This document shows positions 1 to 64,000 of a stretch of 64,000 nt of DNA, one piece after another. Each line of letters starts with the position of its first letter. Position 1 is the first letter of the stretch. A program made the position numbers and the translations under genes. This stretch comes from Kordia algicida OT-1 (GTDB lineage: Bacteria > Bacteroidota > Bacteroidia > Flavobacteriales > Flavobacteriaceae): assembly GCF_000154725.1 (NCBI RefSeq), contig NZ_DS544873.1:491569-555568 (forward strand), given 5' to 3'. The notes under the pieces were generated by a model, which saw only the letters and a program-made list of their open reading frames with translations, was not told where the DNA came from and did not search any database.

Positions 1-372
1 AAAGACATTCATAATGATATATACTACAATTTGTCAAACTCAGATGCTACAATTTGGTTAGATGCTGTAGTAGAAGCTACAAGATTTAGTATTGTCTTTC
101 AGGAATCAACAACACTAGGAATAAACGAAGTGTTTTTAAGTGATGTTCATTTAATTTATGACGACACTACAAACATACTAACCATCAAAAATCTTGAAGT
201 AAATGAAATAGAAAAGCTGTCCATCTATAATTTAATTGGGCAAGAAGTCTTTAAAAAAACAAAAAATGATGCTCGTTTAACAGTAAACATTAGTGAGTTG
301 AAAAATGGAGTTTATGTTCTAAAAATCGAAACTGATAGAGGTATTAAAAACTTTAAATTCATCAAGTACTAA
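1..372 (+). CDS. C-terminal end of a T9SS-secreted protein (partial)
   Basis: This gene enters from the left; its frame is open from base 1, so the TTG at 31 is not a real start. About 123 residues are visible. They end in a type A type IX secretion (Por) C-terminal sorting domain: LSIYNLIGQEV, then NISELKNGVYVLKI, then the terminal FKFIKY. In Bacteroidota this domain carries an exported protein through the outer membrane and is cut off by PorU. The functional part lies outside the window, so its activity cannot be told. A hairpin terminator follows at 404-438. Confidence 0.85.
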   Translation, partial: KDIHNDIYYNLSNSDATIWLDAVVEATRFSIVFQESTTLGINEVFLSDVHLIYDDTTNILTIKNLEVNEIEKLSIYNLIGQEVFKKTKNDARLTVNISELKNGVYVLKIETDRGIKNFKFIKY

Positions 373-403
373 ATATTTGATGAATTAGTCTTGGGCAATA
401 TTT

Positions 404-438
404 AGAGAGGTAATTTTAACTAAAGACCTCTCTTTTTT
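404..438 (+). terminator. Rho-independent terminator of the T9SS-secreted protein gene
   Basis: An 8-bp stem (AGAGAGGT at 404-411, ACCTCTCT at 426-433) is followed directly by a run of T, 30 bp after the stop codon. The remaining stretch to 580 holds no supported gene. Confidence 0.8.
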
Positions 439-580
439 ATTAAGCTAATTTCATACCTTAAAATATCTCTAAGAAAGATTCTACACTTACACAGTTTATG
501 CGACACTACTGGATTCTTGTTGCAAACTGTTGCTGATTTCATGGTTGCTTTTATGAACTATTTAAAAGTCAAGGGTAAAG

Positions 581-684
581 AAAAAAGCGACATCGATGAT
601 GCCGCTTTAAATGTTTTCACAACGGAATAATCCTTATTGTGAAATGCTTTCATTTTGTATTGGCAATATACATAAAAAAAAGTT
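581..684 (-). ncRNA. tracrRNA of the type II-C CRISPR-Cas system
   Basis: Read on the minus strand, the anti-repeat at 659-636 pairs with 24 nt of the array repeat: one internal mismatch (C9 of the repeat against U) and one terminal G-U. It is followed by the nexus-like segment AAGGATTATTCCGTT, an AACATTT linker, and an 8-bp terminator stem GCGGCATC/GATGTCGC (605-587, one G-U) ending in six T (586-581). The 3' end near 581 is therefore firm. The 5' end near 684 is a guess from a TACTTTTT box at 694-687 that only partly fits TAnnTTTG; no clear -33 box was seen. It lies divergent from cas9. Known tracrRNAs pair with pre-crRNA for processing and Cas9 loading. Confidence 0.9.
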
Positions 685-775
685 TAAAAAAGTATGGTTT
701 TCCGTAAGGATAGTAATAACTTTTACTTCATTTTTATAAAATAATTCTTCATGTTCAGTGAAGTAGAATCGAGAA

Positions 776-835
776 AAAAATTAAAGCATTTCACAAAATA
801 CACTTCATTCAAATCAATGATGTGTATAAAATAGC
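776..835 (-). ncRNA. Candidate crRNA-like guide (degenerate repeat plus spacer) directed at the cas9 upstream region
   Basis: On the minus strand, bases 797-777 match repeat positions 1-21 at 18 of 21 sites (mismatches at 1, 9 and 16). The A at repeat position 9 restores pairing to the tracrRNA anti-repeat, giving 14 uninterrupted base pairs (783-796 against 637-650), better than the array repeats themselves. The sequence directly 5' would serve as a spacer, and its final 11 nt (ATGAAGTGTAT, 808-798) recur exactly at 935-945 on the plus strand, 45 bp before cas9. A perfect TAnnTTTG box sits at 847-840, placing a start near 835. Partial-match guides of about 11 nt let Cas9 bind without cutting in the tracr-L and scaRNA systems. 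Expression and function here are inference. Read-through into the tracrRNA would give one long self-pairing RNA. Confidence 0.6.
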
Positions 836-839
836 CAAA

Positions 840-847
840 CAAACTTA
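840..847 (-). promoter_or_regulatory. Bacteroidota -7 promoter box for the candidate guide RNA
   Basis: On the minus strand this reads TAAGTTTG, an exact TAnnTTTG. A start 4-6 nt downstream would leave a 5' guide of about 37 nt before the degenerate repeat. No TTG was found at the -33 position, so the promoter is incomplete by consensus. Confidence 0.5.
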
Positions 848-934
848 TTTGCCAGAAATTCGCTTTGGACACGAAATTCGAAACCTCATGCATTAGGTTC
901 TTAACTATTTTCAACAAATATATATAAATTATAT

Positions 935-945
935 ATGAAGTGTAT
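935..945 (+). promoter_or_regulatory. Possible autoregulatory Cas9 target upstream of cas9
   Basis: The 11-mer ATGAAGTGTAT is the exact inverted partner of 798-808, the spacer end of the candidate guide RNA. It lies in the AT-rich leader where the cas9 promoter must be; a TATTTTTT resembling TAnnTTTG follows near 957-965. The 3' flank that would act as PAM begins GAGTTTTT. Similarity upstream of the 11-mer is not above chance, which fits a binding-only target. Confidence 0.5.
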
Positions 946-989
946 GAGTTTTTTAAATTATTTTTTTAAATTGTTAAAAATTATATTAC

Positions 990-3900
990 ATGAAAAAAAT
1001 TCTAGGGTTAGATTTAGGAACGAATTCCATTGGTTGGGCGTTGGTAAACGAAGCAGAACATGAACATGAGCAATCAAGTATTGTAAAATTGGGTGTTCGA
1101 GTTAATCCTTTGTCAGTTGATGAAAAAACAAATTTTGAAAAAGGAAGGCCATTATCTATAAATGCTGATAGAACAAGTAAAAGAAGTGCCCGTAGAAATT
1201 TACAGCGTTTTAAACTCAGAAGAAAAAATCTTATAAATTTATTATTGAAACATCATATCATCAGTAATGAAACAATATTAACCGAAGTTGGTAAGAACAC
1301 AACACACCAAACATTAAAATTGCGTTCAAAAGCTACTCAAGAAAAAATATCACTAGAAGAATTTGCTCGTATACTATTATCTATTAATAAAAAAAGAGGC
1401 TATAAAAGTAGTAGAAAAGAAAAAAATGAAGATGAAGGCTTTACGATTGACGGAATGGCTATTGCGAAGGAATTATATGACAATCAATTAACACCTGGAC
1501 AATATGTATATAATATCCTTCAAGATGGTAAAAATTACATTCCAGACTTTTATCGATCGGATTTGCAAGCAGAATTTGATGATGTTTGGCAATTTCAAAA
1601 GAAGTTTTATTCTTCAATCTTAACGGATGAGTTCTACTTAAAGTTAAAAGGACAAGGAAAAGAGAATACTCGCAAACTGTTTTTAGCAATTCATCAAGTA
1701 TATACCGCAGAAAATAAAGGAAAACGGGATGCCGTAAAATTACAATATTATAAATGGAGAAGTGAAGCTGTAAAAAAGCAGCTCTCTATTGAAGAAGTAG
1801 CGTATGTATTGGTTGAAATTAATAACAATATCAACAAGTCAAGTGGATATTTAGGAGCAATTAGCGATCGTAGTAAAGCCTTGTATTTTAATAATGAAAC
1901 GGTTGGAGAATATTTATATGGTCAGTTAGTAAAAAATCGGCATAATTCACTAAGAAATCAGGTGTTTTATCGTCAGGATTATTTGGATGAATTTGAAAAA
2001 ATTTGGGAAACACAAGCTAAATTTTACGATGAACTTACCAACGAATTAAAGCAAGAAATTCGAGATGTTGTGATATTTTATCAACGTAAATTAAAATCAC
2101 AAAAACACTTAATTTCTGACTGTCTATTTGAAAAACATCACAAAGCAATTCCAAAGTCTTCTCCGTTATTTCAAGAATTCAAAATATGGCAAAACCTTAA
2201 TTATTTAGAATTTGTACACACGCAAAGCAAAGAAAAAATCTTTTTTAGTGAATTGGATGATGAAACAAGGCAGTTTGTTTTTGCAGAATTGAATATAAGA
2301 GGTACGTTAAAAATAAAAGAAATTAAAAAACTAATTGGTCTAGAAACGCCAGTATATTGGAAGTCTAATTTTGATGAAATTGAAGGAAATCGAACCAATC
2401 AAGTGTTGTATAATGTATACCAAAACATTGCAGATGATTTAGGTTATGGTTTTGATTGGTCTAAAAAACATGCCTTTGAAATTAATGCGGAATTACAAGC
2501 AATTTTTAAAGATGTTGGTATTGATACTGCTATTCTAAATTTTGACGCATCAATTGAAGAAAATGATTTCGATAAACAAAAAAGCTATCAATTATGGCAT
2601 TTATTATACTCGGCAGAAGATACTGACAAGGCAACTGAAGAAGATAAATTGATATATGGAAATATCAATACAAAACTAAAAAAACAGCTTCATCAGAAAT
2701 ATGGCTTTGAAGCCAAGTATGGTAATTTATTAGCTAACATTTCTCTACAACAAGATTATGGAAATCTTAGTGCGAAAGCTATTAAAAAAATACTTCCATA
2801 CTTGGAAAGTGGAAATAGCTTTTATGAAGCGTGTACTATTGTAGGTTATAATCCTTCTAATTCTTTGACCAAAGAGCAACAACAAAACAGAAAATTGAAA
2901 GATAAATTAGAACTATTACCTAAAAATAGTTTACGTAATCCTGTAGTCGAAAAGATTTTAAATCAGAAAGTAAATTTAATTAATCAATTGATTGATGAAT
3001 ATGGCAAACCTGATGAGGTTCGTATAGAATTGGCACGCGAACTCAAAAAATCAGCTAAACAACGTGCAGACTTATCAAAACATATCAATGATGCTACATT
3101 AAAAAATCAAAACATTCGGAAAACTCTCCAAAAAGATTTTGGGATACAAAATCCTTCTAAAAATGATGTAATTCGTTATAAACTATATGACGAACTAAAA
3201 GATAATGGATACAAAACTTTGTTCACAAATAAATATATACCTAAAGAGCAATTGTTCTCTAAAGATGTTGATATAGAACATATTATACCTAAAGCAATTT
3301 TATTTGACGATTCTTTTTCTAACAAAACTTTAGCTTACAGAAATGTAAATTTAGCTAAAGCAGACGCTACCGCTTTTGACTTTATCTCTAGTAAACACTT
3401 GGATGATTTAGATAATTACAAAGCAAGAGTAGAAACATTATTTCAATCAAAGCGAATTAGTAAAGGGAAATACAAAAAGTTACTGATGACACGGCAAAAT
3501 TTGCCTGAAGATTTCATTGAAAGAGATTTAAGAAATAGTCAATATATTGCTAAAAAAGCAACAGCAATGCTCAAAGAAGTATTTCGATCAGTCGTTCCTA
3601 CAAGCGGAAGAATCACTGACAAACTTCGTGAAGACTGGGACTTAGTTAATGTAATGAAGGAATTGAATTTGCCTAAATATAGAACTCTAGGATTGACCGA
3701 ATTCATTGAACGTAAAAATGGAAATAAAATAGAGCAAATCATTGATTGGACAAAGCGAAACGATCATCGTCATCACGCAATGGATGCTTTAACAGTGGCT
3801 TTTACTACGCATAATCACATACAATACTTAAATAATTTGAATGTAACTCATGGATTGAATGGAGTTGATACCGATCATGAGAAAAGCAGACTATATGCTA

Positions 3901-5165
3901 TAAAACAAGCCATTACTAAAGTATATATAGTAGGAAAAACTAAGAAGCGAAAATTTATTCCTCCAATGGAGAACTTCAGAAGTCATGCTAAAAATCATTT
4001 GGAAGGAATATTAATCTCTTTCAAAAACAAAAATAAAGTAGTAACAAAAAATAAAAACAGAACCAAGACAAAAACGAAAGGAGTATTTAATGAAAAAATT
4101 CAGTTGACGCCAAGAGGTCAGTTACACAAAGAGACTATTTATGGTCACGCAAAGAAAGTAATTGTGACTAAAGAAAAAGTGTCAAGTAAGTTTACACACG
4201 AAAAAATACTACAAGTAACTAAACCAGCTTATCGAGAAGCTTTATTAAAAAGATTAGCTAGTTTTAAAAACGATCCAAAAAAAGCTTTTTCAGGAAAAAA
4301 TGCGTTGAGTAAAAATCCTCTATATTTTGATATAACAAGTGGAAAAAAAGTTCCCGACACAGTTAAATTAAGTTATTTTGAAAACTCATATGTAATACGA
4401 AAAGAAGTAAATTCTGATAATTTTAAGAATGAAAAAAGTTTACAAAAAGTTTTAGATGTAGGTATTAGACGTATACTAGAAAAAAGACTTGCTGACTATA
4501 ATGGAAATGCTAAAGAAGCCTTTTCAAACTTGGAAAAAAATCCTATTTGGAAAGATAAAGAAAAAGGAGTTTGTATAAAAAAAGTTCGCATTGAAGCTCT
4601 CAAAAATGCAGAACCATTACATGTTAAAAAAGATCATTTAGGAAAAATAATTTTAGATGATGAAAATAAAAGTACTCCAGTTGACTTTATAAGCACAGGA
4701 AACAATCATCATGTTGCTATCTATGAAGATAAAGACGGAAAACTGCACGACAAAGTAGTGTCATTTTATGAAGTTGTTTCACGAGTTAATTTAGGTTTAC
4801 CAATAATTGACAAATCATTTAATTCACATTTGGATTGGAAATTTTTATTTTCAATGAAGCAAAATGAAATGTTTGTATTTCCGTCGGAAGATTTTAACCC
4901 GAAAGAGATTGATATAGGAAATCCAAAAAACAATGAGCTTATTTCTAAATACTTATTCAGAGTTCAAAAGTTTTCAAAAGTAACTTATGGTAACTCTGCT
5001 GTTAGAGATTATGTTTTTAGACATCATTTAGAGACTGAATTAATAGATAAAAAAGAATTAAAAGGAATAACTTATTATCAATTAAAAAGCATAGGAATGC
5101 TCGAAAAATTGGTAAAAGTAAGAATCAATCACATCGGAAAAATTGTACACATAGGAGAATATTAA
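990..5165 (+). CDS. cas9: CRISPR-associated endonuclease Cas9, type II-C
   Basis: This 1391-aa protein is the RNA-guided double-strand nuclease of the locus. RuvC-I is at the N-terminus (GLDLGTNSIGWAL, catalytic D8). The arginine-rich bridge helix spans about 61-80. RuvC-II is VRIELAREL with E680. The HNH domain holds DIEHIIPK with H764 and the downstream SNKTLAYRNVNLAK. RuvC-III is HRHHAMDAL with D932. All four catalytic positions are intact, so it should be active. The remaining ~450 residues form the wedge/PAM-interacting region. The length is typical of the large II-C Cas9s of Flavobacteriia, and the absence of csn2 and cas4 supports II-C. The ATG at 990 gives the canonical MKKILGLD start. 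cas1 follows after 12 bp, so the three cas genes form one operon. Its upstream region may be a target of a locus-encoded guide (see 776-835). Confidence 0.98.
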   Translation: MKKILGLDLGTNSIGWALVNEAEHEHEQSSIVKLGVRVNPLSVDEKTNFEKGRPLSINADRTSKRSARRNLQRFKLRRKNLINLLLKHHIISNETILTEVGKNTTHQTLKLRSKATQEKISLEEFARILLSINKKRGYKSSRKEKNEDEGFTIDGMAIAKELYDNQLTPGQYVYNILQDGKNYIPDFYRSDLQAEFDDVWQFQKKFYSSILTDEFYLKLKGQGKENTRKLFLAIHQVYTAENKGKRDAVKLQYYKWRSEAVKKQLSIEEVAYVLVEINNNINKSSGYLGAISDRSKALYFNNETVGEYLYGQLVKNRHNSLRNQVFYRQDYLDEFEKIWETQAKFYDELTNELKQEIRDVVIFYQRKLKSQKHLISDCLFEKHHKAIPKSSPLFQEFKIWQNLNYLEFVHTQSKEKIFFSELDDETRQFVFAELNIRGTLKIKEIKKLIGLETPVYWKSNFDEIEGNRTNQVLYNVYQNIADDLGYGFDWSKKHAFEINAELQAIFKDVGIDTAILNFDASIEENDFDKQKSYQLWHLLYSAEDTDKATEEDKLIYGNINTKLKKQLHQKYGFEAKYGNLLANISLQQDYGNLSAKAIKKILPYLESGNSFYEACTIVGYNPSNSLTKEQQQNRKLKDKLELLPKNSLRNPVVEKILNQKVNLINQLIDEYGKPDEVRIELARELKKSAKQRADLSKHINDATLKNQNIRKTLQKDFGIQNPSKNDVIRYKLYDELKDNGYKTLFTNKYIPKEQLFSKDVDIEHIIPKAILFDDSFSNKTLAYRNVNLAKADATAFDFISSKHLDDLDNYKARVETLFQSKRISKGKYKKLLMTRQNLPEDFIERDLRNSQYIAKKATAMLKEVFRSVVPTSGRITDKLREDWDLVNVMKELNLPKYRTLGLTEFIERKNGNKIEQIIDWTKRNDHRHHAMDALTVAFTTHNHIQYLNNLNVTHGLNGVDTDHEKSRLYAIKQAITKVYIVGKTKKRKFIPPMENFRSHAKNHLEGILISFKNKNKVVTKNKNRTKTKTKGVFNEKIQLTPRGQLHKETIYGHAKKVIVTKEKVSSKFTHEKILQVTKPAYREALLKRLASFKNDPKKAFSGKNALSKNPLYFDITSGKKVPDTVKLSYFENSYVIRKEVNSDNFKNEKSLQKVLDVGIRRILEKRLADYNGNAKEAFSNLEKNPIWKDKEKGVCIKKVRIEALKNAEPLHVKKDHLGKIILDDENKSTPVDFISTGNNHHVAIYEDKDGKLHDKVVSFYEVVSRVNLGLPIIDKSFNSHLDWKFLFSMKQNEMFVFPSEDFNPKEIDIGNPKNNELISKYLFRVQKFSKVTYGNSAVRDYVFRHHLETELIDKKELKGITYYQLKSIGMLEKLVKVRINHIGKIVHIGEY

Positions 5166-5177
5166 AAAAGTTAAGTT

Positions 5178-6424
<1,247 letters not shown>

Positions 6425-6492
6425 GATTAAAAAAATCAATTAGTTTTTAATGTATTCATAACAAAAAAGGTTTTTTTTAAATTCTAAAAAGT

Positions 6493-6530
6493 AATCCCGA
6501 AGTATTGGTATTACTCAATAATTCGGGATT
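6493..6530 (-). terminator. Likely terminator of the pre-crRNA transcript
   Basis: A 9-bp perfect stem (AATCCCGAA 6493-6501, TTCGGGATT 6522-6530) with an inner TATTG/CAATA stem lies 3 bp outside the first repeat. On the minus strand it is followed by ACTTTTTAG. This fits an array transcribed on the minus strand, towards cas2. Confidence 0.6.
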
Positions 6531-6533
6531 GAC

Positions 6534-7627
6534 CTTGTGATTGCTCACGTAAAATTACAAAATGAAAGCAGTTCACAACAATAATCACTTCACAGGCTGA
6601 ATGGTTTTTCTTGTGATTGCTCACGTAAAATTACAAAATGAAAGCAGTTCACAACCAGACGAAGAATTGGAACTTCTAAATAATTCTTGTGATTGCTCAC
6701 GTAAAATTACAAAATGAAAGCAGTTCACAACTATTTTTATTCCTTTCGATAAAAGAAATACCTTGTGATTGCTCACGTAAAATTACAAAATGAAAGCAGT
6801 TCACAACACTTAGGTAGCATCAATATGGATTATCTATCTTGTGATTGCTCACGTAAAATTACAAAATGAAAGCAGTTCACAACCAATACCAATTTCCAAA
6901 CGAGAATTACAACCTTGTGATTGCTCACGTAAAATTACAAAATGAAAGCAGTTCACAACTGCTCAGATTGGAATCATGTCGATTTATCACTTGTGATTGC
7001 TCACGTAAAATTACAAAATGAAAGCAGTTCACAACAAATAAACATGAAGTGATTTGTGATTTTGTCTTGTGATTGCTCACGTAAAATTACAAAATGAAAG
7101 CAGTTCACAACATGGAGTTGGATAACGAGATTAAATCGGCACTTGTGATTGCTCACGTAAAATTACAAAATGAAAGCAGTTCACAACAAAAGGGATTTAA
7201 TAAAAATAGCTAGTGAACTTGTGATTGCTCACGTAAAATTACAAAATGAAAGCAGTTCACAACAGAAATTAAAATAATCAATTAAAGGTCTTTCTTGTGA
7301 TTGCTCACGTAAAATTACAAAATGAAAGCAGTTCACAACCCTCCTAGTGTTACTTTATTCATTTTCTTTCTTGTGATTGCTCACGTAAAATTACAAAATG
7401 AAAGCAGTTCACAACTCCTGAGTACTAACCTTACTATAATAATTTCTTGTGATTGCTCACGTAAAATTACAAAATGAAAGCAGTTCACAACTCTTACTGC
7501 CAGTTTTGCAATAGCGTTATCCTTGTGATTGCTCACGTAAAATTACAAAATGAAAGCAGTTCACAACGACGGATACAATCGTATTTCGTAAGGTTTCCTT
7601 GTGATTGCTCACGTAAAATTACAAAAT
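6534..7627 (-). CRISPR. Type II-C CRISPR array, 14 full repeats and one truncated repeat
   Basis: Full repeats of 46 bp start every 76 bp from 6534 to 7522. On the plus strand each begins CTTGTGATTGCT and ends GCAGTTCACAAC, and all 14 appear identical. All 14 spacers are exactly 30 bp and none is duplicated. A fifteenth repeat at 7598-7627 keeps only its first 30 bp. The minus strand is given as the crRNA strand because that repeat form (starting GTTGTGAACTGC) pairs with the tracrRNA anti-repeat. In that sense each repeat holds TTG at positions 2-4 and TAATTTTA at 23-30, close to a Bacteroidota promoter, so each spacer could have its own start, as known for Neisseria II-C arrays. The truncated repeat keeps the -7-like box but has lost the TTG and the tracrRNA-pairing segment. 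Confidence 0.97.
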
Positions 7628-7629
7628 AC

Positions 7630-9327
7630 TTACTCATACAAATCAAATTCCTTATTAGTTTCAATCTCTATAAATCTAGGAACTTCACTCACAAAGTAAT
7701 TCGGAATGCCTTTGTTGGTCTCTATGTAAGTATAAATTTGTGGTAATGTGATTTCGTCTTTTATATATTGCTTAATTTTATCACGCACCTTTTCTTCATT
7801 GGTTTTCTGTTTTCTTCTTGCACCTGCTTTTGTTGCTCTTTGTTGCTTTCTTGTTGCTCGTAAATCTTTATATTTTTGATACTGTTTGAGCCATTGAAGC
7901 GTATACGCAAATCCGCCTTCACTTGCTTTTTTTCGTGTTGGGTCAAAATAAATACATGGATAGTGAATACGATATACTTTTTTACTGTTAAAGAAACGTT
8001 TTGCACGATTTATTCGGTAGACTAAAAAGCCAAACATGTACAATAAGGTTTCTTTTCTTGGAATGCTTCCGTTTGGATTACGCAAGTATTCATCATCAAT
8101 ATGAATATATGCATTATGCCAACTTCCATAATACACATTCATGTCTTTCCAAATAGGTGCTGCCATTTTCAAAAATAGTTGTAACAGTAATTCTCTATAT
8201 TCTTCTCTTGACATAGCTCCTTTGATCGCTTCTACTTCCAAGCGTTTATTCATATTGGAAGCTGAAAAGCTGTAAGTATCGTAATGATTTGCTGTTAATG
8301 CTTGAAACAATTCACTTCTATACTGTATTTGACTCCGTAAGTACTCGGATAAGCAGTTTTTGGGGAAAATTTCGCCGCCTAGTTTGCCTGCGTTTTCATT
8401 GGAAAATTTTATGCGATCATCCTTTTTGGGGATCTTGTGAGGGTTCTTGTTTTTGCTACTATTTTCAGTAGCAAATGAAAATACTTCCGAATTTTGGGAA
8501 TGGTTATCAACATTCCCTACTTTCTTTATTATTTCTTTAGTAAATGTTCTTGTATCTTCACTTTTATCACGAACTTTTTTCGTTAAAAAATCCGTAACAG
8601 TTTGATTGTCATCTGAAGTCAAAGATTTATCATGCATTTGAAAAATGGCTTCATTGATAAAGAAATGAACAGGTTTTTTAGTTCCGTGAAAACTGTAATC
8701 GGTAATAATTCCTGCATCACGTAAACGATATATATGATTTTGGACTGTACGAGAAGAATATAAAATTCTACGTTCTCCGTCATTGGTTAAATGTGCAATC
8801 GCTGTAGCGGTAATTTTGACTTTTGGAAAGCTAACTGCAAGATTGGTATCTAATGCTGTTAAATGCTTTCTAAGTTCACTTAACTGATTTCCATATAACC
8901 ATAAGATAACTTCAAAAGTACGCTCATGCATGGCTTTTATTTTAGAATACTTTCTTTTAGGAAGTAATAACATATTTCCGTTAGTAGATGCTACTAAGGA
9001 ATTATAATCTTTAATAGAAAGCCATTTCACTTTTGAATTCTGTTGCTGTCTATTCTCAAAATTAAATTGAGCAGTAACGGCTTGTTGTTTTAAATTATAG
9101 GTTGCAATAAATTCTTGAACGCTTTTGTTGTAAACAGAAACTTCTTTGTTCAGTTCTTTTACTGAGTCATTATAAGAATTCACAAAGCTTCTATAACGTT
9201 TCAACATCTGTAAACGATCTTCACTTAATATATAAGGACGTAATGTTTTCTTTGGAATTCGATCTTTAATGATAATGAAGCTACTACCATTTTGAACTGT
9301 TGCTGTACTATTATGAGCATGCTTCAT
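7630..9327 (-). CDS. Uncharacterised 565-aa protein with a winged-helix-like segment
   Basis: I do not recognise this family. The N-terminal ~100 residues look helical (RSFVNSYNDSVKELNKEVSVYNKSV). Around residues 185-210 the pattern SSRTVQNHIYRLRDAGII is typical of a helix-turn-helix or winged helix with a 'recognise and silence' layout. A low-complexity polar linker (about 250-320) follows, then an aromatic domain (YYGSWHNAYIHIDDEYL, FNSKKVYRIHYPCIYFDP) and a basic stretch (ATRKQQRATKAGARRKQK). Such DNA-binding proteins of unknown role occur on flavobacterial mobile elements; replication initiation is possible but unproven. Its stop codon lies 2 bp from the cut-off last CRISPR repeat, and its start codon is inside a 22-bp inverted repeat (9313-9369). 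Confidence 0.6.
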   Translation of the reverse strand: MKHAHNSTATVQNGSSFIIIKDRIPKKTLRPYILSEDRLQMLKRYRSFVNSYNDSVKELNKEVSVYNKSVQEFIATYNLKQQAVTAQFNFENRQQQNSKVKWLSIKDYNSLVASTNGNMLLLPKRKYSKIKAMHERTFEVILWLYGNQLSELRKHLTALDTNLAVSFPKVKITATAIAHLTNDGERRILYSSRTVQNHIYRLRDAGIITDYSFHGTKKPVHFFINEAIFQMHDKSLTSDDNQTVTDFLTKKVRDKSEDTRTFTKEIIKKVGNVDNHSQNSEVFSFATENSSKNKNPHKIPKKDDRIKFSNENAGKLGGEIFPKNCLSEYLRSQIQYRSELFQALTANHYDTYSFSASNMNKRLEVEAIKGAMSREEYRELLLQLFLKMAAPIWKDMNVYYGSWHNAYIHIDDEYLRNPNGSIPRKETLLYMFGFLVYRINRAKRFFNSKKVYRIHYPCIYFDPTRKKASEGGFAYTLQWLKQYQKYKDLRATRKQQRATKAGARRKQKTNEEKVRDKIKQYIKDEITLPQIYTYIETNKGIPNYFVSEVPRFIEIETNKEFDLYE

Positions 9328-9369
9328 TATTAATATCTTATGAAGCGATTAATAATGAAGCATGCTCAT
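9313..9369. repeat. 22-bp perfect inverted repeat spanning the start codon of the 565-aa gene
   Basis: The arms are 9313-9334 and 9348-9369, separated by 13 bp. The left arm contains the start codon (9327-9325) and first codons MKHAH of the minus-strand gene. The right arm repeats the same codons on the plus strand. In the mRNA the start would be sealed in a 22-bp hairpin. It could be an autoregulatory operator, a translational lock, or the end of an inverted duplication. Confidence 0.85.
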
Positions 9370-9441
9370 TTACAAACAGGCTAATTTCTCTTAAATCTTC
9401 GATCAAAAAGTTCGAGCTTTGAAAGTTCGGGGTCACAAGAC

Positions 9442-9475
9442 AAAGCCTTACTAGAAATAGTAAGGCTTTCTTGTT
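9442..9475. terminator. Terminator-like hairpin between argH and the 565-aa gene
   Basis: An 11-bp perfect stem (AAAGCCTTACT 9442-9452, AGTAAGGCTTT 9459-9469) lies 24 bp downstream of argH. The T-rich tail (CTTGTTTTTA) is on the plus strand, so by sequence it works best for plus-strand reading, but it is the only hairpin seen after argH. Confidence 0.55.
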
Positions 9476-9492
9476 TTTATAAGCTTTATATA

Positions 9493-10767
9493 TTAAACGG
9501 GGAACTTTACTTTTATTTTTTTTAAGCATAAATTATGAATACTACCAATGTGCGAATGCTTTTTAGAAATTTCTGAAGAATATGTTCCGTCTTCTACTTG
9601 TTTTCCAATTTTCTTGTAGGCTTCTCTAAAGGAAACACCATTCATTACCAAATTATTAATACTATCTACGGTAGTAAGATACTTGTACTTTTCATCAGTA
9701 AAGTCAATTTCCTTAAGTTGTACTTGCTTGATGGAATGATTTAAGATTTCTAAAACATTTTTTAGGTCTTCAAAAGCAGTAATCATATGTTCTTTTAAGA
9801 GCTGAAAATCTCTATGATAACCACTTGGCAAGTTATTTGTAATGAGTAATACCTCTGTATATAATGCCTGAATTTTGTTGCATTTTCCGCGAATTAATTC
9901 AAAAACATCAGGATTTTTTTTATGTGGCATAATGCTACTTCCAGTTGTCAATGCATCAGGGAAAGCAATGAAATCAAAATTTTGACTCATATACAGGCAA
10001 ACATCCATAGCAAATCGAGCTAAAGTATTTGCTAAACTTCCTAAAGCCATTGCCACAGTTCGTTCACTTTTTCCTCTGCTCATTTGTGCGGCAACAACAT
10101 TATATTTTAAAGTGTGAAAACCCAATACTTCTGTGGTAAAATTTCGATCAATCGGAAATGAACTTCCATAACCTGCCGCTGAACCTAACGGATTTTGGTC
10201 TACAGTTTTCAAAGCTGCATCTAACAAATATACATCATCAATTAATAATTCTGCATACGCAGAAAACCACAATCCAAATGAAGAAGGCATAGCAACTTGT
10301 AAATGTGTGTAACCTGGCAAGAGAGCTTCTTTATATGCGTCTGCCAATTGTAGCAAAGTATCAAATAATGTGTGGGTTTTATTTTTAATACTATTTAAAT
10401 TGTCTTTGTAAAACAAATGTAACGCCACCAAAACCTGATCATTTCTAGAACGTGCCGTATGAATCTTTTTTCCAACATCGCCGTATTTTTGAATCAGCTC
10501 ATATTCAATCTTAGAATGTACATCTTCAAAATGTGAATCGATTACAAAAGTTCCATCGTTTATTTGTGCAAGTAAAACCTCCAACCCTTCAAGAAGTTGT
10601 TGTAATTCTTCTGATGAAATAATTTCAATCTTTTCTAACATTTTGGCATGTGCTATTGAAGCCAATATATCATATTTGGCAATGTATATATCAATCTCTC
10701 TGTCGTTTCCCACCGTAAATGCTTCTATCGTTTTATCGATATCAATTCCTTTATCCCAAAGTTTCAT
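9493..10767 (-). CDS. argH: Argininosuccinate lyase
   Basis: This enzyme splits argininosuccinate into arginine and fumarate, the last step of arginine synthesis, in the cytoplasm. The 424-aa protein carries the fumarase/aspartase signature GSSIMPHKKNPD (catalytic serine loop), plus HTARSRNDQV and GYTHLQVAMPS. The length is slightly below the usual 450-460. It is the last gene of the arginine operon, 90 bp after argE, the only sizeable gap in the operon. The C-terminus beyond residue 400 (HNLCLKKIKVKFPV) looks poorly conserved and may vary. Confidence 0.93.
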   Translation of the reverse strand: MKLWDKGIDIDKTIEAFTVGNDREIDIYIAKYDILASIAHAKMLEKIEIISSEELQQLLEGLEVLLAQINDGTFVIDSHFEDVHSKIEYELIQKYGDVGKKIHTARSRNDQVLVALHLFYKDNLNSIKNKTHTLFDTLLQLADAYKEALLPGYTHLQVAMPSSFGLWFSAYAELLIDDVYLLDAALKTVDQNPLGSAAGYGSSFPIDRNFTTEVLGFHTLKYNVVAAQMSRGKSERTVAMALGSLANTLARFAMDVCLYMSQNFDFIAFPDALTTGSSIMPHKKNPDVFELIRGKCNKIQALYTEVLLITNNLPSGYHRDFQLLKEHMITAFEDLKNVLEILNHSIKQVQLKEIDFTDEKYKYLTTVDSINNLVMNGVSFREAYKKIGKQVEDGTYSSEISKKHSHIGSIHNLCLKKIKVKFPV

Positions 10768-10857
10768 ATTTTTTTGATTTTAATAGTTGGTATTGAATAT
10801 TGAGAAATGTTCTTTTGAAAAATCTCAATATTAATAGCTCACAGCTCAACACTACTT

Positions 10858-11922
10858 TTATACAATTTCTTTCAATATTTTAATATATAGCTCAATGCCT
10901 TCCTCAATTTCCTTCAAATAAATAAATTCATCTGCAGTGTGCGATCGCGTACTATCGCCTGGACCTAATTTTAAAGACGGACAAGTTAATACAGCTTGAT
11001 CTGACAGCGTAGGAGAACCATATGTTTCTCTGCCTAATTTTATTCCTGCTTGCACCAACGGATGTTTCTCTGGAATGGAAGAAGAATTCAATCGTAAACT
11101 TCTCGGAATAATTTCAGAACAAGGCGATTTTTTCTTCAATATATCCACAACTTCTTGATTTGTATACGCATCATTTACACGAACATCTACAACCAATTTT
11201 ACATTTGCAGGAACTGCATTGTGTTGTTTTCCTGCATTAATTTGCGTTATGGTCATTTTTACATCGCCCAAAACCGAAGAAGATTTCTCAAAAGTGAATT
11301 CTTGAAACCATTTCAAAACGTCTATGGTATTATAAATGGCATTATCTGTATTTGGATGTGCAGCGTGACTTGGTGTTCCTTTTACAACAGCATCAAAAAC
11401 AACCAACCCTTTTTCAGCAATTGCAAACTGCATCAATGTAGGTTCGCCAACAATTGCTACATCAATTTTAGGAATGATAGATAACATACTATTTAAACCA
11501 TTTTCTCCACTACTTTCTTCTTCTGCGGAAGCGACAATCACAAGATTGTATTGCAAATCCGATTTCGCATAAAAATAAGTGAATGTAGCGATAAGAGAAA
11601 CCAAACAGCCGCCAGCATCATTACTTCCCAAACCATAGAGTTTTCCGTTTTCAACAATGGCTTTAAACGGATTTTTTGTGTATCCATTGTTTGGTTTTAC
11701 GGTGTCGTGATGTGAATTTAATAGCAACGTTGGTTTGTTTTCGTCAAAATGTAAATTAGTTGCCCAAATATTATTATTCTTTCTTTTAAAAGGAATTTCA
11801 TGCTGTTGAAACCAATTTTCAATATGCTTCGCCGTACCTTCTTCTTCAGAAGAAAAAGAAGGTGTTTCGATAAGCTTTTTTAGCAATACAATTGCCTCGT
11901 TTGTTAGTGTTATAGAGTTCAT
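10858..11922 (-). CDS. argE: M20 family N-acetylornithine/N-acetylcitrulline deacetylase
   Basis: This zinc amidohydrolase (354 aa) removes the N-acyl group in arginine synthesis. M20 metal-binding motifs are visible: NSHHDTVKP, GSNDAGGC and the ASAEEESSGENG segment with the catalytic Glu, with HTADEF near the end. In Bacteroidota the acyl group is removed from citrulline after transcarbamylation, because the partner carbamoyltransferase acts on the acylated substrate. Whether the acyl group is acetyl or succinyl cannot be read here. It overlaps argB by 4 bp (ATGA type), implying translational coupling. Confidence 0.88.
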   Translation of the reverse strand: MNSITLTNEAIVLLKKLIETPSFSSEEEGTAKHIENWFQQHEIPFKRKNNNIWATNLHFDENKPTLLLNSHHDTVKPNNGYTKNPFKAIVENGKLYGLGSNDAGGCLVSLIATFTYFYAKSDLQYNLVIVASAEEESSGENGLNSMLSIIPKIDVAIVGEPTLMQFAIAEKGLVVFDAVVKGTPSHAAHPNTDNAIYNTIDVLKWFQEFTFEKSSSVLGDVKMTITQINAGKQHNAVPANVKLVVDVRVNDAYTNQEVVDILKKKSPCSEIIPRSLRLNSSSIPEKHPLVQAGIKLGRETYGSPTLSDQAVLTCPSLKLGPGDSTRSHTADEFIYLKEIEEGIELYIKILKEIV

Positions 11923-12695
11923 TTTTGAATTGTTGTGTGTTTTGTATTTGTATGTAAAAGCATTGCCGATTTTCCAATGTGGACTTTTTTAACTTGATGC
12001 GCTATTGCATGAAAACAATTGGTGAGTTTAGGGAGCATTCCTTCAGAAATATTATTGCCTTCAAGTAAGGTTTGATAGGTTTTAGAATCAATTATTTCAA
12101 TCACAGAATTATCCTTATTGACATCTTCTAAGACACCATTTTTTTCAAAACAATAATACAATTCTGTTGCATAGGCATTCGCGAAAGCAATCGCCAACTC
12201 AGAAGCTACTGTATCTGCATTGGTATTTAATAATTGACCATTTTTATCATGTGTAATCGCGCAAAAAACAGGTGTGATTCCGTGATTTAAAAGTAGTTTT
12301 AGAGTTTTAATGTGTACTTTTTGAATATCGCCTACAAAACCATAGTCAATCGTTTCTACAGGACGTTTTATAGCTGTAATACTATTGCCATCTGCGCCAG
12401 AAAATCCAATAGCATTGGTGTTTCTAGCTTGCAATTTTGCGACAATTGTTTTATTAATTTTTCCTGCATATACCATTGTAATAATATCTAATGTTTCAGC
12501 ATTTGTAATGCGTCTTCCATTCATTATTTGTACTTCAATATTCATTTGTTGTGTAAGAGTTGATGCAGACTTTCCGCCACCATGTACTAAAATTTTAGGT
12601 GTATTTAATTTAGAAAAATCATCCAAGAAAGCATTCAAAGCAGTTTCATCATTAATAATATGTCCGCCAATTTTTACAATTTTTAATCGTTCCAT
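11919..12695 (-). CDS. argB: Acetylglutamate kinase
   Basis: This 258-aa kinase phosphorylates N-acylglutamate, the second step of the pathway. The amino acid kinase fold is shown by KIVKIGGHII at the N-terminus, the glycine loop LVHGGGKSAS near residues 38-47, and NTNADTVASELAIAFA for the ATP-binding region. There is no N-terminal extension of the arginine-inhibited hexameric type. It begins 2 bp after argF' and overlaps argE by 4 bp. Confidence 0.92.
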   Translation of the reverse strand: MERLKIVKIGGHIINDETALNAFLDDFSKLNTPKILVHGGGKSASTLTQQMNIEVQIMNGRRITNAETLDIITMVYAGKINKTIVAKLQARNTNAIGFSGADGNSITAIKRPVETIDYGFVGDIQKVHIKTLKLLLNHGITPVFCAITHDKNGQLLNTNADTVASELAIAFANAYATELYYCFEKNGVLEDVNKDNSVIEIIDSKTYQTLLEGNNISEGMLPKLTNCFHAIAHQVKKVHIGKSAMLLHTNTKHTTIQK

Positions 12696-12697
12696 AA

Positions 12698-13633
12698 TTA
12701 CAAGTTTTCCAAGATTTTTTTCAATACAATTTGTGCAGAAAATACTCTGTTAGCTGATTGTTGAATGACAACAGAATTTTCACCATCTAACACAGCATCT
12801 TCTACAATAATATTTCTTCTCACAGGCAAGCAATGCATAAATTTTGCTGTCTTTAGTTTTTCCTTTGTAAGCATCCAATCGGAGTCTTGATGCAATACTT
12901 TTCCATACGATTCATAACTGCTCCAGTTTTTTGCGTATACGAAATCAGCATCTTTTAAGGCTTCTTTCTGATTGTAATAAATAGGAGTGTTCTTAGTAAT
13001 TTTTGAATTGAGTTCATAACCTTTTGGATGTGTGATACTAAAATTGGTTTCTAACGACTGCATCATTTTCACAAACGAATTTGCAACTGCTTGTGGCAAG
13101 GCTTTTGGGTGCGGCGCCCAAGATAAAACTACTTTGGGTTTTTGGATTATTTTCAACTCTTCAATAGTAATAGCATCTGCTAAGGCTTGTAACGGATGCA
13201 TTGTGGCGCTTTCCATGTTTATAATTGGAACTGTTGCGTACTTTAGAAAGCTATTTAAAATCCATTCGGAAGTATCTTTTTCTTTATCGGTTAAACTTGG
13301 AAAAGCTCTAACAGCAATAATATCTGCATATTGCGAAATCACTTGTGCAGCTTCAATTACATGTTCTGATTTGTTTAAATTCATGACAGTGCCTTCTTCA
13401 AATTCTAAATTCCAAGTGTCGTTTACATTTAAAATCATCACATTCATTCCTAGATTTTTTGCCGCTTTTTCTGTACTTAATCGCGTTCGTAAACTTGCAT
13501 TAAAAAAAAGCATTAACAATGTTTTATCGACTCCTAAATTTTTGTGTGAGAATGGATTTTCTTTCAACTGAATGGCTTCCTGAATAGTTTCGGGAATGTT
13601 TGCCACATCGTGAATGTTTGTATATTTATTCAT
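12698..13633 (-). CDS. argF': N-acetyl- or N-succinylornithine carbamoyltransferase
   Basis: The 311-aa protein transfers carbamoyl from carbamoyl phosphate to an N-acylated ornithine. The carbamoyl-phosphate loop is FNASLRTRLS, and MHCLPVRRN replaces the HCLPA form of ordinary ornithine transcarbamylase. Both are usual in the SOTCase/AOTCase branch first studied in Bacteroides fragilis and Xanthomonas. This makes the pathway run through acylated citrulline. The substrate choice (acetyl or succinyl) is not decided here. It overlaps argD by 8 bp and is followed by argB after 2 bp. Confidence 0.9.
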   Translation of the reverse strand: MNKYTNIHDVANIPETIQEAIQLKENPFSHKNLGVDKTLLMLFFNASLRTRLSTEKAAKNLGMNVMILNVNDTWNLEFEEGTVMNLNKSEHVIEAAQVISQYADIIAVRAFPSLTDKEKDTSEWILNSFLKYATVPIINMESATMHPLQALADAITIEELKIIQKPKVVLSWAPHPKALPQAVANSFVKMMQSLETNFSITHPKGYELNSKITKNTPIYYNQKEALKDADFVYAKNWSSYESYGKVLHQDSDWMLTKEKLKTAKFMHCLPVRRNIIVEDAVLDGENSVVIQQSANRVFSAQIVLKKILENL

Positions 13634-14756
13634 GTATTTCCTTTTTTAATGCTTCAAAAAGTTGCTTAATGTGTTGTTTCGTAATCGTCAACGGAGGAAG
13701 TATTCTCAATACATTTGGATTGGCGGCACTTCCTGTAAAAATATGATGTTTATAGATTAGTTTTTTGCGTAATTCTGCCACAGGAAAGTCAAATTCTAAT
13801 CCTAACATCAGACCTCTTCCTTTGGTATTTTTAAGTTTGGGTAGTTTTTTTGCTTCCGCTAGAAAGTACTCAGAAATTTTAGTCACATGCTGCATTAATT
13901 GTTCCTTTTCTATAATATTTAGCACTGCCAAAGAAGCACTACATGCTAAGTGATTTCCTCCAAATGTAGTTCCTAACAAACCATAAGAAGCTTTAATTTT
14001 TGGGTGGATTAAAATACCACCAATAGGAAAACCATTTCCCATACCTTTTGCCATTGAGATGATATCTGGCGTAATGAGATGTTTTTGAAATGAAAAGAAA
14101 TCGCCCGTTCGTCCAAAACCAGCTTGAACTTCATCTGCAATCAATAAAGAGTTGTATTTCTTACAAAGAATTTCCAATCCTTGATAAAATAAGGTAGTAC
14201 TTTCGTCCAAACCGCCAACACCTTGAATACATTCTATAATTACGGCGCAAGTGTTGCCTTGTTTCAGGATATTCTCTGCGGCTTCTAAATCGCCTAATTC
14301 AATAAAATTTACTTTTTGCTGTGCGTTTATTGGTGCTATAATTTTAGCATTATCTGTTGCAGCAACAGCTGCTGAGGTTCTTCCGTGGAAACTATTTTTA
14401 AAGGCTAAAACACCTTTTTTCTGTGTATGAAAAGAAGCTAGTTTTAGAGCATTTTCGTTTGCTTCTGCTCCAGAATTACATAGAAATAATTCATAGTTTT
14501 TACAATTAGAAAGTTGTATTAGTTTTTGGGCTAACTTTTCTTGTAACGGATTTTGAACAGAATTGCTATAAAAGCCTATTTTTTGCAGTTGATTCGTAAT
14601 AGAAGAAATGTATGTTGGATGTGAATGTCCAATAGAAATTACCGCATGACCACCATACAAATCAAGATATTTAGTGTTGTTTTTATCATACACAAAAACA
14701 TCTTTTGCGAAAATAGGAGTGATGTCAAATAAGGGATATACGTTAAATAAACTCAT
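13626..14756 (-). CDS. argD: Acetylornithine/succinylornithine aminotransferase
   Basis: A class III PLP aminotransferase (376 aa) that converts N-acylglutamate semialdehyde to N-acylornithine using glutamate. Visible motifs are LYGGHAVISIGHSHP, NSGAEANENALK, FHGRTSAAVA, the PLP aspartate loop IADEVQAGFGRTG, and SMAKGMGNGFPIGG with the Schiff-base lysine. It lies between argC (11 bp upstream) and argF' (8 bp overlap). Confidence 0.93.
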   Translation of the reverse strand: MSLFNVYPLFDITPIFAKDVFVYDKNNTKYLDLYGGHAVISIGHSHPTYISSITNQLQKIGFYSNSVQNPLQEKLAQKLIQLSNCKNYELFLCNSGAEANENALKLASFHTQKKGVLAFKNSFHGRTSAAVAATDNAKIIAPINAQQKVNFIELGDLEAAENILKQGNTCAVIIECIQGVGGLDESTTLFYQGLEILCKKYNSLLIADEVQAGFGRTGDFFSFQKHLITPDIISMAKGMGNGFPIGGILIHPKIKASYGLLGTTFGGNHLACSASLAVLNIIEKEQLMQHVTKISEYFLAEAKKLPKLKNTKGRGLMLGLEFDFPVAELRKKLIYKHHIFTGSAANPNVLRILPPLTITKQHIKQLFEALKKEIHE

Positions 14757-14767
14757 GATTTTTGTTG

Positions 14768-15745
14768 TTAAAAAAAGTTGGCTTTCAGTTGTAATCCTTC
14801 TGTTTCTTCAAAGTCAAAAAGTAAATTCATATTCTGAATTGCCTGACCAGAAGCACCTTTTAAAAGATTGTCAATGGTACTTGTGATTAATAATTTATTT
14901 TCGTGTTTGTGAAGATGTACTAAGCATTTATTGGTGTTTACCACTTGTTTTAAATGTACTTGCTTTGAACTAACATGCGTAAATACAGCATCTTTATAGA
15001 AATTGGTATATAGTTTTTGGGCTTTTTCCAAGCTTCCTTCAAATTTGGTGTACGCTGTGGCGAAAATACCTCTGCTAAAATTACCTCTATTTGGCATGAA
15101 ATTAATTGCAGCATCAAAACCAGTTTGTAATTGTTGTATGGTTTGATGGATTTCTCCTAAATGTTGATGAGTGAAAGGTTTGTAGTACGAAAAATTGTTA
15201 TCTCTCCATGCAAAATGAGTGGTTTTAGACAAGGAAGTTCCTGCGCCAGTGGCACCAGTTACGGCGTTAATATGCACATCATTTTGTAATAGTTTGTAAT
15301 GTGCTAATGGTAACAATGCCAATTGAATCGCAGTAGCAAAACAACCTGGATTTGCAATATGTTGTGCTTTTTTGATGGTTTCTTTTTGTAATTCAGGCAA
15401 TCCGTATACAAATGATAAGTTTTTAAATTCTTTATCATGAGTCAATCTAAAATCATTACTTAAATCAATAATTTTAGTATTTTTTGAAAAAGTATGTTGT
15501 GTTAGAAAAGCTTTTGAATTTCCATGTCCCAAGCATAAAAATATAAGATCAACTTCAAGATTGATAGTATTTGTAAACAACATGTTTGTGGTACCTATCA
15601 AATCTTGATGCACATCACTAATTTTATTTCCTGCGTTTGAAGTACTGAATACAAAATTGATATTCACTTTTGTATGGTGTAGTAATAATCTAATAAGCTC
15701 TCCTGCGGTATAACCTGCTCCACCTATAATTCCGATTTGTATCAT
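14768..15745 (-). CDS. argC: N-acetyl-gamma-glutamyl-phosphate reductase
   Basis: This NADPH-dependent reductase (325 aa) makes the semialdehyde from acylglutamyl phosphate. The nucleotide-binding start GIIGGAGYTAGELIRLL and the active-site NPGCFATAIQLALLPL (catalytic Cys) are intact. MPNRGNFSRGIFATAY fits the C-terminal domain. Its start overlaps the argG stop by 4 bp. Confidence 0.94.
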   Translation of the reverse strand: MIQIGIIGGAGYTAGELIRLLLHHTKVNINFVFSTSNAGNKISDVHQDLIGTTNMLFTNTINLEVDLIFLCLGHGNSKAFLTQHTFSKNTKIIDLSNDFRLTHDKEFKNLSFVYGLPELQKETIKKAQHIANPGCFATAIQLALLPLAHYKLLQNDVHINAVTGATGAGTSLSKTTHFAWRDNNFSYYKPFTHQHLGEIHQTIQQLQTGFDAAINFMPNRGNFSRGIFATAYTKFEGSLEKAQKLYTNFYKDAVFTHVSSKQVHLKQVVNTNKCLVHLHKHENKLLITSTIDNLLKGASGQAIQNMNLLFDFEETEGLQLKANFF

Positions 15746-16938
15746 TTTGATGAATTTACTTGTTGATATATCTTATTTTGATTTCCTATAATTTTGATGA
15801 AACCTTTTGCTTCGTCGGCTGTCCAACCTGAGTTCAATTCGCCATAACTGCCAAATTTTGCTTGCATCAAATCATGATCTGATTGAATACCGTCTAGTGT
15901 AAAATGATAAGGTTTTAGCGTGATAAAAACATGTCCAGAAACGTTTGTTTGACTACTTTTAAAATAGCTTTCCATATCACGCATTACAGGATCTAAGTAG
16001 TGTCCTTCATGCAAATGCATTCCGTAAAAATTGGCTAAGTATTCTTTGTGTTGCAATTGCCATTTAGTCAGCGTATGTTTTTCAAGTAAATGATGTGCTT
16101 TGATACAAATAATTGCTGCTGCTGCTTCAAATCCGACTCTGCCTTTAATGCCAACAATAGTATCTCCGACATGAATATCTCTTCCAATAGCAAAAACTGA
16201 AGCTAAGGAATTTAACATTTCGATATTGATCTCTGGAGTATTTTTTTGTCCATTAATAGCTACTAATTCTCCTTGAAAAAAAGTAAGTTTAACTTTTTCT
16301 GTTTCTTGTTTTTTTAATTGATTGGGATATGCATCTTCAGGCAATTTTTTGTGAGAAGTTAGGGTTTCCTCTCCACCAATACTTGTTCCCCAAAGTCCTT
16401 TATTGATTGAATATTTTGCTTTTTCCCAAGACAAATCGATACCATTTTCTTTTAAATAATTGATTTCTGCTTCACGCGTTAGTTTTTGATCTCTAATTGG
16501 TGTAATAATTTCAATTTCTGGAGCCAAGGTTTGAAAAATCATATCAAAACGCACTTGATCATTTCCCGCGCCTGTACTTCCATGTGCAATATATTGTGCA
16601 TTAATACTTTTGGTATATTCAATGATTTCAATTGCTTGCACAATACGTTCGGCACTAACAGATAATGGATAGGTGTTGTTTTTTAATACATTTCCAAAGA
16701 TTAAATATTTGACTACTTTTTTATAAAAAGTGGAAACAGCATCAATATTTTTATAGGTTGATACGCCCATTTTATAAGCGTTTTCTTCGATTTTTTTAAT
16801 TTCTTTTTGTGTAAATCCGCCGGTATTGATACTTACAGCATGTACTTCAAAATGTAAATCTTTACTTAAATGTACGGCGCAGTACGACGTATCTAAACCG
16901 CCACTGTAGGCAAGTACTAATTTTTTGGGAGTCTTCAT
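15742..16938 (-). CDS. argG: Argininosuccinate synthase
   Basis: The 398-aa enzyme joins citrulline and aspartate with ATP. The PP-loop is at the N-terminus (LAYSGGLDTSYCAVHL), followed by AHGSTGAGNDQVRFD and the aspartate/citrulline-binding SINKGLWGTSIGGEE. It overlaps the GNAT gene by 4 bp (ATGA) and argC by 4 bp. Confidence 0.95.
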   Translation of the reverse strand: MKTPKKLVLAYSGGLDTSYCAVHLSKDLHFEVHAVSINTGGFTQKEIKKIEENAYKMGVSTYKNIDAVSTFYKKVVKYLIFGNVLKNNTYPLSVSAERIVQAIEIIEYTKSINAQYIAHGSTGAGNDQVRFDMIFQTLAPEIEIITPIRDQKLTREAEINYLKENGIDLSWEKAKYSINKGLWGTSIGGEETLTSHKKLPEDAYPNQLKKQETEKVKLTFFQGELVAINGQKNTPEINIEMLNSLASVFAIGRDIHVGDTIVGIKGRVGFEAAAAIICIKAHHLLEKHTLTKWQLQHKEYLANFYGMHLHEGHYLDPVMRDMESYFKSSQTNVSGHVFITLKPYHFTLDGIQSDHDLMQAKFGSYGELNSGWTADEAKGFIKIIGNQNKIYQQVNSSK

Positions 16939-17552
16939 TTTTTATCTTTTTTTAGAAACAATGTATGTTTGATGCTTTTTAATCTTTTGAACACGTTTTC
17001 TTTTACGTTGGTTTTTTGCTTGGAATTACTAGAATTTGGATCGTATAACATGCCTGTACATAAGCACATTTTTTGTTGTGTTCGTTTTAGTACATCAAAG
17101 TTTTTACAGGTTTGACAACCATTCCAAAAAGATTGGTCTCCTGTCAATTCTGAGAATGTTACAGGTTTATAACCTAATTCACTGTTTAGTTTCATTACGG
17201 CAAGTCCTGTGGTAATGCTAAATACTTTTGCATTGGGAAATTTGGTTCTAGAGTGTTCAAAAACTTTCTTTTTGATTTTTTTCGCAATGCCTTTTCCTCT
17301 ATAATCGGGATGAACAATGAGTCCAGAATTGGCAACAAATTTCCCATGACTCCAAGCCTCAATATAGCAGAAGCCTACAAATTTTTCGCCATCTAAGGCA
17401 ATGACTGCATTTCCTTGTTCCATTTTTGAAATGATGTATTGAGGTTGTCGCTTGGCGATTCCTGTACCTCTTACTTGGGCAGCCTGTAAAATGGTTTCAC
17501 AAATAGTTTCAGCATAAACCATATGTGAACTGCTAGCAATGACAATTTCCAT
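16935..17552 (-). CDS. GNAT N-acetyltransferase, first gene of the arginine operon
   Basis: This 205-aa protein has a GNAT fold: the acetyl-CoA loop is LIVHPDYRGKGIAKKIKKK (about residues 77-95). After the fold comes a cysteine cluster (NGCQTCKNF, then KMCLCTG) that may bind a metal. No separate N-acetylglutamate synthase is seen in the cluster, so this protein is a good candidate for the first step (acylation of glutamate). That assignment rests on position only. It is translationally coupled to argG. The 5' leader upstream carries an arginine-rich leader ORF. Confidence 0.8.
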   Translation of the reverse strand: MEIVIASSSHMVYAETICETILQAAQVRGTGIAKRQPQYIISKMEQGNAVIALDGEKFVGFCYIEAWSHGKFVANSGLIVHPDYRGKGIAKKIKKKVFEHSRTKFPNAKVFSITTGLAVMKLNSELGYKPVTFSELTGDQSFWNGCQTCKNFDVLKRTQQKMCLCTGMLYDPNSSNSKQKTNVKENVFKRLKSIKHTLFLKKDKK

Positions 17553-17640
17553 TGTGCGTATTTAAAAAATTATAATTTTGTTTGATGTATGTTGAAAAGA
17601 AGAACTGGACACACCGAAGTTCCCAAATAGAAATGTACCC

Positions 17641-17736
17641 TTACGGGCGACGAAAGAAAAAGCGGCGTACGGGAGCGTTGTTATTGATTACAATAACAGG
17701 AATTTGATAAAATGATATGGATATTAAATGATTCAA
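17641..17736 (-). CDS. Second possible arginine-rich leader ORF
   Basis: Within the arg leader a second minus-strand frame ends in PVRRFFFRRP and a TAA at 17643-17641. Four CGY arginine codons lie within ten. The only start is a TTG at 17736, so translation is doubtful. The segment TACGCCGCT occurs here and in the upstream leader ORF. A hairpin GTTATTG/CAATAAC (17680-17697) lies inside the frame. It could be a second stalling site or simply a conserved part of the attenuator. Confidence 0.3.
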   Translation of the reverse strand: MNHLISISFYQIPVIVINNNAPVRRFFFRRP

Positions 17737-17788
17737 GAACTAATAAATAAAACGGTGTATACACAATAATTGATGCTAGATTGTAGAA

Positions 17789-17854
17789 TTAGCAGCGACA
17801 GCGGCGTAAACGCACAGTGGGTATTGTTGTATGTGTTTTATATTGTGAAATCAT
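17789..17854 (-). CDS. Arginine-rich leader peptide of the arg operon
   Basis: A 21-codon ORF starts at ATG 17854 and ends with the residues VRLRRCRC followed by TAA. Four arginine codons (CGT, CGC, CGC, CGC) fall in the last eight positions. Such clustering of the end-product amino acid just before the stop is the mark of a transcription attenuation leader. The first structural gene starts 237 bp downstream. A TAnnTTTG box (TAGGTTTG) ends 6 nt before the ATG, so the RNA would be nearly leaderless. No start-site data exist here. Confidence 0.65.
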   Translation of the reverse strand: MISQYKTHTTIPTVRLRRCRC

Positions 17855-17859
17855 GATTA

Positions 17860-17867
17860 CAAACCTA
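17860..17867 (-). promoter_or_regulatory. -7 promoter box of the arginine operon
   Basis: The minus strand reads TAGGTTTG, an exact TAnnTTTG, with transcription expected to start next to the leader ORF ATG at 17854. The -33 region is AT-rich without a clear TTG. Confidence 0.45.
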
Positions 17868-18495
17868 CAAATTATAGTTTTATGAGATAGCATAAAGTAT
17901 CATTTTTTGATAAATATTGTGAAAAACGTAAAAAAAGTACTTTTTTTATGAGGAGTTCATAATTTGACATACCATTTATGAAATAAATTTTAGGTTTTAA
18001 GACATTATCTGATTTTTGGTATCAATATTTTTAGCTATTCATTTTCATAAATTACTTTAGTAGGTATATGAACCTATCTAACTTCTTACTGAAACTACAG
18101 GCAGGAAACGTAAAAACAATACAAAACACTTTTGTATTTTCGTATTTTTGTAGTTCAAAGGATTTTTAGTCAATAAAGATGCCGAGTACAATTATATACA
18201 ATTATCATACATACGCCACAAATAGTAGCTTTTTACAACATATTCAGATGATTTCCATTTCGTTTCTTCTCACAGAAAAATGCTGTATAAGCTAAAATCA
18301 GATAACATTTTCATGATAATTTCTCTCAGTATATCTATCAAAACAACTGTTTTATAGCGTTTACAAAGCATATCATCCTAAAAATATTTCAAATTAAAAA
18401 CCAACCACGTATCACCAAACAATAACTATTTATTGATTTTTGGGAGTTTTCTAATGATTGCAATTCTTTGAGTTCGTATAATTTAATTTAAGAAG
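17868..18495. other. Gene-free AT-rich region between the arg operon and 18496
   Basis: I see no ORF, tRNA or clear hairpin here. The region must hold the upstream part of the arg promoter (minus strand) and the promoter of the plus-strand gene at 18496. Confidence 0.5.
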
Positions 18496-18774
18496 ATGAG
18501 TTCAGTAAAAATAGTTGAAAACAGAGATAATAAATCGCAACGACGTTGGGTATTTATTGTACGATTGGTCGGTTTCTTGGTGTTTATTATTCCATTAATT
18601 CAACCAATGTACGCATATATGATTATTGGTATGGAAGAAATACAATTTTCAAGGACAAGAACCATATTAGTAGTACTAGGATTTGCAGTGTGTTCTAGTG
18701 GAAAATTTATCGGAATTGTGAATAACAATCTAGGATTATTTATAAAAAATGCACTTAAAAAAATGATTTCTTGA
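18496..18774 (+). CDS. Small membrane protein of unknown function
   Basis: The 92-aa protein has two hydrophobic helices: about 16-43 (WVFIVRLVGFLVFIIPLIQP, then YAYMIIG) and about 55-75 (TILVVLGFAVCSSGKFIGIV). Neither end shows a known motif. Its stop TGA overlaps the ATG of the next gene (TGATG), so the two are probably co-translated and work together. No function can be assigned. Confidence 0.6.
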   Translation: MSSVKIVENRDNKSQRRWVFIVRLVGFLVFIIPLIQPMYAYMIIGMEEIQFSRTRTILVVLGFAVCSSGKFIGIVNNNLGLFIKNALKKMIS

Positions 18775-19346
18775 TGGAAAATACAAACACAGAAGAACAA
18801 CTGAGATCAAAGAAAAAATGGTTAGCATTTCTCGTCTCAGCTACAAAAAAATATCGATTGCTAACCTATATACCTATCGCGGTTCTTTCCGTATCTGCCT
18901 ACAGTTTACGATTAAAAAATGAAGGCTTGGTAGAAAGAGTAGGGCGTTTGGAAACAATGAATAATGCGTTGATTTCCAATATGATATTGTACAACAGAAA
19001 TTTTGAGACGTTTCCGATGCCCGTTTTTCAAAAGCTAAAACGTGGAAACCGCTTCATTGCTCAATATTTCAATCCAGCGTATGTAGCCATGATGGGACAT
19101 AATTTTGATTACGATCGATACCGATATATCGGAAAAACAGATTATGAATACTATCCGAAACATATTGCTGATTTGTATTACAATTACGATGTTTCAGTAG
19201 CTTTTACAGGAACGCCAATGAATATAAAAGTTGCAATTACAGATTCATTAGGAAATCCGTTAAAAGTAAAAGTGATGAAATGGCGACATATTCGCGATAG
19301 AGATACTTTGGTTTACGGAATGATTCTTTTAGATCAGCCGATGTAA
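18774..19346 (+). CDS. Membrane-anchored PAS-like protein
   Basis: ATG 18774 is chosen over the TTG three bases earlier because it overlaps the preceding stop by one base; it gives 190 aa. An N-terminal hydrophobic segment (LLTYIPIAVLSVSAYSL, about 27-44) is followed by a short coiled segment. From about residue 60 a PAS-like domain follows: FETFPMPVFQK, FNPAYVAMMG, YIGKTDYEYYPKHIADLY, then PLKVKVMKWRH. PAS domains bind small ligands or partner proteins. There is no output domain, so it may sense for a partner. The hairpin at 19379 ends the unit. Confidence 0.6.
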   Translation: MENTNTEEQLRSKKKWLAFLVSATKKYRLLTYIPIAVLSVSAYSLRLKNEGLVERVGRLETMNNALISNMILYNRNFETFPMPVFQKLKRGNRFIAQYFNPAYVAMMGHNFDYDRYRYIGKTDYEYYPKHIADLYYNYDVSVAFTGTPMNIKVAITDSLGNPLKVKVMKWRHIRDRDTLVYGMILLDQPM

Positions 19347-19378
19347 TATTATTCTAAAGTTTACATGTTATTATGAAG

Positions 19379-19416
19379 GAGAAAAATCTTGTTGTATGCA
19401 AGGTTTTTCTCTTTTT
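19379..19416 (+). terminator. Rho-independent terminator
   Basis: A 13-bp stem with one G-T pair (19379-19391 and 19399-19411, GAGAAAAATCTTG/CAAGGTTTTTCTC) is followed by TTTTT, 33 bp after the PAS-like gene. Confidence 0.85.
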
Positions 19417-19577
19417 AGATAGTTTTTCTCAAAATTCTTTCTGCACTCATGCCCAAAAAATAGACACTAAAAAGCAGTCACGCTACGCTAGAAACATTTT
19501 TTTTATAGTCAACTTTATATTTCTCCAATTTTGAATACCATATTTCTTGTCTTTATACATCATAAAAACTAAGAAAA

Positions 19578-20378
19578 GTGGAGTTACTTTTAATTTTTTT
19601 CAAAATGGAAATACACGGAAAACAACTCGAAATTATATCTTGTATTTGGATAGTCATTGGCGTAATTAGTTTTTTTTTGCTAATGTTTCTTTTGTTGACA
19701 AAACAATACCACACGAAACTCAAAAAAATCACGAATCATTCTATTGAAATTGGCATCAAACTAAAAACTGAATACACGCAGAAACTACTTTGTTTTCAAG
19801 AAAAAGACCGAAAACGCATTGCACAAGAATTGCATGATAATGTGATTGGAAGATTTCATTTAATGCGTATGAATCTACAAGAAAACAATCTCCATCTTTT
19901 AAAAAACAATCTCCAAACTTCCATGAAAATTGTACGAGAGCTTTCACACAATTTTACACCTTTAGAAAGCAATCCTGGTGAACTTTCCTATTTATTTGAA
20001 GACTATTTAGCGCAAATTCAACAACAAGTCGCAGTAAATTATTGCGTGCTACAATCTCCCAAAAAACAATTATTATCCAATGAGGTAAAACTCAATATCT
20101 TCCGAATTTTTCAAGAACTTATCAATAACATCTTAAAACATTCCAAAGCGACAGAAGTACATGTGCAATTTCGCCATTCTGAAACATCAACAGCTTTAGT
20201 TGTCAGAGATAATGGTTGTGGATTTAATCCGAATAATACACATAATGGAATTGGTTTAAAAAACATTATTTTTCGTTCTTCAATCATAAAAGGTAAGTTT
20301 AAGTTTAAAACAATGTTAGGAAAATACACAATGTTTATTATCTTTATTCCTCAATTAAATGAACATGGGCATGGATGA
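19578..20378 (+). CDS. NarL-type sensor histidine kinase
   Basis: The protein (266 aa from 19578; 257 aa if it starts at the ATG 19605) has one membrane helix (WIVIGVISFFLLMFLLL) and no sensor domain. The dimerisation helix of the HisKA_3 kind reads RKRIAQELHDNVIG with phospho-accepting H86. The ATPase part shows NIFRIFQELINNILKHSKA (N box) and VVRDNGCGFNP with GIGLKNI (G boxes). It phosphorylates the adjacent response regulator, whose gene overlaps it by 20 bp. The signal is unknown. Its position next to the R-body cluster is suggestive only. Confidence 0.88.
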   Translation: MELLLIFFKMEIHGKQLEIISCIWIVIGVISFFLLMFLLLTKQYHTKLKKITNHSIEIGIKLKTEYTQKLLCFQEKDRKRIAQELHDNVIGRFHLMRMNLQENNLHLLKNNLQTSMKIVRELSHNFTPLESNPGELSYLFEDYLAQIQQQVAVNYCVLQSPKKQLLSNEVKLNIFRIFQELINNILKHSKATEVHVQFRHSETSTALVVRDNGCGFNPNNTHNGIGLKNIIFRSSIIKGKFKFKTMLGKYTMFIIFIPQLNEHGHG

Positions 20379-21048
20379 AATTATAAAAATTGCAATCGTA
20401 GACGATGATACATTATTCACAGAATTACTCAGTCAGTTTATCAACGGACAGGAGCATATGGAAATTGTTTACACCGCAACCAATGGCGATACTTTTTTAA
20501 AAGACTACAAAACACTGACAGCAACTATTTTATTACTCGATTTGCGCATGGATGACGGAAGCGGCTTGGATGTGCTCAAAGAATTAAAAAAGGAAGCGGC
20601 AGCGATAAAAACAATTGTATTATCAACCTTTTACCGCAGATCGTTTCTTGGGCAAATGATGAAACTTGAAGCCAATGCGTTTATTCCCAAAGATATAGAG
20701 CCTGAAGAACTCGTTACGGTTATTGAAACTGTACATAAAAAAGAACATTATTTTTTAAAAGAGCAACTCGAAATCATGCGTTTACAACTTTCAAAAAAAG
20801 TGCCTGAGTTTACTGTTGAAAGTAAAGATGCGCTTACCAGTCGAGAAACAGATATTTTAAAACTACTTTGCCAACAATTCACTACAAAAGAAATAGGAGA
20901 GCAACTTTTTATTTCACCCAAAACAGTAGAAACACACAAAACAAATTTACTTCTTAAAACTGGTGTAAAAAATACCGCAGGTTTGGTCATTTATGCAATT
21001 CAGAATAAAATTGTCAGTGCTGACGATTTGTTATTACTTGATCGTTAA
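20359..21048 (+). CDS. NarL/LuxR-type response regulator
   Basis: This 229-aa protein has a receiver domain (IAIVDDDTLF, phospho-acceptor D61 in LLLDLRMDDG, conserved K in FIPKDIEP) and a C-terminal LuxR helix-turn-helix (LTSRETDILKLLCQQF, FISPKTVETHKTNLL). It is a DNA-binding partner of the kinase encoded just upstream. A start at 20371 (MDEIIKIAIVDDD) would lower the overlap and is equally likely. Targets are unknown. A bidirectional hairpin at 21051 separates it from the convergent reb genes. Confidence 0.92.
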   Translation: MNMGMDEIIKIAIVDDDTLFTELLSQFINGQEHMEIVYTATNGDTFLKDYKTLTATILLLDLRMDDGSGLDVLKELKKEAAAIKTIVLSTFYRRSFLGQMMKLEANAFIPKDIEPEELVTVIETVHKKEHYFLKEQLEIMRLQLSKKVPEFTVESKDALTSRETDILKLLCQQFTTKEIGEQLFISPKTVETHKTNLLLKTGVKNTAGLVIYAIQNKIVSADDLLLLDR

Positions 21049-21050
21049 AA

Positions 21051-21084
21051 TTAGCGAGAAAATCGCAAACAATCTTCTCGCTAA
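21051..21084. terminator. Bidirectional terminator between response regulator and reb cluster
   Basis: A 10-bp perfect stem TTAGCGAGAA/TTCTCGCTAA (21051-21060, 21075-21084) lies between two convergent genes. T-rich tails are short on both sides. Confidence 0.65.
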
Positions 21085-21101
21085 AAGCTGGGTAATTCCT
21101 A

Positions 21102-21362
21102 CTATGCTTCCAAAATTTTAGAAATAGAAATTGCATCAGAAACGGTATCAAAGCTATAAATTTGCATCACACCTTGTGTCGTAGCTGTTTGTGCTAAAAT
21201 GTTTTGCTGACTTTGCGCATTCACTGAATTTTCAAACATTAATCCTGTTGAATGTGCCGCAGTTTGGTACACGTTTCCTAAAGCCATTGCTGGTGCTTCT
21301 GCAACCACTTTTACATTAGACTGTGTTACTGCATCCGTAATTTGTTGATTTACTTGTGACAT
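21102..21362 (-). CDS. RebB family R-body protein
   Basis: This 86-aa protein has the RebB signature: VNQQITDAVTQSNVKVVAEAPAMALGN near the N-terminus, then YQTAAHSTGLMFENSVNAQSQQN. RebB-type proteins are the structural units of R-bodies, coiled protein ribbons that can unroll and burst membranes. It is the last of three closely similar tandem copies, with gaps of 85-102 bp between them. The C-terminal ~20 residues differ between the copies, while the central repeat region is nearly identical, pointing to recent duplication or gene conversion. Confidence 0.88.
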   Translation of the reverse strand: MSQVNQQITDAVTQSNVKVVAEAPAMALGNVYQTAAHSTGLMFENSVNAQSQQNILAQTATTQGVMQIYSFDTVSDAISISKILEA

Positions 21363-21464
21363 AATATTAAATTGATTTTTGAGAATTTTTTAAAAACTCT
21401 CTGGTTAGAAATAGTACAATTGTATCTGTACAACTGTAGTTTGTTAATTGATGATTTGTAACGC

Positions 21465-21728
21465 TTACGACGCGCTTAACTCTTGTGAAATAGCCATTGC
21501 ATCCGAAATGGTATCAATGCTATAAATTTGCATAACTCCTTGTGTGGTGGCTGTTTGTGCTAAAATGTTTTGCTGACTTTGTGCATTTACAGCATTTTCA
21601 AACATTAATCCTGTGGAGTGTGCTGCAGTTTGATACACATTTCCCAATGCTACTGCTGGCGCATCTGCGACGACTTGTACGTTGGTTTGTGTTACTGCAT
21701 CTGTAATCTGGTCATTTACGTGTGACAT
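21465..21728 (-). CDS. RebB family R-body protein
   Basis: This 87-aa paralogue shares nearly all of residues 1-70 with its neighbours (VNDQITDAVTQTNVQVVADAP, then ALGNVYQTAAHSTGLMF) and differs at the tail (SIDTISDAMAISQELSAS). It should be one of several R-body subunits. Copies with slightly different tails could set the ribbon's width or pH response; this is inference. Confidence 0.88.
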   Translation of the reverse strand: MSHVNDQITDAVTQTNVQVVADAPAVALGNVYQTAAHSTGLMFENAVNAQSQQNILAQTATTQGVMQIYSIDTISDAMAISQELSAS

Positions 21729-21813
21729 AATTATGTAATTTTAAAAGAATACATGGTATTCTAGGTTAGTAATAAAACAATCAGTCGATCCGATTGTATG
21801 TGTATAAAATTGC

Positions 21814-22080
21814 TTAACGATCTTTGAAAAGCTTTATAATAGAAGCTGCATCAGACATTGTGTTTAAGCTATAAATTTGGAGGATTCCTTGTGTCGTGGC
21901 AGCTTGTGCCAAAATATTTTGCTGACTCTGTGCATTTACAGAATTTGCAAACATTAATCCTGTAGAGTGCGCCGCAGTTTGGTATACATTTGCCAACGCT
22001 ATCGCAGGTGCATCCGCGACGACTTGTACGTTGGTTTGTGTAACCGCATCTGTTATCTGTTTATTGACATTTTTTGACAT
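21814..22080 (-). CDS. RebB family R-body protein
   Basis: An 88-aa RebB paralogue with the same core (NKQITDAVTQTNVQVVADAP, ALANVYQTAAHSTGLMF) and a distinct basic tail ending IIKLFKDR. It starts 29 bp after the lysine-rich 86-aa gene, so the reb genes probably form one minus-strand operon from 23757 to 21102. Confidence 0.88.
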   Translation of the reverse strand: MSKNVNKQITDAVTQTNVQVVADAPAIALANVYQTAAHSTGLMFANSVNAQSQQNILAQAATTQGILQIYSLNTMSDAASIIKLFKDR

Positions 22081-22109
22081 AACGATTTGTTTTGTGGTTA
22101 ATTAATAAT

Positions 22110-22370
22110 TTATTTGAATCTATTTTTGAGTGTTTCAAACCGACTTGTACGTTTTGTAAAAACACGATCTTTTTTGGGTTTTAATTGTAATATTTGTTTG
22201 ACATCTGCTTCAAATTTTTCAAATCCCATCTTAAACTGAAGAAATTGATGATTGGCAGCTTGTACGAAAAAGGAGTTTTCAGTAAAATTGTTTTCATTCT
22301 TTTCAATCGTTTGTTTTGCTACTTTTTTTACAGCTTTCTTCTTTTTTGCCTTTTTCTTCATTGCGTTCAT
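22110..22370 (-). CDS. Small lysine-rich protein of the reb cluster
   Basis: This 86-aa protein (or 83 aa from the second ATG) has a strongly basic start (MKKKAKKKKAVKKVAKQ) and a helical remainder (NFTENSFFVQAANHQFLQFKMGFEKF, ending KRTSRFETLKNRFK). I do not recognise the family. Its place inside the reb operon suggests an assembly or accessory role, perhaps like the small RebC/RebD proteins of Caedibacter, but no similarity can be shown. Confidence 0.65.
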   Translation of the reverse strand: MNAMKKKAKKKKAVKKVAKQTIEKNENNFTENSFFVQAANHQFLQFKMGFEKFEADVKQILQLKPKKDRVFTKRTSRFETLKNRFK

Positions 22371-22386
22371 TTTAAAAATTAGCAGA

Positions 22387-22746
22387 CTAACTACGTTTGG
22401 CTATTTTACCTTGAAAATTCCGCATCTTTGCTTGCACTTTTAACTCTCTCATTTTCATCTTTTCTCGTGCAGCAGCTTGCATCATTTGCATCTGACTTTG
22501 AAAATCTGGAGTAGCAGTATTGGTTGATTGTTGCGCTTCTTGCGATTGTTGTTTTGCTGCTTCTTCTAGCTTATCAAGCAATGGTCTGATGGCTTTCATC
22601 GTTGCTTTTACGGCTTTTGTTTTGATTTCTTCTACAATTTCGTCTTCATTTTTACTGATAACTTCTGAAAGATTTTGTGAAGAATTATTTGCTGTAATTG
22701 GTTGTTTGCAATGTGGGCAAACATGCTGTGATACTGAATTTTTCAT
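22387..22746 (-). CDS. Zinc-ribbon/coiled-coil protein of the reb cluster
   Basis: The 119-aa protein opens with a CxxC pair (HVCPHCKQPI) that looks like half of a zinc ribbon. It continues as a long charged helix (about 28-75, KNEDEIVEEIKTKAVKATMKA), a Gln-rich stretch (QQSQEAQQS), and a methionine-rich helix (SQMQMMQAAAREKMKMRELK). It is probably cytoplasmic. Function is unknown; the operon context suggests a role in R-body formation or regulation. Confidence 0.65.
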   Translation of the reverse strand: MKNSVSQHVCPHCKQPITANNSSQNLSEVISKNEDEIVEEIKTKAVKATMKAIRPLLDKLEEAAKQQSQEAQQSTNTATPDFQSQMQMMQAAAREKMKMRELKVQAKMRNFQGKIAKRS

Positions 22747-22751
22747 ATATT

Positions 22752-22990
22752 TTATTTTCTTCTAAAAGGCCAAAAAGACTTCTTCTTCGCTGGTTTTGAG
22801 GTTGAATCGTCTTCGTTTGAATCATTTTCAGTATTTCCATCATCATTTTTAGTTTCTACCTTACTTTCAGATTCAATTTTATGTTTATGTACGTCTTCAC
22901 TTTCTAGATCTGTAGTTTTTAAACGCTCAAACAATTCTGCTGCTTTTACAGGATTTGGTTTAGTATCAAGTTCATTTGTTAGTTTTTTTT
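22752..22990 (-). pseudogene. Second-frame C-terminal part of the preceding reb-cluster gene
   Basis: This frame codes about 75 residues (NELDTKPNPVKAAELFERLK, acidic Asp/Asn/Ser region, then KKKSFWPFRRK) and has no ATG at its head. It lies in the frame reached by slipping at a run of nine A (minus strand, 22991-22983) at the end of the 182-aa ORF. With eight A the two frames would join into one protein of about 255 aa. The frame runs further upstream to 23105, but there it is a Gln-rich shadow of the Ser/Asn codons of the other frame. It may be a slippage-controlled extension, a phase-variable tail or a recent mutation. Confidence 0.55.
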
Positions 22991-23520
22991 TCAGGTTGAT
23001 TTGGGCTTGAACTTGAACTTGAATTTGAATTTGAAGTTGAGTTTGAAGTTGAATTTGAAGCTGAACTTGAATTTTGTGTTGTCCTTGAAACTTGTCCAGC
23101 ACCATATATCTGATTAATTTCAGCTTTCAGCTTTCCATATTCACCAACAGAAGAAAACAATCCTTTTAAGACTTCCGAATCAAGATTTATTGGATTTTCG
23201 GTTTCTAAGGTCTGCGGATTATCTGAAACTCCCGTTTTTACTGAAGCAGTAACGTTATTGTCGGAAGTACCTCCATCAAAATATGTCCCATAGGTCAAAA
23301 TATTATTGGCTAATTTGGCTAATGCCACAAGACTTATCTGTTCAAAACCTTTTAGAAATGATTGTAAATCCTGCACCATCATTCCTACCGCTTGATCTAC
23401 CATTGGAGCCGCTGTTCCTGAAATTGCGTCAACGTCTGGTTGTAGTACCGATTTATTGATATAATCAATTGCATTTTGCGTTTCCGCCATTCCTTGTGTC
23501 ATATTATTTTGATCGCTCAT
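22972..23520 (-). CDS. R-body cluster protein with Ser/Asn-rich tail, frame broken at an A9 run
   Basis: This 182-aa protein has an N-terminal part (DYINKSVLQPDVDAISGTAA, VDQAVGMMVQDLQSFLKGF, AKLANNILTYGTYFDGG) that resembles killing-trait/RebB-neighbour proteins in composition. A low-complexity tail of Ser, Asn and Thr (about 150-175) ends PNQPEKKTNK. Its stop comes right after nine consecutive A, and the downstream +1 frame continues with a charged, conserved-looking segment. The natural product may therefore be longer. It lies 18 bp after the upstream rebB gene. Confidence 0.7.
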   Translation of the reverse strand: MSDQNNMTQGMAETQNAIDYINKSVLQPDVDAISGTAAPMVDQAVGMMVQDLQSFLKGFEQISLVALAKLANNILTYGTYFDGGTSDNNVTASVKTGVSDNPQTLETENPINLDSEVLKGLFSSVGEYGKLKAEINQIYGAGQVSRTTQNSSSASNSTSNSTSNSNSSSSSSPNQPEKKTNK

Positions 23521-23538
23521 GAGTTCTGTTTTTTAGTA

Positions 23539-23757
23539 TTATTTCAATAGATTGATTGCATCTGCGACGATCACAGGATTTAATTGGTTTAAGTTCTGCT
23601 GATTGGAAACTGAGTTTTGCATCGCCATACCATTTGCATGTGTTGCCATTTGGTATAAATTACTCAGCGCCTGTGCTGGTGATTCGCCTAATACTGTAAC
23701 ATTGGTTTGCGTTACCGCATCTGTGACTTGTCCGTTAACTGTTGAATTATCCGCCAT
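23539..23757 (-). CDS. RebB family R-body protein, divergent copy
   Basis: This 72-aa protein keeps the RebB core (VNGQVTDAVTQTNVTVLGES, PAQALSNLYQMATHANGMAM, SVSNQQNLNQL) but is shorter and more divergent than the three downstream copies, so it is probably the older paralogue. It is the first gene of the minus-strand reb operon. The promoter must lie in the AT-rich 23758-24119 region, where I see no clear TAnnTTTG box. Confidence 0.85.
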   Translation of the reverse strand: MADNSTVNGQVTDAVTQTNVTVLGESPAQALSNLYQMATHANGMAMQNSVSNQQNLNQLNPVIVADAINLLK

Positions 23758-24119
23758 AATTTTTTGGTTATAATCATCCTATAATATTTGTTATGAAATT
23801 TTAATACTCACAATTTTCTTGATGATTGGTTAGTACTCTGATTTTGTTTTACAAATCTCTGAAACACAAATGGTAATTCCGTCAGAGAATACTTCTCTTT
23901 AAAAAAACAAGGGAATACTCTGTGTTGATTTTTTGATGAGGTAAAAGCTTACTATGTAGAAAGATAGATGAAGTTTGAAACTGTGTGTTTTCAAGCTTTA
24001 ATGGTAGATTTTAAGTGTAGTTTTTCAACAGAAAATAATGTGGACGTCTTTTAGTAATTTTAGAAGAATCATCACAAGAAAGCATCAGAAGTTATTCCTA
24101 ATACCGAATTAGCTTTTGT
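23758..24119. other. Gene-free region upstream of the reb operon
   Basis: No ORF or RNA gene was recognised. It holds the reb operon upstream region and ends at the insertion site of MITE-like copy 1. Confidence 0.5.
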
Positions 24120-24124
24120 AAATA

Positions 24125-24418
24125 ACGTGAGTTCGATGTAAGAACTTTAGTTTGAAGCTTTTCTTTTCCGCAGTATAGCAGGAGTTTTTCGTTAAAAATT
24201 TTCGAAACCTTGGAGAAAATTTAGAAAAACTCATGCGGTTTTAGTTTTTCCCTAAAAGAAAAACTAAAAATACCTCTGGAAAAGTTCCCTTTCTTTTGTT
24301 TCTTTTCTTTGGGTAAGCAAAGAAAACGAAAATAAAATACTGAAAATGAGTTATGTAGAATAATTATTTCTAAAATTACTATAAGTATAAATTGAATGAT
24401 TTATATCGAACTGACGTT
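24125..24418 (+). mobile_element. MITE-like repeat element, copy 1 (294 bp)
   Basis: The ends are imperfect inverted repeats (ACGTGAGTTCGATGTA at the left; the reverse of the right end reads AACGTCAGTTCGATATA). Direct repeats AAATA flank it (24120-24124 and 24419-24423). It codes for nothing. The interior has AGTTTTTCCCTAAAAG/AAAAACT pairing and a purine-rich AAGCAAAGAAAACG block. The same sequence is found at 59728-60092 and 62932-63225. Confidence 0.85.
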
Positions 24419-24437
24419 AAATAACTATAAATTTAGG

Positions 24438-25181
24438 TTACTTAAAAAAAGTACTATCTTTTAAAAAACTTTCCAAATATCGAGAACTTATCGGAATCAG
24501 TTCTTCGTTTTCAAGCATTACAGAACGATCGGAAGTGTAAATTTCTTTTACTTTTTGAATGTTTACTAAGTAATTGCGATGTGTATATGTGAAATTAGGA
24601 TTCGCCAAGACTTCTTTTGTTTTGGAGAGTGATAATTTTATCAAATACGAACTCTCATCACACACCAAATGACAGTATTTGCCATCTACTTTTATGTAAT
24701 TTATGGTATCAACAGTTACTTTTACCACCTTCATTTTATCTTTTACAAATAAAAATTCGGGCGTAATAATTGTATTATTTGATGCTAAAGTTGGCGCATC
24801 TTTTTGTTTGTGATATTCTCCAATAGCAAGTTCAATGGTATACAAAAGTTCCATTTCATTGAAAGGTTTTAGCAAGTAGGAAAAAGGTTTTGTGTATTTG
24901 GCTTTATCAAAAATAGCACGACTGTGAATGCTGGTTAAAAATATAAAAGGAATATGAATATCTTCTTTTGCCAATTGCACCGCAAGATCAATTCCTTGTG
25001 GTTTTCCATCAATCATAATGTCTAAAATTGTCATATCGAAAATAGTGTTTTTTACGTGTTTATGCGCTTCTATTATCGTTTTTGCATGAGTTACTCGATA
25101 GTCATGTTTGGTGAGCAATTGCAGTAAATTTGTTGCTTCCAAAAGATCATCTTCCAACAATAAAATGTGTAAATTTTCCAT
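24438..25181 (-). CDS. LytTR-type response regulator
   Basis: The 247-aa protein has a receiver domain (ILLLEDDLLEA, D54 in MTILDIMIDG, conserved T/S and K in FLTSIHS and LLKPF) and a LytTR DNA-binding domain (about 145-245: INYIKVDGKYCHLV, FTYTHRNYLVNIQKV, ELIPISSRYLESF). It is expected to act on promoters upon phosphorylation by the kinase encoded 5 bp upstream. Targets are unknown; the reb operon is a nearby candidate. Confidence 0.92.
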   Translation of the reverse strand: MENLHILLLEDDLLEATNLLQLLTKHDYRVTHAKTIIEAHKHVKNTIFDMTILDIMIDGKPQGIDLAVQLAKEDIHIPFIFLTSIHSRAIFDKAKYTKPFSYLLKPFNEMELLYTIELAIGEYHKQKDAPTLASNNTIITPEFLFVKDKMKVVKVTVDTINYIKVDGKYCHLVCDESSYLIKLSLSKTKEVLANPNFTYTHRNYLVNIQKVKEIYTSDRSVMLENEELIPISSRYLESFLKDSTFFK

Positions 25182-25186
25182 GACAG

Positions 25187-26908
25187 TTACGTTTTTGGGA
25201 GTATTATTTTAATGGTTGAACCTTTGTCAAAATTGTTTTCAATACTAAAATTTCCTTTATTTTTCCGAATCAGTGTAACGCAAAGTAACAAGCCGAGTCC
25301 TACACCTTTTGAACGATCTATTTTTTCCATCGTAATCGTAGTTAATTGATTAATTTTTATGATTTGATCGGAAGAAAAGCCAATGCCAGAATCTTTAATT
25401 TCAATACAAGCTTCGGTTGCTGTTGAAGATAGATTGATTTGAATGTTTCCGTATTTTGGCGTGTATTTTATGGCATTGTCAAGTAAATTCCGAAGTACAA
25501 CTTTTAATGATTCTCTATCAAAATTTGCGGTAATTTCTTCATCCAAATTTGTCTGTAACGATATGTTTTTAGTGGAAGCGAATTCCTTAAAATCAAAAAT
25601 AACATGTTCAATTGTAGGTTGTAACCTCATTACTTTTGGCAGAAACAGTAGTTGTTTACTTTGTTCAAGTGACCAATGTAAAATATTATTCAGCAAACCA
25701 TACATACCTTCTGAGATTGTAGTTGCGGTTGCAATGGTTTTATCAAGATTTTCATACGCTTGTTTCTCAATTTCTGCTTTTAATTGCTTATGTTGTTTGC
25801 GCAAAGCATTTACTGGCGAGCGTAAATCGTGTGAAACCACCGAAAACAAATAATCTTTCGTGGCATTAAGTTCGTTTAAGGCTTCTTTTTGTGCCGCAAT
25901 CGTTTTGTTGGCTTTTACTTTTTCGCGATAAAAATAGGTTCCTGTTCCGAGTAAAATCAATAAAACAATAGAAGAAAAGATAAAACCGTTTCGTTGTGCA
26001 ATTCCAACTTTATTGATGGCTTCTAAAATAACGACTTGTTTCTGCTTTTCTTTAATGGCGAGTTGTTTCTGTCGTTGTGCAGTTTCCCAAACTTTGTTTT
26101 CATTTATCAATGAATCATGCCATTGTTCGTATTCTTTTCGATATTTTAATGCTTTGGAAAAGTCTTTTCTGTTTTCTTCCACAATTGCCAAATTAAAAGC
26201 AGCTTTACTTTTCAATTCATAATCGGATATTTTTTGAGCAAGTTTGTGTGCTTTTTTAAAATACGGAATTGCCAAATCGTCTTTGTATTGCAGGTAATAC
26301 AAATTGGCAATATCACTATACGAGCTTACCAAACGTACAGTATCTCGTTGCAGTTCGTGCGCATCTTTACTTTTTATTAAGTACGTTTCTGCTTTGTCAT
26401 ACATTTCCAAGTGCAAAAACGAGGTTCCTATATTGTGATGAATACTATGAATATCAATAAACGGAAGATGTTGATAATTAGATTGTTCTACTTTCTGAAA
26501 ATAAGCAATTGCTTTTTGAAATGCGCGTTGTTCAATGGCAATTTCGCCCAAAACCACTTTGATTAAAAGATAAAATTCAAACTTTTTTGAAACTTGAAGA
26601 AACTCTTTTTCGGCTTCATCATACAATTCTTTCAGTTGAAAACTAACACCTCTGTAGTAATGGCAATAATCGGTAACCATGTTGCTACTTGGTAAATTGA
26701 GTTGTTTTGTGGTAAAAACCAACGTAGAATCAAACTCCTTTTGAATGAAATATTGGGAAGCTTCTTTAAAGAAATCTTTTTCAGTATAATTTGCAATTTT
26801 ATGTTGAATGGTCTGAACAACAACTTCTTGCATGGCATTTTCTTGCGAATGCACAAAATACACACAGCATAAAAAGAAAAAAAGCGTACATGATATTCTT
26901 TTTAGCAT
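25187..26908 (-). CDS. TPR-containing sensor histidine kinase
   Basis: The 573-aa protein has a signal-like N-terminus (ISCTLFFFLCCVYFVHSQ), tetratricopeptide repeats from about 40 to 260 (for example AYFQKVEQSNYQHLPF and DLAIPYFKKAHKLAQKI), one membrane helix (GFIFSSIVLLILLGTGTYFY, about 307-326), a HisKA domain with H360 (SVVSHDLRSPVNAL) and a HATPase (LRNLLDNAIKYTP, IKDSGIGFSSD, GVGLGLLLC). The TPR region is periplasmic and probably senses a protein. This layout is typical of Bacteroidota. It forms a unit with the LytTR regulator and the 188-aa gene. Confidence 0.92.
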   Translation of the reverse strand: MLKRISCTLFFFLCCVYFVHSQENAMQEVVVQTIQHKIANYTEKDFFKEASQYFIQKEFDSTLVFTTKQLNLPSSNMVTDYCHYYRGVSFQLKELYDEAEKEFLQVSKKFEFYLLIKVVLGEIAIEQRAFQKAIAYFQKVEQSNYQHLPFIDIHSIHHNIGTSFLHLEMYDKAETYLIKSKDAHELQRDTVRLVSSYSDIANLYYLQYKDDLAIPYFKKAHKLAQKISDYELKSKAAFNLAIVEENRKDFSKALKYRKEYEQWHDSLINENKVWETAQRQKQLAIKEKQKQVVILEAINKVGIAQRNGFIFSSIVLLILLGTGTYFYREKVKANKTIAAQKEALNELNATKDYLFSVVSHDLRSPVNALRKQHKQLKAEIEKQAYENLDKTIATATTISEGMYGLLNNILHWSLEQSKQLLFLPKVMRLQPTIEHVIFDFKEFASTKNISLQTNLDEEITANFDRESLKVVLRNLLDNAIKYTPKYGNIQINLSSTATEACIEIKDSGIGFSSDQIIKINQLTTITMEKIDRSKGVGLGLLLCVTLIRKNKGNFSIENNFDKGSTIKIILPKT

Positions 26909-26931
26909 ATCATAAAAGTTAGCTGTAAAAA

Positions 26932-27498
26932 TTAAGGTTGCGCTTTAGAGTGTTGTTTTTGAACGGTAGTCATGGTTCCTCTAGAAGTTTTCGGATCGGT
27001 ATCAACCAAGAAAACATTAATAGCACCAATACTATTTATATCTAAGGCTGGCGGTGTTTGATCGATGAAGATTGATTTCTGACCAAAATAAATTTCAATA
27101 GGATAATACAAGCAATTATTAGCAGATGCTTTATCATCTTGATTAAAAATTACATAAATATTAATTTGATAATTATTGGTTACATACAATGATAAGTTGT
27201 ATTTAATAATAAAATCATTGTTGGTAATTCCGAGTCCTGCATTAAGCAATACCACAGTACGAATGTATAAGTAATCCACGTTTTCATTGTCCTGTAAAAT
27301 ATACGCATCTGTAATAGGCGGAATCAACATTGTACTTAGCACATTTTTGAAATTAGTTCTTGGTACATGTCCTGGTTCGCTGAGCGTAAATCGGAAAAAC
27401 TTTTTTCCTGTATACGGTTCCTGCGCTTCTTGAAGTCTCGTTAATATGTTTCCAGGAACACCTTGTTCTAGGACTTCTGCTTGTGGAGAATCACTCAT
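26932..27498 (-). CDS. Hypothetical protein upstream of the TPR kinase
   Basis: This 188-aa protein has no signal peptide or membrane helix. It is rich in beta-prone stretches (NKFFRFTLSEPGH-like start near residue 34, YLYIRTVVLLNAGLGI, YQINIYVIFNQDD, YYPIEIYFGQKSIFI), so a beta-sandwich is likely. I do not recognise the family. The 23-bp gap to the kinase suggests a shared transcript. Its role may be linked to the nearby R-body genes, but only position supports that. Confidence 0.6.
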   Translation of the reverse strand: MSDSPQAEVLEQGVPGNILTRLQEAQEPYTGKKFFRFTLSEPGHVPRTNFKNVLSTMLIPPITDAYILQDNENVDYLYIRTVVLLNAGLGITNNDFIIKYNLSLYVTNNYQINIYVIFNQDDKASANNCLYYPIEIYFGQKSIFIDQTPPALDINSIGAINVFLVDTDPKTSRGTMTTVQKQHSKAQP

Positions 27499-27979
27499 AA
27501 ATGTAGGGTTTGGTTAGTTATTCAACGCTCTTTATGATAAAAGAGGTTTTGTGTATTTAATAGTATGGCTTCTCTAAAAATAAGTAAAATATAAGATATA
27601 TGTATTGTAAAAACTTACATTTTTTGTGATTTTGTCAATGATTTTATGTGCGTAAAAAAGAGCATTTTAGTTAGAATCCTAAAAAAATACTACAAAAAAA
27701 TACGGAAGATTTATTTATTAAAACAACCTTAAAAATTATGGGTAACGTTTTTTTAATCTGAGAACTAACTGCTAAAAGAAAAAGTGTCAGCTAAAAATAG
27801 ACACTTATTTAATAGTTAATTAAACAACGTCATTTAGGTAAAATAATTATTTTATTGTAAGTTAGTAGAGGTAATAAGTAGAATATGATTCTTCACTATT
27901 TGTAAAAATAAACAACTATACTAACCACATAGATTTTACAGAAATGGGGAAGTATTGCATTCAATAATTAGGGGAATAC
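27499..27979. other. Gene-free region with a small hairpin
   Basis: This divergent intergenic region has no ORF. A 7-bp hairpin AAGTGTC/GACACTT (27782-27806) is the only structure seen. Promoters for 26932-27498 (minus) and for 27980 (plus) must lie here. Confidence 0.5.
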
Positions 27980-30391
27980 ATGAAAAAAGTACTAATGGCA
28001 TTGGTGTTTATCATCATTAGCAATAAGGTGGCTCATTGTCAGCACACTATAGAAGGTGTTGTGACAGATGAGAACGAAGTGCCACTTCCTGACGTATTTA
28101 TAAGTATTTTGAAAGGAGATGAGCTTATAAAAAATCTCATTACCGATAGTATCGGATCTTACAAAATTGAAAATTTAAAAAGCGGAATTTACAAGCTGAA
28201 TTTTAGTTATATTGGATATGTAGATTCCATCTTACAAATTGATCTTCAAAAAAATACCATTCAGAATTTTACATTTAAAAATGCTACAGAATTAGCTGCC
28301 GTAGTTATTACTGCTGAAAAAAGCGTGATAGAACGTAAAACGGACCGATTGCGTTTTAATGTTGCCAATTCTGACTTAATTATTGGAAGTAGCGTTTGGG
28401 AAACTTTAAACAAAACACCTTTTGTCGCTACGAATGAAAATGGAAGTATCGAAATTGCAGGAACAAGCGGCGTTATTGTATATGTAAATGGTCGGAAAAA
28501 ACGACTTTCTGGAGAAGTTTTGATGAATTATCTTAAAAGTTTGCCTGCCGATAACTTAGAAGCTGTTGAAGTGATAACCACGCCTTCTAGTAGGTTTGAA
28601 GCTGAAGGTGGTGCAGGAATTATCAATATTGTAACCAAAAACAGTAAAGAAGAAGGTTTGATAGGAAATGCAAGCTTAAGTGCACGACAAACACGCTTAT
28701 TTTCGGAAGCAGGAAGTATCTATCTCAATTACAGGAAATCAAAGTGGAATCTTTACTCAACGGCATATCTGAGCAACCGAGAACGCTTAACAAATTATGA
28801 AAAAGACATCTTTTATCCTAGTTCTACAACAGATTTACAAACACGCTTTATAGATCGTAAAAACACGTCAAAAACACTCTTTTCAGGTGCAAACTTTGGC
28901 GTCGATTATGAAATCAATTCAAAACACATTGTCGGAATGTTATTTGAATATTCTGGTGCTGATGAAAATCAAAAACGCGATGCAATCAGTAAAGATTCGT
29001 ATGCTACGAGCGATTCGCTGACATTCACTAGAAACCGTGATGAAGCTACAGATTACAATTATTCACTCAACCTAAATTATCAAGGAAAACTTGACGAAAA
29101 CGGAACACTTTTAATAGCTGATGTTGACTTTTTAGAATTTTCTTCTGATAATGCTGGCGTGAGTAAAACAGATGTCGTTACGTTAGATACCAACGATATT
29201 TTGTACGTGCGCGATTGGTTTCGAAATGCTACTATTCAAGACATTACAAACACCTCATTTCGAGTAGATTTAGAATTACCGATCAATGACAAAATCTCAG
29301 TAGAAACAGGCATGAAATTTTCATTCTCTAACGTTGATAACGACTTGGATTTTGATGATAGAGACATATCAGGAATGACTTGGATAGACGATCCGACGCG
29401 AAGTAATTTCTTTGAATACGACGAAAATATCAATGCCTTTTATGCGCTTATCAATCATGAACTTAGCGAAAAATGGTCATACCAATTCGGAACACGTTTT
29501 GAAAACACCGTTGCCAAAGGAAGACTTGAAGGATCTACGGTTGTTGACAGAAACTACACAAATTTCTTCCCAACGGCATTTTTAAAATACCGACCAAGCA
29601 ACAAACATAGTTTTGTATTTTCTGTATCAAGCAGAATTACCCGACCGAGCTTTTGGGATGTAAATCCATTTCGAGAATACACGACTGACAAAGCTTTTTT
29701 TGAAGGAAATCCGTTTTTAAATCCTTCTCGATATTACAGACAAGAAGTAAGCTACACCAAAGGATCAGGAAAAGTGCGTGTCGTGGCGCAAATTGCAGCA
29801 AGTCAGTTGGTTGGCGAAATATTCTCACTTCCTTTCAAATCGGAAGAAGGCATCATTATCAACAGAAAAACAAATTATGGAAACAAATATTCGTACTCAG
29901 GAAGTGTCACCATGGCAACTAGAGTACAACCTTGGTGGCGCTTAAACGCAACCTCACTTTTTGGTCATGTGCAAACTACAGGAAGTTATGCAGATGATAC
30001 AATAACTATTGACAGTAATACGTTATTATTTAGTCTTACTGCGAATCAGACTTTTACCATATCAAAAGTAAAAGGAATCTCCCTAACTGTATTCGCAAAA
30101 AACACTTTCCCCTTTACATTGGTTAATACCGAAATCGGTAATCGACTAGAAACAGAAATTGCAATACGAAAAAATATTGGAAACTTCAGTTTATCACTCT
30201 CAGGGCGTGATTTATTCCGAAGTAACAAAGACCAATATGACATTCGTGTAGGTGATATTCGTATCAATGATATCAACTACCATGATACCCGAAGTATCGC
30301 CTTTGCAGTGCGCTATGCTTTTGGAAAATCAACGGTAAAAGATCAACGATACAGAGACACCGGAAATAGTGATATTCAACGACGTTTGTAA
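27980..30391 (+). CDS. Outer-membrane beta-barrel protein with carboxypeptidase-like domain
   Basis: The 803-aa protein has a signal peptide (ALVFIIISNKVAHC|Q), a carboxypeptidase D regulatory-like domain (about 22-105: IEGVVTDENEVPLPDVFIS, GSYKIENLKSGIYKLNFSYIGY), a plug-like domain (TTPSSRFEAEGGAGIINIVTK) and a C-terminal beta-barrel. This is the TonB-receptor-related family common in Bacteroidota. The substrate is unknown. It ends 111 bp before a RiPP precursor on the same strand, so it may belong to that locus as a transport partner, but there is no overlap to prove it. Confidence 0.85.
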   Translation: MKKVLMALVFIIISNKVAHCQHTIEGVVTDENEVPLPDVFISILKGDELIKNLITDSIGSYKIENLKSGIYKLNFSYIGYVDSILQIDLQKNTIQNFTFKNATELAAVVITAEKSVIERKTDRLRFNVANSDLIIGSSVWETLNKTPFVATNENGSIEIAGTSGVIVYVNGRKKRLSGEVLMNYLKSLPADNLEAVEVITTPSSRFEAEGGAGIINIVTKNSKEEGLIGNASLSARQTRLFSEAGSIYLNYRKSKWNLYSTAYLSNRERLTNYEKDIFYPSSTTDLQTRFIDRKNTSKTLFSGANFGVDYEINSKHIVGMLFEYSGADENQKRDAISKDSYATSDSLTFTRNRDEATDYNYSLNLNYQGKLDENGTLLIADVDFLEFSSDNAGVSKTDVVTLDTNDILYVRDWFRNATIQDITNTSFRVDLELPINDKISVETGMKFSFSNVDNDLDFDDRDISGMTWIDDPTRSNFFEYDENINAFYALINHELSEKWSYQFGTRFENTVAKGRLEGSTVVDRNYTNFFPTAFLKYRPSNKHSFVFSVSSRITRPSFWDVNPFREYTTDKAFFEGNPFLNPSRYYRQEVSYTKGSGKVRVVAQIAASQLVGEIFSLPFKSEEGIIINRKTNYGNKYSYSGSVTMATRVQPWWRLNATSLFGHVQTTGSYADDTITIDSNTLLFSLTANQTFTISKVKGISLTVFAKNTFPFTLVNTEIGNRLETEIAIRKNIGNFSLSLSGRDLFRSNKDQYDIRVGDIRINDINYHDTRSIAFAVRYAFGKSTVKDQRYRDTGNSDIQRRL

Positions 30392-30502
30392 ACGTTGGAT
30401 TCAACATATAAAAGAAAGTTTTTTTCATTTTACTCATAAAATGAAGGGCAATTGTCATGTCCTTACTGATGACAGATTTATTAACCATTTAAATTTTTAA
30501 CG

Positions 30503-30763
30503 ATGAAGAAAAATTCAAAAATCACTTCAAACTTAAAATCAAAAGAAGTTGTAAACAAAGCGTTAAGCAACTCTAATGAAGACCAACTAGACCTTTACCA
30601 AGCAATTTTTGGAGGTAAAGCTAGTGCAAATTGTCCAGTAGTTGCTGTAAGCGCAAAAGCGTCTAGAGCTTCTGGTTATGACAAGATTGATACTTTCCTA
30701 CAGGCTGCGCCAATGGATCCTGGAGCTCCTGCTTCACCAGCGTCAGACTCTCCATTAGGATAG
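30503..30763 (+). CDS. RiPP precursor peptide of the radical SAM locus
   Basis: This 86-aa peptide has a charged leader (MKKNSKITSNLKSKEVVNKA, then NEDQLDLYQAIFGG) with a GG at 37-38, and a core rich in Ala, Ser and Pro that ends PMDPGAPASPASDSPLG. The core has a single Cys (C44) and two aromatic three-residue sites, Y59-D60-K61 and F65-L66-Q67. Such sites are typical targets of cyclophane-forming radical SAM enzymes. The next gene encodes that type of enzyme. A strong terminator after the stop would give more precursor than enzyme mRNA. Precursor status is inferred from size, composition and context. Confidence 0.75.
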   Translation: MKKNSKITSNLKSKEVVNKALSNSNEDQLDLYQAIFGGKASANCPVVAVSAKASRASGYDKIDTFLQAAPMDPGAPASPASDSPLG

Positions 30764-30771
30764 TACAATTT

Positions 30772-30810
30772 ACTAGATAATCTCTATCATTAGAGATTAT
30801 CTAGTTTTTT
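30772..30810 (+). terminator. Strong intra-operon terminator after the RiPP precursor
   Basis: A perfect 14-bp stem (ACTAGATAATCTCT 30772-30785, AGAGATTATCTAGT 30792-30805) is followed by six T. It lies between precursor and maturase genes, the usual place for partial termination in RiPP operons. Confidence 0.9.
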
Positions 30811-30839
30811 CAAAAAAACACTCAGATAAAAAAATAGTT

Positions 30840-32099
30840 ATGTATAGCGTCACTTCTTTTGTTTTAAAAATTGTTAGCAGATGTAATCTGAATTGTTCCT
30901 ATTGTTATATGTACAATATGGGCGATCAAACGTATTTAAAACAACCAAAATTTATGTCACTCGAAACGGTACAAGCTTTTGCCGATAAACTGAAAAGTTA
31001 TTGTAATAGCACCGGAATCGACTTTGTTCAAATTATATTTCACGGTGGCGAACCTTTATTGGCGAAACCAGCATATTTTGAAAAATGTGTAGCTATTTTT
31101 AAAACTACCATTCCCGAAATAGAATACGTATTTACCATACAAACCAATGGCGTTACGCTTGATGATAACTGGTATCAATTATTACAAAAACTAAATATTT
31201 CTATTGGAATCAGTATTGATGGACCAGAAAAATACCATGATGAATATCGTGTATTCCACAATGGAAAAGGTTCGTATACACAAGTAGCAAAAGCCATTCA
31301 ATTGGGCAAAAAATATAATCTAAGAGGTTTATTATTAGTCGTAAATATTAATATTCCGATAGAAGAATTGTATGCCGAAATGAAAAAGTTAGACGTAAAC
31401 AGTCTCAACTTATTATTGCCTGACGGACACTACGATCAAGCACCTTTTGGATTGGATGTCAATAGATGGAATGATAAAAATTATACGCCATACGCCGATT
31501 GGTTTATAGGACTGTACAAAATTTGGAAGCAAGACAAAGAGCGTCCGAGTATCTATTTCTTTGAAACCTTGGTCAAAATGATTATGGGACAAGAAGGAAT
31601 TGGAAATCAGCTTATTGGAAGGCGTACAAATGGTGTCGTTGTCTTAGAATCTGATGGAAGCGTTGAGGTTGTTGACTCACTTCGCGCGTGTTTTGAAGGT
31701 ATTACTAGAAATGAAATTAATGTAAATACGCACCAACTTGAAGATTTATTTGAAAATGATACATTTCAATTGTATTACAGAGCACACGACAACGTTTGTG
31801 AGCAATGTCTAAATTGTCCTGTATATGATATTTGTGGTGGCGGATTTTTAGGACATCGCTATTCTGATGAAAACGGATTTGACAATCCAACGATGTATTG
31901 CCAAGATATGGTGCGCTTAATTACGTTTATTCAAAATGATATTTTGGCGTCTTTACCAGCCGAATCGGTAGCACAATTAGATATTGAACCTTTAGTATAC
32001 AAAGAAATCATCAATAGTTTTGACGAAGAAAACGACATCAAAATTGATCCTGAAGTGCAACAAACCTTAGTTTCATTCAAAAAAGAATTGCAGGCATGA
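30840..32099 (+). CDS. Radical SAM/SPASM peptide maturase, FxsB-like
   Basis: The 419-aa enzyme has the radical SAM cluster motif C15-x3-C19-x2-C22 (CNLNCSYCYMYN), the GGE motif (IIFHGGEPLL) and a SPASM domain (VCEQCLNCPVYDICGGGFLGHRYS, with a late Cys in MYCQDM). The C-x2-C-x2-C-x5-C-GGG-x-HRY form resembles FxsB/cyclophane synthases, which join an aromatic ring to a nearby beta-carbon in a precursor peptide. The target is very likely the 86-aa peptide encoded just upstream. It overlaps the next gene by 4 bp (ATGA), tying it to the four oxygenase-like genes. Confidence 0.88.
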   Translation: MYSVTSFVLKIVSRCNLNCSYCYMYNMGDQTYLKQPKFMSLETVQAFADKLKSYCNSTGIDFVQIIFHGGEPLLAKPAYFEKCVAIFKTTIPEIEYVFTIQTNGVTLDDNWYQLLQKLNISIGISIDGPEKYHDEYRVFHNGKGSYTQVAKAIQLGKKYNLRGLLLVVNINIPIEELYAEMKKLDVNSLNLLLPDGHYDQAPFGLDVNRWNDKNYTPYADWFIGLYKIWKQDKERPSIYFFETLVKMIMGQEGIGNQLIGRRTNGVVVLESDGSVEVVDSLRACFEGITRNEINVNTHQLEDLFENDTFQLYYRAHDNVCEQCLNCPVYDICGGGFLGHRYSDENGFDNPTMYCQDMVRLITFIQNDILASLPAESVAQLDIEPLVYKEIINSFDEENDIKIDPEVQQTLVSFKKELQA

Positions 32100-32932
32100 A
32101 ACTACACAAAGGAGTACAATTATTTACAGGAATACAAAATGTTGCCGATCAACTCTACGTCAACACAGGAACACAACTTGTAGAAACTTACAAAGGCGCA
32201 AACTACTTTGAAGATTCATACATTCCGTTACAAACATGGCGTTCACCTGCTACTGAAGAAGTACAAACTCTTGTCGGAAAAGACAAACAGCAGTTTGATT
32301 ATCGTAAAAGTTTGTATATAGGAATGCTTCCTGAAAAACTAAAAAATGACTTTCATCAACTTGGTTTACACGATTTAGAAGATGCATACGAGGTAATGCC
32401 AACATTTGAAAAAAATAAAGATCAAGTAAAAAAGATCAATCAACAATTACATGAGTTTCTAGGAGAATTATCATCTGAAAACAATTTTAAATTTCACAAA
32501 ATTACTTATGCCATTCCCAACAGAGAAACCATGACGAGTTTTCATGTAGAAGGTGCATTTTTATATTTAGGCTTGCATATCGATCAAAGTAGAGCTTTTA
32601 GCATTCATACCGCACACAAATCGGGCAATAGAGTTTGTATCAATTTAAGCAGTGAAACCAGAACGTTGATCTATACAAATCTCACCATGATTCAAGTATA
32701 TAATATGCTTCGAGATAAAATGGACTTACAAAAAACACCGTTAAATCCAGACAATATCGCACAGCATTTTTACACACATTACCCAACATATCCTGTAGCA
32801 AAAATTGCGGTAAAACCTTATCAATTTTACGTGGCACCAACGGATAATTTTTTTCATGATGGATCTACAACAGGTACAAAAAATATAGACATTACTATGG
32901 TGTATACAGGCAAATTCGATCAACTTCCTTAA
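32096..32932 (+). CDS. Putative Fe(II)/2-oxoglutarate-type oxygenase of the RiPP locus, copy 1
   Basis: This 278-aa protein is the first of four tandem paralogues. A candidate metal triad is H161-x-D163 (GLHIDQS) with a distal H254 (FFHDGST), followed by a beta-strand block ending DITMVYTGKF. The conserved SGNRVCINLSSETR could bind the co-substrate. I do not recognise a named family. This copy has HID where the others have HND and is shorter, so it may have another role. Hydroxylation or other oxidation of the precursor is the natural inference. It is coupled to the radical SAM gene by a 4-bp overlap. Confidence 0.6.
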   Translation: MKLHKGVQLFTGIQNVADQLYVNTGTQLVETYKGANYFEDSYIPLQTWRSPATEEVQTLVGKDKQQFDYRKSLYIGMLPEKLKNDFHQLGLHDLEDAYEVMPTFEKNKDQVKKINQQLHEFLGELSSENNFKFHKITYAIPNRETMTSFHVEGAFLYLGLHIDQSRAFSIHTAHKSGNRVCINLSSETRTLIYTNLTMIQVYNMLRDKMDLQKTPLNPDNIAQHFYTHYPTYPVAKIAVKPYQFYVAPTDNFFHDGSTTGTKNIDITMVYTGKFDQLP

Positions 32933-32944
32933 TACAGTATTCTT

Positions 32945-33826
32945 ATGGAAATCATACAAAACGGCATACGATTACACAGCGATTTAAATCATTTTTTTGA
33001 TGAAGTTCGCATCAATTCAGGAACGATTCATCATTCACAACAAGAAAAAAGTAAAGTCAATTACCTAGATTGGTCTTTTGTGCCTCAATATGAAGAAAAT
33101 GCCTATGTTGTAAAGCGTGATTGGCGAAAACTGACCGACAAAGAAATCAAGGCACTCACAGCTTCTTCTAACAGAAATTATTACAATACAATTTATGTCG
33201 GAGCTATTTCAGAGGAATTAAAACAGATTTTTGATGACTTAAAATTTAAAGAATGTCAACGACCAGAAGATGTAAAAGAATGCATGAAGCGCGATCATGA
33301 TTTGACGCTAAAACTTAGCAATACTATGCAAAAGTATCTAACAAATTTTGCCAACGGGAAACCATTTCATTTTCACTTTATTGGTGCAAATCTTCCCAAT
33401 ATCGACATGGTAGCGGCAGATACGTATACGCTTCCAGAAGGTTTTCAAGAAGAAGACAAGAAATGCATGGGAATTCATAACGATGGCGCCGAATTGAGAA
33501 CCGTGCACCAAACCTATAAATCTGGCAATCGCTTCACGATTAATTTGGGGAATGAAACGCGTTACTTTTTATACGTAAATCTATCGCTGACACAAGCATT
33601 TAATATGCTCAAAAAGAAACTTGGTGTTTCTGTTGAACAGGTAGATTTATACAACATATCCAAACTATTTTTTAAATATTTTCCAGATTATCCAGTGATA
33701 AAAATTCCACAAAAGCCCTATCAATACTACATTGCGCCAACCGATCATTGTTTTCATGATGGCTCTACCTATGGAATGACAACTTTAGACACATTAATGA
33801 TTTACTTTGGAAAATTTCAATACTAA
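32945..33826 (+). CDS. Putative Fe(II)/2-oxoglutarate-type oxygenase of the RiPP locus, copy 2
   Basis: The 293-aa paralogue carries H178-N-D180 (GIHNDGAEL) and a distal H271 (CFHDGSTYG), with SGNRFTINLGNETRYFLYVN between. The N-terminal SGTIHHSQ and KRDWRKLTDKEI are shared with copies 3 and 4. It starts 12 bp after copy 1. Soluble and without a signal peptide, it should act in the cytoplasm. Function in peptide modification is inferred from context. Confidence 0.6.
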   Translation: MEIIQNGIRLHSDLNHFFDEVRINSGTIHHSQQEKSKVNYLDWSFVPQYEENAYVVKRDWRKLTDKEIKALTASSNRNYYNTIYVGAISEELKQIFDDLKFKECQRPEDVKECMKRDHDLTLKLSNTMQKYLTNFANGKPFHFHFIGANLPNIDMVAADTYTLPEGFQEEDKKCMGIHNDGAELRTVHQTYKSGNRFTINLGNETRYFLYVNLSLTQAFNMLKKKLGVSVEQVDLYNISKLFFKYFPDYPVIKIPQKPYQYYIAPTDHCFHDGSTYGMTTLDTLMIYFGKFQY

Positions 33827-33858
33827 TCTTATAACCAATAACCAAATACTACATCTAG

Positions 33859-34740
33859 ATGAAAATAAAAAGAAATATCATGGTTCACAATTCGCTTCCT
33901 GATGGTGCAAATGCGCTAATGATAAACTCAGGAACGGTTCATCATTCGCATCACAAAGCTGCTTTAGTCAGTTATTTAGATGAAGAATTCATTCCAGAAT
34001 ATTTAGATCATGCGTATGTAAACAAGCGCGATTGGAGAAACCTAACAGCAGAAGAACTTATTTGTATTACCGCAGATGATACACGGAACGATCATAATAC
34101 TGTGTATGTTGGAGAAATTCCTGAAGAACTCAAAACTTGTTTTAAAAATATAGGACTCGAAAAAAGTGTAGATAGAGATGAGGTTTTTGATCGTTTTGAA
34201 GCTACACCACAACTGACATTACGCGCAACGCAATTGCTCAATGAGTTTTTAGAGCCGCTTTCTAATGACAAAAATTTCAAATTTCATTGCATTGGTGTTA
34301 ATTATCCAAATGTAGAATTGGTTGCCGCAAATACAACCATGTTGCCAAAGGGTTTTAAGCAAGCAGAAAAGAAATTTTTAGGAATTCACAATGATGGTAC
34401 ACAACTGATGACGATAGAAAATGCACATACATTTGGCAATAGAATCAGTATCAATCTCGGAAAAGACACGCGATATCTGCTTTTTGTGAATTTGTCCTTA
34501 AAAGAAGCTTATAACATGCTTTCTGAAAAACTCGCTGCGGAAGAATTGGCAAAAGTGAATGTTTCTAATATTCCTAAATATTTCTTTGCGCATTTTCCAG
34601 ATTATCCAGTCATCAGAATACAACAAAAACCATATCAATATTACATTGCAGCAACCGACAATTTTTTCCATGACGGATCAACATTAGGCGGCACACACTT
34701 AGATGTATGTATTGTATACTTTGGAAGCTTTCAATATTAA
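33859..34740 (+). CDS. Putative Fe(II)/2-oxoglutarate-type oxygenase of the RiPP locus, copy 3
   Basis: The 293-aa paralogue has H177-N-D179 (GIHNDGTQL) and a distal H271 (FFHDGSTLG), with FGNRISINLGKDTRYLLFVN between. The N-terminal SGTVHHSHH and NKRDWRNLTAEEL match copies 2 and 4. It starts 32 bp after copy 2. Keeping three or four intact copies suggests each modifies a different residue or step. Confidence 0.6.
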   Translation: MKIKRNIMVHNSLPDGANALMINSGTVHHSHHKAALVSYLDEEFIPEYLDHAYVNKRDWRNLTAEELICITADDTRNDHNTVYVGEIPEELKTCFKNIGLEKSVDRDEVFDRFEATPQLTLRATQLLNEFLEPLSNDKNFKFHCIGVNYPNVELVAANTTMLPKGFKQAEKKFLGIHNDGTQLMTIENAHTFGNRISINLGKDTRYLLFVNLSLKEAYNMLSEKLAAEELAKVNVSNIPKYFFAHFPDYPVIRIQQKPYQYYIAATDNFFHDGSTLGGTHLDVCIVYFGSFQY

Positions 34741-34751
34741 AAACGTAGATT

Positions 34752-35645
34752 ATGACAGCAATCGCAACCGCAACAACTATAAAAAAAGGAATCGGAATTC
34801 ATACAAAATTGCCAAAAGGATTTGATGCTATTCAAATCAATTCGGGTGTTATTCATCATACCGATCATCAAGGTTCACAGGTAAACTATGAGCATTTCTC
34901 TTTTACGCCTTTGTATATTGATGAAGCGTATATTCCTAAACGTGATTGGCGATCTCTAGAAGCTTCTGAAATAAATATTTTGACATCCAATTCAGATTTA
35001 AAAGATCACAATCATATATATCTTGGGGAAATTCCAGAAAAAGCAAAACAATACATTAAAGAAATTGATTTTAGTTCTTGCAAAGGTAGAAATCATGTGA
35101 TGGATCGTTTTGCCGCGAACAAAGAACTCACAATGGCATTAAATGTGGAAATGAGTAATTTTTTGCAAACTATTTCTAATGACAAACCATTTCATCTGCA
35201 TTGTATTACCGCAAATTTACCTAACGTAGAAATGGTTGCTTGTGATATAACACGTTTGCCCGAAGATTTTACTATTCCTGAGAAAAAATATATGGGCATG
35301 CACAACGATGGTACACAATTTATGACCTTGCATACAACTTACAAACACGGCAATAGAATCTGTATCAATTTGGGGGAAGAAACACGCTACTTTTTATACA
35401 TCAATCTTTCGATGATTCAGGTGCATAATATGCTCAAAGAAGTCACGGATATCAGCAAAGTAAATGTGTACAATGTTGCAGAAACGTTCTTTAAACATTT
35501 TCCAGACTATCCTGTTATCAGAATGGCACAAGAACCTGGACAATATTACATTGCGCCAACTGACAATTGTTTCCATGATGGTTCAACCTTAGGAAATAAT
35601 AAGCTTGATATCAATATGGTATATTTTGGGAATTTTACGCATTAA
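34752..35645 (+). CDS. Putative Fe(II)/2-oxoglutarate-type oxygenase of the RiPP locus, copy 4
   Basis: The 297-aa paralogue has H184-N-D186 (GMHNDGTQF) and a distal H275 (CFHDGSTLG), with HGNRICINLGEETRYFLYIN between. It starts 11 bp after copy 3 and is the last gene of the operon; a hairpin follows at 35674. No transporter or protease for peptide export is encoded next to it. Confidence 0.6.
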   Translation: MTAIATATTIKKGIGIHTKLPKGFDAIQINSGVIHHTDHQGSQVNYEHFSFTPLYIDEAYIPKRDWRSLEASEINILTSNSDLKDHNHIYLGEIPEKAKQYIKEIDFSSCKGRNHVMDRFAANKELTMALNVEMSNFLQTISNDKPFHLHCITANLPNVEMVACDITRLPEDFTIPEKKYMGMHNDGTQFMTLHTTYKHGNRICINLGEETRYFLYINLSMIQVHNMLKEVTDISKVNVYNVAETFFKHFPDYPVIRMAQEPGQYYIAPTDNCFHDGSTLGNNKLDINMVYFGNFTH

Positions 35646-35673
35646 CTGAATTGAAAGATATAATGATTCAAGG

Positions 35674-35699
35674 ATTAAAAGATTATTCAATCTTTTAAT
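35674..35699 (+). terminator. Hairpin at the end of the RiPP operon
   Basis: An 11-bp perfect stem (ATTAAAAGATT 35674-35684, AATCTTTTAAT 35689-35699) lies 28 bp after copy 4. The T run is part of the stem, so the call is moderate. Confidence 0.5.
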
Positions 35700-35710
35700 T
35701 TACTAAAAAA

Positions 35711-35791
35711 ATCGTCAAGCTGAACTTGATTCAGCTTCTCATAATAATGCGTTTTATGTGTGATTCTGAGTCAAGCTCAGAATGACGCGAT
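35711..35791. repeat. Small palindromic REP-like repeat
   Basis: The 81-bp element has ends ATCGTCAAGCTGAA and (reversed) ATCGCGTCATTCTGAG. It contains two short palindromes, GCTGAACTTGATTCAGC and TTCTGAGTCAAGCTCAGAA. A fragment matching its GCTGAACTTGATTCAG core is inserted in MITE-like copy 2 near 59960. It is non-coding and lies at the end of an operon. Confidence 0.6.
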
Positions 35792-35939
35792 TTGTAAACT
35801 TTTATTTTTAGCTAAGCTAAAAAAAGTAGTATTGCGTATTGAGATATTAGTATTGAGAAATTTCAAACTTTAAGTCCGTAAACAAGCTAAAAAATCATTC
35901 AATCATTCAATTTTTTTAATCTTTTAATCCAACCAAAAC

Positions 35940-36860
35940 TCATTCTTCAACCCAATCAAAATACTTTGCTTTAATATACTGTTTTTCCGCTTTCAAATAA
36001 GCAATAAACGCATTTGCTACAGGCGAAAGTGACTTGTTTTTTAACCACACTAAATTCCACTGCGTATGAATGGGCAAACCTTTGTAATTGATGATTTTGA
36101 TACTTCCTGTATCAACCGCATTTTTAATTCCTAATAATGGCATGATGGAATAACCCAAACCAGCAATTACAGCTTGTTTTAATGCTTCATTAGAAGTTAA
36201 TTCAATCTTTTTTTGCACAGAAACATTTTTCCCATCAATAAAATTTTCCATAGCGTTTCGTGTCGCAGAACCTTTTTCACGATACAACAAAGGTTGCTGC
36301 TGAAAAATATCGGCAATTTTACCTTTCCGATTTGCTTCACGTTCTTCGCCACCAACGAGATACAAACTGTTTTTAAGTAATGGCAAGGTTTCTAACGACA
36401 AATGATTTGGAAGTACAGAAACCAGTGCAAAATCGACTTTATTTTCTTCTAAATCTTTTACAACATTCTGTTTATTTGTCACATCAATGGTAAAATCGAT
36501 TCCCGTATGTTGATTCACAAATCCAGAAAGGTAATACGGCAAGACATATTTTCCTGTAGAAACACAACTCAGCGTTAATTTTCCTGCTAATTTCCCTTGA
36601 TATTCTTTCGTTTTATGATCGATAGTTGAAACTTCATCCAGAATTTTTTGTGCGGTTGCGGCAATTTCTTTTCCAAAATTAGTCACATATAACTTTCGTC
36701 CCACAACTTCGGTGAGCGGTAATGGAAACTGATCTTGAAACTTTTTAAGTTGAATAGAAACAGCAGGTTGTGTTAAAAATAAGGCTTCAGAAGCTTTGGT
36801 AATGCTTTGTTTTTGTACAATTTCTACAAAGACTTTCAATTGATGTAATGTGTAGTTCAT
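35940..36860 (-). CDS. LysR-type transcriptional regulator
   Basis: The 306-aa protein has a LysR helix-turn-helix (VEIVQKQSITKASEALFLTQ, PAVSIQLKKFQ) and a co-inducer domain that starts KLTLSCVSTGKYVLPYYLSGF. The profile resembles the CysB/CbbR branch. It is divergent from a set ending in an SbtA-type bicarbonate permease and probably controls it, as CmpR/CbbR proteins do for inorganic carbon uptake; this part is inference from position. Confidence 0.88.
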   Translation of the reverse strand: MNYTLHQLKVFVEIVQKQSITKASEALFLTQPAVSIQLKKFQDQFPLPLTEVVGRKLYVTNFGKEIAATAQKILDEVSTIDHKTKEYQGKLAGKLTLSCVSTGKYVLPYYLSGFVNQHTGIDFTIDVTNKQNVVKDLEENKVDFALVSVLPNHLSLETLPLLKNSLYLVGGEEREANRKGKIADIFQQQPLLYREKGSATRNAMENFIDGKNVSVQKKIELTSNEALKQAVIAGLGYSIMPLLGIKNAVDTGSIKIINYKGLPIHTQWNLVWLKNKSLSPVANAFIAYLKAEKQYIKAKYFDWVEE

Positions 36861-36944
36861 AAAAGTTGCTTATGTTTTTTATAATAAATATAAATAAAAA
36901 TATATGAATATAAAAGATAATCTTTGCACTGTAAAAAAATAATT

Positions 36945-37214
36945 ATGGCAACAACAACACACAGTAACGAAATGGGAGCGACTTCACAATCGATTCGTGA
37001 TGATAATAATGCTTCTGTTTTTTCTCTAAAGATTAACAAAGAACAGTTCATCACTTGGACAAAACGTATAGCTTTCATCGGGCTTTTTTTGGGATACATT
37101 GCTATCACCATTATGAGTTACAGTGTAAATCCTGAGTATTTCTGGGCACTTGTAAAAGCTGGCGTCGTTTTAAGTTTAGTATCAATCATTGCATTATCAA
37201 CTCCTTCAAGGTAA
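36945..37214 (+). CDS. Small membrane protein of the bicarbonate-transporter locus
   Basis: The ATG at 36945 (MATTTHSNEMG) is preferred to a TTG at 36924, since the upstream codons look non-coding. The 89-aa protein has two membrane helices (ITWTKRIAFIGLFLGYIAI, about 41-62, and VKAGVVLSLVSIIAL, about 69-84). I do not recognise it. Co-orientation with the SbtA-like gene and the divergent LysR gene suggest a shared regulon. Confidence 0.65.
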   Translation: MATTTHSNEMGATSQSIRDDNNASVFSLKINKEQFITWTKRIAFIGLFLGYIAITIMSYSVNPEYFWALVKAGVVLSLVSIIALSTPSR

Positions 37215-37273
37215 ACCTAAAGAAATTTTATTAACTATTGAAAACCTCAATTATCGAGTAAAAATTAATAATT

Positions 37274-37564
37274 ATGACAACTACAGAAGTAACACACAAA
37301 GTAAATTTAGTAGACGGAAAGTTTACAGCTATGGAAGCAAAAGAAGTAATCAATTCTTTGATTGATGAAAAAATCAACTTTCACAAAATCCACAGATTGG
37401 CAATATGTGAAGGAGACATTAACAGCGATACAACTTATGACGATAGTAGAGTAGGGCAGTTAATGCGCGAAAAAGAAAACTTTAGAAACATATATTTAGA
37501 AGCAAAAAATGCTGGAAAAGAAGTAAGAATCAACGGAATTTTAGAAATAGAAATCATTGACTAA
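37274..37564 (+). CDS. Small soluble protein next to SbtA
   Basis: This 96-aa protein (VNLVDGKFTAMEAKEVINSL, then INFHKIHRLAICEGDINSD and a C-terminal VRINGILEIEIID) is acidic and without membrane segments. It lies 31 bp upstream of the permease gene. Cyanobacterial sbtA is paired with the PII-like sbtB, but this sequence does not show PII motifs, so another kind of partner is more likely. Function is unknown. Confidence 0.65.
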   Translation: MTTTEVTHKVNLVDGKFTAMEAKEVINSLIDEKINFHKIHRLAICEGDINSDTTYDDSRVGQLMREKENFRNIYLEAKNAGKEVRINGILEIEIID

Positions 37565-37595
37565 GGACAGACAATTGTTCTTCTAAAACAACACG

Positions 37596-38558
37596 ATGGA
37601 TTTACATTTACTATTCGATAATTTAACGAATCCAGCATTATTATTCTTCGTTTTGGGAATCATTGCGGCACAAGTAAAAAGTGATCTGGAAATCCCCAAA
37701 AATTCTTCAAAATTCATTTCTTTATATCTCTTGCTCGCTATCGGATTTAAAGGCGGGCAAGAGTTGGCTCACAGTAGTTACACAGCCGATATTGGTTGGT
37801 CACTTGTCGTGGGAATTGCACTCGCAATCATCGTTCCGCTATATTCGTATTATATTTTGCGCTTAAAATTTACGGTGGAAAATGCAGGCGCAATTGCTGC
37901 AGCATACGGTTCTGTAAGTGCCGTGACGTTTGTAACAGCAATTAGTTTTTTGGAACTAGAAAATATTCCATTTGGTGGACATATGGTTGCTGTAATGGCA
38001 TTAATGGAAGCACCATCAATCATTGTGGGAGTTTTGTTGATGCGCATACATTCCAATGGAAGGAAATCATATAATGAGATTTTGGGACTTTTAAAACACG
38101 CTATTACTAACGGAAGTGTACTATTGATCTTAGGAAGTTTGGTTATTGGTTATATGGCAAGTGATGCGCAAGCGGAAGGCATCAAACCTTTTACAACGGA
38201 TATTTTTAAAGGATTTCTAGCAGTATTTTTGTTAGACATGGGAATTACCAGCGGAAAAAAAATTGGTGCGCTTGTAAAAAAAGGATGGTTTGCGTTAATC
38301 TTTGCAATTTTTATTCCACTTGTCAACGGAATTACAGTTGCGTATCTGTCCTCACACGTATTAAGTAGCGAAGGAGACAGATTATTACTAGCAATTTTGG
38401 CGGCTAGTGCTTCGTATATTGCGGTACCCGCAGCGATGCGAATTGCGGCACCAAAAGCCAATCCTAGTTTATATTTGCCAATGGCACTCGCCATTACATT
38501 TCCCTTCAACATTACGTTGGGAATGCCACTCTATATGTGGTTTATACAGAACTCTTAG
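37596..38558 (+). CDS. SbtA-type sodium-dependent bicarbonate permease
   Basis: The 320-aa protein is almost wholly membrane-embedded with about ten helices. Family features are the N-terminal DNLTNPALLFFVLGIIAAQV, KFISLYLLLAIGFKGGQELA and the C-terminal repeat SASYIAVPAAMRIAAPKANP followed by MALAITFPFNITLG. SbtA proteins import bicarbonate with sodium. In a heterotroph it may supply carboxylation reactions. A terminator follows at 38587. Confidence 0.9.
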   Translation: MDLHLLFDNLTNPALLFFVLGIIAAQVKSDLEIPKNSSKFISLYLLLAIGFKGGQELAHSSYTADIGWSLVVGIALAIIVPLYSYYILRLKFTVENAGAIAAAYGSVSAVTFVTAISFLELENIPFGGHMVAVMALMEAPSIIVGVLLMRIHSNGRKSYNEILGLLKHAITNGSVLLILGSLVIGYMASDAQAEGIKPFTTDIFKGFLAVFLLDMGITSGKKIGALVKKGWFALIFAIFIPLVNGITVAYLSSHVLSSEGDRLLLAILAASASYIAVPAAMRIAAPKANPSLYLPMALAITFPFNITLGMPLYMWFIQNS

Positions 38559-38586
38559 TTAACGTAACATACATGTGAAAAATGAC

Positions 38587-38620
38587 AAATCCTTGCTAAA
38601 TTTAGTAAGGATTTGTTTTT
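38587..38620 (+). terminator. Terminator of the bicarbonate permease gene
   Basis: The stem AAATCCTT/AAGGATTT (38587-38594, 38607-38614), with inner CTAAA/TTTAG pairing, is followed by a run of T ending at 38621, about 30 bp after the stop. Confidence 0.85.
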
Positions 38621-38627
38621 TGAAATT

Positions 38628-38787
38628 GAACTCATCTTGACTTTTTATTTTTAACCGAAAATGAGTTAAAATTTGTTCAGGTAAAGCTATTTTTAAAAGG
38701 CATGGCATCGCTACGGATAAGAAAATAGCTGAAATATGGGCGAATTTTAGCCGTTTTTTAGGAAACAGAAAAAGTCAAGACGAGTTC
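38628..38787. mobile_element. 160-bp MITE-like element with 19-bp terminal inverted repeats
   Basis: The left end GAACTCATCTTGACTTTTT (38628-38646) and the inverted right end (38769-38787) match at 18 of 19 positions. An inner pair AGCTATTTT/AAAATAGCT adds a second stem. The element is non-coding and fills the gap between two convergent genes, ending 2 bp from the esterase stop codon. Only one copy is in the window. Confidence 0.7.
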
Positions 38788-38788
38788 A

Positions 38789-39616
38789 TTATTTTTTTGA
38801 TTTAAAAATGGCCTCAAAAGCGCCATAAACTGCTAAATGTAAAGCATCTCCATGATCTTGCGCTTCTAGAAATTTAAAATCTAATGTATAATTTCTTTCT
38901 CCTTCAATATTAAGCTTGTAATACAATTCTTTGGCAACACGCTCCATTATTGGACCTTCTTTTCCAACGGCTATAAAAATAGATTTTTGTTGTTTAAATG
39001 TGATAGGTTTCATTTTCAATAATGATTCATCATCCCACCATAAACTTGGGCTAACTATTATATAATTATCAAAAAGATGAGGTTTTTTAAACAGAATTTC
39101 AGTCGCAAGCAAACCACCAAGTGATTGCCCAATTAAAGTTTTGGTATCAGTTGTTCTATAATTTTTGGTAATAAATGGTTGAACTTCTTTCTCTACAGAA
39201 GCTATAAATTTGGAAGATCCGCCAGTGGTTGGAAAATCTTCTTTGTCTTTTTTATTGTTTGTAGGATACGTAAAATCGTGTTTTCGATCTATATTTGCAA
39301 TGCCAACGACGATTGACTCTGGAACCATTTGAATCCACGAAAACGAACCAAATTGTACCAATCCTGCGATATGAATAAAATCTTCATCCATAGAACCATC
39401 TAACAGATAAATAACAGGATATTTTTTGGAAGTTTCTTTCGAATAACTTTCAGGTAGGTAAATATTGAGCGTTCTTTTTTGGTTGAGAATTTTTGATGGA
39501 AACGTTACCGATTCGCCAATAGTGATTGGTTTTTTATTAGGATTCTTTTCTTGCGCAAAGCAACACACATTTATCAATACTATAAAAAAGAGAGCAGTAA
39601 ATTTTTTTAGATACAT
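38789..39616 (-). CDS. Secreted alpha/beta-hydrolase (esterase D/IroE-like)
   Basis: The 275-aa protein has a signal peptide (FTALFFIVLINVCCFAQ), the esterase start LNIYLPESYSKETSKKYPVI, a YLLDGSMDED segment, the nucleophile elbow GQSLGG and VSPSLWWDD after it. The late HGDALH carries a candidate catalytic His. This group hydrolyses esters such as acylated sugars or siderophores; the substrate is not evident. The mature protein is expected in the periplasm. Confidence 0.85.
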   Translation of the reverse strand: MYLKKFTALFFIVLINVCCFAQEKNPNKKPITIGESVTFPSKILNQKRTLNIYLPESYSKETSKKYPVIYLLDGSMDEDFIHIAGLVQFGSFSWIQMVPESIVVGIANIDRKHDFTYPTNNKKDKEDFPTTGGSSKFIASVEKEVQPFITKNYRTTDTKTLIGQSLGGLLATEILFKKPHLFDNYIIVSPSLWWDDESLLKMKPITFKQQKSIFIAVGKEGPIMERVAKELYYKLNIEGERNYTLDFKFLEAQDHGDALHLAVYGAFEAIFKSKK

Positions 39617-39820
39617 TCAAGTAGGTTTTAATTTTTAATAAATTTCAACGGAAGATACTAACTTTCAACATAAAAAATCGTCACTACATCATTAGTAGTT
39701 CGTTTATATAAGTAATACAATCCTTTTTGTTTGATAGTTAATGAGTTAACCCAAATTCTATACACGGGAAATTCTACATAATATTTTTTAAGAAAACCTT
39801 TTATTTGTAAGAAAATATTT

Positions 39821-39828
39821 TATATTTG
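39821..39828 (+). promoter_or_regulatory. -7 promoter box upstream of the 620-aa lipoprotein gene
   Basis: TATATTTG is an exact TAnnTTTG, 70 bp before the start codon. An upstream TTTG (39804-39807) is closer than usual, so the -33 part is uncertain. Confidence 0.5.
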
Positions 39829-39897
39829 TGAAAGTATTACAATAGTAGCAACCCTAAAACCTATTACTTTTTTGTATAACTAACTAAAAAAGTATAG

Positions 39898-41760
39898 ATG
39901 AAACAACTTTTTAAAGCACTATCATTGCTTGTATTTGCACTTTTACTGAGTGTAATTGCTTGTCGTCAAGATGATGTATCGGATCAATCTGAAAATACGC
40001 AAGCACTAACACCAAAATTTATAATCCATATTCAAAATGGAGATCATTTACGAAATTTGAATCCAACAATATTTCAAAAATTAGAAGAAACATCACGTCA
40101 TACGAGTGCTTTAATACCTACTGAAGATACTACACAAGGAACAAATTTTTCACTTGATTTAAATACTATTCAAATTATTGAGCGGAATAATTATACTCAA
40201 TATACCACATCAGTATTAGGACATAATCAACAAGAAACACATTTGATTAATTATATGTTATTAGATTATGATGATGGTGAACAATATCAATTCTTACTCA
40301 AATATCCTCGAATTATAACTGATGAAGGTATTCATTTAGATCGTACAAATGCAGTTATGGAACCGATATCTGGGGATGTAATTTTTCAAAGGGAATCAGT
40401 ACCTCGTGGAGTAGCTCCTTGTTTGGAAGGTGTTCCCGTTTTGGTAGAAAGCTCACAAGAATATCAATGTACGCAATATGCTTGTACAGGTTTGGGACAT
40501 GCTTTGGGTGAAGAATGTGAGTGTGGTGACGTAAATTCATCTTGCTCAAGAGCTTATGAGCAATGCTTATGGGTTGTAATTGATCGCTGGGAATGTTCAG
40601 GGGGAGGAACTTCTGGAAGTGGAACAGGTGGCGCGACTGGAGGAAATACCAATAATGATGTAAATGATAATACTGATAATGACGATCCGCTTGAAACAGT
40701 ACCATTATTATCAGCAAAAGAAGAAATTGAGAGATGTATGAATTCTAGCTTATCACCTCTTTTGAGTCAGACTCAGTTGGATTGGTTTGATAGCATAGAT
40801 CAAGCTCAAACTATTACTATGAATAATTATCTAAAGGCAGATAATTGTAGCCAAGAGGCAAAACTTTTCATGTTAGAGGCCGTAGAAGTCATGATTATTG
40901 AAAACATAAATTTTGAAGATTTTATGAAACTAAAAGTTGATAATTTACTTGTAGATAATCCTCTAGCTTTATTAGAAATAGATTGCGATCAAATACAGCA
41001 ATGGCAGACTTTAGCTCAACATACTGCACCTTCTTCTGTTCAATCAAAAATTGATAGTCTACCGAGTTCTTGGACAAATGATTTTTATATTCAAGAATTG
41101 GATAATGCAGGAGGAACTGCTGTAAATATGGATTATTTTGGTGTTAAAATTACGAATTTGCCTGTTAAACCAAATACAAATCCACCTTCAAGATATACAG
41201 CTAATGAATATTTGAATTATATTAGAAGGAATTTCAATGATTTTGTTGATGGATCAACATTTCAGCCTTACTGCGAGATAGAATCAATGTGTGAAACAGA
41301 AACTAATTTATGGGCATCTAATAATCCAACGGGTTCAATTATATATATTGATATTCCAGGAGATGACGGAGTCGTGGTCTGTAGTAAATATACAAATAGT
41401 TATTGGTATTTTATGACGATGAATTCGCCACATGCAGGAAATCACCCAGTTAGTGGAACGAGACAATTTGGATATGAAGTCAATAATGATGGGTCTTATA
41501 ACTTTTTTGTAAGAGGAGTGGATCGCTTTAATAATAATGGAATTGAAAACTTGATTTATGTTTTCTCTCTTGGTGGAGATGTTTTCGCTGGATCTGATGA
41601 TTTATGGGAAAGTTTTCAGACTAAGTTAAAAACTCACGTAAATAATAACCTTGGCACATCAACAACTATAGAACCTATAAAAAATCGTCCAGACTATAAA
41701 AAGGTAAAAAAAGTCTTGAAAGGAGAACTACCAATTACCAAATTAGGTTGTGATGATTAA
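39898..41760 (+). CDS. Large putative lipoprotein of unknown function
   Basis: The 620-aa protein has a lipoprotein signal with Cys22 (LLLSVIAC). Residues about 170-235 hold many Cys (CTQYACTGLGHALGEECECG, SCSRAYEQCLW, RWECSGGG), which likely form disulphides. A Gly/Thr then Asn/Asp-rich linker (GTSGSGTGGATGG, NDVNDNTDNDDP) leads to a C-terminal domain from about 270. I do not recognise the family. The C-terminus (IKNRPDYKKVKKVLKGELPI) recurs in a broken copy at 42612-42710, so this gene once had a tandem duplicate. A small membrane protein gene follows after 12 bp. Confidence 0.7.
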   Translation: MKQLFKALSLLVFALLLSVIACRQDDVSDQSENTQALTPKFIIHIQNGDHLRNLNPTIFQKLEETSRHTSALIPTEDTTQGTNFSLDLNTIQIIERNNYTQYTTSVLGHNQQETHLINYMLLDYDDGEQYQFLLKYPRIITDEGIHLDRTNAVMEPISGDVIFQRESVPRGVAPCLEGVPVLVESSQEYQCTQYACTGLGHALGEECECGDVNSSCSRAYEQCLWVVIDRWECSGGGTSGSGTGGATGGNTNNDVNDNTDNDDPLETVPLLSAKEEIERCMNSSLSPLLSQTQLDWFDSIDQAQTITMNNYLKADNCSQEAKLFMLEAVEVMIIENINFEDFMKLKVDNLLVDNPLALLEIDCDQIQQWQTLAQHTAPSSVQSKIDSLPSSWTNDFYIQELDNAGGTAVNMDYFGVKITNLPVKPNTNPPSRYTANEYLNYIRRNFNDFVDGSTFQPYCEIESMCETETNLWASNNPTGSIIYIDIPGDDGVVVCSKYTNSYWYFMTMNSPHAGNHPVSGTRQFGYEVNNDGSYNFFVRGVDRFNNNGIENLIYVFSLGGDVFAGSDDLWESFQTKLKTHVNNNLGTSTTIEPIKNRPDYKKVKKVLKGELPITKLGCDD

Positions 41761-41772
41761 AATTTTTAAATT

Positions 41773-42054
41773 ATGGCATTAGAAAAAATAAATATATTCT
41801 TTTATATAGGACTATTAATTTCCTTTATAATATTTTTATTACCAGGAGAGTATAAAATAGCAGTGTATACACCAAATTATCTAGGTTGGTTTATGCTCTC
41901 ACTTGCAGGACTTTCATTATTGACCTATTTTTGGCTGTTAATGGTAGATTTTAAAAAGAAAAACTTTAAACGTTTACTAAGACGAACCCTATTTTTGATA
42001 ACAATTATTGGAATTTCTGTTGCTTATTGGTTTTACAAAGCCTCTACTTTGTAA
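41773..42054 (+). CDS. Small membrane protein, first copy of a duplicated pair
   Basis: This 93-aa protein has three predicted helices (FYIGLLISFIIFLLPG, YLGWFMLSLAGLSLLTYFWL, FLITIIGISVAYWFY). It is about 80% identical by eye to the 93-aa protein at 43058-43339. It follows the lipoprotein gene by 12 bp, which implies joint expression. Function is unknown; a role in immunity to, or release of, the lipoprotein is conceivable but untested. Confidence 0.7.
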   Translation: MALEKINIFFYIGLLISFIIFLLPGEYKIAVYTPNYLGWFMLSLAGLSLLTYFWLLMVDFKKKNFKRLLRRTLFLITIIGISVAYWFYKASTL

Positions 42055-42107
42055 CTTCTTAAATTTACGTACACCAGTTTTTAATCTAAGAAGAAAAATT
42101 AATACGT

Positions 42108-42568
42108 ATGATCTCAAAAACTAAAATATCAATAATCATCACTATTTTCCTAAGTATGGGATTTGGATTTAGTCAAGAGATAACAAAAGATAAAATTATC
42201 ATAGATTTTTCTCATTATAAAGAAAAATGTGAGGATACTGACATTGCGGAAAATCTAAAAGTTAAAAAGAAAGAAGGATTGCAATTTAATTTTTGTGGTA
42301 AAGCCGTCTTTTGAATCCAATTAAATCTCAGCCAGATACTATTGATAATAAATATTTAAGTAATTATCCCATAACAAAAATTGAAAACATCAATCAACTT
42401 GTTAATAATTGGAGAAAGAAAACGAAACCAGAATTTATAAAAAAATATGGAGAATTATATCCGAAGACTACAAATAAGAACAATATGTTTGAAACATATT
42501 TAATGGAAAGACTTGATGATGATTGTTTTGTCTTGTATTGCGTTTATTGGAAGAATCAGCAAATGTAA
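42108..42568 (+). pseudogene. Frameshifted gene for a secreted protein
   Basis: Frame one (42108-42316) codes a signal peptide (ISIIITIFLSMGFGFSQE) and ends NFCGKAVF at a TGA. The next frame continues at once with NPIKSQPDTIDNKYLSNYP, and on to VLYCVYWKNQQM. One extra T in the TTTT run at 42311-42314 would join both into one protein of about 150 aa. Either the gene is broken, or the sequence has a homopolymer error; two separate genes are unlikely because the second lacks a good start. Confidence 0.6.
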
Positions 42569-42611
42569 CAATAATCAAAAAACTTACATTAACAGTAATT
42601 TTAGTTTCTAA

Positions 42612-42710
42612 ATAATAATAGAGTTCATTAAAAATTGTTCCGATTATATGAAAGTGGAAAAAGTATTAAAAGGTGAATAACCTATTTCAGAATTAGAATA
42701 TAATAATTAA
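42612..42710 (+). pseudogene. Remnant of a duplicated lipoprotein C-terminus
   Basis: Translation gives IEFIKNCSDYMKVEKVLKGE, a stop, then PISELEYNN. This aligns with the C-terminus of the 620-aa protein (IEPIKNRPDYKKVKKVLKGE, then LPITKLGCDD) with an in-frame stop where Leu stood. It shows that a second copy of the lipoprotein gene existed here and has decayed. Confidence 0.75.
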
Positions 42711-42716
42711 AATGTT

Positions 42717-43007
42717 ATGGAAAATTTAACAACTAAAATAAATATTGGAGTACTTTTTTATTATTCATTACTACTACAAGTTGTACTGCGGATTATCACT
42801 TTTTTGATACAAGAATTAGGCTATAATGGAGTTGGATATATATCTGTGATTTTTGGGTTCATTTGGTTTTTATTGTTGATTCCGCTGAGTTTGATATTAG
42901 GTTTTATAGTAATTAAAAGAAGTGACTATTCGTTCTGGTTGAAACTATCTTTGTACTTTTTATTAACGATATTGGTAGTTATTTCAATTGGATTCGTTAA
43001 AATATAA
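42717..43007 (+). CDS. Small membrane protein of unknown function
   Basis: The 96-aa protein has about three hydrophobic helices (IGVLFYYSLLLQVVLRIITF, VIFGFIWFLLLIPLSLILGF, LYFLLTILVVISIGFV). It is not similar to the two 93-aa proteins in sequence, but lies where a partner gene would follow the decayed lipoprotein copy. Confidence 0.55.
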   Translation: MENLTTKINIGVLFYYSLLLQVVLRIITFLIQELGYNGVGYISVIFGFIWFLLLIPLSLILGFIVIKRSDYSFWLKLSLYFLLTILVVISIGFVKI

Positions 43008-43057
43008 TTTAAGAATAGGTAATAATTAGATAAATTTATGGATGAAAATTTCAAGTT

Positions 43058-43339
43058 ATGACATTAGAAAAAATAAACACATTCTTTTATGTAGGATTGC
43101 TAACTTCCTTTTTAATATTCTTACTACCAGGGGAATATAAAATAGCTATCTATACGCCAAATTATTTGGGATGGTTCATGCTTTTTCTTACGGGACTTTC
43201 AATTTTGATATATTTCTGGTTGTTGATTGTAGATTATAAAAAGAAAAATTTCAAACATTTAATTAGACGTACTTTATTTTTAGTAGCAATAATCGGAATA
43301 TCAGTAGCTTATTGGTTTTACAAAGTGTATTCTTACTAG
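43058..43339 (+). CDS. Small membrane protein, second copy of a duplicated pair
   Basis: This 93-aa paralogue of the 41773 gene starts MTLEKINTFFYVGLLTSF and keeps GEYKIAIYTPNYLGWFM and GISVAYWFYK. It has stayed intact although the lipoprotein copy before it has decayed, which suggests a selected function apart from that partner. A terminator shared with the convergent cysteine dioxygenase-like gene follows at 43423. Confidence 0.7.
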   Translation: MTLEKINTFFYVGLLTSFLIFLLPGEYKIAIYTPNYLGWFMLFLTGLSILIYFWLLIVDYKKKNFKHLIRRTLFLVAIIGISVAYWFYKVYSY

Positions 43340-43422
43340 AATTTCACTTGTGAAATCAGTTAAAAGTCAATGCATTATTTCTATGCACGTTTATTATCTT
43401 TCAATCAAAAAATACAATTACA

Positions 43423-43458
43423 AAAAAGTCCGATCAAAATAATACGATCGGACTTTTT
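43423..43458. terminator. Bidirectional terminator
   Basis: A 13-bp perfect stem (AAAAAGTCCGATC 43423-43435, GATCGGACTTTTT 43446-43458) has A and T tails on the two sides and sits between convergent genes. Confidence 0.9.
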
Positions 43459-43477
43459 AGTATTTATGAATTGGTAC

Positions 43478-44218
43478 TTACGAAAGCCCAATACGTTTAT
43501 AAAGTTTTTTCATCAAGTTTTCTTTTAACTTAATGATTTTAGGCGTTTGTTCTTGTCTGTGGTAATAATCTAACATCAATTTTGCATAATTGATAAACAC
43601 ATCATCTGTTGGAATTGGTCCAGGTTCAAAATCATAAATTTGATCTTCTGGCAGATTGAAAAATGCGCCGCCAGTGGTATGGTTTACACGATCGTGCTCC
43701 AATTCATAATTCTTTGCATCGGCAGTAATATCACCAGCTTTTTCACACGAACCGTAAATATGTAAGGTCATGTAACGATCTGTAGAAGGATTTCCCATTT
43801 GATGAATCATCGCATTAACCACTTTTACAATTGCACCAGATGTTAGAATTTCTTTCTTTGCAAAACGCAACTGATTGTTCTTATTTTGATAAATAAAATG
43901 ATGAACATTTCCAAATGCTTGAACAACGCCCCATTGTGTATATCCGTGATTGTGAATAGAGGAATAATCACCCGGATTCCATGACATTGCCATAATCTCA
44001 AACTTTCCGCCATCATAAATCATTTTACGACCGTAACCATCTTCAATTGGATGATCGAAATCGGCATATGCTTCCAAATCTTTTTGCGTGATTTGTGCTT
44101 GTTCAACAAATTCCTTAATGCGTGAAGCAGTGACTTTTTCGCCACTATCTACTGCATCTTGAATCAACGTTTTTAGGGTTTCTAACGCTGGTGCTAAAAC
44201 TTCTTCTTGTAACATCAT
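43478..44218 (-). CDS. Cysteine dioxygenase-like cupin protein
   Basis: The 246-aa protein has the cupin core of cysteine dioxygenases: WNPGDYSSIHNHGYTQWGVV with the HxH metal pair, AIVKVVNAMIHQMGNP with the third His, and TLHIYGSCEKAGD. Cysteine dioxygenase oxidises cysteine to cysteine sulfinate; relatives act on other thiols, and the substrate cannot be fixed here. The N-terminal ~50 residues are helical. It lies 36 bp downstream of the GNAT gene and may be co-transcribed with the N-acyl amino acid genes. Confidence 0.8.
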   Translation of the reverse strand: MMLQEEVLAPALETLKTLIQDAVDSGEKVTASRIKEFVEQAQITQKDLEAYADFDHPIEDGYGRKMIYDGGKFEIMAMSWNPGDYSSIHNHGYTQWGVVQAFGNVHHFIYQNKNNQLRFAKKEILTSGAIVKVVNAMIHQMGNPSTDRYMTLHIYGSCEKAGDITADAKNYELEHDRVNHTTGGAFFNLPEDQIYDFEPGPIPTDDVFINYAKLMLDYYHRQEQTPKIIKLKENLMKKLYKRIGLS

Positions 44219-44254
44219 GTCTTTGCGGTTTTAAGTTTTTAATTTCGTAATATA

Positions 44255-44755
44255 CTATGTAATTAGGTATTGCATGATAATCATATCAACCCATTGATTG
44301 TTTTTAAAACCAATTTGGTTCTGCCTTCCAACAATGGTATAACCTAACTTTTCATTGTATGCAATACTTCCCGTATTTGTGGCGAATACTTTGGCAACCA
44401 GATGTTTGTATTGTAATTGTTTGCATTGCACAATTAAAAACTTTTTCATCGCAGTTCCGTAGCCTTTTCCTAGTTTGCTTTCTGTGAAATATACGGCGGT
44501 TTCACAGGCAAATCGATACCCTTCACGATCACTATATCGTTTAATAATTCCCCAACCGATCACAATATCGTGTTCTGTAAAAACAAACAATTTTTCACGC
44601 TCGTGGAATTTTTCTATCCAACCTGCAACATCTGCTGAGGTTTTCATCGTTTCCTCCATCGAAGCTGTTCCCAACTTGATGTATTCATTGTATATATCTG
44701 CAACTGTTTGATAATCAGTTGTGGTAATTTCTCTTATTTCGGTGTTTTTTGGCAT
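44255..44755 (-). CDS. GNAT family N-acetyltransferase (PAT/Bar-like)
   Basis: This 166-aa protein has the GNAT pattern REITTTDYQTVADIYNEYI at the N-terminus, typical of phosphinothricin/methionine sulfone acetyltransferase relatives, FTESKLGKGYGTAMKKFLIV as the acetyl-CoA loop and ATNTGSIAYNEKLGY after it. Members acylate the amino group of amino acid-like compounds. It starts 1 bp after the amidohydrolase stop, so it belongs to the operon with the racemase and deacylase. Confidence 0.82.
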   Translation of the reverse strand: MPKNTEIREITTTDYQTVADIYNEYIKLGTASMEETMKTSADVAGWIEKFHEREKLFVFTEHDIVIGWGIIKRYSDREGYRFACETAVYFTESKLGKGYGTAMKKFLIVQCKQLQYKHLVAKVFATNTGSIAYNEKLGYTIVGRQNQIGFKNNQWVDMIIMQYLIT

Positions 44756-44756
44756 C

Positions 44757-46328
44757 TCAATCTTTCAATGTCAATACTTTTCCAGGTGTTGTATCTTGTA
44801 TTTTTTTATGTTGAATGAGCTGTGTACCATTCACCCAAAGATGTTCAACACCAGATGATAATTCTCTTGGCGAAAGATAGGTCGCATTTGCTTTTACACT
44901 TTTCGGATCAAACAAAACAACATCAGCATAATAGCCTTCTTCAATCAAACCTCTGTGTTCCAGCTGAAAAAACTCGGCTGGCAAATACGTAACTTTATGA
45001 ATGGCTTCTTCCCAAGACAACATTTTTTCATCAATCACAAAACGTTGTAAATATTCAGTAAATGCTCCGTATGATCTCGGATGCGGTTGTCCGATACTTT
45101 TTGGTGCATTAATTGGATAACTCCAAGAATCTGTACAAATCATACTGTGTTCCCATAGCACTGCGGTGTCAATATCTTTTTGATCAATACAATGATATAC
45201 AACCCAAGTTTCTGTACTTGCTTGTAAAATATTGGCAATAGCTTGCGCCAAAGAAATATTATGTTCTTCAGCAATTTCAGAAACATTTTTGTTGTAATAT
45301 GCTTCCAAATCATCCGAAATAATCAGCATGCGCGACATGTCGTAATCTTTCTGCGTAATCCATTCCGCAATAGCGGATACATTATTGGAATCTTTCATTT
45401 TTTCAGAAACTGCCGCAATTCCGTCTTGCAACATGTATTTGGGAATGAACGCGCGTAATTTAGTTGAAACGGCTGTATACGGATATACGTCACAGGCTGC
45501 TTGCAATTCGCTCGTTTTATTAAATTCTTCTAGCATATTTAGGACTTTTGGAATTTTTCCCCAATTTTCTTTTTCAGCCGCTTTTATATGACTGATTAAA
45601 ACCCTAATATTTGCTTGCTTTCCAATAGTAAGTGCTTCTTCTACAGCTTCTTCCAAACCGTCACGTTCGTTGCGAACATGCGAAGCGTATACACCACCTT
45701 TTTCGGCAGTTACTTTCGCTAGAGTGACAATTTCGTCCATTTCGGCAAAACAACCTGGCGCGTAAATGAGTCCTGTGGAAATTCCCAAAGCGCCTTCATC
45801 CATCGCTTCTGCCAAAGCTGTTTTCATCGCTTCAAGTTGCGAAGGTTGTAAATTGTGCCAATCGTCCATATTTCCTGCGCGAAGCGTACTATGACCGACA
45901 AGCGTAGCAATATTAAATTGTAATTTATCTGCTATTTGATCGAAATATTCTTGCAACGATCGCCATTCAAAGGGAAAACCAATTTCGTCCGATAAACGAT
46001 TCATAGTTTTGTCTAAATGTTTGGCAATTGGCGCAGGCGATGTTCCGCAGTTTCCAAATATTTCAGTGGTAATTCCTTGATATAATTTATGATCGGCAGC
46101 GTTTGGAAAGAAATATCCAAAACCTGTTGACGCATGCGGATCAATAAAACCTGGTGTTAAGATCAATCCTGTAGCATCAATTTTTTCTTTGGCTTCTGGA
46201 ATGATAAAATCGTCACCTTCGTAATGAATACAAACAATACGATCGTCTTGAATTCCAACATTTCCAATTTTTGCCGTTTGTTTGTGTCCTGTGCAAATCT
46301 TTGCATGTTGTATGTAAAAATCTAACAT
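44757..46328 (-). CDS. N-acyl-D-amino-acid deacylase family amidohydrolase
   Basis: The 523-aa protein has the amidohydrolase entry GLILTPGFIDPHAS (in place of HxH, a PHAS form), FGNCGTSPAP with the zinc Cys known from D-aminoacylase, YASHVRNE with a metal His, LISHIKA, and the late DSWSYPINAP, ending in a YADVVLFDP strand. The family removes acyl groups from N-acyl-D-amino acids. It overlaps the racemase gene by 7 bp, and the pair should act in sequence. Confidence 0.85.
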   Translation of the reverse strand: MLDFYIQHAKICTGHKQTAKIGNVGIQDDRIVCIHYEGDDFIIPEAKEKIDATGLILTPGFIDPHASTGFGYFFPNAADHKLYQGITTEIFGNCGTSPAPIAKHLDKTMNRLSDEIGFPFEWRSLQEYFDQIADKLQFNIATLVGHSTLRAGNMDDWHNLQPSQLEAMKTALAEAMDEGALGISTGLIYAPGCFAEMDEIVTLAKVTAEKGGVYASHVRNERDGLEEAVEEALTIGKQANIRVLISHIKAAEKENWGKIPKVLNMLEEFNKTSELQAACDVYPYTAVSTKLRAFIPKYMLQDGIAAVSEKMKDSNNVSAIAEWITQKDYDMSRMLIISDDLEAYYNKNVSEIAEEHNISLAQAIANILQASTETWVVYHCIDQKDIDTAVLWEHSMICTDSWSYPINAPKSIGQPHPRSYGAFTEYLQRFVIDEKMLSWEEAIHKVTYLPAEFFQLEHRGLIEEGYYADVVLFDPKSVKANATYLSPRELSSGVEHLWVNGTQLIQHKKIQDTTPGKVLTLKD

Positions 46329-47467
46329 ATACGTGTTAAGGTTTTTTGATCGATGGTATATTTATCTATTAAATTTGGTTGAATGGTACAATTTTTCAAG
46401 CTTTCCATGTTTACCAAACCGTTGTTCATTTGTACGTTTGGTTGCACGATATCCTCTAAGAAGTAGCGATCTGATGGACTTAAATCGTGTGCACGAGCGT
46501 TTGGGAGATATGAAGCCATGCGCAAATTGAGTGTTCTTCCAATGCCAGTTTCAAACATTCCGCCAATCCAACATGGAATGTTATGTTCCGCACAATATTG
46601 AATGATTTCAATACTTTTCATCACACCGCCAACACGACCCACTTTTAGGTTTACTTCATCCAACATGCCTAAATGATGTAGTTTTATCAAGTCGCCAATA
46701 GATTTTATTTCTTCGTCGTAACAGATATAAATTTCAGGATGTTCCTTTTTTACTTTTGATAAAATATCGAAACGTGTAGGCGCAAACGGTTGTTCTATCA
46801 TGGATTGATAGGTGTTTGCGAAATAGTGAAAAATGTCTAGGTCGTTTTCGCCAAAGCTACCATTTGCATCAAAACTCACAAATGTATCTGCTTCGAATAA
46901 CATCGGATTGATTTCTTCAAAAAAGTCTACACGAACTTTAGGCGATATTTTAAATTTTAAACGTTTGTAACCTGTTTCGAGGGCATTTTTTACCACTTTT
47001 TTCATTCGGTCTACATCTGTGTAGAGTCCGAGGGAAATTCCAACAGGAACATGCGCTAAAGGTTTGTTTTGCAAGAGTTGAAAAGGTGATTTGCCTGTAT
47101 TTTGTTCAATGACTTGTAGTGCTGCCATTTCTACTGCGGCTTTGGTAAAGTTCCAACCGCGAATTTTATCAAGTAATTTCAGTAAATCGCCAAACGTTTG
47201 ATTTTGCTTAAGGAAAGGAACAATAAATTGATTGACTAATGCAATCGCTCCTTCAATAAATTCATCAGAATAATACGGATCTGGTCTACATGAACATTCT
47301 CCGTATCCTTTAGTACCGTTGTCATCTTCCCATTCAATGATTAATGCTTTACGTGAATTACGAACGCCAATTCCAGATACAAATTGTTCTTTTTGAGGAA
47401 GATTCAGTCGAATTAATCGAATGTTTTTATATGATATCGGGAGTTTTAGAATTTCTTCTTTCTGCAT
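46322..47467 (-). CDS. Enolase-superfamily N-acylamino acid racemase/dipeptide epimerase-like
   Basis: The 381-aa enzyme has the muconate lactonising subgroup layout: the catalytic Lys in KRLKFKISPK, metal ligands in SFDANGSFGEND and in YDEEIKSIGD, and the second Lys in VNLKVGRVGG. This subgroup includes o-succinylbenzoate synthase, N-succinylamino acid racemase and dipeptide epimerases. The coupled GNAT and D-acyl deacylase favour racemisation of N-acyl amino acids over menaquinone synthesis. It is the first gene of the operon. Confidence 0.82.
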   Translation of the reverse strand: MQKEEILKLPISYKNIRLIRLNLPQKEQFVSGIGVRNSRKALIIEWEDDNGTKGYGECSCRPDPYYSDEFIEGAIALVNQFIVPFLKQNQTFGDLLKLLDKIRGWNFTKAAVEMAALQVIEQNTGKSPFQLLQNKPLAHVPVGISLGLYTDVDRMKKVVKNALETGYKRLKFKISPKVRVDFFEEINPMLFEADTFVSFDANGSFGENDLDIFHYFANTYQSMIEQPFAPTRFDILSKVKKEHPEIYICYDEEIKSIGDLIKLHHLGMLDEVNLKVGRVGGVMKSIEIIQYCAEHNIPCWIGGMFETGIGRTLNLRMASYLPNARAHDLSPSDRYFLEDIVQPNVQMNNGLVNMESLKNCTIQPNLIDKYTIDQKTLTRIC

Positions 47468-47630
47468 TGCAATGATAGGCGTTTACCTGAACGTTTTTAG
47501 GTTTTGCAAATATAGAAATTATTGAGGATTTTTTTGTTAAATTGACAATTTATGTGGTGTAATTCTTGTTTTTATTTAGTAATCTACAAGTTTAGTAGGC
47601 TTTTGTTGCGAATAGTTTAAAAAGTGTAAT

Positions 47631-48065
47631 TTATAACCAAGTACTAATATATTCTTTATGATGGCTTAGCTTTTCTTGTATAGCTTTCATAAAGTTTTCA
47701 CCGCCAAATACGAGTGCAATTCCGATTCCTGTAAAGACAGCAGTGTTTACTAATATCCACGAAAAGTTTTCAGCAACTATAGTATAATTTAAATTCATAT
47801 CATCAAAAGAGTAAGTTGTTTTCACTAAATCAATTTTATTATCATCAGTGATGAGGTATGCTTGTGATGAGAGTTTTGTTGCAATTTCTCCAATTAGTTG
47901 ATATTCGTTCACTTCTTCCCAATCCAATGCTTCTTCGGGTATGTAAATCGTTTTGGTATTTGTATCTTTTTCACGAACAGGAATTGGAATGTCGTGAATT
48001 AGTCTTGCCGTTTCAAATTCCCAAATTGCATGTATTTTTGCTAAAACTTCTTGTTTTGTGAGCAT
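47631..48065 (-). CDS. Hypothetical protein with one C-terminal membrane helix
   Basis: The 144-aa protein has a soluble N-terminal part (IHAIWEFETARLIHDIPIPV, LIGEIATKLSSQAYLITDD) and one hydrophobic segment (WILVNTAVFTGIGIALVFGG, about 105-124). I do not recognise a family. It stands alone with more than 150 bp on each side. Confidence 0.6.
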   Translation of the reverse strand: MLTKQEVLAKIHAIWEFETARLIHDIPIPVREKDTNTKTIYIPEEALDWEEVNEYQLIGEIATKLSSQAYLITDDNKIDLVKTTYSFDDMNLNYTIVAENFSWILVNTAVFTGIGIALVFGGENFMKAIQEKLSHHKEYISTWL

Positions 48066-48227
48066 TTCATTTTTTATGGGTATAAGATTAGCATATCTTG
48101 GAATAAGATTTTAGCGAATAGGAGTGAAGCATTCACAATTTTTGTAACTAAAAGGAATGTAAGTAATAGTATTTTGTAGACTATGTAAAAATTATGAGAT
48201 ATATTTTTACAGTATTTTTAGAAATTA

Positions 48228-49448
48228 TCAAGTATCGCAAGAAACATTATCCCAATCTTGATCTCTGTATTGAATGAGCCAATTTAGTGCATATTGACGT
48301 TCATATACAACTCCAGGAATCATAATTTCCATTGGTTGTCCTTTGATTCGCGCATCTACACACGCCCAATTCATACGATAATACAAATCGTTCATATCTA
48401 GAATCTCTGAAGTACTTCGTACAGTTGCGGTATTTTCAATAAACGATTTTGCATCTTTTAGCGGATAATTTTCTGGCGGTAAATCATCAAAATTAATCAT
48501 GGAGTTAGGAAACGGAATTTCGTCAAGTTTGTACAAAGCCCACAATAAAATTCCAATACCTTCACATTTCCAAGATTCGTTGTTTTTTGCTTCATCTGTA
48601 GGATTTTCTAGCAAGTGTTTTTCTTTTGGAGTCACAAATTCCCAAAGTGCCAATTTTTGCAAAATTTTGATGGTATCTTCTCCAGAAATTGCATTTAAAG
48701 TAAAACCATTGATAAGTGCCATAATGGTAACACGTATCGCAATTTCCTTTGCAGGACGTATTTCGGTTTCCGATTCATCTTCAACACATGGAAGATTTCT
48801 GTTAATCCTAATTTTATACGGCGTTAAAATGGCTTCACTTCTCGCTTTGCGTTCTTTTTGAGCTGCGGTAAGTTCTTTATTATTTTCTCCTTTTGGGAAA
48901 AATTTCGGATCAATTCGTACAGCAATCGTTTCAATTTCCGAATTTCCTTTATGATCGGTAAGTAATTGTAGATTTTCATCTAAAAAATGTTGTCCGTTTG
49001 CTTTTGAAATTACGGTTCCATCTTGCACAAATAAAAAAGCTTCATACGCCAAAGCTAAGTCTTTGATAATCGCAGCTATTTCTTTAATAGTTCCTTTTTC
49101 TTCAATCACAGAAAACTCACAATTTACTGAATGAATTTTGTGTAAAAAGCGCTCTTTTAGATTTTCATTTTGGATAGGTATCGAAGTTGCAAGCGCATAT
49201 AAACCTTGTAAATTTCTGTTTAGCGGACAATTTTGATCGTTGGTAATTTGAAAATTAGGAACGATACGTTCACGATATATAATTTTTAGAATTTTCTTCG
49301 AAGAAAAAAAGCCGCCTTTTGTTTCAATAACAAAAATCTTAAATTCCTCATCTAATTCAAGAAAAATATCAGCATTTGGAAAATATTTTCTAACGATAAC
49401 GGCTATTTTTTCGTAACTAGTTTCATGCGAATAGAAAGTGCAAATCAT
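48228..49448 (-). CDS. DUF4272-like protein
   Basis: The 406-aa protein fits DUF4272-type proteins by its layout: an N-terminal region (FYSHETSYEKIAVIVRKYFP), then KARSEAILTPYKIRINRNLP around residue 205, and EIAIRVTIMALINGFTL with a C-terminal NDLYYRMNWACVDAR. These proteins are soluble and of unknown function. No motif suggests catalysis. No partner is evident: the next upstream gene ends 83 bp away. Confidence 0.7.
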   Translation of the reverse strand: MICTFYSHETSYEKIAVIVRKYFPNADIFLELDEEFKIFVIETKGGFFSSKKILKIIYRERIVPNFQITNDQNCPLNRNLQGLYALATSIPIQNENLKERFLHKIHSVNCEFSVIEEKGTIKEIAAIIKDLALAYEAFLFVQDGTVISKANGQHFLDENLQLLTDHKGNSEIETIAVRIDPKFFPKGENNKELTAAQKERKARSEAILTPYKIRINRNLPCVEDESETEIRPAKEIAIRVTIMALINGFTLNAISGEDTIKILQKLALWEFVTPKEKHLLENPTDEAKNNESWKCEGIGILLWALYKLDEIPFPNSMINFDDLPPENYPLKDAKSFIENTATVRSTSEILDMNDLYYRMNWACVDARIKGQPMEIMIPGVVYERQYALNWLIQYRDQDWDNVSCDT

Positions 49449-49531
49449 GTGTTTTTTGTTTCTTGAAAATTTTTAATAATGTTGATGAAGATACTATTTT
49501 CTTTTTTTCAGAAGAATTTTTTTTGAGTTTG

Positions 49532-49876
49532 TTAGAATGTTTCCGTTTGAAGATTTAAACAAATCACAGCAAATACAATGTGTAATAAGACAATTAAATA
49601 TAAAAGTTTTGGTTGTTTGTATATGATGAAGGAATAGATGGGAATTTGTATGATAGCCAAAACAATTTCAAGAAATCCGATAGCACCTCCTGATTTTATT
49701 GTAATGAACATGGAATACGGATATATCATTTTAGCTAACACATAGGTTCCATGTCCACCGCCCATAGAAAGCACTACGAAAAGAAGTAATGTTACCGTAA
49801 TTACAGCAATTAGTATGGTTTTACTGATCGTTTTACCCAAGATCACTTTCCTTAATAATAGTACGAATCCATTCAT
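49532..49876 (-). CDS. Small integral membrane protein
   Basis: The 114-aa reading frame overlaps the end of the hydroxylase-like gene by 44 bp. A TTG start near 49838 (then GKTISKTILIAVITV) would reduce this to a few bases and may be the true one. Three to four helices are visible (TILIAVITVTLLLFVVLSMG, GAIGFLEIVLAIIQIPIYSF, LLYLIVLLHIVFAVICL). Function is unknown. Confidence 0.55.
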   Translation of the reverse strand: MNGFVLLLRKVILGKTISKTILIAVITVTLLLFVVLSMGGGHGTYVLAKMIYPYSMFITIKSGGAIGFLEIVLAIIQIPIYSFIIYKQPKLLYLIVLLHIVFAVICLNLQTETF

Positions 49877-50432
49877 TTGGAATCATGTCTATGGTAAGAT
49901 TTACGCGTTCGGTGTCTCCATTGTTAAGAACGCTGTGCGGATCTGTCAAACGCAAATACCAACATTCGCCAGGTTGCATGGGCACTTCTGTGTCATTCAA
50001 GAAAAATTGAACGCCATCTTTGTTTAAAATAGGAACTGTTAAACGAATCACAGATTGATGCACTTCCAAACCTAAAGTCGGATCTGTATGTCGTTGCACG
50101 GTAGAGTTTGGTGCCAAACGTAACAAACGAACTAAGGTAACTTTTGTATGTTTTTTAAATGTATTGATTACTGAATTTAAATAAGGCGCATTTTGCAAAT
50201 AAGTTGTATCCATCCAATCGCACCAAGAACCATCTGCGTAATCGTCTGCTGGTGGCGGAAACGGAAGTGAAGTATCAACCGTATGCGCTGGCGCACGCAA
50301 AGGAATTACATTGTAATATTCAAATTGATCTAAATTTAATGCTCTGTATTCTGCTAACATTTTATCGGCATCAAAAGTAAAAGGAAGTTTTACACGATCG
50401 GTACTTTTGGTTTTTGGAGCTGCGTGTGCCAT
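49833..50432 (-). CDS. Aspartyl/asparaginyl beta-hydroxylase family protein
   Basis: This 199-aa soluble protein has the Fe(II)/2-oxoglutarate jelly-roll motifs of the family: TVQRHTDPTLG with HxD, VPILNKDGVQFFLN, WYLRLTDPHSVLNNGD with the distal His, and ERVNLTIDM with the Arg that binds 2-oxoglutarate. Members hydroxylate Asp/Asn side chains of proteins or small molecules. The target is not evident. It is not similar to the four oxygenase-like proteins of the RiPP locus beyond the shared metal pattern. Confidence 0.82.
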   Translation of the reverse strand: MAHAAPKTKSTDRVKLPFTFDADKMLAEYRALNLDQFEYYNVIPLRAPAHTVDTSLPFPPPADDYADGSWCDWMDTTYLQNAPYLNSVINTFKKHTKVTLVRLLRLAPNSTVQRHTDPTLGLEVHQSVIRLTVPILNKDGVQFFLNDTEVPMQPGECWYLRLTDPHSVLNNGDTERVNLTIDMIPNEWIRTIIKESDLG

Positions 50433-50637
50433 GGTAAATTTGTTTTATAAATTTCTAAAGTACTAAAAAAGTCGAAATTTTAAAGCTTTCGTATTCATTA
50501 ATCGTTCGAATCAGCAATAATTACGTAAGGTAAATCGCTCAGATAAACTAAAAGTTTTGTTTTCTAGTCTTTTAAATTTATAAAAATCTTTAGATTTGAA
50601 AAATCATTAAAAACGACTTTTACACTAAAGATAATCG

Positions 50638-51141
50638 ATGAAAAAACTAATTTACCTTATATTAATAATTCCTATTCTAGTTTTTGGTCAATCTAAATCT
50701 GAAAAAATAATTGCTGATTTTAAAAAAATGAGTAGAAAAAGTGGAATTCGTATCCAATCGCCAGAAGGTAAGTCTGAACCAGTATTTGAGTTCTGTGAAG
50801 AATGGAAAAATAAAATTTCAAAACTTGATAAAGTCATTAGCGAGAACGAACTTGAATCTTTAAAATCTAGTAATAGTAACGGAACACTTAAGTTTATTGG
50901 TTATTTAATAAGTGCCAGAAGAAATAATAGTAAAGAATTTGTTTTAAAATTATTAGATAGTGTTACAAATAAAAAAAAGATTTTTATGGCTTGGGGATGT
51001 GATCAAAATGAATCTTCGTTTTCATATCAAATGTATTTATTAAGAGTTTTATCAGTCAAAAACAATCTTTTTGAGCCAAAGAATAATCTCACTGAATCTG
51101 AATTTAACGATTATATAAATAGAATAAAGAATATCAAATAA
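50638..51141 (+). CDS. Exported hypothetical protein
   Basis: The 167-aa protein has a signal peptide (LIYLILIIPILVFGQ) and a helical, Lys/Ser-rich mature part (SEKIIADFKKMSRKSG, FVLKLLDSVTNKKKIFMAWG) with one paired Cys (FEFCEEW, WGCDQNE). No family was recognised. It is a single-gene unit ended by the hairpin at 51163. Confidence 0.6.
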   Translation: MKKLIYLILIIPILVFGQSKSEKIIADFKKMSRKSGIRIQSPEGKSEPVFEFCEEWKNKISKLDKVISENELESLKSSNSNGTLKFIGYLISARRNNSKEFVLKLLDSVTNKKKIFMAWGCDQNESSFSYQMYLLRVLSVKNNLFEPKNNLTESEFNDYINRIKNIK

Positions 51142-51162
51142 AACAAGCTCAATATATACTAT

Positions 51163-51195
51163 AAAAGCTATACCGTGTTATTAGTATAGCTTTTT
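51163..51195. terminator. Terminator between convergent genes
   Basis: The stem AAAAGCTATAC/GTATAGCTTTT (51163-51173, 51184-51194) with a T tail lies between the exported hypothetical gene and the convergent receptor gene. Confidence 0.85.
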
Positions 51196-51218
51196 ATATA
51201 TGTGTTATTTATGAGATG

Positions 51219-53657
51219 TTATGGTTTCGCGCTAAATCCGCCTTCGTCATCATCATTTTGATCTCTGCCGTTGCGTTCTCGTTGTTTTTTCTGGTTGAAA
51301 CGATATGTAAATGAAAGATTGAACGTACGCTCTCTCCATTGAAATTCTCCATCACTTCTAAAGGTATCTGTAAAAGATTCTGATCTTCTTTTTCTAGAAT
51401 TAAATACATCACTTACATTGAAAGCGATAGAAGCTTTGTCGTCTAACAAGTCTTTGCTAAAGGCAAGATTGGCAGAGAAAATTCCCTTACGAATGTTTTG
51501 AGCATCTTCGTTTGGTCCGCGATAAAACAAACGTGTTTGCCAATCAATATTTCCTGGCAAAGTCACTTTATTATTCACTCTTACAAACCAACTTAAGTTA
51601 TCGGCGTCAAAATTTACACCATTAAATTCTCCACGATTGTATGATTGGAAAAGGTTGAAGTTACCGTTTACTCTCCATTTTCTTGACGGATTGTATGTTA
51701 GCGTAAATTCAAAACCAAAACGATCGTTTCTGGCTAAATTGATTGGTGTTCTACGGATAATTGGCACTTCTTCACCATTTAACAAGGTAGTTTGCCCAGT
51801 ATCTTCACTAATAAAATTAAAAACATCAGTTGCACGTTGAAAATACACGGATGTATTCAGCGTAAGCTTTCCAAAACGATTTAAATAACCCAAATCAATT
51901 CCGTTAGAATAACTTGGGTCAATGTCAGGATTTCCCTGAAAAATATTGGTAATACTTGATCGCGATGGAAACGGATTGATAAATCGTGAACGCGGTCTGC
52001 GAATTCTTCTGTTGTAACCTAAGGTAATGCTTTGATCTTCCGAGATTTCATATCCTAAATTGATTGTAGGGAAGAAGCCAACATAATTTTTCTTGTCAAA
52101 ATCGCCACTTGTAATTTGGTCAATGGTAATGCGCGTGCTTTCCATTCGCAATCCTAAAAGGAATGAAAATTTATCGTTAATCTTGTTTCCGTATTGTGTG
52201 TAAAAAGCGTTTACATATTCGCGATAATTTAATACATTGCTCAAATTTGTGTCAGATACAAAAACATCATCTTCCAAAAAGGCCACCAAATAATCCGTAT
52301 TTAAATCTAAAAAGTTACCGCGATATCCAAACTCAAATTGCGCTGTTTCACTCAACGGAACCGTATAATCGGTTTGCAATAAAATACGATCTTGTTTTTC
52401 AATAGTTGCAACTTGTTCCGCAAGCACATCATTTACCAAAATAAACGAGTTTTCTGCTTCTGTGCTGCTTTCATATTGAAAATCGGCAGTTAATTTATGT
52501 CCGCTTTCTTCAAAGTTTTTATCAAAATTCACAGCATATTGAATGGTTTTATCGGCTTCCGTTTCTGGATCAAAACGCGTACTTACGTTTGTAACATTAA
52601 AGTCGGAATCAAACTGTGTCAAAATATTGCTCGTTTCTCGTTCGTTGTCGCTATCTCTGTACACCAAAGAAGCTGTAATGGACGTTTTATCATTAATATA
52701 CCATTCAACACCAAAGTTAGAATTGAAGCCTTTTCGGATACGATCAAAATCACGATCTTCATTTAAAAATGTATTCGGATCATCGCCGTTAAAGTATTCT
52801 GTAAACGTATTTGCATTTCCTGGAACTGTACGGTAATTGTAGCCAGAAGTTGTAAAAAAGTTAAAATCGCCAGTACGATAGTTGAGGTTTCCTGAAATCC
52901 CATATCCTTTAGGATACGCGACATTTGTGGTAATTGCGCCATTGATTCCTTCTAGTTTGCTACGACGGAGAATGATGTTTAAAATTCCCGCCGTTCCTTC
53001 AGCATCATAGCGCGCAGATGGCGAAGTAATGATTTCTACTTTTTCAATGGCATCCGCTGGAAGTTGTCGTAATGCATCCGTAGAATTTAAACCAACCAAT
53101 CCCGAAGGTTTACCGTTGATTAATATTCGAACATTGTCGTTTCCGCGCAAAGCGACATTTCCTTCCACATCTACAGAAACAGAAGGGACATTGTCTAGCA
53201 CATCACTTACAGTTCCGCCACGAACGGTTAAATCTTTTCCGACATTGTAAATCTTTTTATCCAATTTTAATTGCACTGTTGTCTTCTCGGCAATTACTTC
53301 CACAGCTTTCAATGCTTGTGCATCTTCTGCTAGATAAAAGCTTCCGATGGACATGTCTTTTGTTAGCGATTTTGCTTTGATTTCTTGTGATTTAAACGAA
53401 ATGAACTCGATGGTAACATCGTAAGTATCTGCTTCAACTTCAATAGAAAAAGCTCCTTTAGAGTTTGTAATTCCGCCAGTAACGGTTCTTTTTTTAGCAG
53501 TATCTTGAAAAATAATAGTAGCGTACTCCAATGGTTGATTGGTAGATTTTTCAAACACTTTTCCTGTGATGGTTACTTTTTTTGCTTGTTTTTTGTTTTG
53601 GCCGTAAACGGCAGAAATGGTTCCTACAAAACATAGGAGTAGTAAAATTTTTTTCAT
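51219..53657 (-). CDS. Outer-membrane beta-barrel receptor with carboxypeptidase-like domain
   Basis: The start is set at ATG 53657 (MKKILLLLCFVGTISAVYGQ), an evident signal peptide; an upstream ATG at 53708 would only add 17 non-signal residues. The 812-aa protein has a carboxypeptidase D regulatory-like domain (TGKVFEKSTNQPLEYATIIF, GAFSIEVEADTYDV), a plug (GNDNVRILINGKPSGLVG, SPSARYDAEGTAGILNI) and a barrel. The C-terminal tail is unusually rich in Gln, Arg, Asp and Gly (QKKQRERNGRDQNDDDEGG). It is related to the 27980 protein. The ligand is unknown. Confidence 0.88.
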   Translation of the reverse strand: MKKILLLLCFVGTISAVYGQNKKQAKKVTITGKVFEKSTNQPLEYATIIFQDTAKKRTVTGGITNSKGAFSIEVEADTYDVTIEFISFKSQEIKAKSLTKDMSIGSFYLAEDAQALKAVEVIAEKTTVQLKLDKKIYNVGKDLTVRGGTVSDVLDNVPSVSVDVEGNVALRGNDNVRILINGKPSGLVGLNSTDALRQLPADAIEKVEIITSPSARYDAEGTAGILNIILRRSKLEGINGAITTNVAYPKGYGISGNLNYRTGDFNFFTTSGYNYRTVPGNANTFTEYFNGDDPNTFLNEDRDFDRIRKGFNSNFGVEWYINDKTSITASLVYRDSDNERETSNILTQFDSDFNVTNVSTRFDPETEADKTIQYAVNFDKNFEESGHKLTADFQYESSTEAENSFILVNDVLAEQVATIEKQDRILLQTDYTVPLSETAQFEFGYRGNFLDLNTDYLVAFLEDDVFVSDTNLSNVLNYREYVNAFYTQYGNKINDKFSFLLGLRMESTRITIDQITSGDFDKKNYVGFFPTINLGYEISEDQSITLGYNRRIRRPRSRFINPFPSRSSITNIFQGNPDIDPSYSNGIDLGYLNRFGKLTLNTSVYFQRATDVFNFISEDTGQTTLLNGEEVPIIRRTPINLARNDRFGFEFTLTYNPSRKWRVNGNFNLFQSYNRGEFNGVNFDADNLSWFVRVNNKVTLPGNIDWQTRLFYRGPNEDAQNIRKGIFSANLAFSKDLLDDKASIAFNVSDVFNSRKRRSESFTDTFRSDGEFQWRERTFNLSFTYRFNQKKQRERNGRDQNDDDEGGFSAKP

Positions 53658-53807
53658 TTGGATGAATGGTTTTCTATAGATAGCTTTTTTTGATGTTAGT
53701 TTGACCACAAAGAAACGGCTTGGTTTAACGGCGAATGGTTAAAGTTCTGTTAAAAGAAAAAACCGCTTTATCAAATAATAAAACGGCTTTTGTTGATTTT
53801 TTTCTAG

Positions 53808-54149
53808 TTAAAGAATTGAAGTTATATTTTCTGGTGGACGACCAATCACAGCTTTTTGATTGTGTATGACAATTGGACGTTCTATCAACTTCGGATTTTC
53901 TACCATTGCCTTGATGATTTCTGAATCACTTAGGGTTTTTCCTTTAAAATTTTCTTTCCAGATTTTTTCATTTTTACGAACTAGATCAATAGGTGAAATT
54001 TTTAAAAGATTGATGATTTCCGTGAGCGAAGCCACCGAAAGCGGTTCGTCTAAATACTTTACAATTTCAAAATCTTTTCCAGATGCTTCTAAAATTGCCA
54101 AACCTTCTCTAGATTTTCGGCATCTTGGATTGTGGTATATTTTTAACAT
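53808..54149 (-). CDS. ArsC/Spx-family thioredoxin-fold protein (arsenate reductase-like)
   Basis: The 113-aa protein has YHNPRCRKSREGLAIL with the single catalytic Cys10, and the conserved ERPIVIHNQKAVIGRPPE that holds the Arg typical of glutaredoxin-coupled ArsC. ArsC enzymes reduce arsenate to arsenite. No other ars gene is near, and YffB/Spx-like relatives with other roles share these motifs, so arsenate as substrate is likely but not certain. Confidence 0.85.
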   Translation of the reverse strand: MLKIYHNPRCRKSREGLAILEASGKDFEIVKYLDEPLSVASLTEIINLLKISPIDLVRKNEKIWKENFKGKTLSDSEIIKAMVENPKLIERPIVIHNQKAVIGRPPENITSIL

Positions 54150-54399
54150 ATTTTTTTAGTATTTAATGACATCTTTTAATTCTTTATTTTTATAAAGTGA
54201 ATCTATTTCTTTTTGGAAAAAATAGTAAACTTCATCAACTTAATCATATTGTTATTCTTTTCGCTAGGGCATATTTAATAGGCCTAACAATCTATAAGCA
54301 AAGCGATCTTACTAATGTATCAATAAGTTTCAAACAATATTCAAAATTTTCTTAGAAACTCACTCAATATTTAACATTTAAAACTTAACATTTCTAATT

Positions 54400-55507
54400 T
54401 CAAAGCCCATCTTCATCACTTTTCTGTCCCATACTCATCAAATATGCCTTCAGAAATTCATCGATATATCCATTCATTACGGCATCAACATTTCCAGTTT
54501 CATGCGCGGTACGAACATCTTTTACCAATTTATACGGATGCATCACATAATTACGAATTTGTGATCCCCATTCTATTTTCATTTTTCCAGCTTCAATATC
54601 ATCACGCGCTTCCATTTGTTTCTTCAACTCAATTTCATACAATTGCGATTTTAACATTTGCATAGCTCTCGTACGGTTATCATGTTGCGAACGTGTTTCT
54701 GAACATGAAATTTGGATTCCAGAAGGTTTATGTGTCAACTGTACTTTTGTTTCTACCTTATTCACATTCTGTCCACCAGCTCCACTAGAGCGCGCTGTGG
54801 TAATCTCAATATCTGCGGGGTTAATATCAATTTCAATCGTGTCATCTACCAACGGATACACATATACAGATGCAAATGAAGTATGACGTTTGGCATTGCT
54901 ATCAAACGGAGAAATACGCACCAAACGATGTACACCGTTTTCACCTTTGAGCCAACCAAAAGCGTAATCACCTTCAATTTCTAAGGTTACTGTTTTAATT
55001 CCGGCAACATCACCTTCTTGGTAATTGAGTTCTTTGACTTTATATCCTTGCTTTTCGGCAAACATCAAATACATACGCATGAGCATACTTGCCCAATCAC
55101 AACTTTCTGTTCCTCCAGCGCCAGCAGTCACTTGTAGCACAGCACTCATGCTGTCACCTTCATCAGACAACATATTTCGGAACTCTAAATCTTCAATTTT
55201 TGTTTTTGTTTTCTCAAATTGTGCAGTAACTTCTTCTTCGGAAGCATCACCTTCTTTGTAAAATTCGTAAAGGACTTCCAAATCTCCGATCAAATCAGCA
55301 ACTTCGTTATAGTCGCCAACCCACTTTTTTTCTCCACGGAGTTTCTTCATCAAAATTTCAGCTTCTTTCGGATTGTCCCAAAAGTCTGGAGCATACGTTT
55401 TTTCTTCTTCGTTTGCAATTTCTATAAGTTTGGCATCTATGTCAAAGATACCTCCTTAACGCACCAAGGCGATTGATAAGATCTTTTATATGATCTGTTG
55501 TAAGCAT
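54400..55507 (-). CDS. prfB: Peptide chain release factor 2, with programmed +1 frameshift
   Basis: RF2 ends translation at UGA and UAA. Frame one starts at ATG 55507 ([21 protein letters not shown]) and meets UGA at 55444-55442. Shifting +1 there continues with [14 protein letters not shown] and the rest, 368 aa in total. The stop-codon-recognising SPF tripeptide ([14 protein letters not shown]) and the catalytic GGQ ([14 protein letters not shown]) are present. The low-UGA autoregulation known in many bacteria should apply: low RF2 favours frameshifting. A gene call from the first in-frame start after the shift would lose about 50 residues. Confidence 0.95.
55441..55456 (-). promoter_or_regulatory. 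Programmed +1 frameshift site of prfB
   Basis: On the minus strand the order is AGGAGG (55456-55451), TAT, CTT TGA C. This is the classical RF2 arrangement of an internal Shine-Dalgarno sequence, slippery CUU and in-frame UGA followed by C. Its use of an SD element stands out in a phylum that mostly lacks SD-led initiation. Confidence 0.93.
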
Positions 55508-55645
55508 GTTTGTTATTTTATTTCCTACAAAAATAAGATGTTTTATGTATATTCATAGCGTAAAATAGAAAAACCGAAAGAATCATAAATAAAGCTATTT
55601 TTTATAATAAAAACTACGGTTTAATTCTGTTAAAATGATATCCTA

Positions 55646-58096
55646 ATGAAGAATTATACAATACTGATTTTCATGTTTTTATGTGTTTCTGCAAGTTTTG
55701 CGCAAGAAAAAATGCCGCAACAGACACAAAAAAAACAATATCCACGAGAATACTACAAAGGCTACTTTAATTTTGCTTACGAAGAAAAGACAGACAAAAT
55801 TTTCTTGGAGGTTGAACGACTAGAAGAAGATTTCTTATATGTGTATTCTTTGGCAAGTGGCGTTGGTTCTAACGATATCGGATTGGACAGAGGACAAATT
55901 GGTGATGGAGTCGTGGTGCAATTCAAAAAAATGGGCAACAAATTAATGTTGATTCAACCAAATTTACGCTACAGAGCAAACACCACAAACGAGTTGGAAC
56001 GCAAAAGTGTAGAACAAGCTTTTGCTAAATCGGTATTATTTGGTTTCCCAATTGTTTCCGAAAAAGATAAAAAATATACAATTGACTTCACTCCATTTTT
56101 GATGCAAGATGCGCATGGTGTCATTCAGAGTTTGGCAGCTAATAAACAAGGAACTTATAAGCTCGATACTACTAAAAGCGCATTGGCTTTAGAGCGAACC
56201 AAAGCTTTTCCGAAAAATGTAGAATTTGAAGCGTTATTAACTTTTAAAGGGAAACCAAAAGGTGGAAACATTAGAAGTGTAACACCAAACGCTTCATTGG
56301 TTTCTGTAATTCAGCATCATTCGTTTGTAGAATTGCCTGATGATAAATATACACCACGAGTTTTTGATCCGCGAAGTGGCGCAATTCATATTTCATATTA
56401 CGACTATGCAACGCCAATTCAAGAACCAATGTTAAAACGTTTTGTAACACGACATCGTTTGGAAAAGAAAAACCCGAATGCAGTCAAAAGTGAAGCAAAA
56501 GAACCAATCATATACTATCTCGATCCTGGAACGCCTGAACCTGTACGCTCAGCCTTGTTAGATGGTGCGCGTTGGTGGAACGAAGCGTATGAAGAAATTG
56601 GCTTTAAGAATGCTTTTCAGGTACAACTATTGCCAAAAGGTGCCGATCCGATGGATGTGCGTTACAACGTCATTCAATGGGTTCATCGATCTACACGTGG
56701 TTGGAGTTATGGCGCAAGTGTGGTAGATCCGCGAACAGGCGAAATCATCAAAGGACATGTGAGTTTGGGAAGTTTGCGCATTCGTCAAGATTTTTTGATT
56801 GCACAAGCTTTGCTAAATAAGCCATTTGCTAATTCTGATGAAAATTATCAACCGATGTTGGAAATGGCTTTGGCACGAATTCGTCAACTGTCAGCGCATG
56901 AAGTTGGTCATACCATTGGTTTTGCACATAATTTTGCAGCAAGTACCAATAACAGAAGTTCTGTGATGGATTATCCGCATCCAACTGTAAAAATTACGAA
57001 TGGAAAAATTGATCTATCAGATGCGTACGCGACAGGAATTGGTTCTTGGGATAAAATTACAGTGGCATATTCCTACTCAGAGTTCAATTCAGCGAAAGCG
57101 GAAAAAGAAGGTTTACAGAAAATTCTAAACAAAGCATATAAAAAAGGACATCGTTTTATTTCGGATGTAGATGCAAGACCAATTGGTGGCGCACATGCAA
57201 AAGCGCATTTGTGGGATAATGGCAAAAACGCTTCCGCAGAATTGGAAAATGTGTTGAAAGTCCGTGCATTGGCGATTAAAAATTTCTCGAAAGGCAATAT
57301 CCGCTCTGGCGAACCATATACAGTTTTAGAAGATGTATTTGTACCGCTGTACTTTTTCCACAGATACCAAACAGAAGCCACTTCAAAATTGATTGGTGGA
57401 TTGGAATACAATTACGCAACCAAAGGTGATAAACAATTAATTACCAAAGTAGTTTCGGCAGAACAACAACGAGAAGCCTTAAACGCTATTTTAAAAACGT
57501 TGGATGCGAAAACGCTAGAAATTCCAGCAGATAAACTTGCATTATTTCCGCCTCGTGCTTTTGGGTATGGACGATCACGAGAATCATTCAGAGGAAACAC
57601 AGGAGTTGGTTTTGATGCAATTGCTCCAGCAGCAACGGCGAGTGATATGACATTGAAATTTTTATTTCATCCACAACGTGCTGAACGATTAATTCAACAG
57701 AAAAGTTTGGATAAAAAACAGCTAGGATTTGAGGAAATGGTCATGGAAGTTTTTCAAGCAACATTATTTAGAACTTATTACAATAAAGATGTGTCTTTGA
57801 ATCCAGTTCATAGTCAAATAGGCTTCGAAATAAATATGAATGTACTGAAACATCTAATGAATTTGGCGGTTCATAAGAATTCCTCACCTACTGTAAAAGC
57901 GAAAAGTTTGCATATGTTGAAAACATTAGAAATAAATTTACTAGGTAAAAATTTCCCTGAAGAAGAACGTTTATTTGCTGATTATTACTTTAAAACGATA
58001 GAGCAATTCAAAAAATACCCTGAAAAATTCAAACTAAAAGCATCACCAAAAATTCCAGATGGTTCGCCAATTGGAAGTGATGCTTGCGGATTTTAA
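55646..58096 (+). CDS. Secreted zinc-dependent metalloprotease (DUF5117/DUF4953 type)
   Basis: The 816-aa protein has a signal peptide (ILIFMFLCVSASFAQE), an N-terminal beta-rich domain (YFNFAYEEKTDKIFLEVERL, YVYSLASGVGSNDIGLDRGQ) and the extended zinc-binding motif HEVGHTIGFAHNF, with H418, E419 and H422 and the third His in the following turn. Proteins of this type are common in Bacteroidota and are exported to the periplasm or surface; there is no T9SS tail (it ends GSDACGF). The substrate is not known. Confidence 0.88.
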   Translation: MKNYTILIFMFLCVSASFAQEKMPQQTQKKQYPREYYKGYFNFAYEEKTDKIFLEVERLEEDFLYVYSLASGVGSNDIGLDRGQIGDGVVVQFKKMGNKLMLIQPNLRYRANTTNELERKSVEQAFAKSVLFGFPIVSEKDKKYTIDFTPFLMQDAHGVIQSLAANKQGTYKLDTTKSALALERTKAFPKNVEFEALLTFKGKPKGGNIRSVTPNASLVSVIQHHSFVELPDDKYTPRVFDPRSGAIHISYYDYATPIQEPMLKRFVTRHRLEKKNPNAVKSEAKEPIIYYLDPGTPEPVRSALLDGARWWNEAYEEIGFKNAFQVQLLPKGADPMDVRYNVIQWVHRSTRGWSYGASVVDPRTGEIIKGHVSLGSLRIRQDFLIAQALLNKPFANSDENYQPMLEMALARIRQLSAHEVGHTIGFAHNFAASTNNRSSVMDYPHPTVKITNGKIDLSDAYATGIGSWDKITVAYSYSEFNSAKAEKEGLQKILNKAYKKGHRFISDVDARPIGGAHAKAHLWDNGKNASAELENVLKVRALAIKNFSKGNIRSGEPYTVLEDVFVPLYFFHRYQTEATSKLIGGLEYNYATKGDKQLITKVVSAEQQREALNAILKTLDAKTLEIPADKLALFPPRAFGYGRSRESFRGNTGVGFDAIAPAATASDMTLKFLFHPQRAERLIQQKSLDKKQLGFEEMVMEVFQATLFRTYYNKDVSLNPVHSQIGFEINMNVLKHLMNLAVHKNSSPTVKAKSLHMLKTLEINLLGKNFPEEERLFADYYFKTIEQFKKYPEKFKLKASPKIPDGSPIGSDACGF

Positions 58097-58160
58097 GAAA
58101 AAATGTCAATTTAAGCGCTCTGAAAAATGTTGATTCTTAATAGAAAAAGATTTCTTTTAA

Positions 58161-58244
58161 GAGCCAAGAGCCAAGAGCCAAGAGCCAAGAGCCAAGAGCC
58201 AAGAGCCAAGAGCCAAGAGCCAAGAGCCAAGAGCCAAGAGCCAA
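58161..58244 (+). repeat. Tandem heptamer repeat, 12 copies of GAGCCAA
   Basis: Twelve perfect copies of a 7-bp unit lie 40 bp upstream of the threonine aldolase start. They are followed by CTCAATACTA written twice within 33 bp. Such arrays change length by slippage and could alter promoter spacing; the unit is not a multiple of three. Confidence 0.95.
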
Positions 58245-58283
58245 ACTCAATACTAATACCTCATACTCAATACTAAATAAATA

Positions 58284-59306
58284 ATGCGAATAAATTTAAT
58301 AAGCGATACCGTTACCAAGCCAACTCCACAAATGCTCAAAGCCATGTTTGACGCACAAGTTGGCGACGATGTTTTTAAGAAAGATGCTTCTATCAATCAT
58401 TTGGAGCAAAAAGTTGCTGAAATGTTTGAAAAAGAAGCGGCGTTGTTTTTCCCTAGTGGAACGATGGCAAATCAAACCGCAATTAAATTACACACCAATC
58501 CAGGCGATCAAGTGATTTGCGATAAGGATGCACATATTTACAATTACGAAGGTGGTGGTGTGAGTTTTAATAGTGGTGCTTCTTGTAAATTAATCGATGG
58601 ACATCGTGGAATGTTCACGGCAGCGCAAGCCAAAGCGGCAATCAATCCACCAGATTTTTATCACAGTCCGCTAAGTTCATTAATTGCGTTAGAAAATACG
58701 GCAAATCGCGGTGGTGGTGCTTGTTGGGATTTCTCAGAAATTGAAAAAATCCATGCGGTTGCTCGTGAAAACGATTTAGGTTTTCATCTAGATGGAGCAC
58801 GTTTGTGGAATGCTTTGGTAGCAAAAGGCGAAACGCCAGCACAATACGGAAAGTTGTTTGACACTATTTCGGTGTGTTTATCCAAAGGATTGGGTTGTCC
58901 TGTAGGTTCTGTGTTGGTTGCAGATGAAGAAACCATTCATAAAGCACTGCGAATTCGTAAAATTTTAGGTGGCGGAATGCGTCAGGCGGGTTATTTAGCT
59001 GCCGCAGGAACGTACGCGTTAGACAATCATATAGCGCGTTTGGCAGAAGATCATGAAAAAGCAAAAGAAATAGGAAAGACCTTAGAAAGTTTGGCAATTA
59101 TTAAAAAAGTGGAGCCGATTGAAACCAATATTGTCATTTTTTATTTACAAGATGATATTGACGAAAAAGCCTTTTTAGATAAATTAACAGCATTAGGAAT
59201 TGATTTGATAGGAATGGGAAGTGGAAAGCTCCGAATTGTCACTCATTTAGATTATACTGCCGAGATGCATCAAGAGTTTTTGAAAGTTATACAGAAAGTT
59301 GTCTGA
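58284..59306 (+). CDS. ltaE: Low-specificity L-threonine aldolase
   Basis: The 340-aa PLP enzyme cleaves threonine or allo-threonine to glycine and acetaldehyde. It begins NLISDTVTKPTPQMLKAM, with GDDVFKKDASINHLE, FPSGTMANQTAI and the LHLDGARLWNAL-like FHLDGARLWNA segment that holds the PLP aspartate, and SVCLSKGLGCPVGS with the Schiff-base lysine. Length is normal. The variable heptamer array lies in its upstream region. Confidence 0.92.
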   Translation: MRINLISDTVTKPTPQMLKAMFDAQVGDDVFKKDASINHLEQKVAEMFEKEAALFFPSGTMANQTAIKLHTNPGDQVICDKDAHIYNYEGGGVSFNSGASCKLIDGHRGMFTAAQAKAAINPPDFYHSPLSSLIALENTANRGGGACWDFSEIEKIHAVARENDLGFHLDGARLWNALVAKGETPAQYGKLFDTISVCLSKGLGCPVGSVLVADEETIHKALRIRKILGGGMRQAGYLAAAGTYALDNHIARLAEDHEKAKEIGKTLESLAIIKKVEPIETNIVIFYLQDDIDEKAFLDKLTALGIDLIGMGSGKLRIVTHLDYTAEMHQEFLKVIQKVV

Positions 59307-59331
59307 ATAAGTATTCAATCAAAAAAATAAG

Positions 59332-59715
59332 ATGAAAAAAGTTATAGGATTGTTTTTAATTTTTGTGATGTTCGCTTTGTTGTCATTCAGCACACAAAAC
59401 AATTGTAGAAAATACTTTAAAGGTAAATGGAAGTATGAAAAGTACGATGCGGAATATATTTATGTGGTGCGAGAAGAAAAAGTACAACGCGCTTACATGG
59501 AAAACGGAAAGTATTATTATGAATTTTCTATAAATTGGCTTTCTGATTGTAGTTACGAACTTACGTATGTTGGAACAAACAGTCCAAATCCTGCTGTGGC
59601 AAAGATTGGTGAAAAATTTTCTGTAGAAATCACTAATATTAATGATTCCATTACAGAATACAAGACCATTTTTAGAGAGAAAACCGATGTTGGAAGAATG
59701 GTTCGTATGAAATAA
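59332..59715 (+). CDS. Small exported hypothetical protein, possibly lipocalin-like
   Basis: The 127-aa protein has a signal-like N-terminus (VIGLFLIFVMFALLSFS). It continues CRKYFKGKWKYEKYDAEYIY and NWLSDCSYELTYVGTN with two Cys that could pair, and ends in short beta-strands. This resembles small lipocalin-type folds, but I do not assign a family. It follows threonine aldolase by 25 bp. MITE-like copy 2 is inserted 12 bp after its stop. Confidence 0.6.
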   Translation: MKKVIGLFLIFVMFALLSFSTQNNCRKYFKGKWKYEKYDAEYIYVVREEKVQRAYMENGKYYYEFSINWLSDCSYELTYVGTNSPNPAVAKIGEKFSVEITNINDSITEYKTIFREKTDVGRMVRMK

Positions 59716-59727
59716 TGAATTTAAATA

Positions 59728-60092
59728 ACGTGAGTTCGACGTAAGAATTTTAGTTTGAAACTTTTCTTTTCCGCAGTATAGCAGGAGTTTTTCGTTAAAA
59801 ATTTTCGAAACCTTGGAGAAATGTTAATTCATGAACTCCATAACTGAAAATAGAGCATGGTGAACTAAAATTTAGAAAAACTCATGCAGTTTTAGTTTTT
59901 CCATAAAAGAAAAACTAAAAATACCTCTGGAAAAGTTCCCTTTCTTTTGTTGATGCCAGTGCTGAACTTGATTCAGTATTCTTTGGGTAAGCAAAGAAAA
60001 CGAAAATAAAACACTAAAAATGAATTATATAGCAGAATTATTTCTAAAATTACTATAAATATAAATTGAATGATTTATATCGAACTGACGTT
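59728..60092 (+). mobile_element. MITE-like repeat element, copy 2 (365 bp)
   Basis: The same element as at 24125, with terminal inverted repeats ACGTGAGTTCGACG and TATCGAACTGACGTT, flanked by AAATA (59723-59727, 60093-60097). It is longer because of two inner insertions: about 48 bp near 59822-59870 and about 25 bp near 59950-59975. The second insertion carries the GCTGAACTTGATTCAG core of the REP-like repeat at 35711. Confidence 0.85.
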
Positions 60093-60113
60093 AAATAGTA
60101 AAAAGAAATACAT

Positions 60114-60141
60114 AAAAAAAGCAGCTCATTGAAGCTGCTTT
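60114..60141 (-). terminator. Terminator of the YegP-like gene
   Basis: The stem AAAGCAGCT/AGCTGCTTT with a 6-nt loop is followed on the minus strand by seven T (60120-60114), 21 bp after the stop codon. Confidence 0.9.
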
Positions 60142-60162
60142 CGTATACTAAAAAGTTATTTT

Positions 60163-60492
60163 CTATTCAGTAAGGTCTTTTACTTCAGCGTTTCCAGCAT
60201 TTTTCTTCACAGATTCAATTCCGTTCTCCATTCCTGCTTCACTAGCGTACATTTGACTACTTCCGATAATTTGTCCGTTTCCAGCTTTTAAATTGAAGTG
60301 AAATTTCCCATTTTTTGCGGTTTTACGTTCAAATTTACTATCGTCTGTTGAATTCTTTTTACAAGATTCAATGCCGTTTTTAGCACCGCTTTTATCAGCA
60401 TATCCTTGACTAGACATAATAATTTGTCCATTCTTAGCTTTTAGGTTAAAGTAGAATTTTTGATTGTTTTCACTTTGATATAATTCAAACAT
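60163..60492 (-). CDS. YegP family protein (DUF1508 tandem repeats)
   Basis: The 109-aa protein is two copies of one unit: FYFNLKAKNGQIIMSSQGYA, KNGIESCKKNS, and then FHFNLKAGNGQIIGSSQMYA, NGIESVKKNA. This is the DUF1508/YegP pattern, a small soluble beta-alpha fold found across bacteria with unknown role, possibly in stress. Length is normal. Confidence 0.88.
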   Translation of the reverse strand: MFELYQSENNQKFYFNLKAKNGQIIMSSQGYADKSGAKNGIESCKKNSTDDSKFERKTAKNGKFHFNLKAGNGQIIGSSQMYASEAGMENGIESVKKNAGNAEVKDLTE

Positions 60493-60744
60493 AGTTATTT
60501 AGAGATTTAGTTAAGATGAGTAAATATATCAAAAATATATCGTAAAAGAAATGCTATAAACTTCAATTTGGAACTTTATACAGGGTTTTTCCCTAAAAAA
60601 ATGCTTTTTAACGATAAAAAATGCACTTTAATCAAAATAGTATGCTTGCATAATGTTTAGGTAACCACTATTTCCTAACGATTAGATAATTTCGTACATT
60701 GTTAATCATTAATAACAACAATTAAATAATTAATCATTTAAGAC

Positions 60745-62427
60745 ATGAGAAAAAAACTATTATTTGGACTAGCCTTAGCCATAGGTTCTTTTGCCTTTGC
60801 TCAAGACTTACCAACGAATCCAGAACCTGGAAAATGTTACGTTCGTTGTGTAACACCAGACATTTATGAAAACAGAGAAGTGCAGGTTATGGTATCACCA
60901 GCTTATAAGAAGCTGAAAACAATCCCAGCAAAGTATACTACAGTGAACGAAACAGTAGTTTCTAAAGTAGCGGGAGAAAGATTGACAGTAGTTCCTGCTG
61001 AGTACGGAACTGAAACTTTTGAAGTAGTTACTAAAGAAGCGTCTCAGCGTTTAGTGAAAGTCCCATCACAGACAAGTAGAGATACTGAAACTGTAGTTGT
61101 AAAAGAAGCAAGCTACCGTTTAAAAATTGTTCCTGCGGTGTATGAAACAAGAACTTTTGATGTGGTGACTAGACCAGCGTATCAAAAAGTTGAAATTGTA
61201 CCAGCAGTGTATGAAACAAGAGATGTTGTAATTACTGTAAAAGAAGCTTCTCAACGTATGGAAGTTGTGCCTGCAGAATGGGGAACTGAAACAGTAACGT
61301 ATAAGAAAAGAGAGTATGGTTCTTCAATTCAATTGACGCCAGCTTCTTTTACTAGCGATTTTGAAACAATTGAAGTGAAGCCAGCTGCTGCACAATGGCA
61401 AATGAGCGAAATTCCTCCAGCAGACTGTAATTCTTCAAATCCAGATGATTGTAGATACTGGTGTTACAAAGCGATTCCTGCACAGAACGTAACAGTTCCT
61501 GTAAAGCGTTTGGCAGCCGATGCTTCTTCTACAAGAACTCCAGATTGTGACCCGAACAATAATGGTGGAAAGCCATGTGGAGAAGGAACATTTACTAGAA
61601 CAATTATGGTAAAGCCACCTTCAACACGTATCATTCCTATTCCTGAAGTTACGAAAACTATCAAGAAAACAGTAATGGTAACGCCTCCAACAACACGTAT
61701 TATTGATGTTCCAGCTGAAGTTAAAACAATGAAGCGTAGAGTAATGGTAACGCCTCCAACTACTGAAAGAATTGAAATTCCAGCAGTTACGGAAACAGTG
61801 AAGAAAAGAATTGTTACTAGCGAGAGTACTCGTGTAGAAGATATTCCTGCTGTAAGCAAAACATACAAGAAAACAGTAATGACTTCAGCTCCAAAAGCAA
61901 ACTCAATTCCTGTTGCTCAAAAAGAAACTACCTTAAAAACTACAAAATTAGTAGAAGACTCTAAAGTAGTTGAAACAGAAGTGCCTGCAGTGTACAAAAC
62001 AGTTACAAAAGAAGTATTGACTAAAAAAGGTGGTTTGACTACTTGGAAAGAAGTTGATTGTAAGTTGTTAGTTTATAATGATTTAAATATTAACTGGAAC
62101 TTAGGAAGTGCAACATTAACTGCTGCTGCAAAGCGTGAAATTGACACTAAATTATTACCAGTATTACAAACAGGAGTTTCTGTAGAAATTGCTTCTCACA
62201 CAGATTCAAGAGGATCTGCTGCAAGCAACGAAGCATTATCTCAAAGAAGAGCACAAGCAGTTACAAACTACTTGATTTCTAAAGGAATCAACTCTAGTAA
62301 GATTGTTTCTAACGGATACGGAGAAAGAAGATTATTAAACAGATGTAAAGATGGTGTTTCTTGTACTGAAAGAGAGCACTTGGCAAACAGAAGAACACAA
62401 TTTAGAGTGTTAGATCAGAAGAACTAA
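60745..62427 (+). CDS. OmpA-family protein with internal beta repeats
   Basis: The 560-aa protein has a signal peptide (LLFGLALAIGSFAFAQ). Residues about 45-230 hold several repeats of the form VPA-x-YETRTFDVVTRPAYQKVE and VKEASQRMEVVPAEWGTET. A second set at about 290-400 reads VMVTPPTTRIIDVPAEVKTM and similar. The C-terminal OmpA domain (LNINWNLGSATLTAAAKREI, EIASHTDSRGSAASNEALSQ, NRRTQFRVL) binds peptidoglycan. The repeats probably form an extended surface or periplasmic module. A perfect terminator follows. Confidence 0.9.
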   Translation: MRKKLLFGLALAIGSFAFAQDLPTNPEPGKCYVRCVTPDIYENREVQVMVSPAYKKLKTIPAKYTTVNETVVSKVAGERLTVVPAEYGTETFEVVTKEASQRLVKVPSQTSRDTETVVVKEASYRLKIVPAVYETRTFDVVTRPAYQKVEIVPAVYETRDVVITVKEASQRMEVVPAEWGTETVTYKKREYGSSIQLTPASFTSDFETIEVKPAAAQWQMSEIPPADCNSSNPDDCRYWCYKAIPAQNVTVPVKRLAADASSTRTPDCDPNNNGGKPCGEGTFTRTIMVKPPSTRIIPIPEVTKTIKKTVMVTPPTTRIIDVPAEVKTMKRRVMVTPPTTERIEIPAVTETVKKRIVTSESTRVEDIPAVSKTYKKTVMTSAPKANSIPVAQKETTLKTTKLVEDSKVVETEVPAVYKTVTKEVLTKKGGLTTWKEVDCKLLVYNDLNINWNLGSATLTAAAKREIDTKLLPVLQTGVSVEIASHTDSRGSAASNEALSQRRAQAVTNYLISKGINSSKIVSNGYGERRLLNRCKDGVSCTEREHLANRRTQFRVLDQKN

Positions 62428-62455
62428 GATTTTAAATTAAATAAACTCAATAAGT

Positions 62456-62486
62456 AAGGGAAGTCAATTGACTTCCCTTTTTTTTA
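62456..62486 (+). terminator. Terminator of the OmpA-family gene
   Basis: A 24-bp perfect palindrome (AAGGGAAGTCAA/TTGACTTCCCTT, 62456-62479) is followed by T through 62486. Confidence 0.95.
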
Positions 62487-62511
62487 TTAAACTTTATATA
62501 TCTAATTAGTC

Positions 62512-62760
62512 TTATGGACACCAAAAAGTTTCTGGACAATATCCCATAGAACAATCACCTGCCAAACTGTTTTTAGGACAATCTTTAACATCGGCAGTCA
62601 TCGGTGTTGGATCATCTGATACTATAGATGTTGTATATGGATCAGCTCCAGAAGTTGTTTTTGTGTCTGAAGAACACGCTTCACCACCAAAAACAGCAGT
62701 TTGAATATTTGAAATAGATTCTTTGTTTAATGCTAAACTTTTGATACTTCTTTTTTTCAT
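62512..62760 (-). CDS. GG-leader natural product precursor peptide (class I lanthipeptide-like)
   Basis: The 82-aa peptide has the Bacteroidota GG-type leader: MKKRSIKSLALNKESISNIQ, then TAVFGG with the cut expected after G26. The core of about 56 residues is rich in Thr, Ser and Asp and has five Cys (EACSS, VKDCPKN, AGDCSMGYC, FWCP). NCBI-style annotation often calls such peptides class I lanthipeptides. No dehydratase, cyclase or transporter gene is near, so the precursor is an orphan in this window and would rely on distant enzymes. Confidence 0.8.
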   Translation of the reverse strand: MKKRSIKSLALNKESISNIQTAVFGGEACSSDTKTTSGADPYTTSIVSDDPTPMTADVKDCPKNSLAGDCSMGYCPETFWCP

Positions 62761-62876
62761 AATAATTGATTTTAATGTTTATAAATGTTTAATGTCGACA
62801 GATTAAACTTAAGACCATTTACGAAAATAGCTTCAAGCGAATTGCTGAAAGATGTATTTCAATTGCTAAAAACAAA

Positions 62877-62907
62877 AAAGAGTTACCTTTTACAGTAACT
62901 CTCTTTT
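62877..62907 (-). terminator. Probable original terminator of ybaB, now displaced
   Basis: The stem AAAGAGTTAC/GTAACTCT with a T run on the minus strand lies 320 bp beyond the ybaB stop. MITE-like copy 3 is inserted between stop codon and hairpin; without it the hairpin would be about 20-50 bp from the stop. Confidence 0.75.
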
Positions 62908-62931
62908 ATATATTGTATATTTTTTAATCTA

Positions 62932-63225
62932 ACGTGAGTTCAACGTAAGAATTTTAGTTTGAAACTATTCTTTTCCGCAGTATAGCAGGGATTTTTCGTG
63001 AAAAATTTTCGAAGCCTTGGAGAAAATTTAGAAAAATTCATGCGGTTTTAGTTTTTCCCTAAAAGAAAAACTAAAAATACCTCTGGAAAAGTTCCCTTTC
63101 TTTTGTTTCTTTTCTTTGGGTAAGCAAAGAAAACGAAAATAAAACACTGAAAATAAATTATATAGCAGAATTATTTTTAAAATCACTATAAATATAAATT
63201 GAATGATTTATATCGAACTGACGTT
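62932..63225 (+). mobile_element. MITE-like repeat element, copy 3 (294 bp)
   Basis: The third copy, of the same length as copy 1, flanked by AATCTA on both sides (62926-62931, 63226-63231). The right direct repeat contains the ybaB stop codon (TAG on the minus strand, 63231-63229), so insertion took place at the stop without damaging it. Confidence 0.88.
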
Positions 63226-63228
63226 AAT

Positions 63229-63552
63229 CTAAGAAAACATGTCCATGCCAGGAATATTTGGCATTCCGTCTTTGGCAACAGCAGCAACTTCTGCTTCATG
63301 AACTTCTCCTGCACGCTTGATAGCTTTGTTTAAAGTTAAAATTAAATAATCTTCCAACTGTTCTTTATCTTCTAGCAATTCGTCTGAAACCTCAATCGAT
63401 TTAATTTCACGATTTGCAGTGACAGTCACGTTAAGCAAGCTGTCAGAACTTTTTTCATCAATCAAAACAGTGTGCAATCGTTGTTTTGTTTCTTCTACTT
63501 TTTTCTGGGTTTCTTTCAATTTACCCATCATTCCCATTAAATCTCCAAACAT
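63229..63552 (-). CDS. ybaB: YbaB/EbfC family nucleoid-associated protein
   Basis: This 107-aa DNA-binding protein starts [20 protein letters not shown] and continues [19 protein letters not shown], with a C-terminal helix [20 protein letters not shown]. Dimers bind DNA and affect nucleoid shape and transcription. It usually neighbours dnaX/recR; here it stands alone. A transposed element lies directly at its stop codon. Confidence 0.92.
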
Positions 63553-63618
63553 TTGTATATAATTAAAGGTTAATTTTTACAAAATTATTAAATTGTGGAC
63601 TTTTAACATACTTTTCAA

Positions 63619-64000
63619 ATGAAAAAAACATTAGCGCTATTGCTTATTAGTTTTATACTTATAAATTCCTGTAATAAGAACACACCACACATGAAAAAAA
63701 ACATATCAGTGCCAACAGTTGACAAGAAACCTACAAAACTTGAAAAACACGGCGATGTTAGAACTGACGATTACTATTGGTTAAACGATAGGGAAAACCC
63801 AGAAGTAATTGCTTACTTGGAAGCAGAAAATGCATACAATGACGCGATGACAGCGCATACAAAAGACTTTCAAAAAGATTTATTTCAAGAACTAAAAGGA
63901 AGAATAAAAGAAGATGATTCTTCGGTTCCTTATAAATTAAATGGTTATTGGTACATAAAAAAGTATGAAGAAGGCAAAGGATATCCAATTCACACACGTA
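63619..64000 (+). CDS. Prolyl oligopeptidase family lipoprotein (N-terminal part)
   Basis: The gene runs off the right edge; 127 residues are visible. The start MKKTLALLLISFILINSC gives a lipoprotein signal with Cys18. The conserved S9 N-terminus follows: HGDVRTDDYYWLNDRENPEV, AYLEAENAYNDAMTA and NGYWYIKKYEEGKGYP. This fits oligopeptidase B/PtrB-type S9A peptidases, which cut short peptides after basic residues. The catalytic triad lies outside the window. ATG 63619 is supported by the signal. Confidence 0.88.
   Translation, partial: MKKTLALLLISFILINSCNKNTPHMKKNISVPTVDKKPTKLEKHGDVRTDDYYWLNDRENPEVIAYLEAENAYNDAMTAHTKDFQKDLFQELKGRIKEDDSSVPYKLNGYWYIKKYEEGKGYPIHTR

Follow-up and report, generated by a model that had tools for sequence, protein, structure and literature searches.

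A crRNA-like guide between tracrRNA and cas9 as a candidate autorepressor of Cas9 in type II-C loci of Bacteroidota

Stand-alone repeats with short matches to cas promoters, termed crRNA-like regulatory elements or mini-arrays, were reportedly described by Shmakov et al. in 2023, and are said to belong mostly to type I systems and also to type V-A, not to type II-C. Autorepression of Cas9 by a guide with a short match is already described for type II-A, where tracr-L of Streptococcus pyogenes acts in this way (Workman et al. 2021, as described in PMC8616872), and the available part of that account states that tracr-L was not found in other subtypes. Predictions of scaRNA, which within type II-C concern Neisseria and Pasteurella, and a single-guide-like RNA in Listeria appear in the available text of PMC6199352. 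According to the portion of PMC13431127 concerned with the scaRNA of Neisseria meningitidis, the genes that it regulates have 5' UTRs without a bona fide short DNA target. No such element occurs in the accessible portions of PMC11417352, PMC10309648, PMC12609912, PMC9067536, PMC5006608 and PMC13383573, and none of the matches listed, which comprise titles and the starts of abstracts with subscription papers mostly outside the scope, concerns short-match autorepression in type II-C systems of Bacteroidota.

The window analysed here is a 64-kb stretch of the genome of Kordia algicida OT-1. It begins with a type II-C locus arranged in the order tracrRNA, a 330-bp gap that holds the guide unit, cas9, cas1, cas2 and the CRISPR array (Table 1), in which the minus strand is the crRNA sense of the array repeat and likewise encodes the tracrRNA. 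We propose that the interval very probably encodes a crRNA-like regulatory guide by which Cas9 represses its own gene, a scaRNA-like autorepressor that would be the type II-C counterpart of tracr-L. The evidence is that of sequence, and consists of the repeat, the match and the hairpin in the window, together with recurrence and the PAM and promoter-box statistics in relatives. In the proposed mechanism, a minus-strand transcript would carry the spacer-like stretch and the degenerate repeat, the degenerate repeat would pair with the tracrRNA anti-repeat, and the complex would load into Cas9. Through eleven nucleotides of the guide, the complex would then recognise a site that has an NRR-type PAM and lies at the putative cas9 promoter or 5' leader (935-950); so short a match would allow binding without cutting, bound Cas9 would block RNA polymerase, and the fall in cas9 would constitute negative feedback. 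The hairpin formed by the guide may help to keep the pairing short.

Table 1. Features of the type II-C locus and of the proposed guide unit (window positions)
Feature	Position	Strand	Remarks
tracrRNA core	584..659	-	anti-repeat 659-637, nexus, terminator 608-584
Degenerate CRISPR repeat	777..797	-	TTTGTGAAATGCTTTAATTTT; 18/21 identical to array repeat start GTTGTGAACTGCTTTCATTTT
11-nt guide, PAM-proximal end of spacer-like stretch	798..808	-	ATGAAGTGTAT; abuts degenerate repeat; exact match to 935-945
Spacer-like stretch, 30 nt, folds as hairpin	798..827	-	arm 827-816 (ATACACATCATT) pairs with guide arm 809-798
TAAGTTTG, match to Bacteroidetes -7 box TAnnTTTG	840..847	-	candidate promoter of guide RNA
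TATATTTG, second -7-like box on guide strand	915..922	-	also in L084
Target site upstream of cas9	935..945	+	exact 11-mer copy; guide RNA would pair with template strand
GAGTT, putative PAM	946..950	+	NRR common to 14/15 target sites
cas9	990..5165	+	1391 aa; NCBIfam TIGR01865, 504 bits
cas1	5178..6068	+	TIGR03639
cas2	6080..6424	+	TIGR01573
CRISPR array	6534..7643	-	46-nt repeats, 30-nt spacers

The sequence-only reading had placed in this gap a degenerate repeat 18/21 identical to the array repeat, an 11-mer recurring upstream of cas9 and a TAnnTTTG box, and all three lie where it put them (minus 797-777, minus 808-798 with 935-945, and minus 847-840); the 11-mer is exact and occurs in the window in two copies only, the guide and the target. 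TAnnTTTG is given as the consensus of the Bacteroidetes -7 box in the available text of PMC10309648. The reading had also held that the degenerate repeat fits the tracrRNA anti-repeat better than the array repeat does; its 14 contiguous pairs are borne out, but the overall pairing is weaker, at -20.2 vs -29.3 kcal/mol for the array repeat. The hairpin at 827-798 has the 30-nt length of an array spacer, and the pairing of its arms stands out against shuffled arms (p = 0.016). The target ends 44 bp before cas9, and from its place, and from the homologous locus L084 of the same genus, we infer that it belongs to the cas9 promoter or leader; there is no perfect cas9-strand TAnnTTTG box near the window target, and L084 has TAAATTTG at the place equivalent to the missing box. 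As in a scaRNA, the sequence is crRNA-like, lies outside the array and has repeat homology complementary to the tracrRNA anti-repeat, with a short PAM-adjacent match (11 nt and GAGTT) to endogenous DNA near the putative transcription start; as in tracr-L, about 11 nt match the locus's own putative cas promoter. It differs from a CRISPR array unit in having one degenerate repeat and no flanking pair, about 5.7 kb from the array. Unlike type II-A, the subtype of tracr-L, which is marked by csn2, the locus has cas9, cas1 and cas2 followed by the array, with no fourth gene (ORFs of at least 80 aa) between cas2 and the array. Rfam gave no match in window 373-1000 at E up to 0.5.

Further features of the locus were observed alongside the unit. 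In the array, the 5' half of the first repeat (7598-7643) is degenerate, and behind the last repeat lies a terminator-like hairpin, at about 6490-6533; both may be likened to the ways of suppressing extraneous crRNA in type II-C that are summarised in the available text of an editorial. An inverted repeat of the form ACGGN4CCGT lies at 692-707 (copy ACGGAAAACCAT, one mismatch) and, with one mismatch allowed, is present in 44 of 197 relatives at an almost constant distance upstream of the tracrRNA nexus (median 69 nt, IQR 65-72), whereas of two palindromes used as controls one occurs in 0/197 and the other in 1/197; the inverted repeat is a candidate operator. A palindrome, AACCTCATGCATTAGGTT, followed by GTGTCCAAA on the minus strand, occupies 882-899, and L084 has a palindrome of other spelling at the equivalent place.

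Relatives were drawn from the best 80 Cas9 matches, from same-genus loci and from tracrRNA or Cas9 matches in family, class, order and phylum samples. From 274 loci, the window included, 245 had a cas9 start and a tracrRNA nexus and gave 197 distinct regions; 15 loci with a nexus but no cas9 start motif, which were scanned for units separately, and 14 others were set aside. Units are present in 15 of the 197 distinct gaps, about one in thirteen in a sample that is not random, since 80 loci are the best Cas9 matches and most others are tracrRNA matches from the family, order and phylum samples. The positive loci are the window, L009, L052, L063, L079, L084, L100, L101, L154, L207, L221, L225, L239, L245 and L251. 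The distance from cas9 to the nexus is short as a rule (median 122 nt), and units occur in 15 of the 19 gaps of at least 300 nt (those without one being L147, L161, L187 and L216) and in none of the 178 shorter gaps. Because most relatives have a compact gap without a unit, the unit is not conserved as sequence; the same-genus sister loci L082 and L083 have none, and gain or loss has been frequent, with 14 parsimony changes for 15 positives on a FastTree phylogeny of the Cas9 N-terminal region.

A repeat was accepted at 13/17 or better to the repeat consensus, a criterion that alone gave 22 matches, compared with 0-3 in each of ten shuffles. Six of the 22 are anti-repeats of a second tracrRNA and were left out by rule, and the remaining 16 candidates, which score 13-17 of 17 and lie in 15 loci, consist of 14 units, the repeat of L033 and an additional repeat in L225. 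The unit of L052 was recognised by eye and not by the repeat rule; it stands among the 15 units, outside the 16 candidates and outside the hairpin test. L033 was not counted as a unit (repeat 13/17, no guide match beyond 2 nt), nor was L083, in which a repeat-like stretch, TTTGTGAATTTC, lies directly at the cas9 start codon and may be what is left of a deleted unit. When 66 loci of at least 9 kb were scanned, no further convincing unit appeared outside the tracrRNA-cas9 gap, matches of 9-12 nt elsewhere in these loci being read as array spacers or low-complexity stretches. A crRNA-like unit with a terminator lies beside the tracrRNA in L234 (about 1936-2000), in a genome in which no cas9 was found. 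Six loci (L093, L109, L187, L228, L240 and L267) have a second tracrRNA-like unit between the main tracrRNA and cas9, made up of an anti-repeat, a short alternative nexus such as AAGGCTTAAAAGCC and then a terminator-like hairpin (read in five of the six, not in L093).

The guides differ among lineages, and in the 15 units 7-12 nt adjoining the repeat have a match in the cas9 upstream region of the same host. The match was defined as the longest run directly before the repeat that is found in the rest of the same gap, the hairpin-arm zone being excluded. Its length is 12 nt in L052, L100 and L245, 11 nt in the window, L154, L221 and L239, 10 nt in L063, L207 and L251, 9 nt in L009, 8 nt in L079, L101 and L225, and 7 nt in L084, and the 16 candidates give lengths of 2, 7, 8, 8, 8, 9, 10, 10, 10, 10, 11, 11, 11, 11, 12 and 12. 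The absence of any match longer than 12 nt would be expected if a longer match led to self-cutting. Matches of at least 9 nt occur in 11 of 16 own pairs, compared with 6 of 238 swapped pairs of guide and region (Fisher 8e-12), and matches of at least 10 nt in 10/16 and 3/238, respectively. Against other positions of the same gaps, where 723 of 13,147 reach at least 9 nt, the combined p is 1e-9, and this null is conservative because it includes the true targets and the repeat:anti-repeat pairs. Three loci, L079, L084 and L225, do not reach significance singly (own-region p 0.15-0.19); two of the 16 candidates fall short of an anchored match of 8 nt (2 nt in L033, 7 nt in L084), and the match at the second repeat of L225 is no more than a T-rich 8-mer. 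L101 has an 8-nt match on the promoter side and a longer one of 10 nt on the other strand without NRR, the former being preferred partly for its PAM and box. A 10-nt opposite-strand match of L079 was rejected as a target, being the hairpin arm, and its 8-nt match remains.

Co-variation between guide and target was observed in two pairs of related loci. In the window and L084, guide and target agree in the six PAM-proximal nucleotides, which are GTGTAT in the former and GGTTAT in the latter, with GAG flanks of the targets 44 and 41 nt before cas9, respectively. In L245 and L239, the guides are TGTACAGAGTTA and TGTGCAGAGTTA, and the targets change alike, as does the hairpin arm.

The flanks of the targets point in the same direction, with the reservation that the NRR class and the box interval were both fixed after the targets had been seen: NRR follows the target in 14 of 15 loci (background 0.27, p about 1e-7), and a perfect cas9-strand TAnnTTTG box lies by the target in 13 of 15, compared with 2.2 expected for random positions. 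Without L101 and L079, in which the choice of target was not independent, the counts are 12/13 and 11/13. The box starts 16-29 nt downstream of the target centre in ten loci and 11-13 nt upstream of it in L100, L239 and L245, the two loci without a perfect box nearby being the window and L052. The flank is NRRTT in seven loci (window, L009, L063, L100, L101, L154 and L225) and NNAAA in four (L207, L239, L245 and L251), the latter resembling NNAAAG, the tested PAM of Flavobacterium psychrophilum Fp2Cas9 in the available text of PMC12609912. When the ends of 8 of the 14 complete array spacers were compared with a viral collection, six had no match, and two had a single 20-nt viral match each, with no match further 5' and with flanks (CTTGC and TGCAT) that are not NRRTT.

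These comparisons bear on the form of the RNA. The sequence-only reading had raised the possibility that the guide makes up the 5' portion of a long tracrRNA folded as a natural single guide, which would be a true tracr-L architecture with the same autorepression; this competes with a separate RNA and not with the autorepressive function, and for the window we regard it as possible rather than probable. In its favour, guide, repeat and tracrRNA follow one another on one strand of the window, with no clear terminator, and a weak one at best, behind the degenerate repeat, and L052, which has no terminator after its repeat, folds as a compact natural single guide with a 12-nt guide, an 11-bp repeat:anti-repeat hairpin, a nexus and a terminator. 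Against it, a fused RNA of the window would have a 117-nt loop separating repeat from anti-repeat, and 10 of the 15 loci (the window being one of the 15) have a terminator-like hairpin behind the degenerate repeat, as read from folds and sequences; an automatic scan placed its best terminator elsewhere or scored weakly for L063, L154 and L207. The hairpin has a U-rich tail in L009, L079, L084 (a short tail), L100, L101, L221, L239 and L245, and a terminator-like stem encloses the unit in L063 and L154, L207 being less clear; the terminator of L225 is weak at best, and L251 has no clear one, its unit being followed by a tRNA-like stretch in which ARAGORN called no tRNA. In L079, L154 and L207, moreover, the guide lies on the cas9 strand, opposite to the tracrRNA. 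The target in these three loci is at a promoter-like box upstream of the guide, with a tRNA gene ahead in L079 and L207, so that the guide would be part of the cas9 leader. As the general form, a long tracrRNA is thus disfavoured by the terminator-like hairpin or by the guide on the other strand, and because the hairpin is so frequent the separate, scaRNA-like dual-RNA form appears more typical. The earlier proposal of a short-match guide for Cas9 autorepression is supported by the comparative evidence of the relatives' sequences: it had looked to related loci for conservation or co-variation of the 11-mer pair, and there the guides match their own cas9 upstream regions and co-vary between the window and L084 and between L239 and L245. 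It stands with two changes, namely that the unit looks usually to be a separate scaRNA-like RNA rather than a fused one, L052 being the case that folds as a single guide, and that the window is one case of a recurrent class.

The guide might also, or mainly, regulate other genes, the cas9 match being secondary, and for this there is a precedent in the scaRNA of Francisella novicida (available text of PMC13431127). The 11-mer has 11 exact copies in the whole 5.03-Mb genome, which are the guide, the target and nine others, and with ten copies besides the guide spread across some 10 million strand positions, the chance of one in this gap is about 7e-4. The copy at L278 (genome 704421-704431) has an NRRTT flank (cgatt) and is a possible second binding site for the guide; it lies inside an open frame that spans all 609 nt fetched. 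The eight remaining exact copies have no NRRTT, one of them (L281) having an NRR flank (agaag), and all nine overlap open frames of 60 codons or more, although at L283 the overlap is less clear. Of the ten non-guide copies, only the one upstream of cas9 combines NRRTT with the absence of a 60-codon frame, and we consider regulation of other genes, as an additional or the main role, to be unlikely. A still less likely explanation is that the inverted copies (798-808, 935-945 and, in part, 816-827) are operators of a protein regulator and that the adjacent repeat is accidental. Three related copies within 150 bp would suit such a regulator, but its operators would tend to retain their sequence, whereas the copies change across relatives and yet end at the repeat junction with an NRR flank, and the hairpins of L063 and L100 contain G-U pairs. 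That the unit once belonged to an array, took its spacer from the host's own DNA and has since decayed into a functionless relic would agree with its sporadic presence (the 14 changes for 15 positives) and with the 7-nt match of L084, but is most improbable, as repeated junction-ending matches of 9-12 nt, terminators, promoter boxes by the target and co-variation would not be expected of it.

The preferred reading therefore remains that of an autorepressive guide, and the recurrence of such units with unrelated guides in type II-C suggests that negative feedback of Cas9 on cas9 has evolved repeatedly as a solution. The stretch upstream of the guide pairs with the guide at p < 0.05 in 7 of 14 units (combined p 2.7e-7; controls 4.3% of 372 positions), the pairing being not significant in L084, L100, L101, L154, L207, L221 and L239. 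We tentatively extend the model, with a little less than even confidence, to propose that type II-C systems of Bacteroidota have repeatedly evolved a distinct class of self-repressing guides in which a complementary 5' arm would tie up the seed in a hairpin, limiting the growth of the R-loop so that fully active Cas9 could occupy its own promoter and leave it uncut; the forms would be a separate RNA, a natural single guide (L052) and a guide within the cas9 leader (L154, L207 and L079). Engineered hairpin guides embody a similar idea. For each of 15 loci, the analysis yields a predicted guide:target pair and an inferred PAM flank; it also contributes a candidate for a natural single guide RNA in type II-C and the hairpin-guide design, and it implies that work with these Cas9s in their native loci should expect a self-targeting guide.

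Among described systems, the scaRNA of N. meningitidis shares with the units the subtype II-C, a place outside the array and the binding of Cas9, which is predicted here; it acts on efeO mRNA, unlike the proposed cas9 DNA target (PMC13431127, available text), and was predicted upstream of the array (PMC6199352, available text) and not between tracrRNA and cas9. The F. novicida scaRNA of type II-B is likewise, in the available text of PMC13431127, a stand-alone CRISPR-associated RNA that acts with tracrRNA and Cas9, through a limited match of 9-15 bp beside a PAM, close to where transcription starts, on the template strand of the 5' UTR; it represses a regulon of four other genes, whereas in the loci examined here the target is the own cas9 upstream region. 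The likeness to tracr-L lies in the short, 11-nt match at the own cas promoter beside a PAM and in being encoded next to the tracrRNA (PMC8616872, available text). Tracr-L is an extended tracrRNA, a single RNA, whereas most of the units described here resemble separate crRNA-like RNAs that have a terminator of their own, three lie on the other strand and L052 looks fused, and the subtype is II-C and the phylum Bacteroidota. Binding without cleavage, with negative feedback on the cas genes, is the action of tracr-L, and the same would apply to the guides proposed here.
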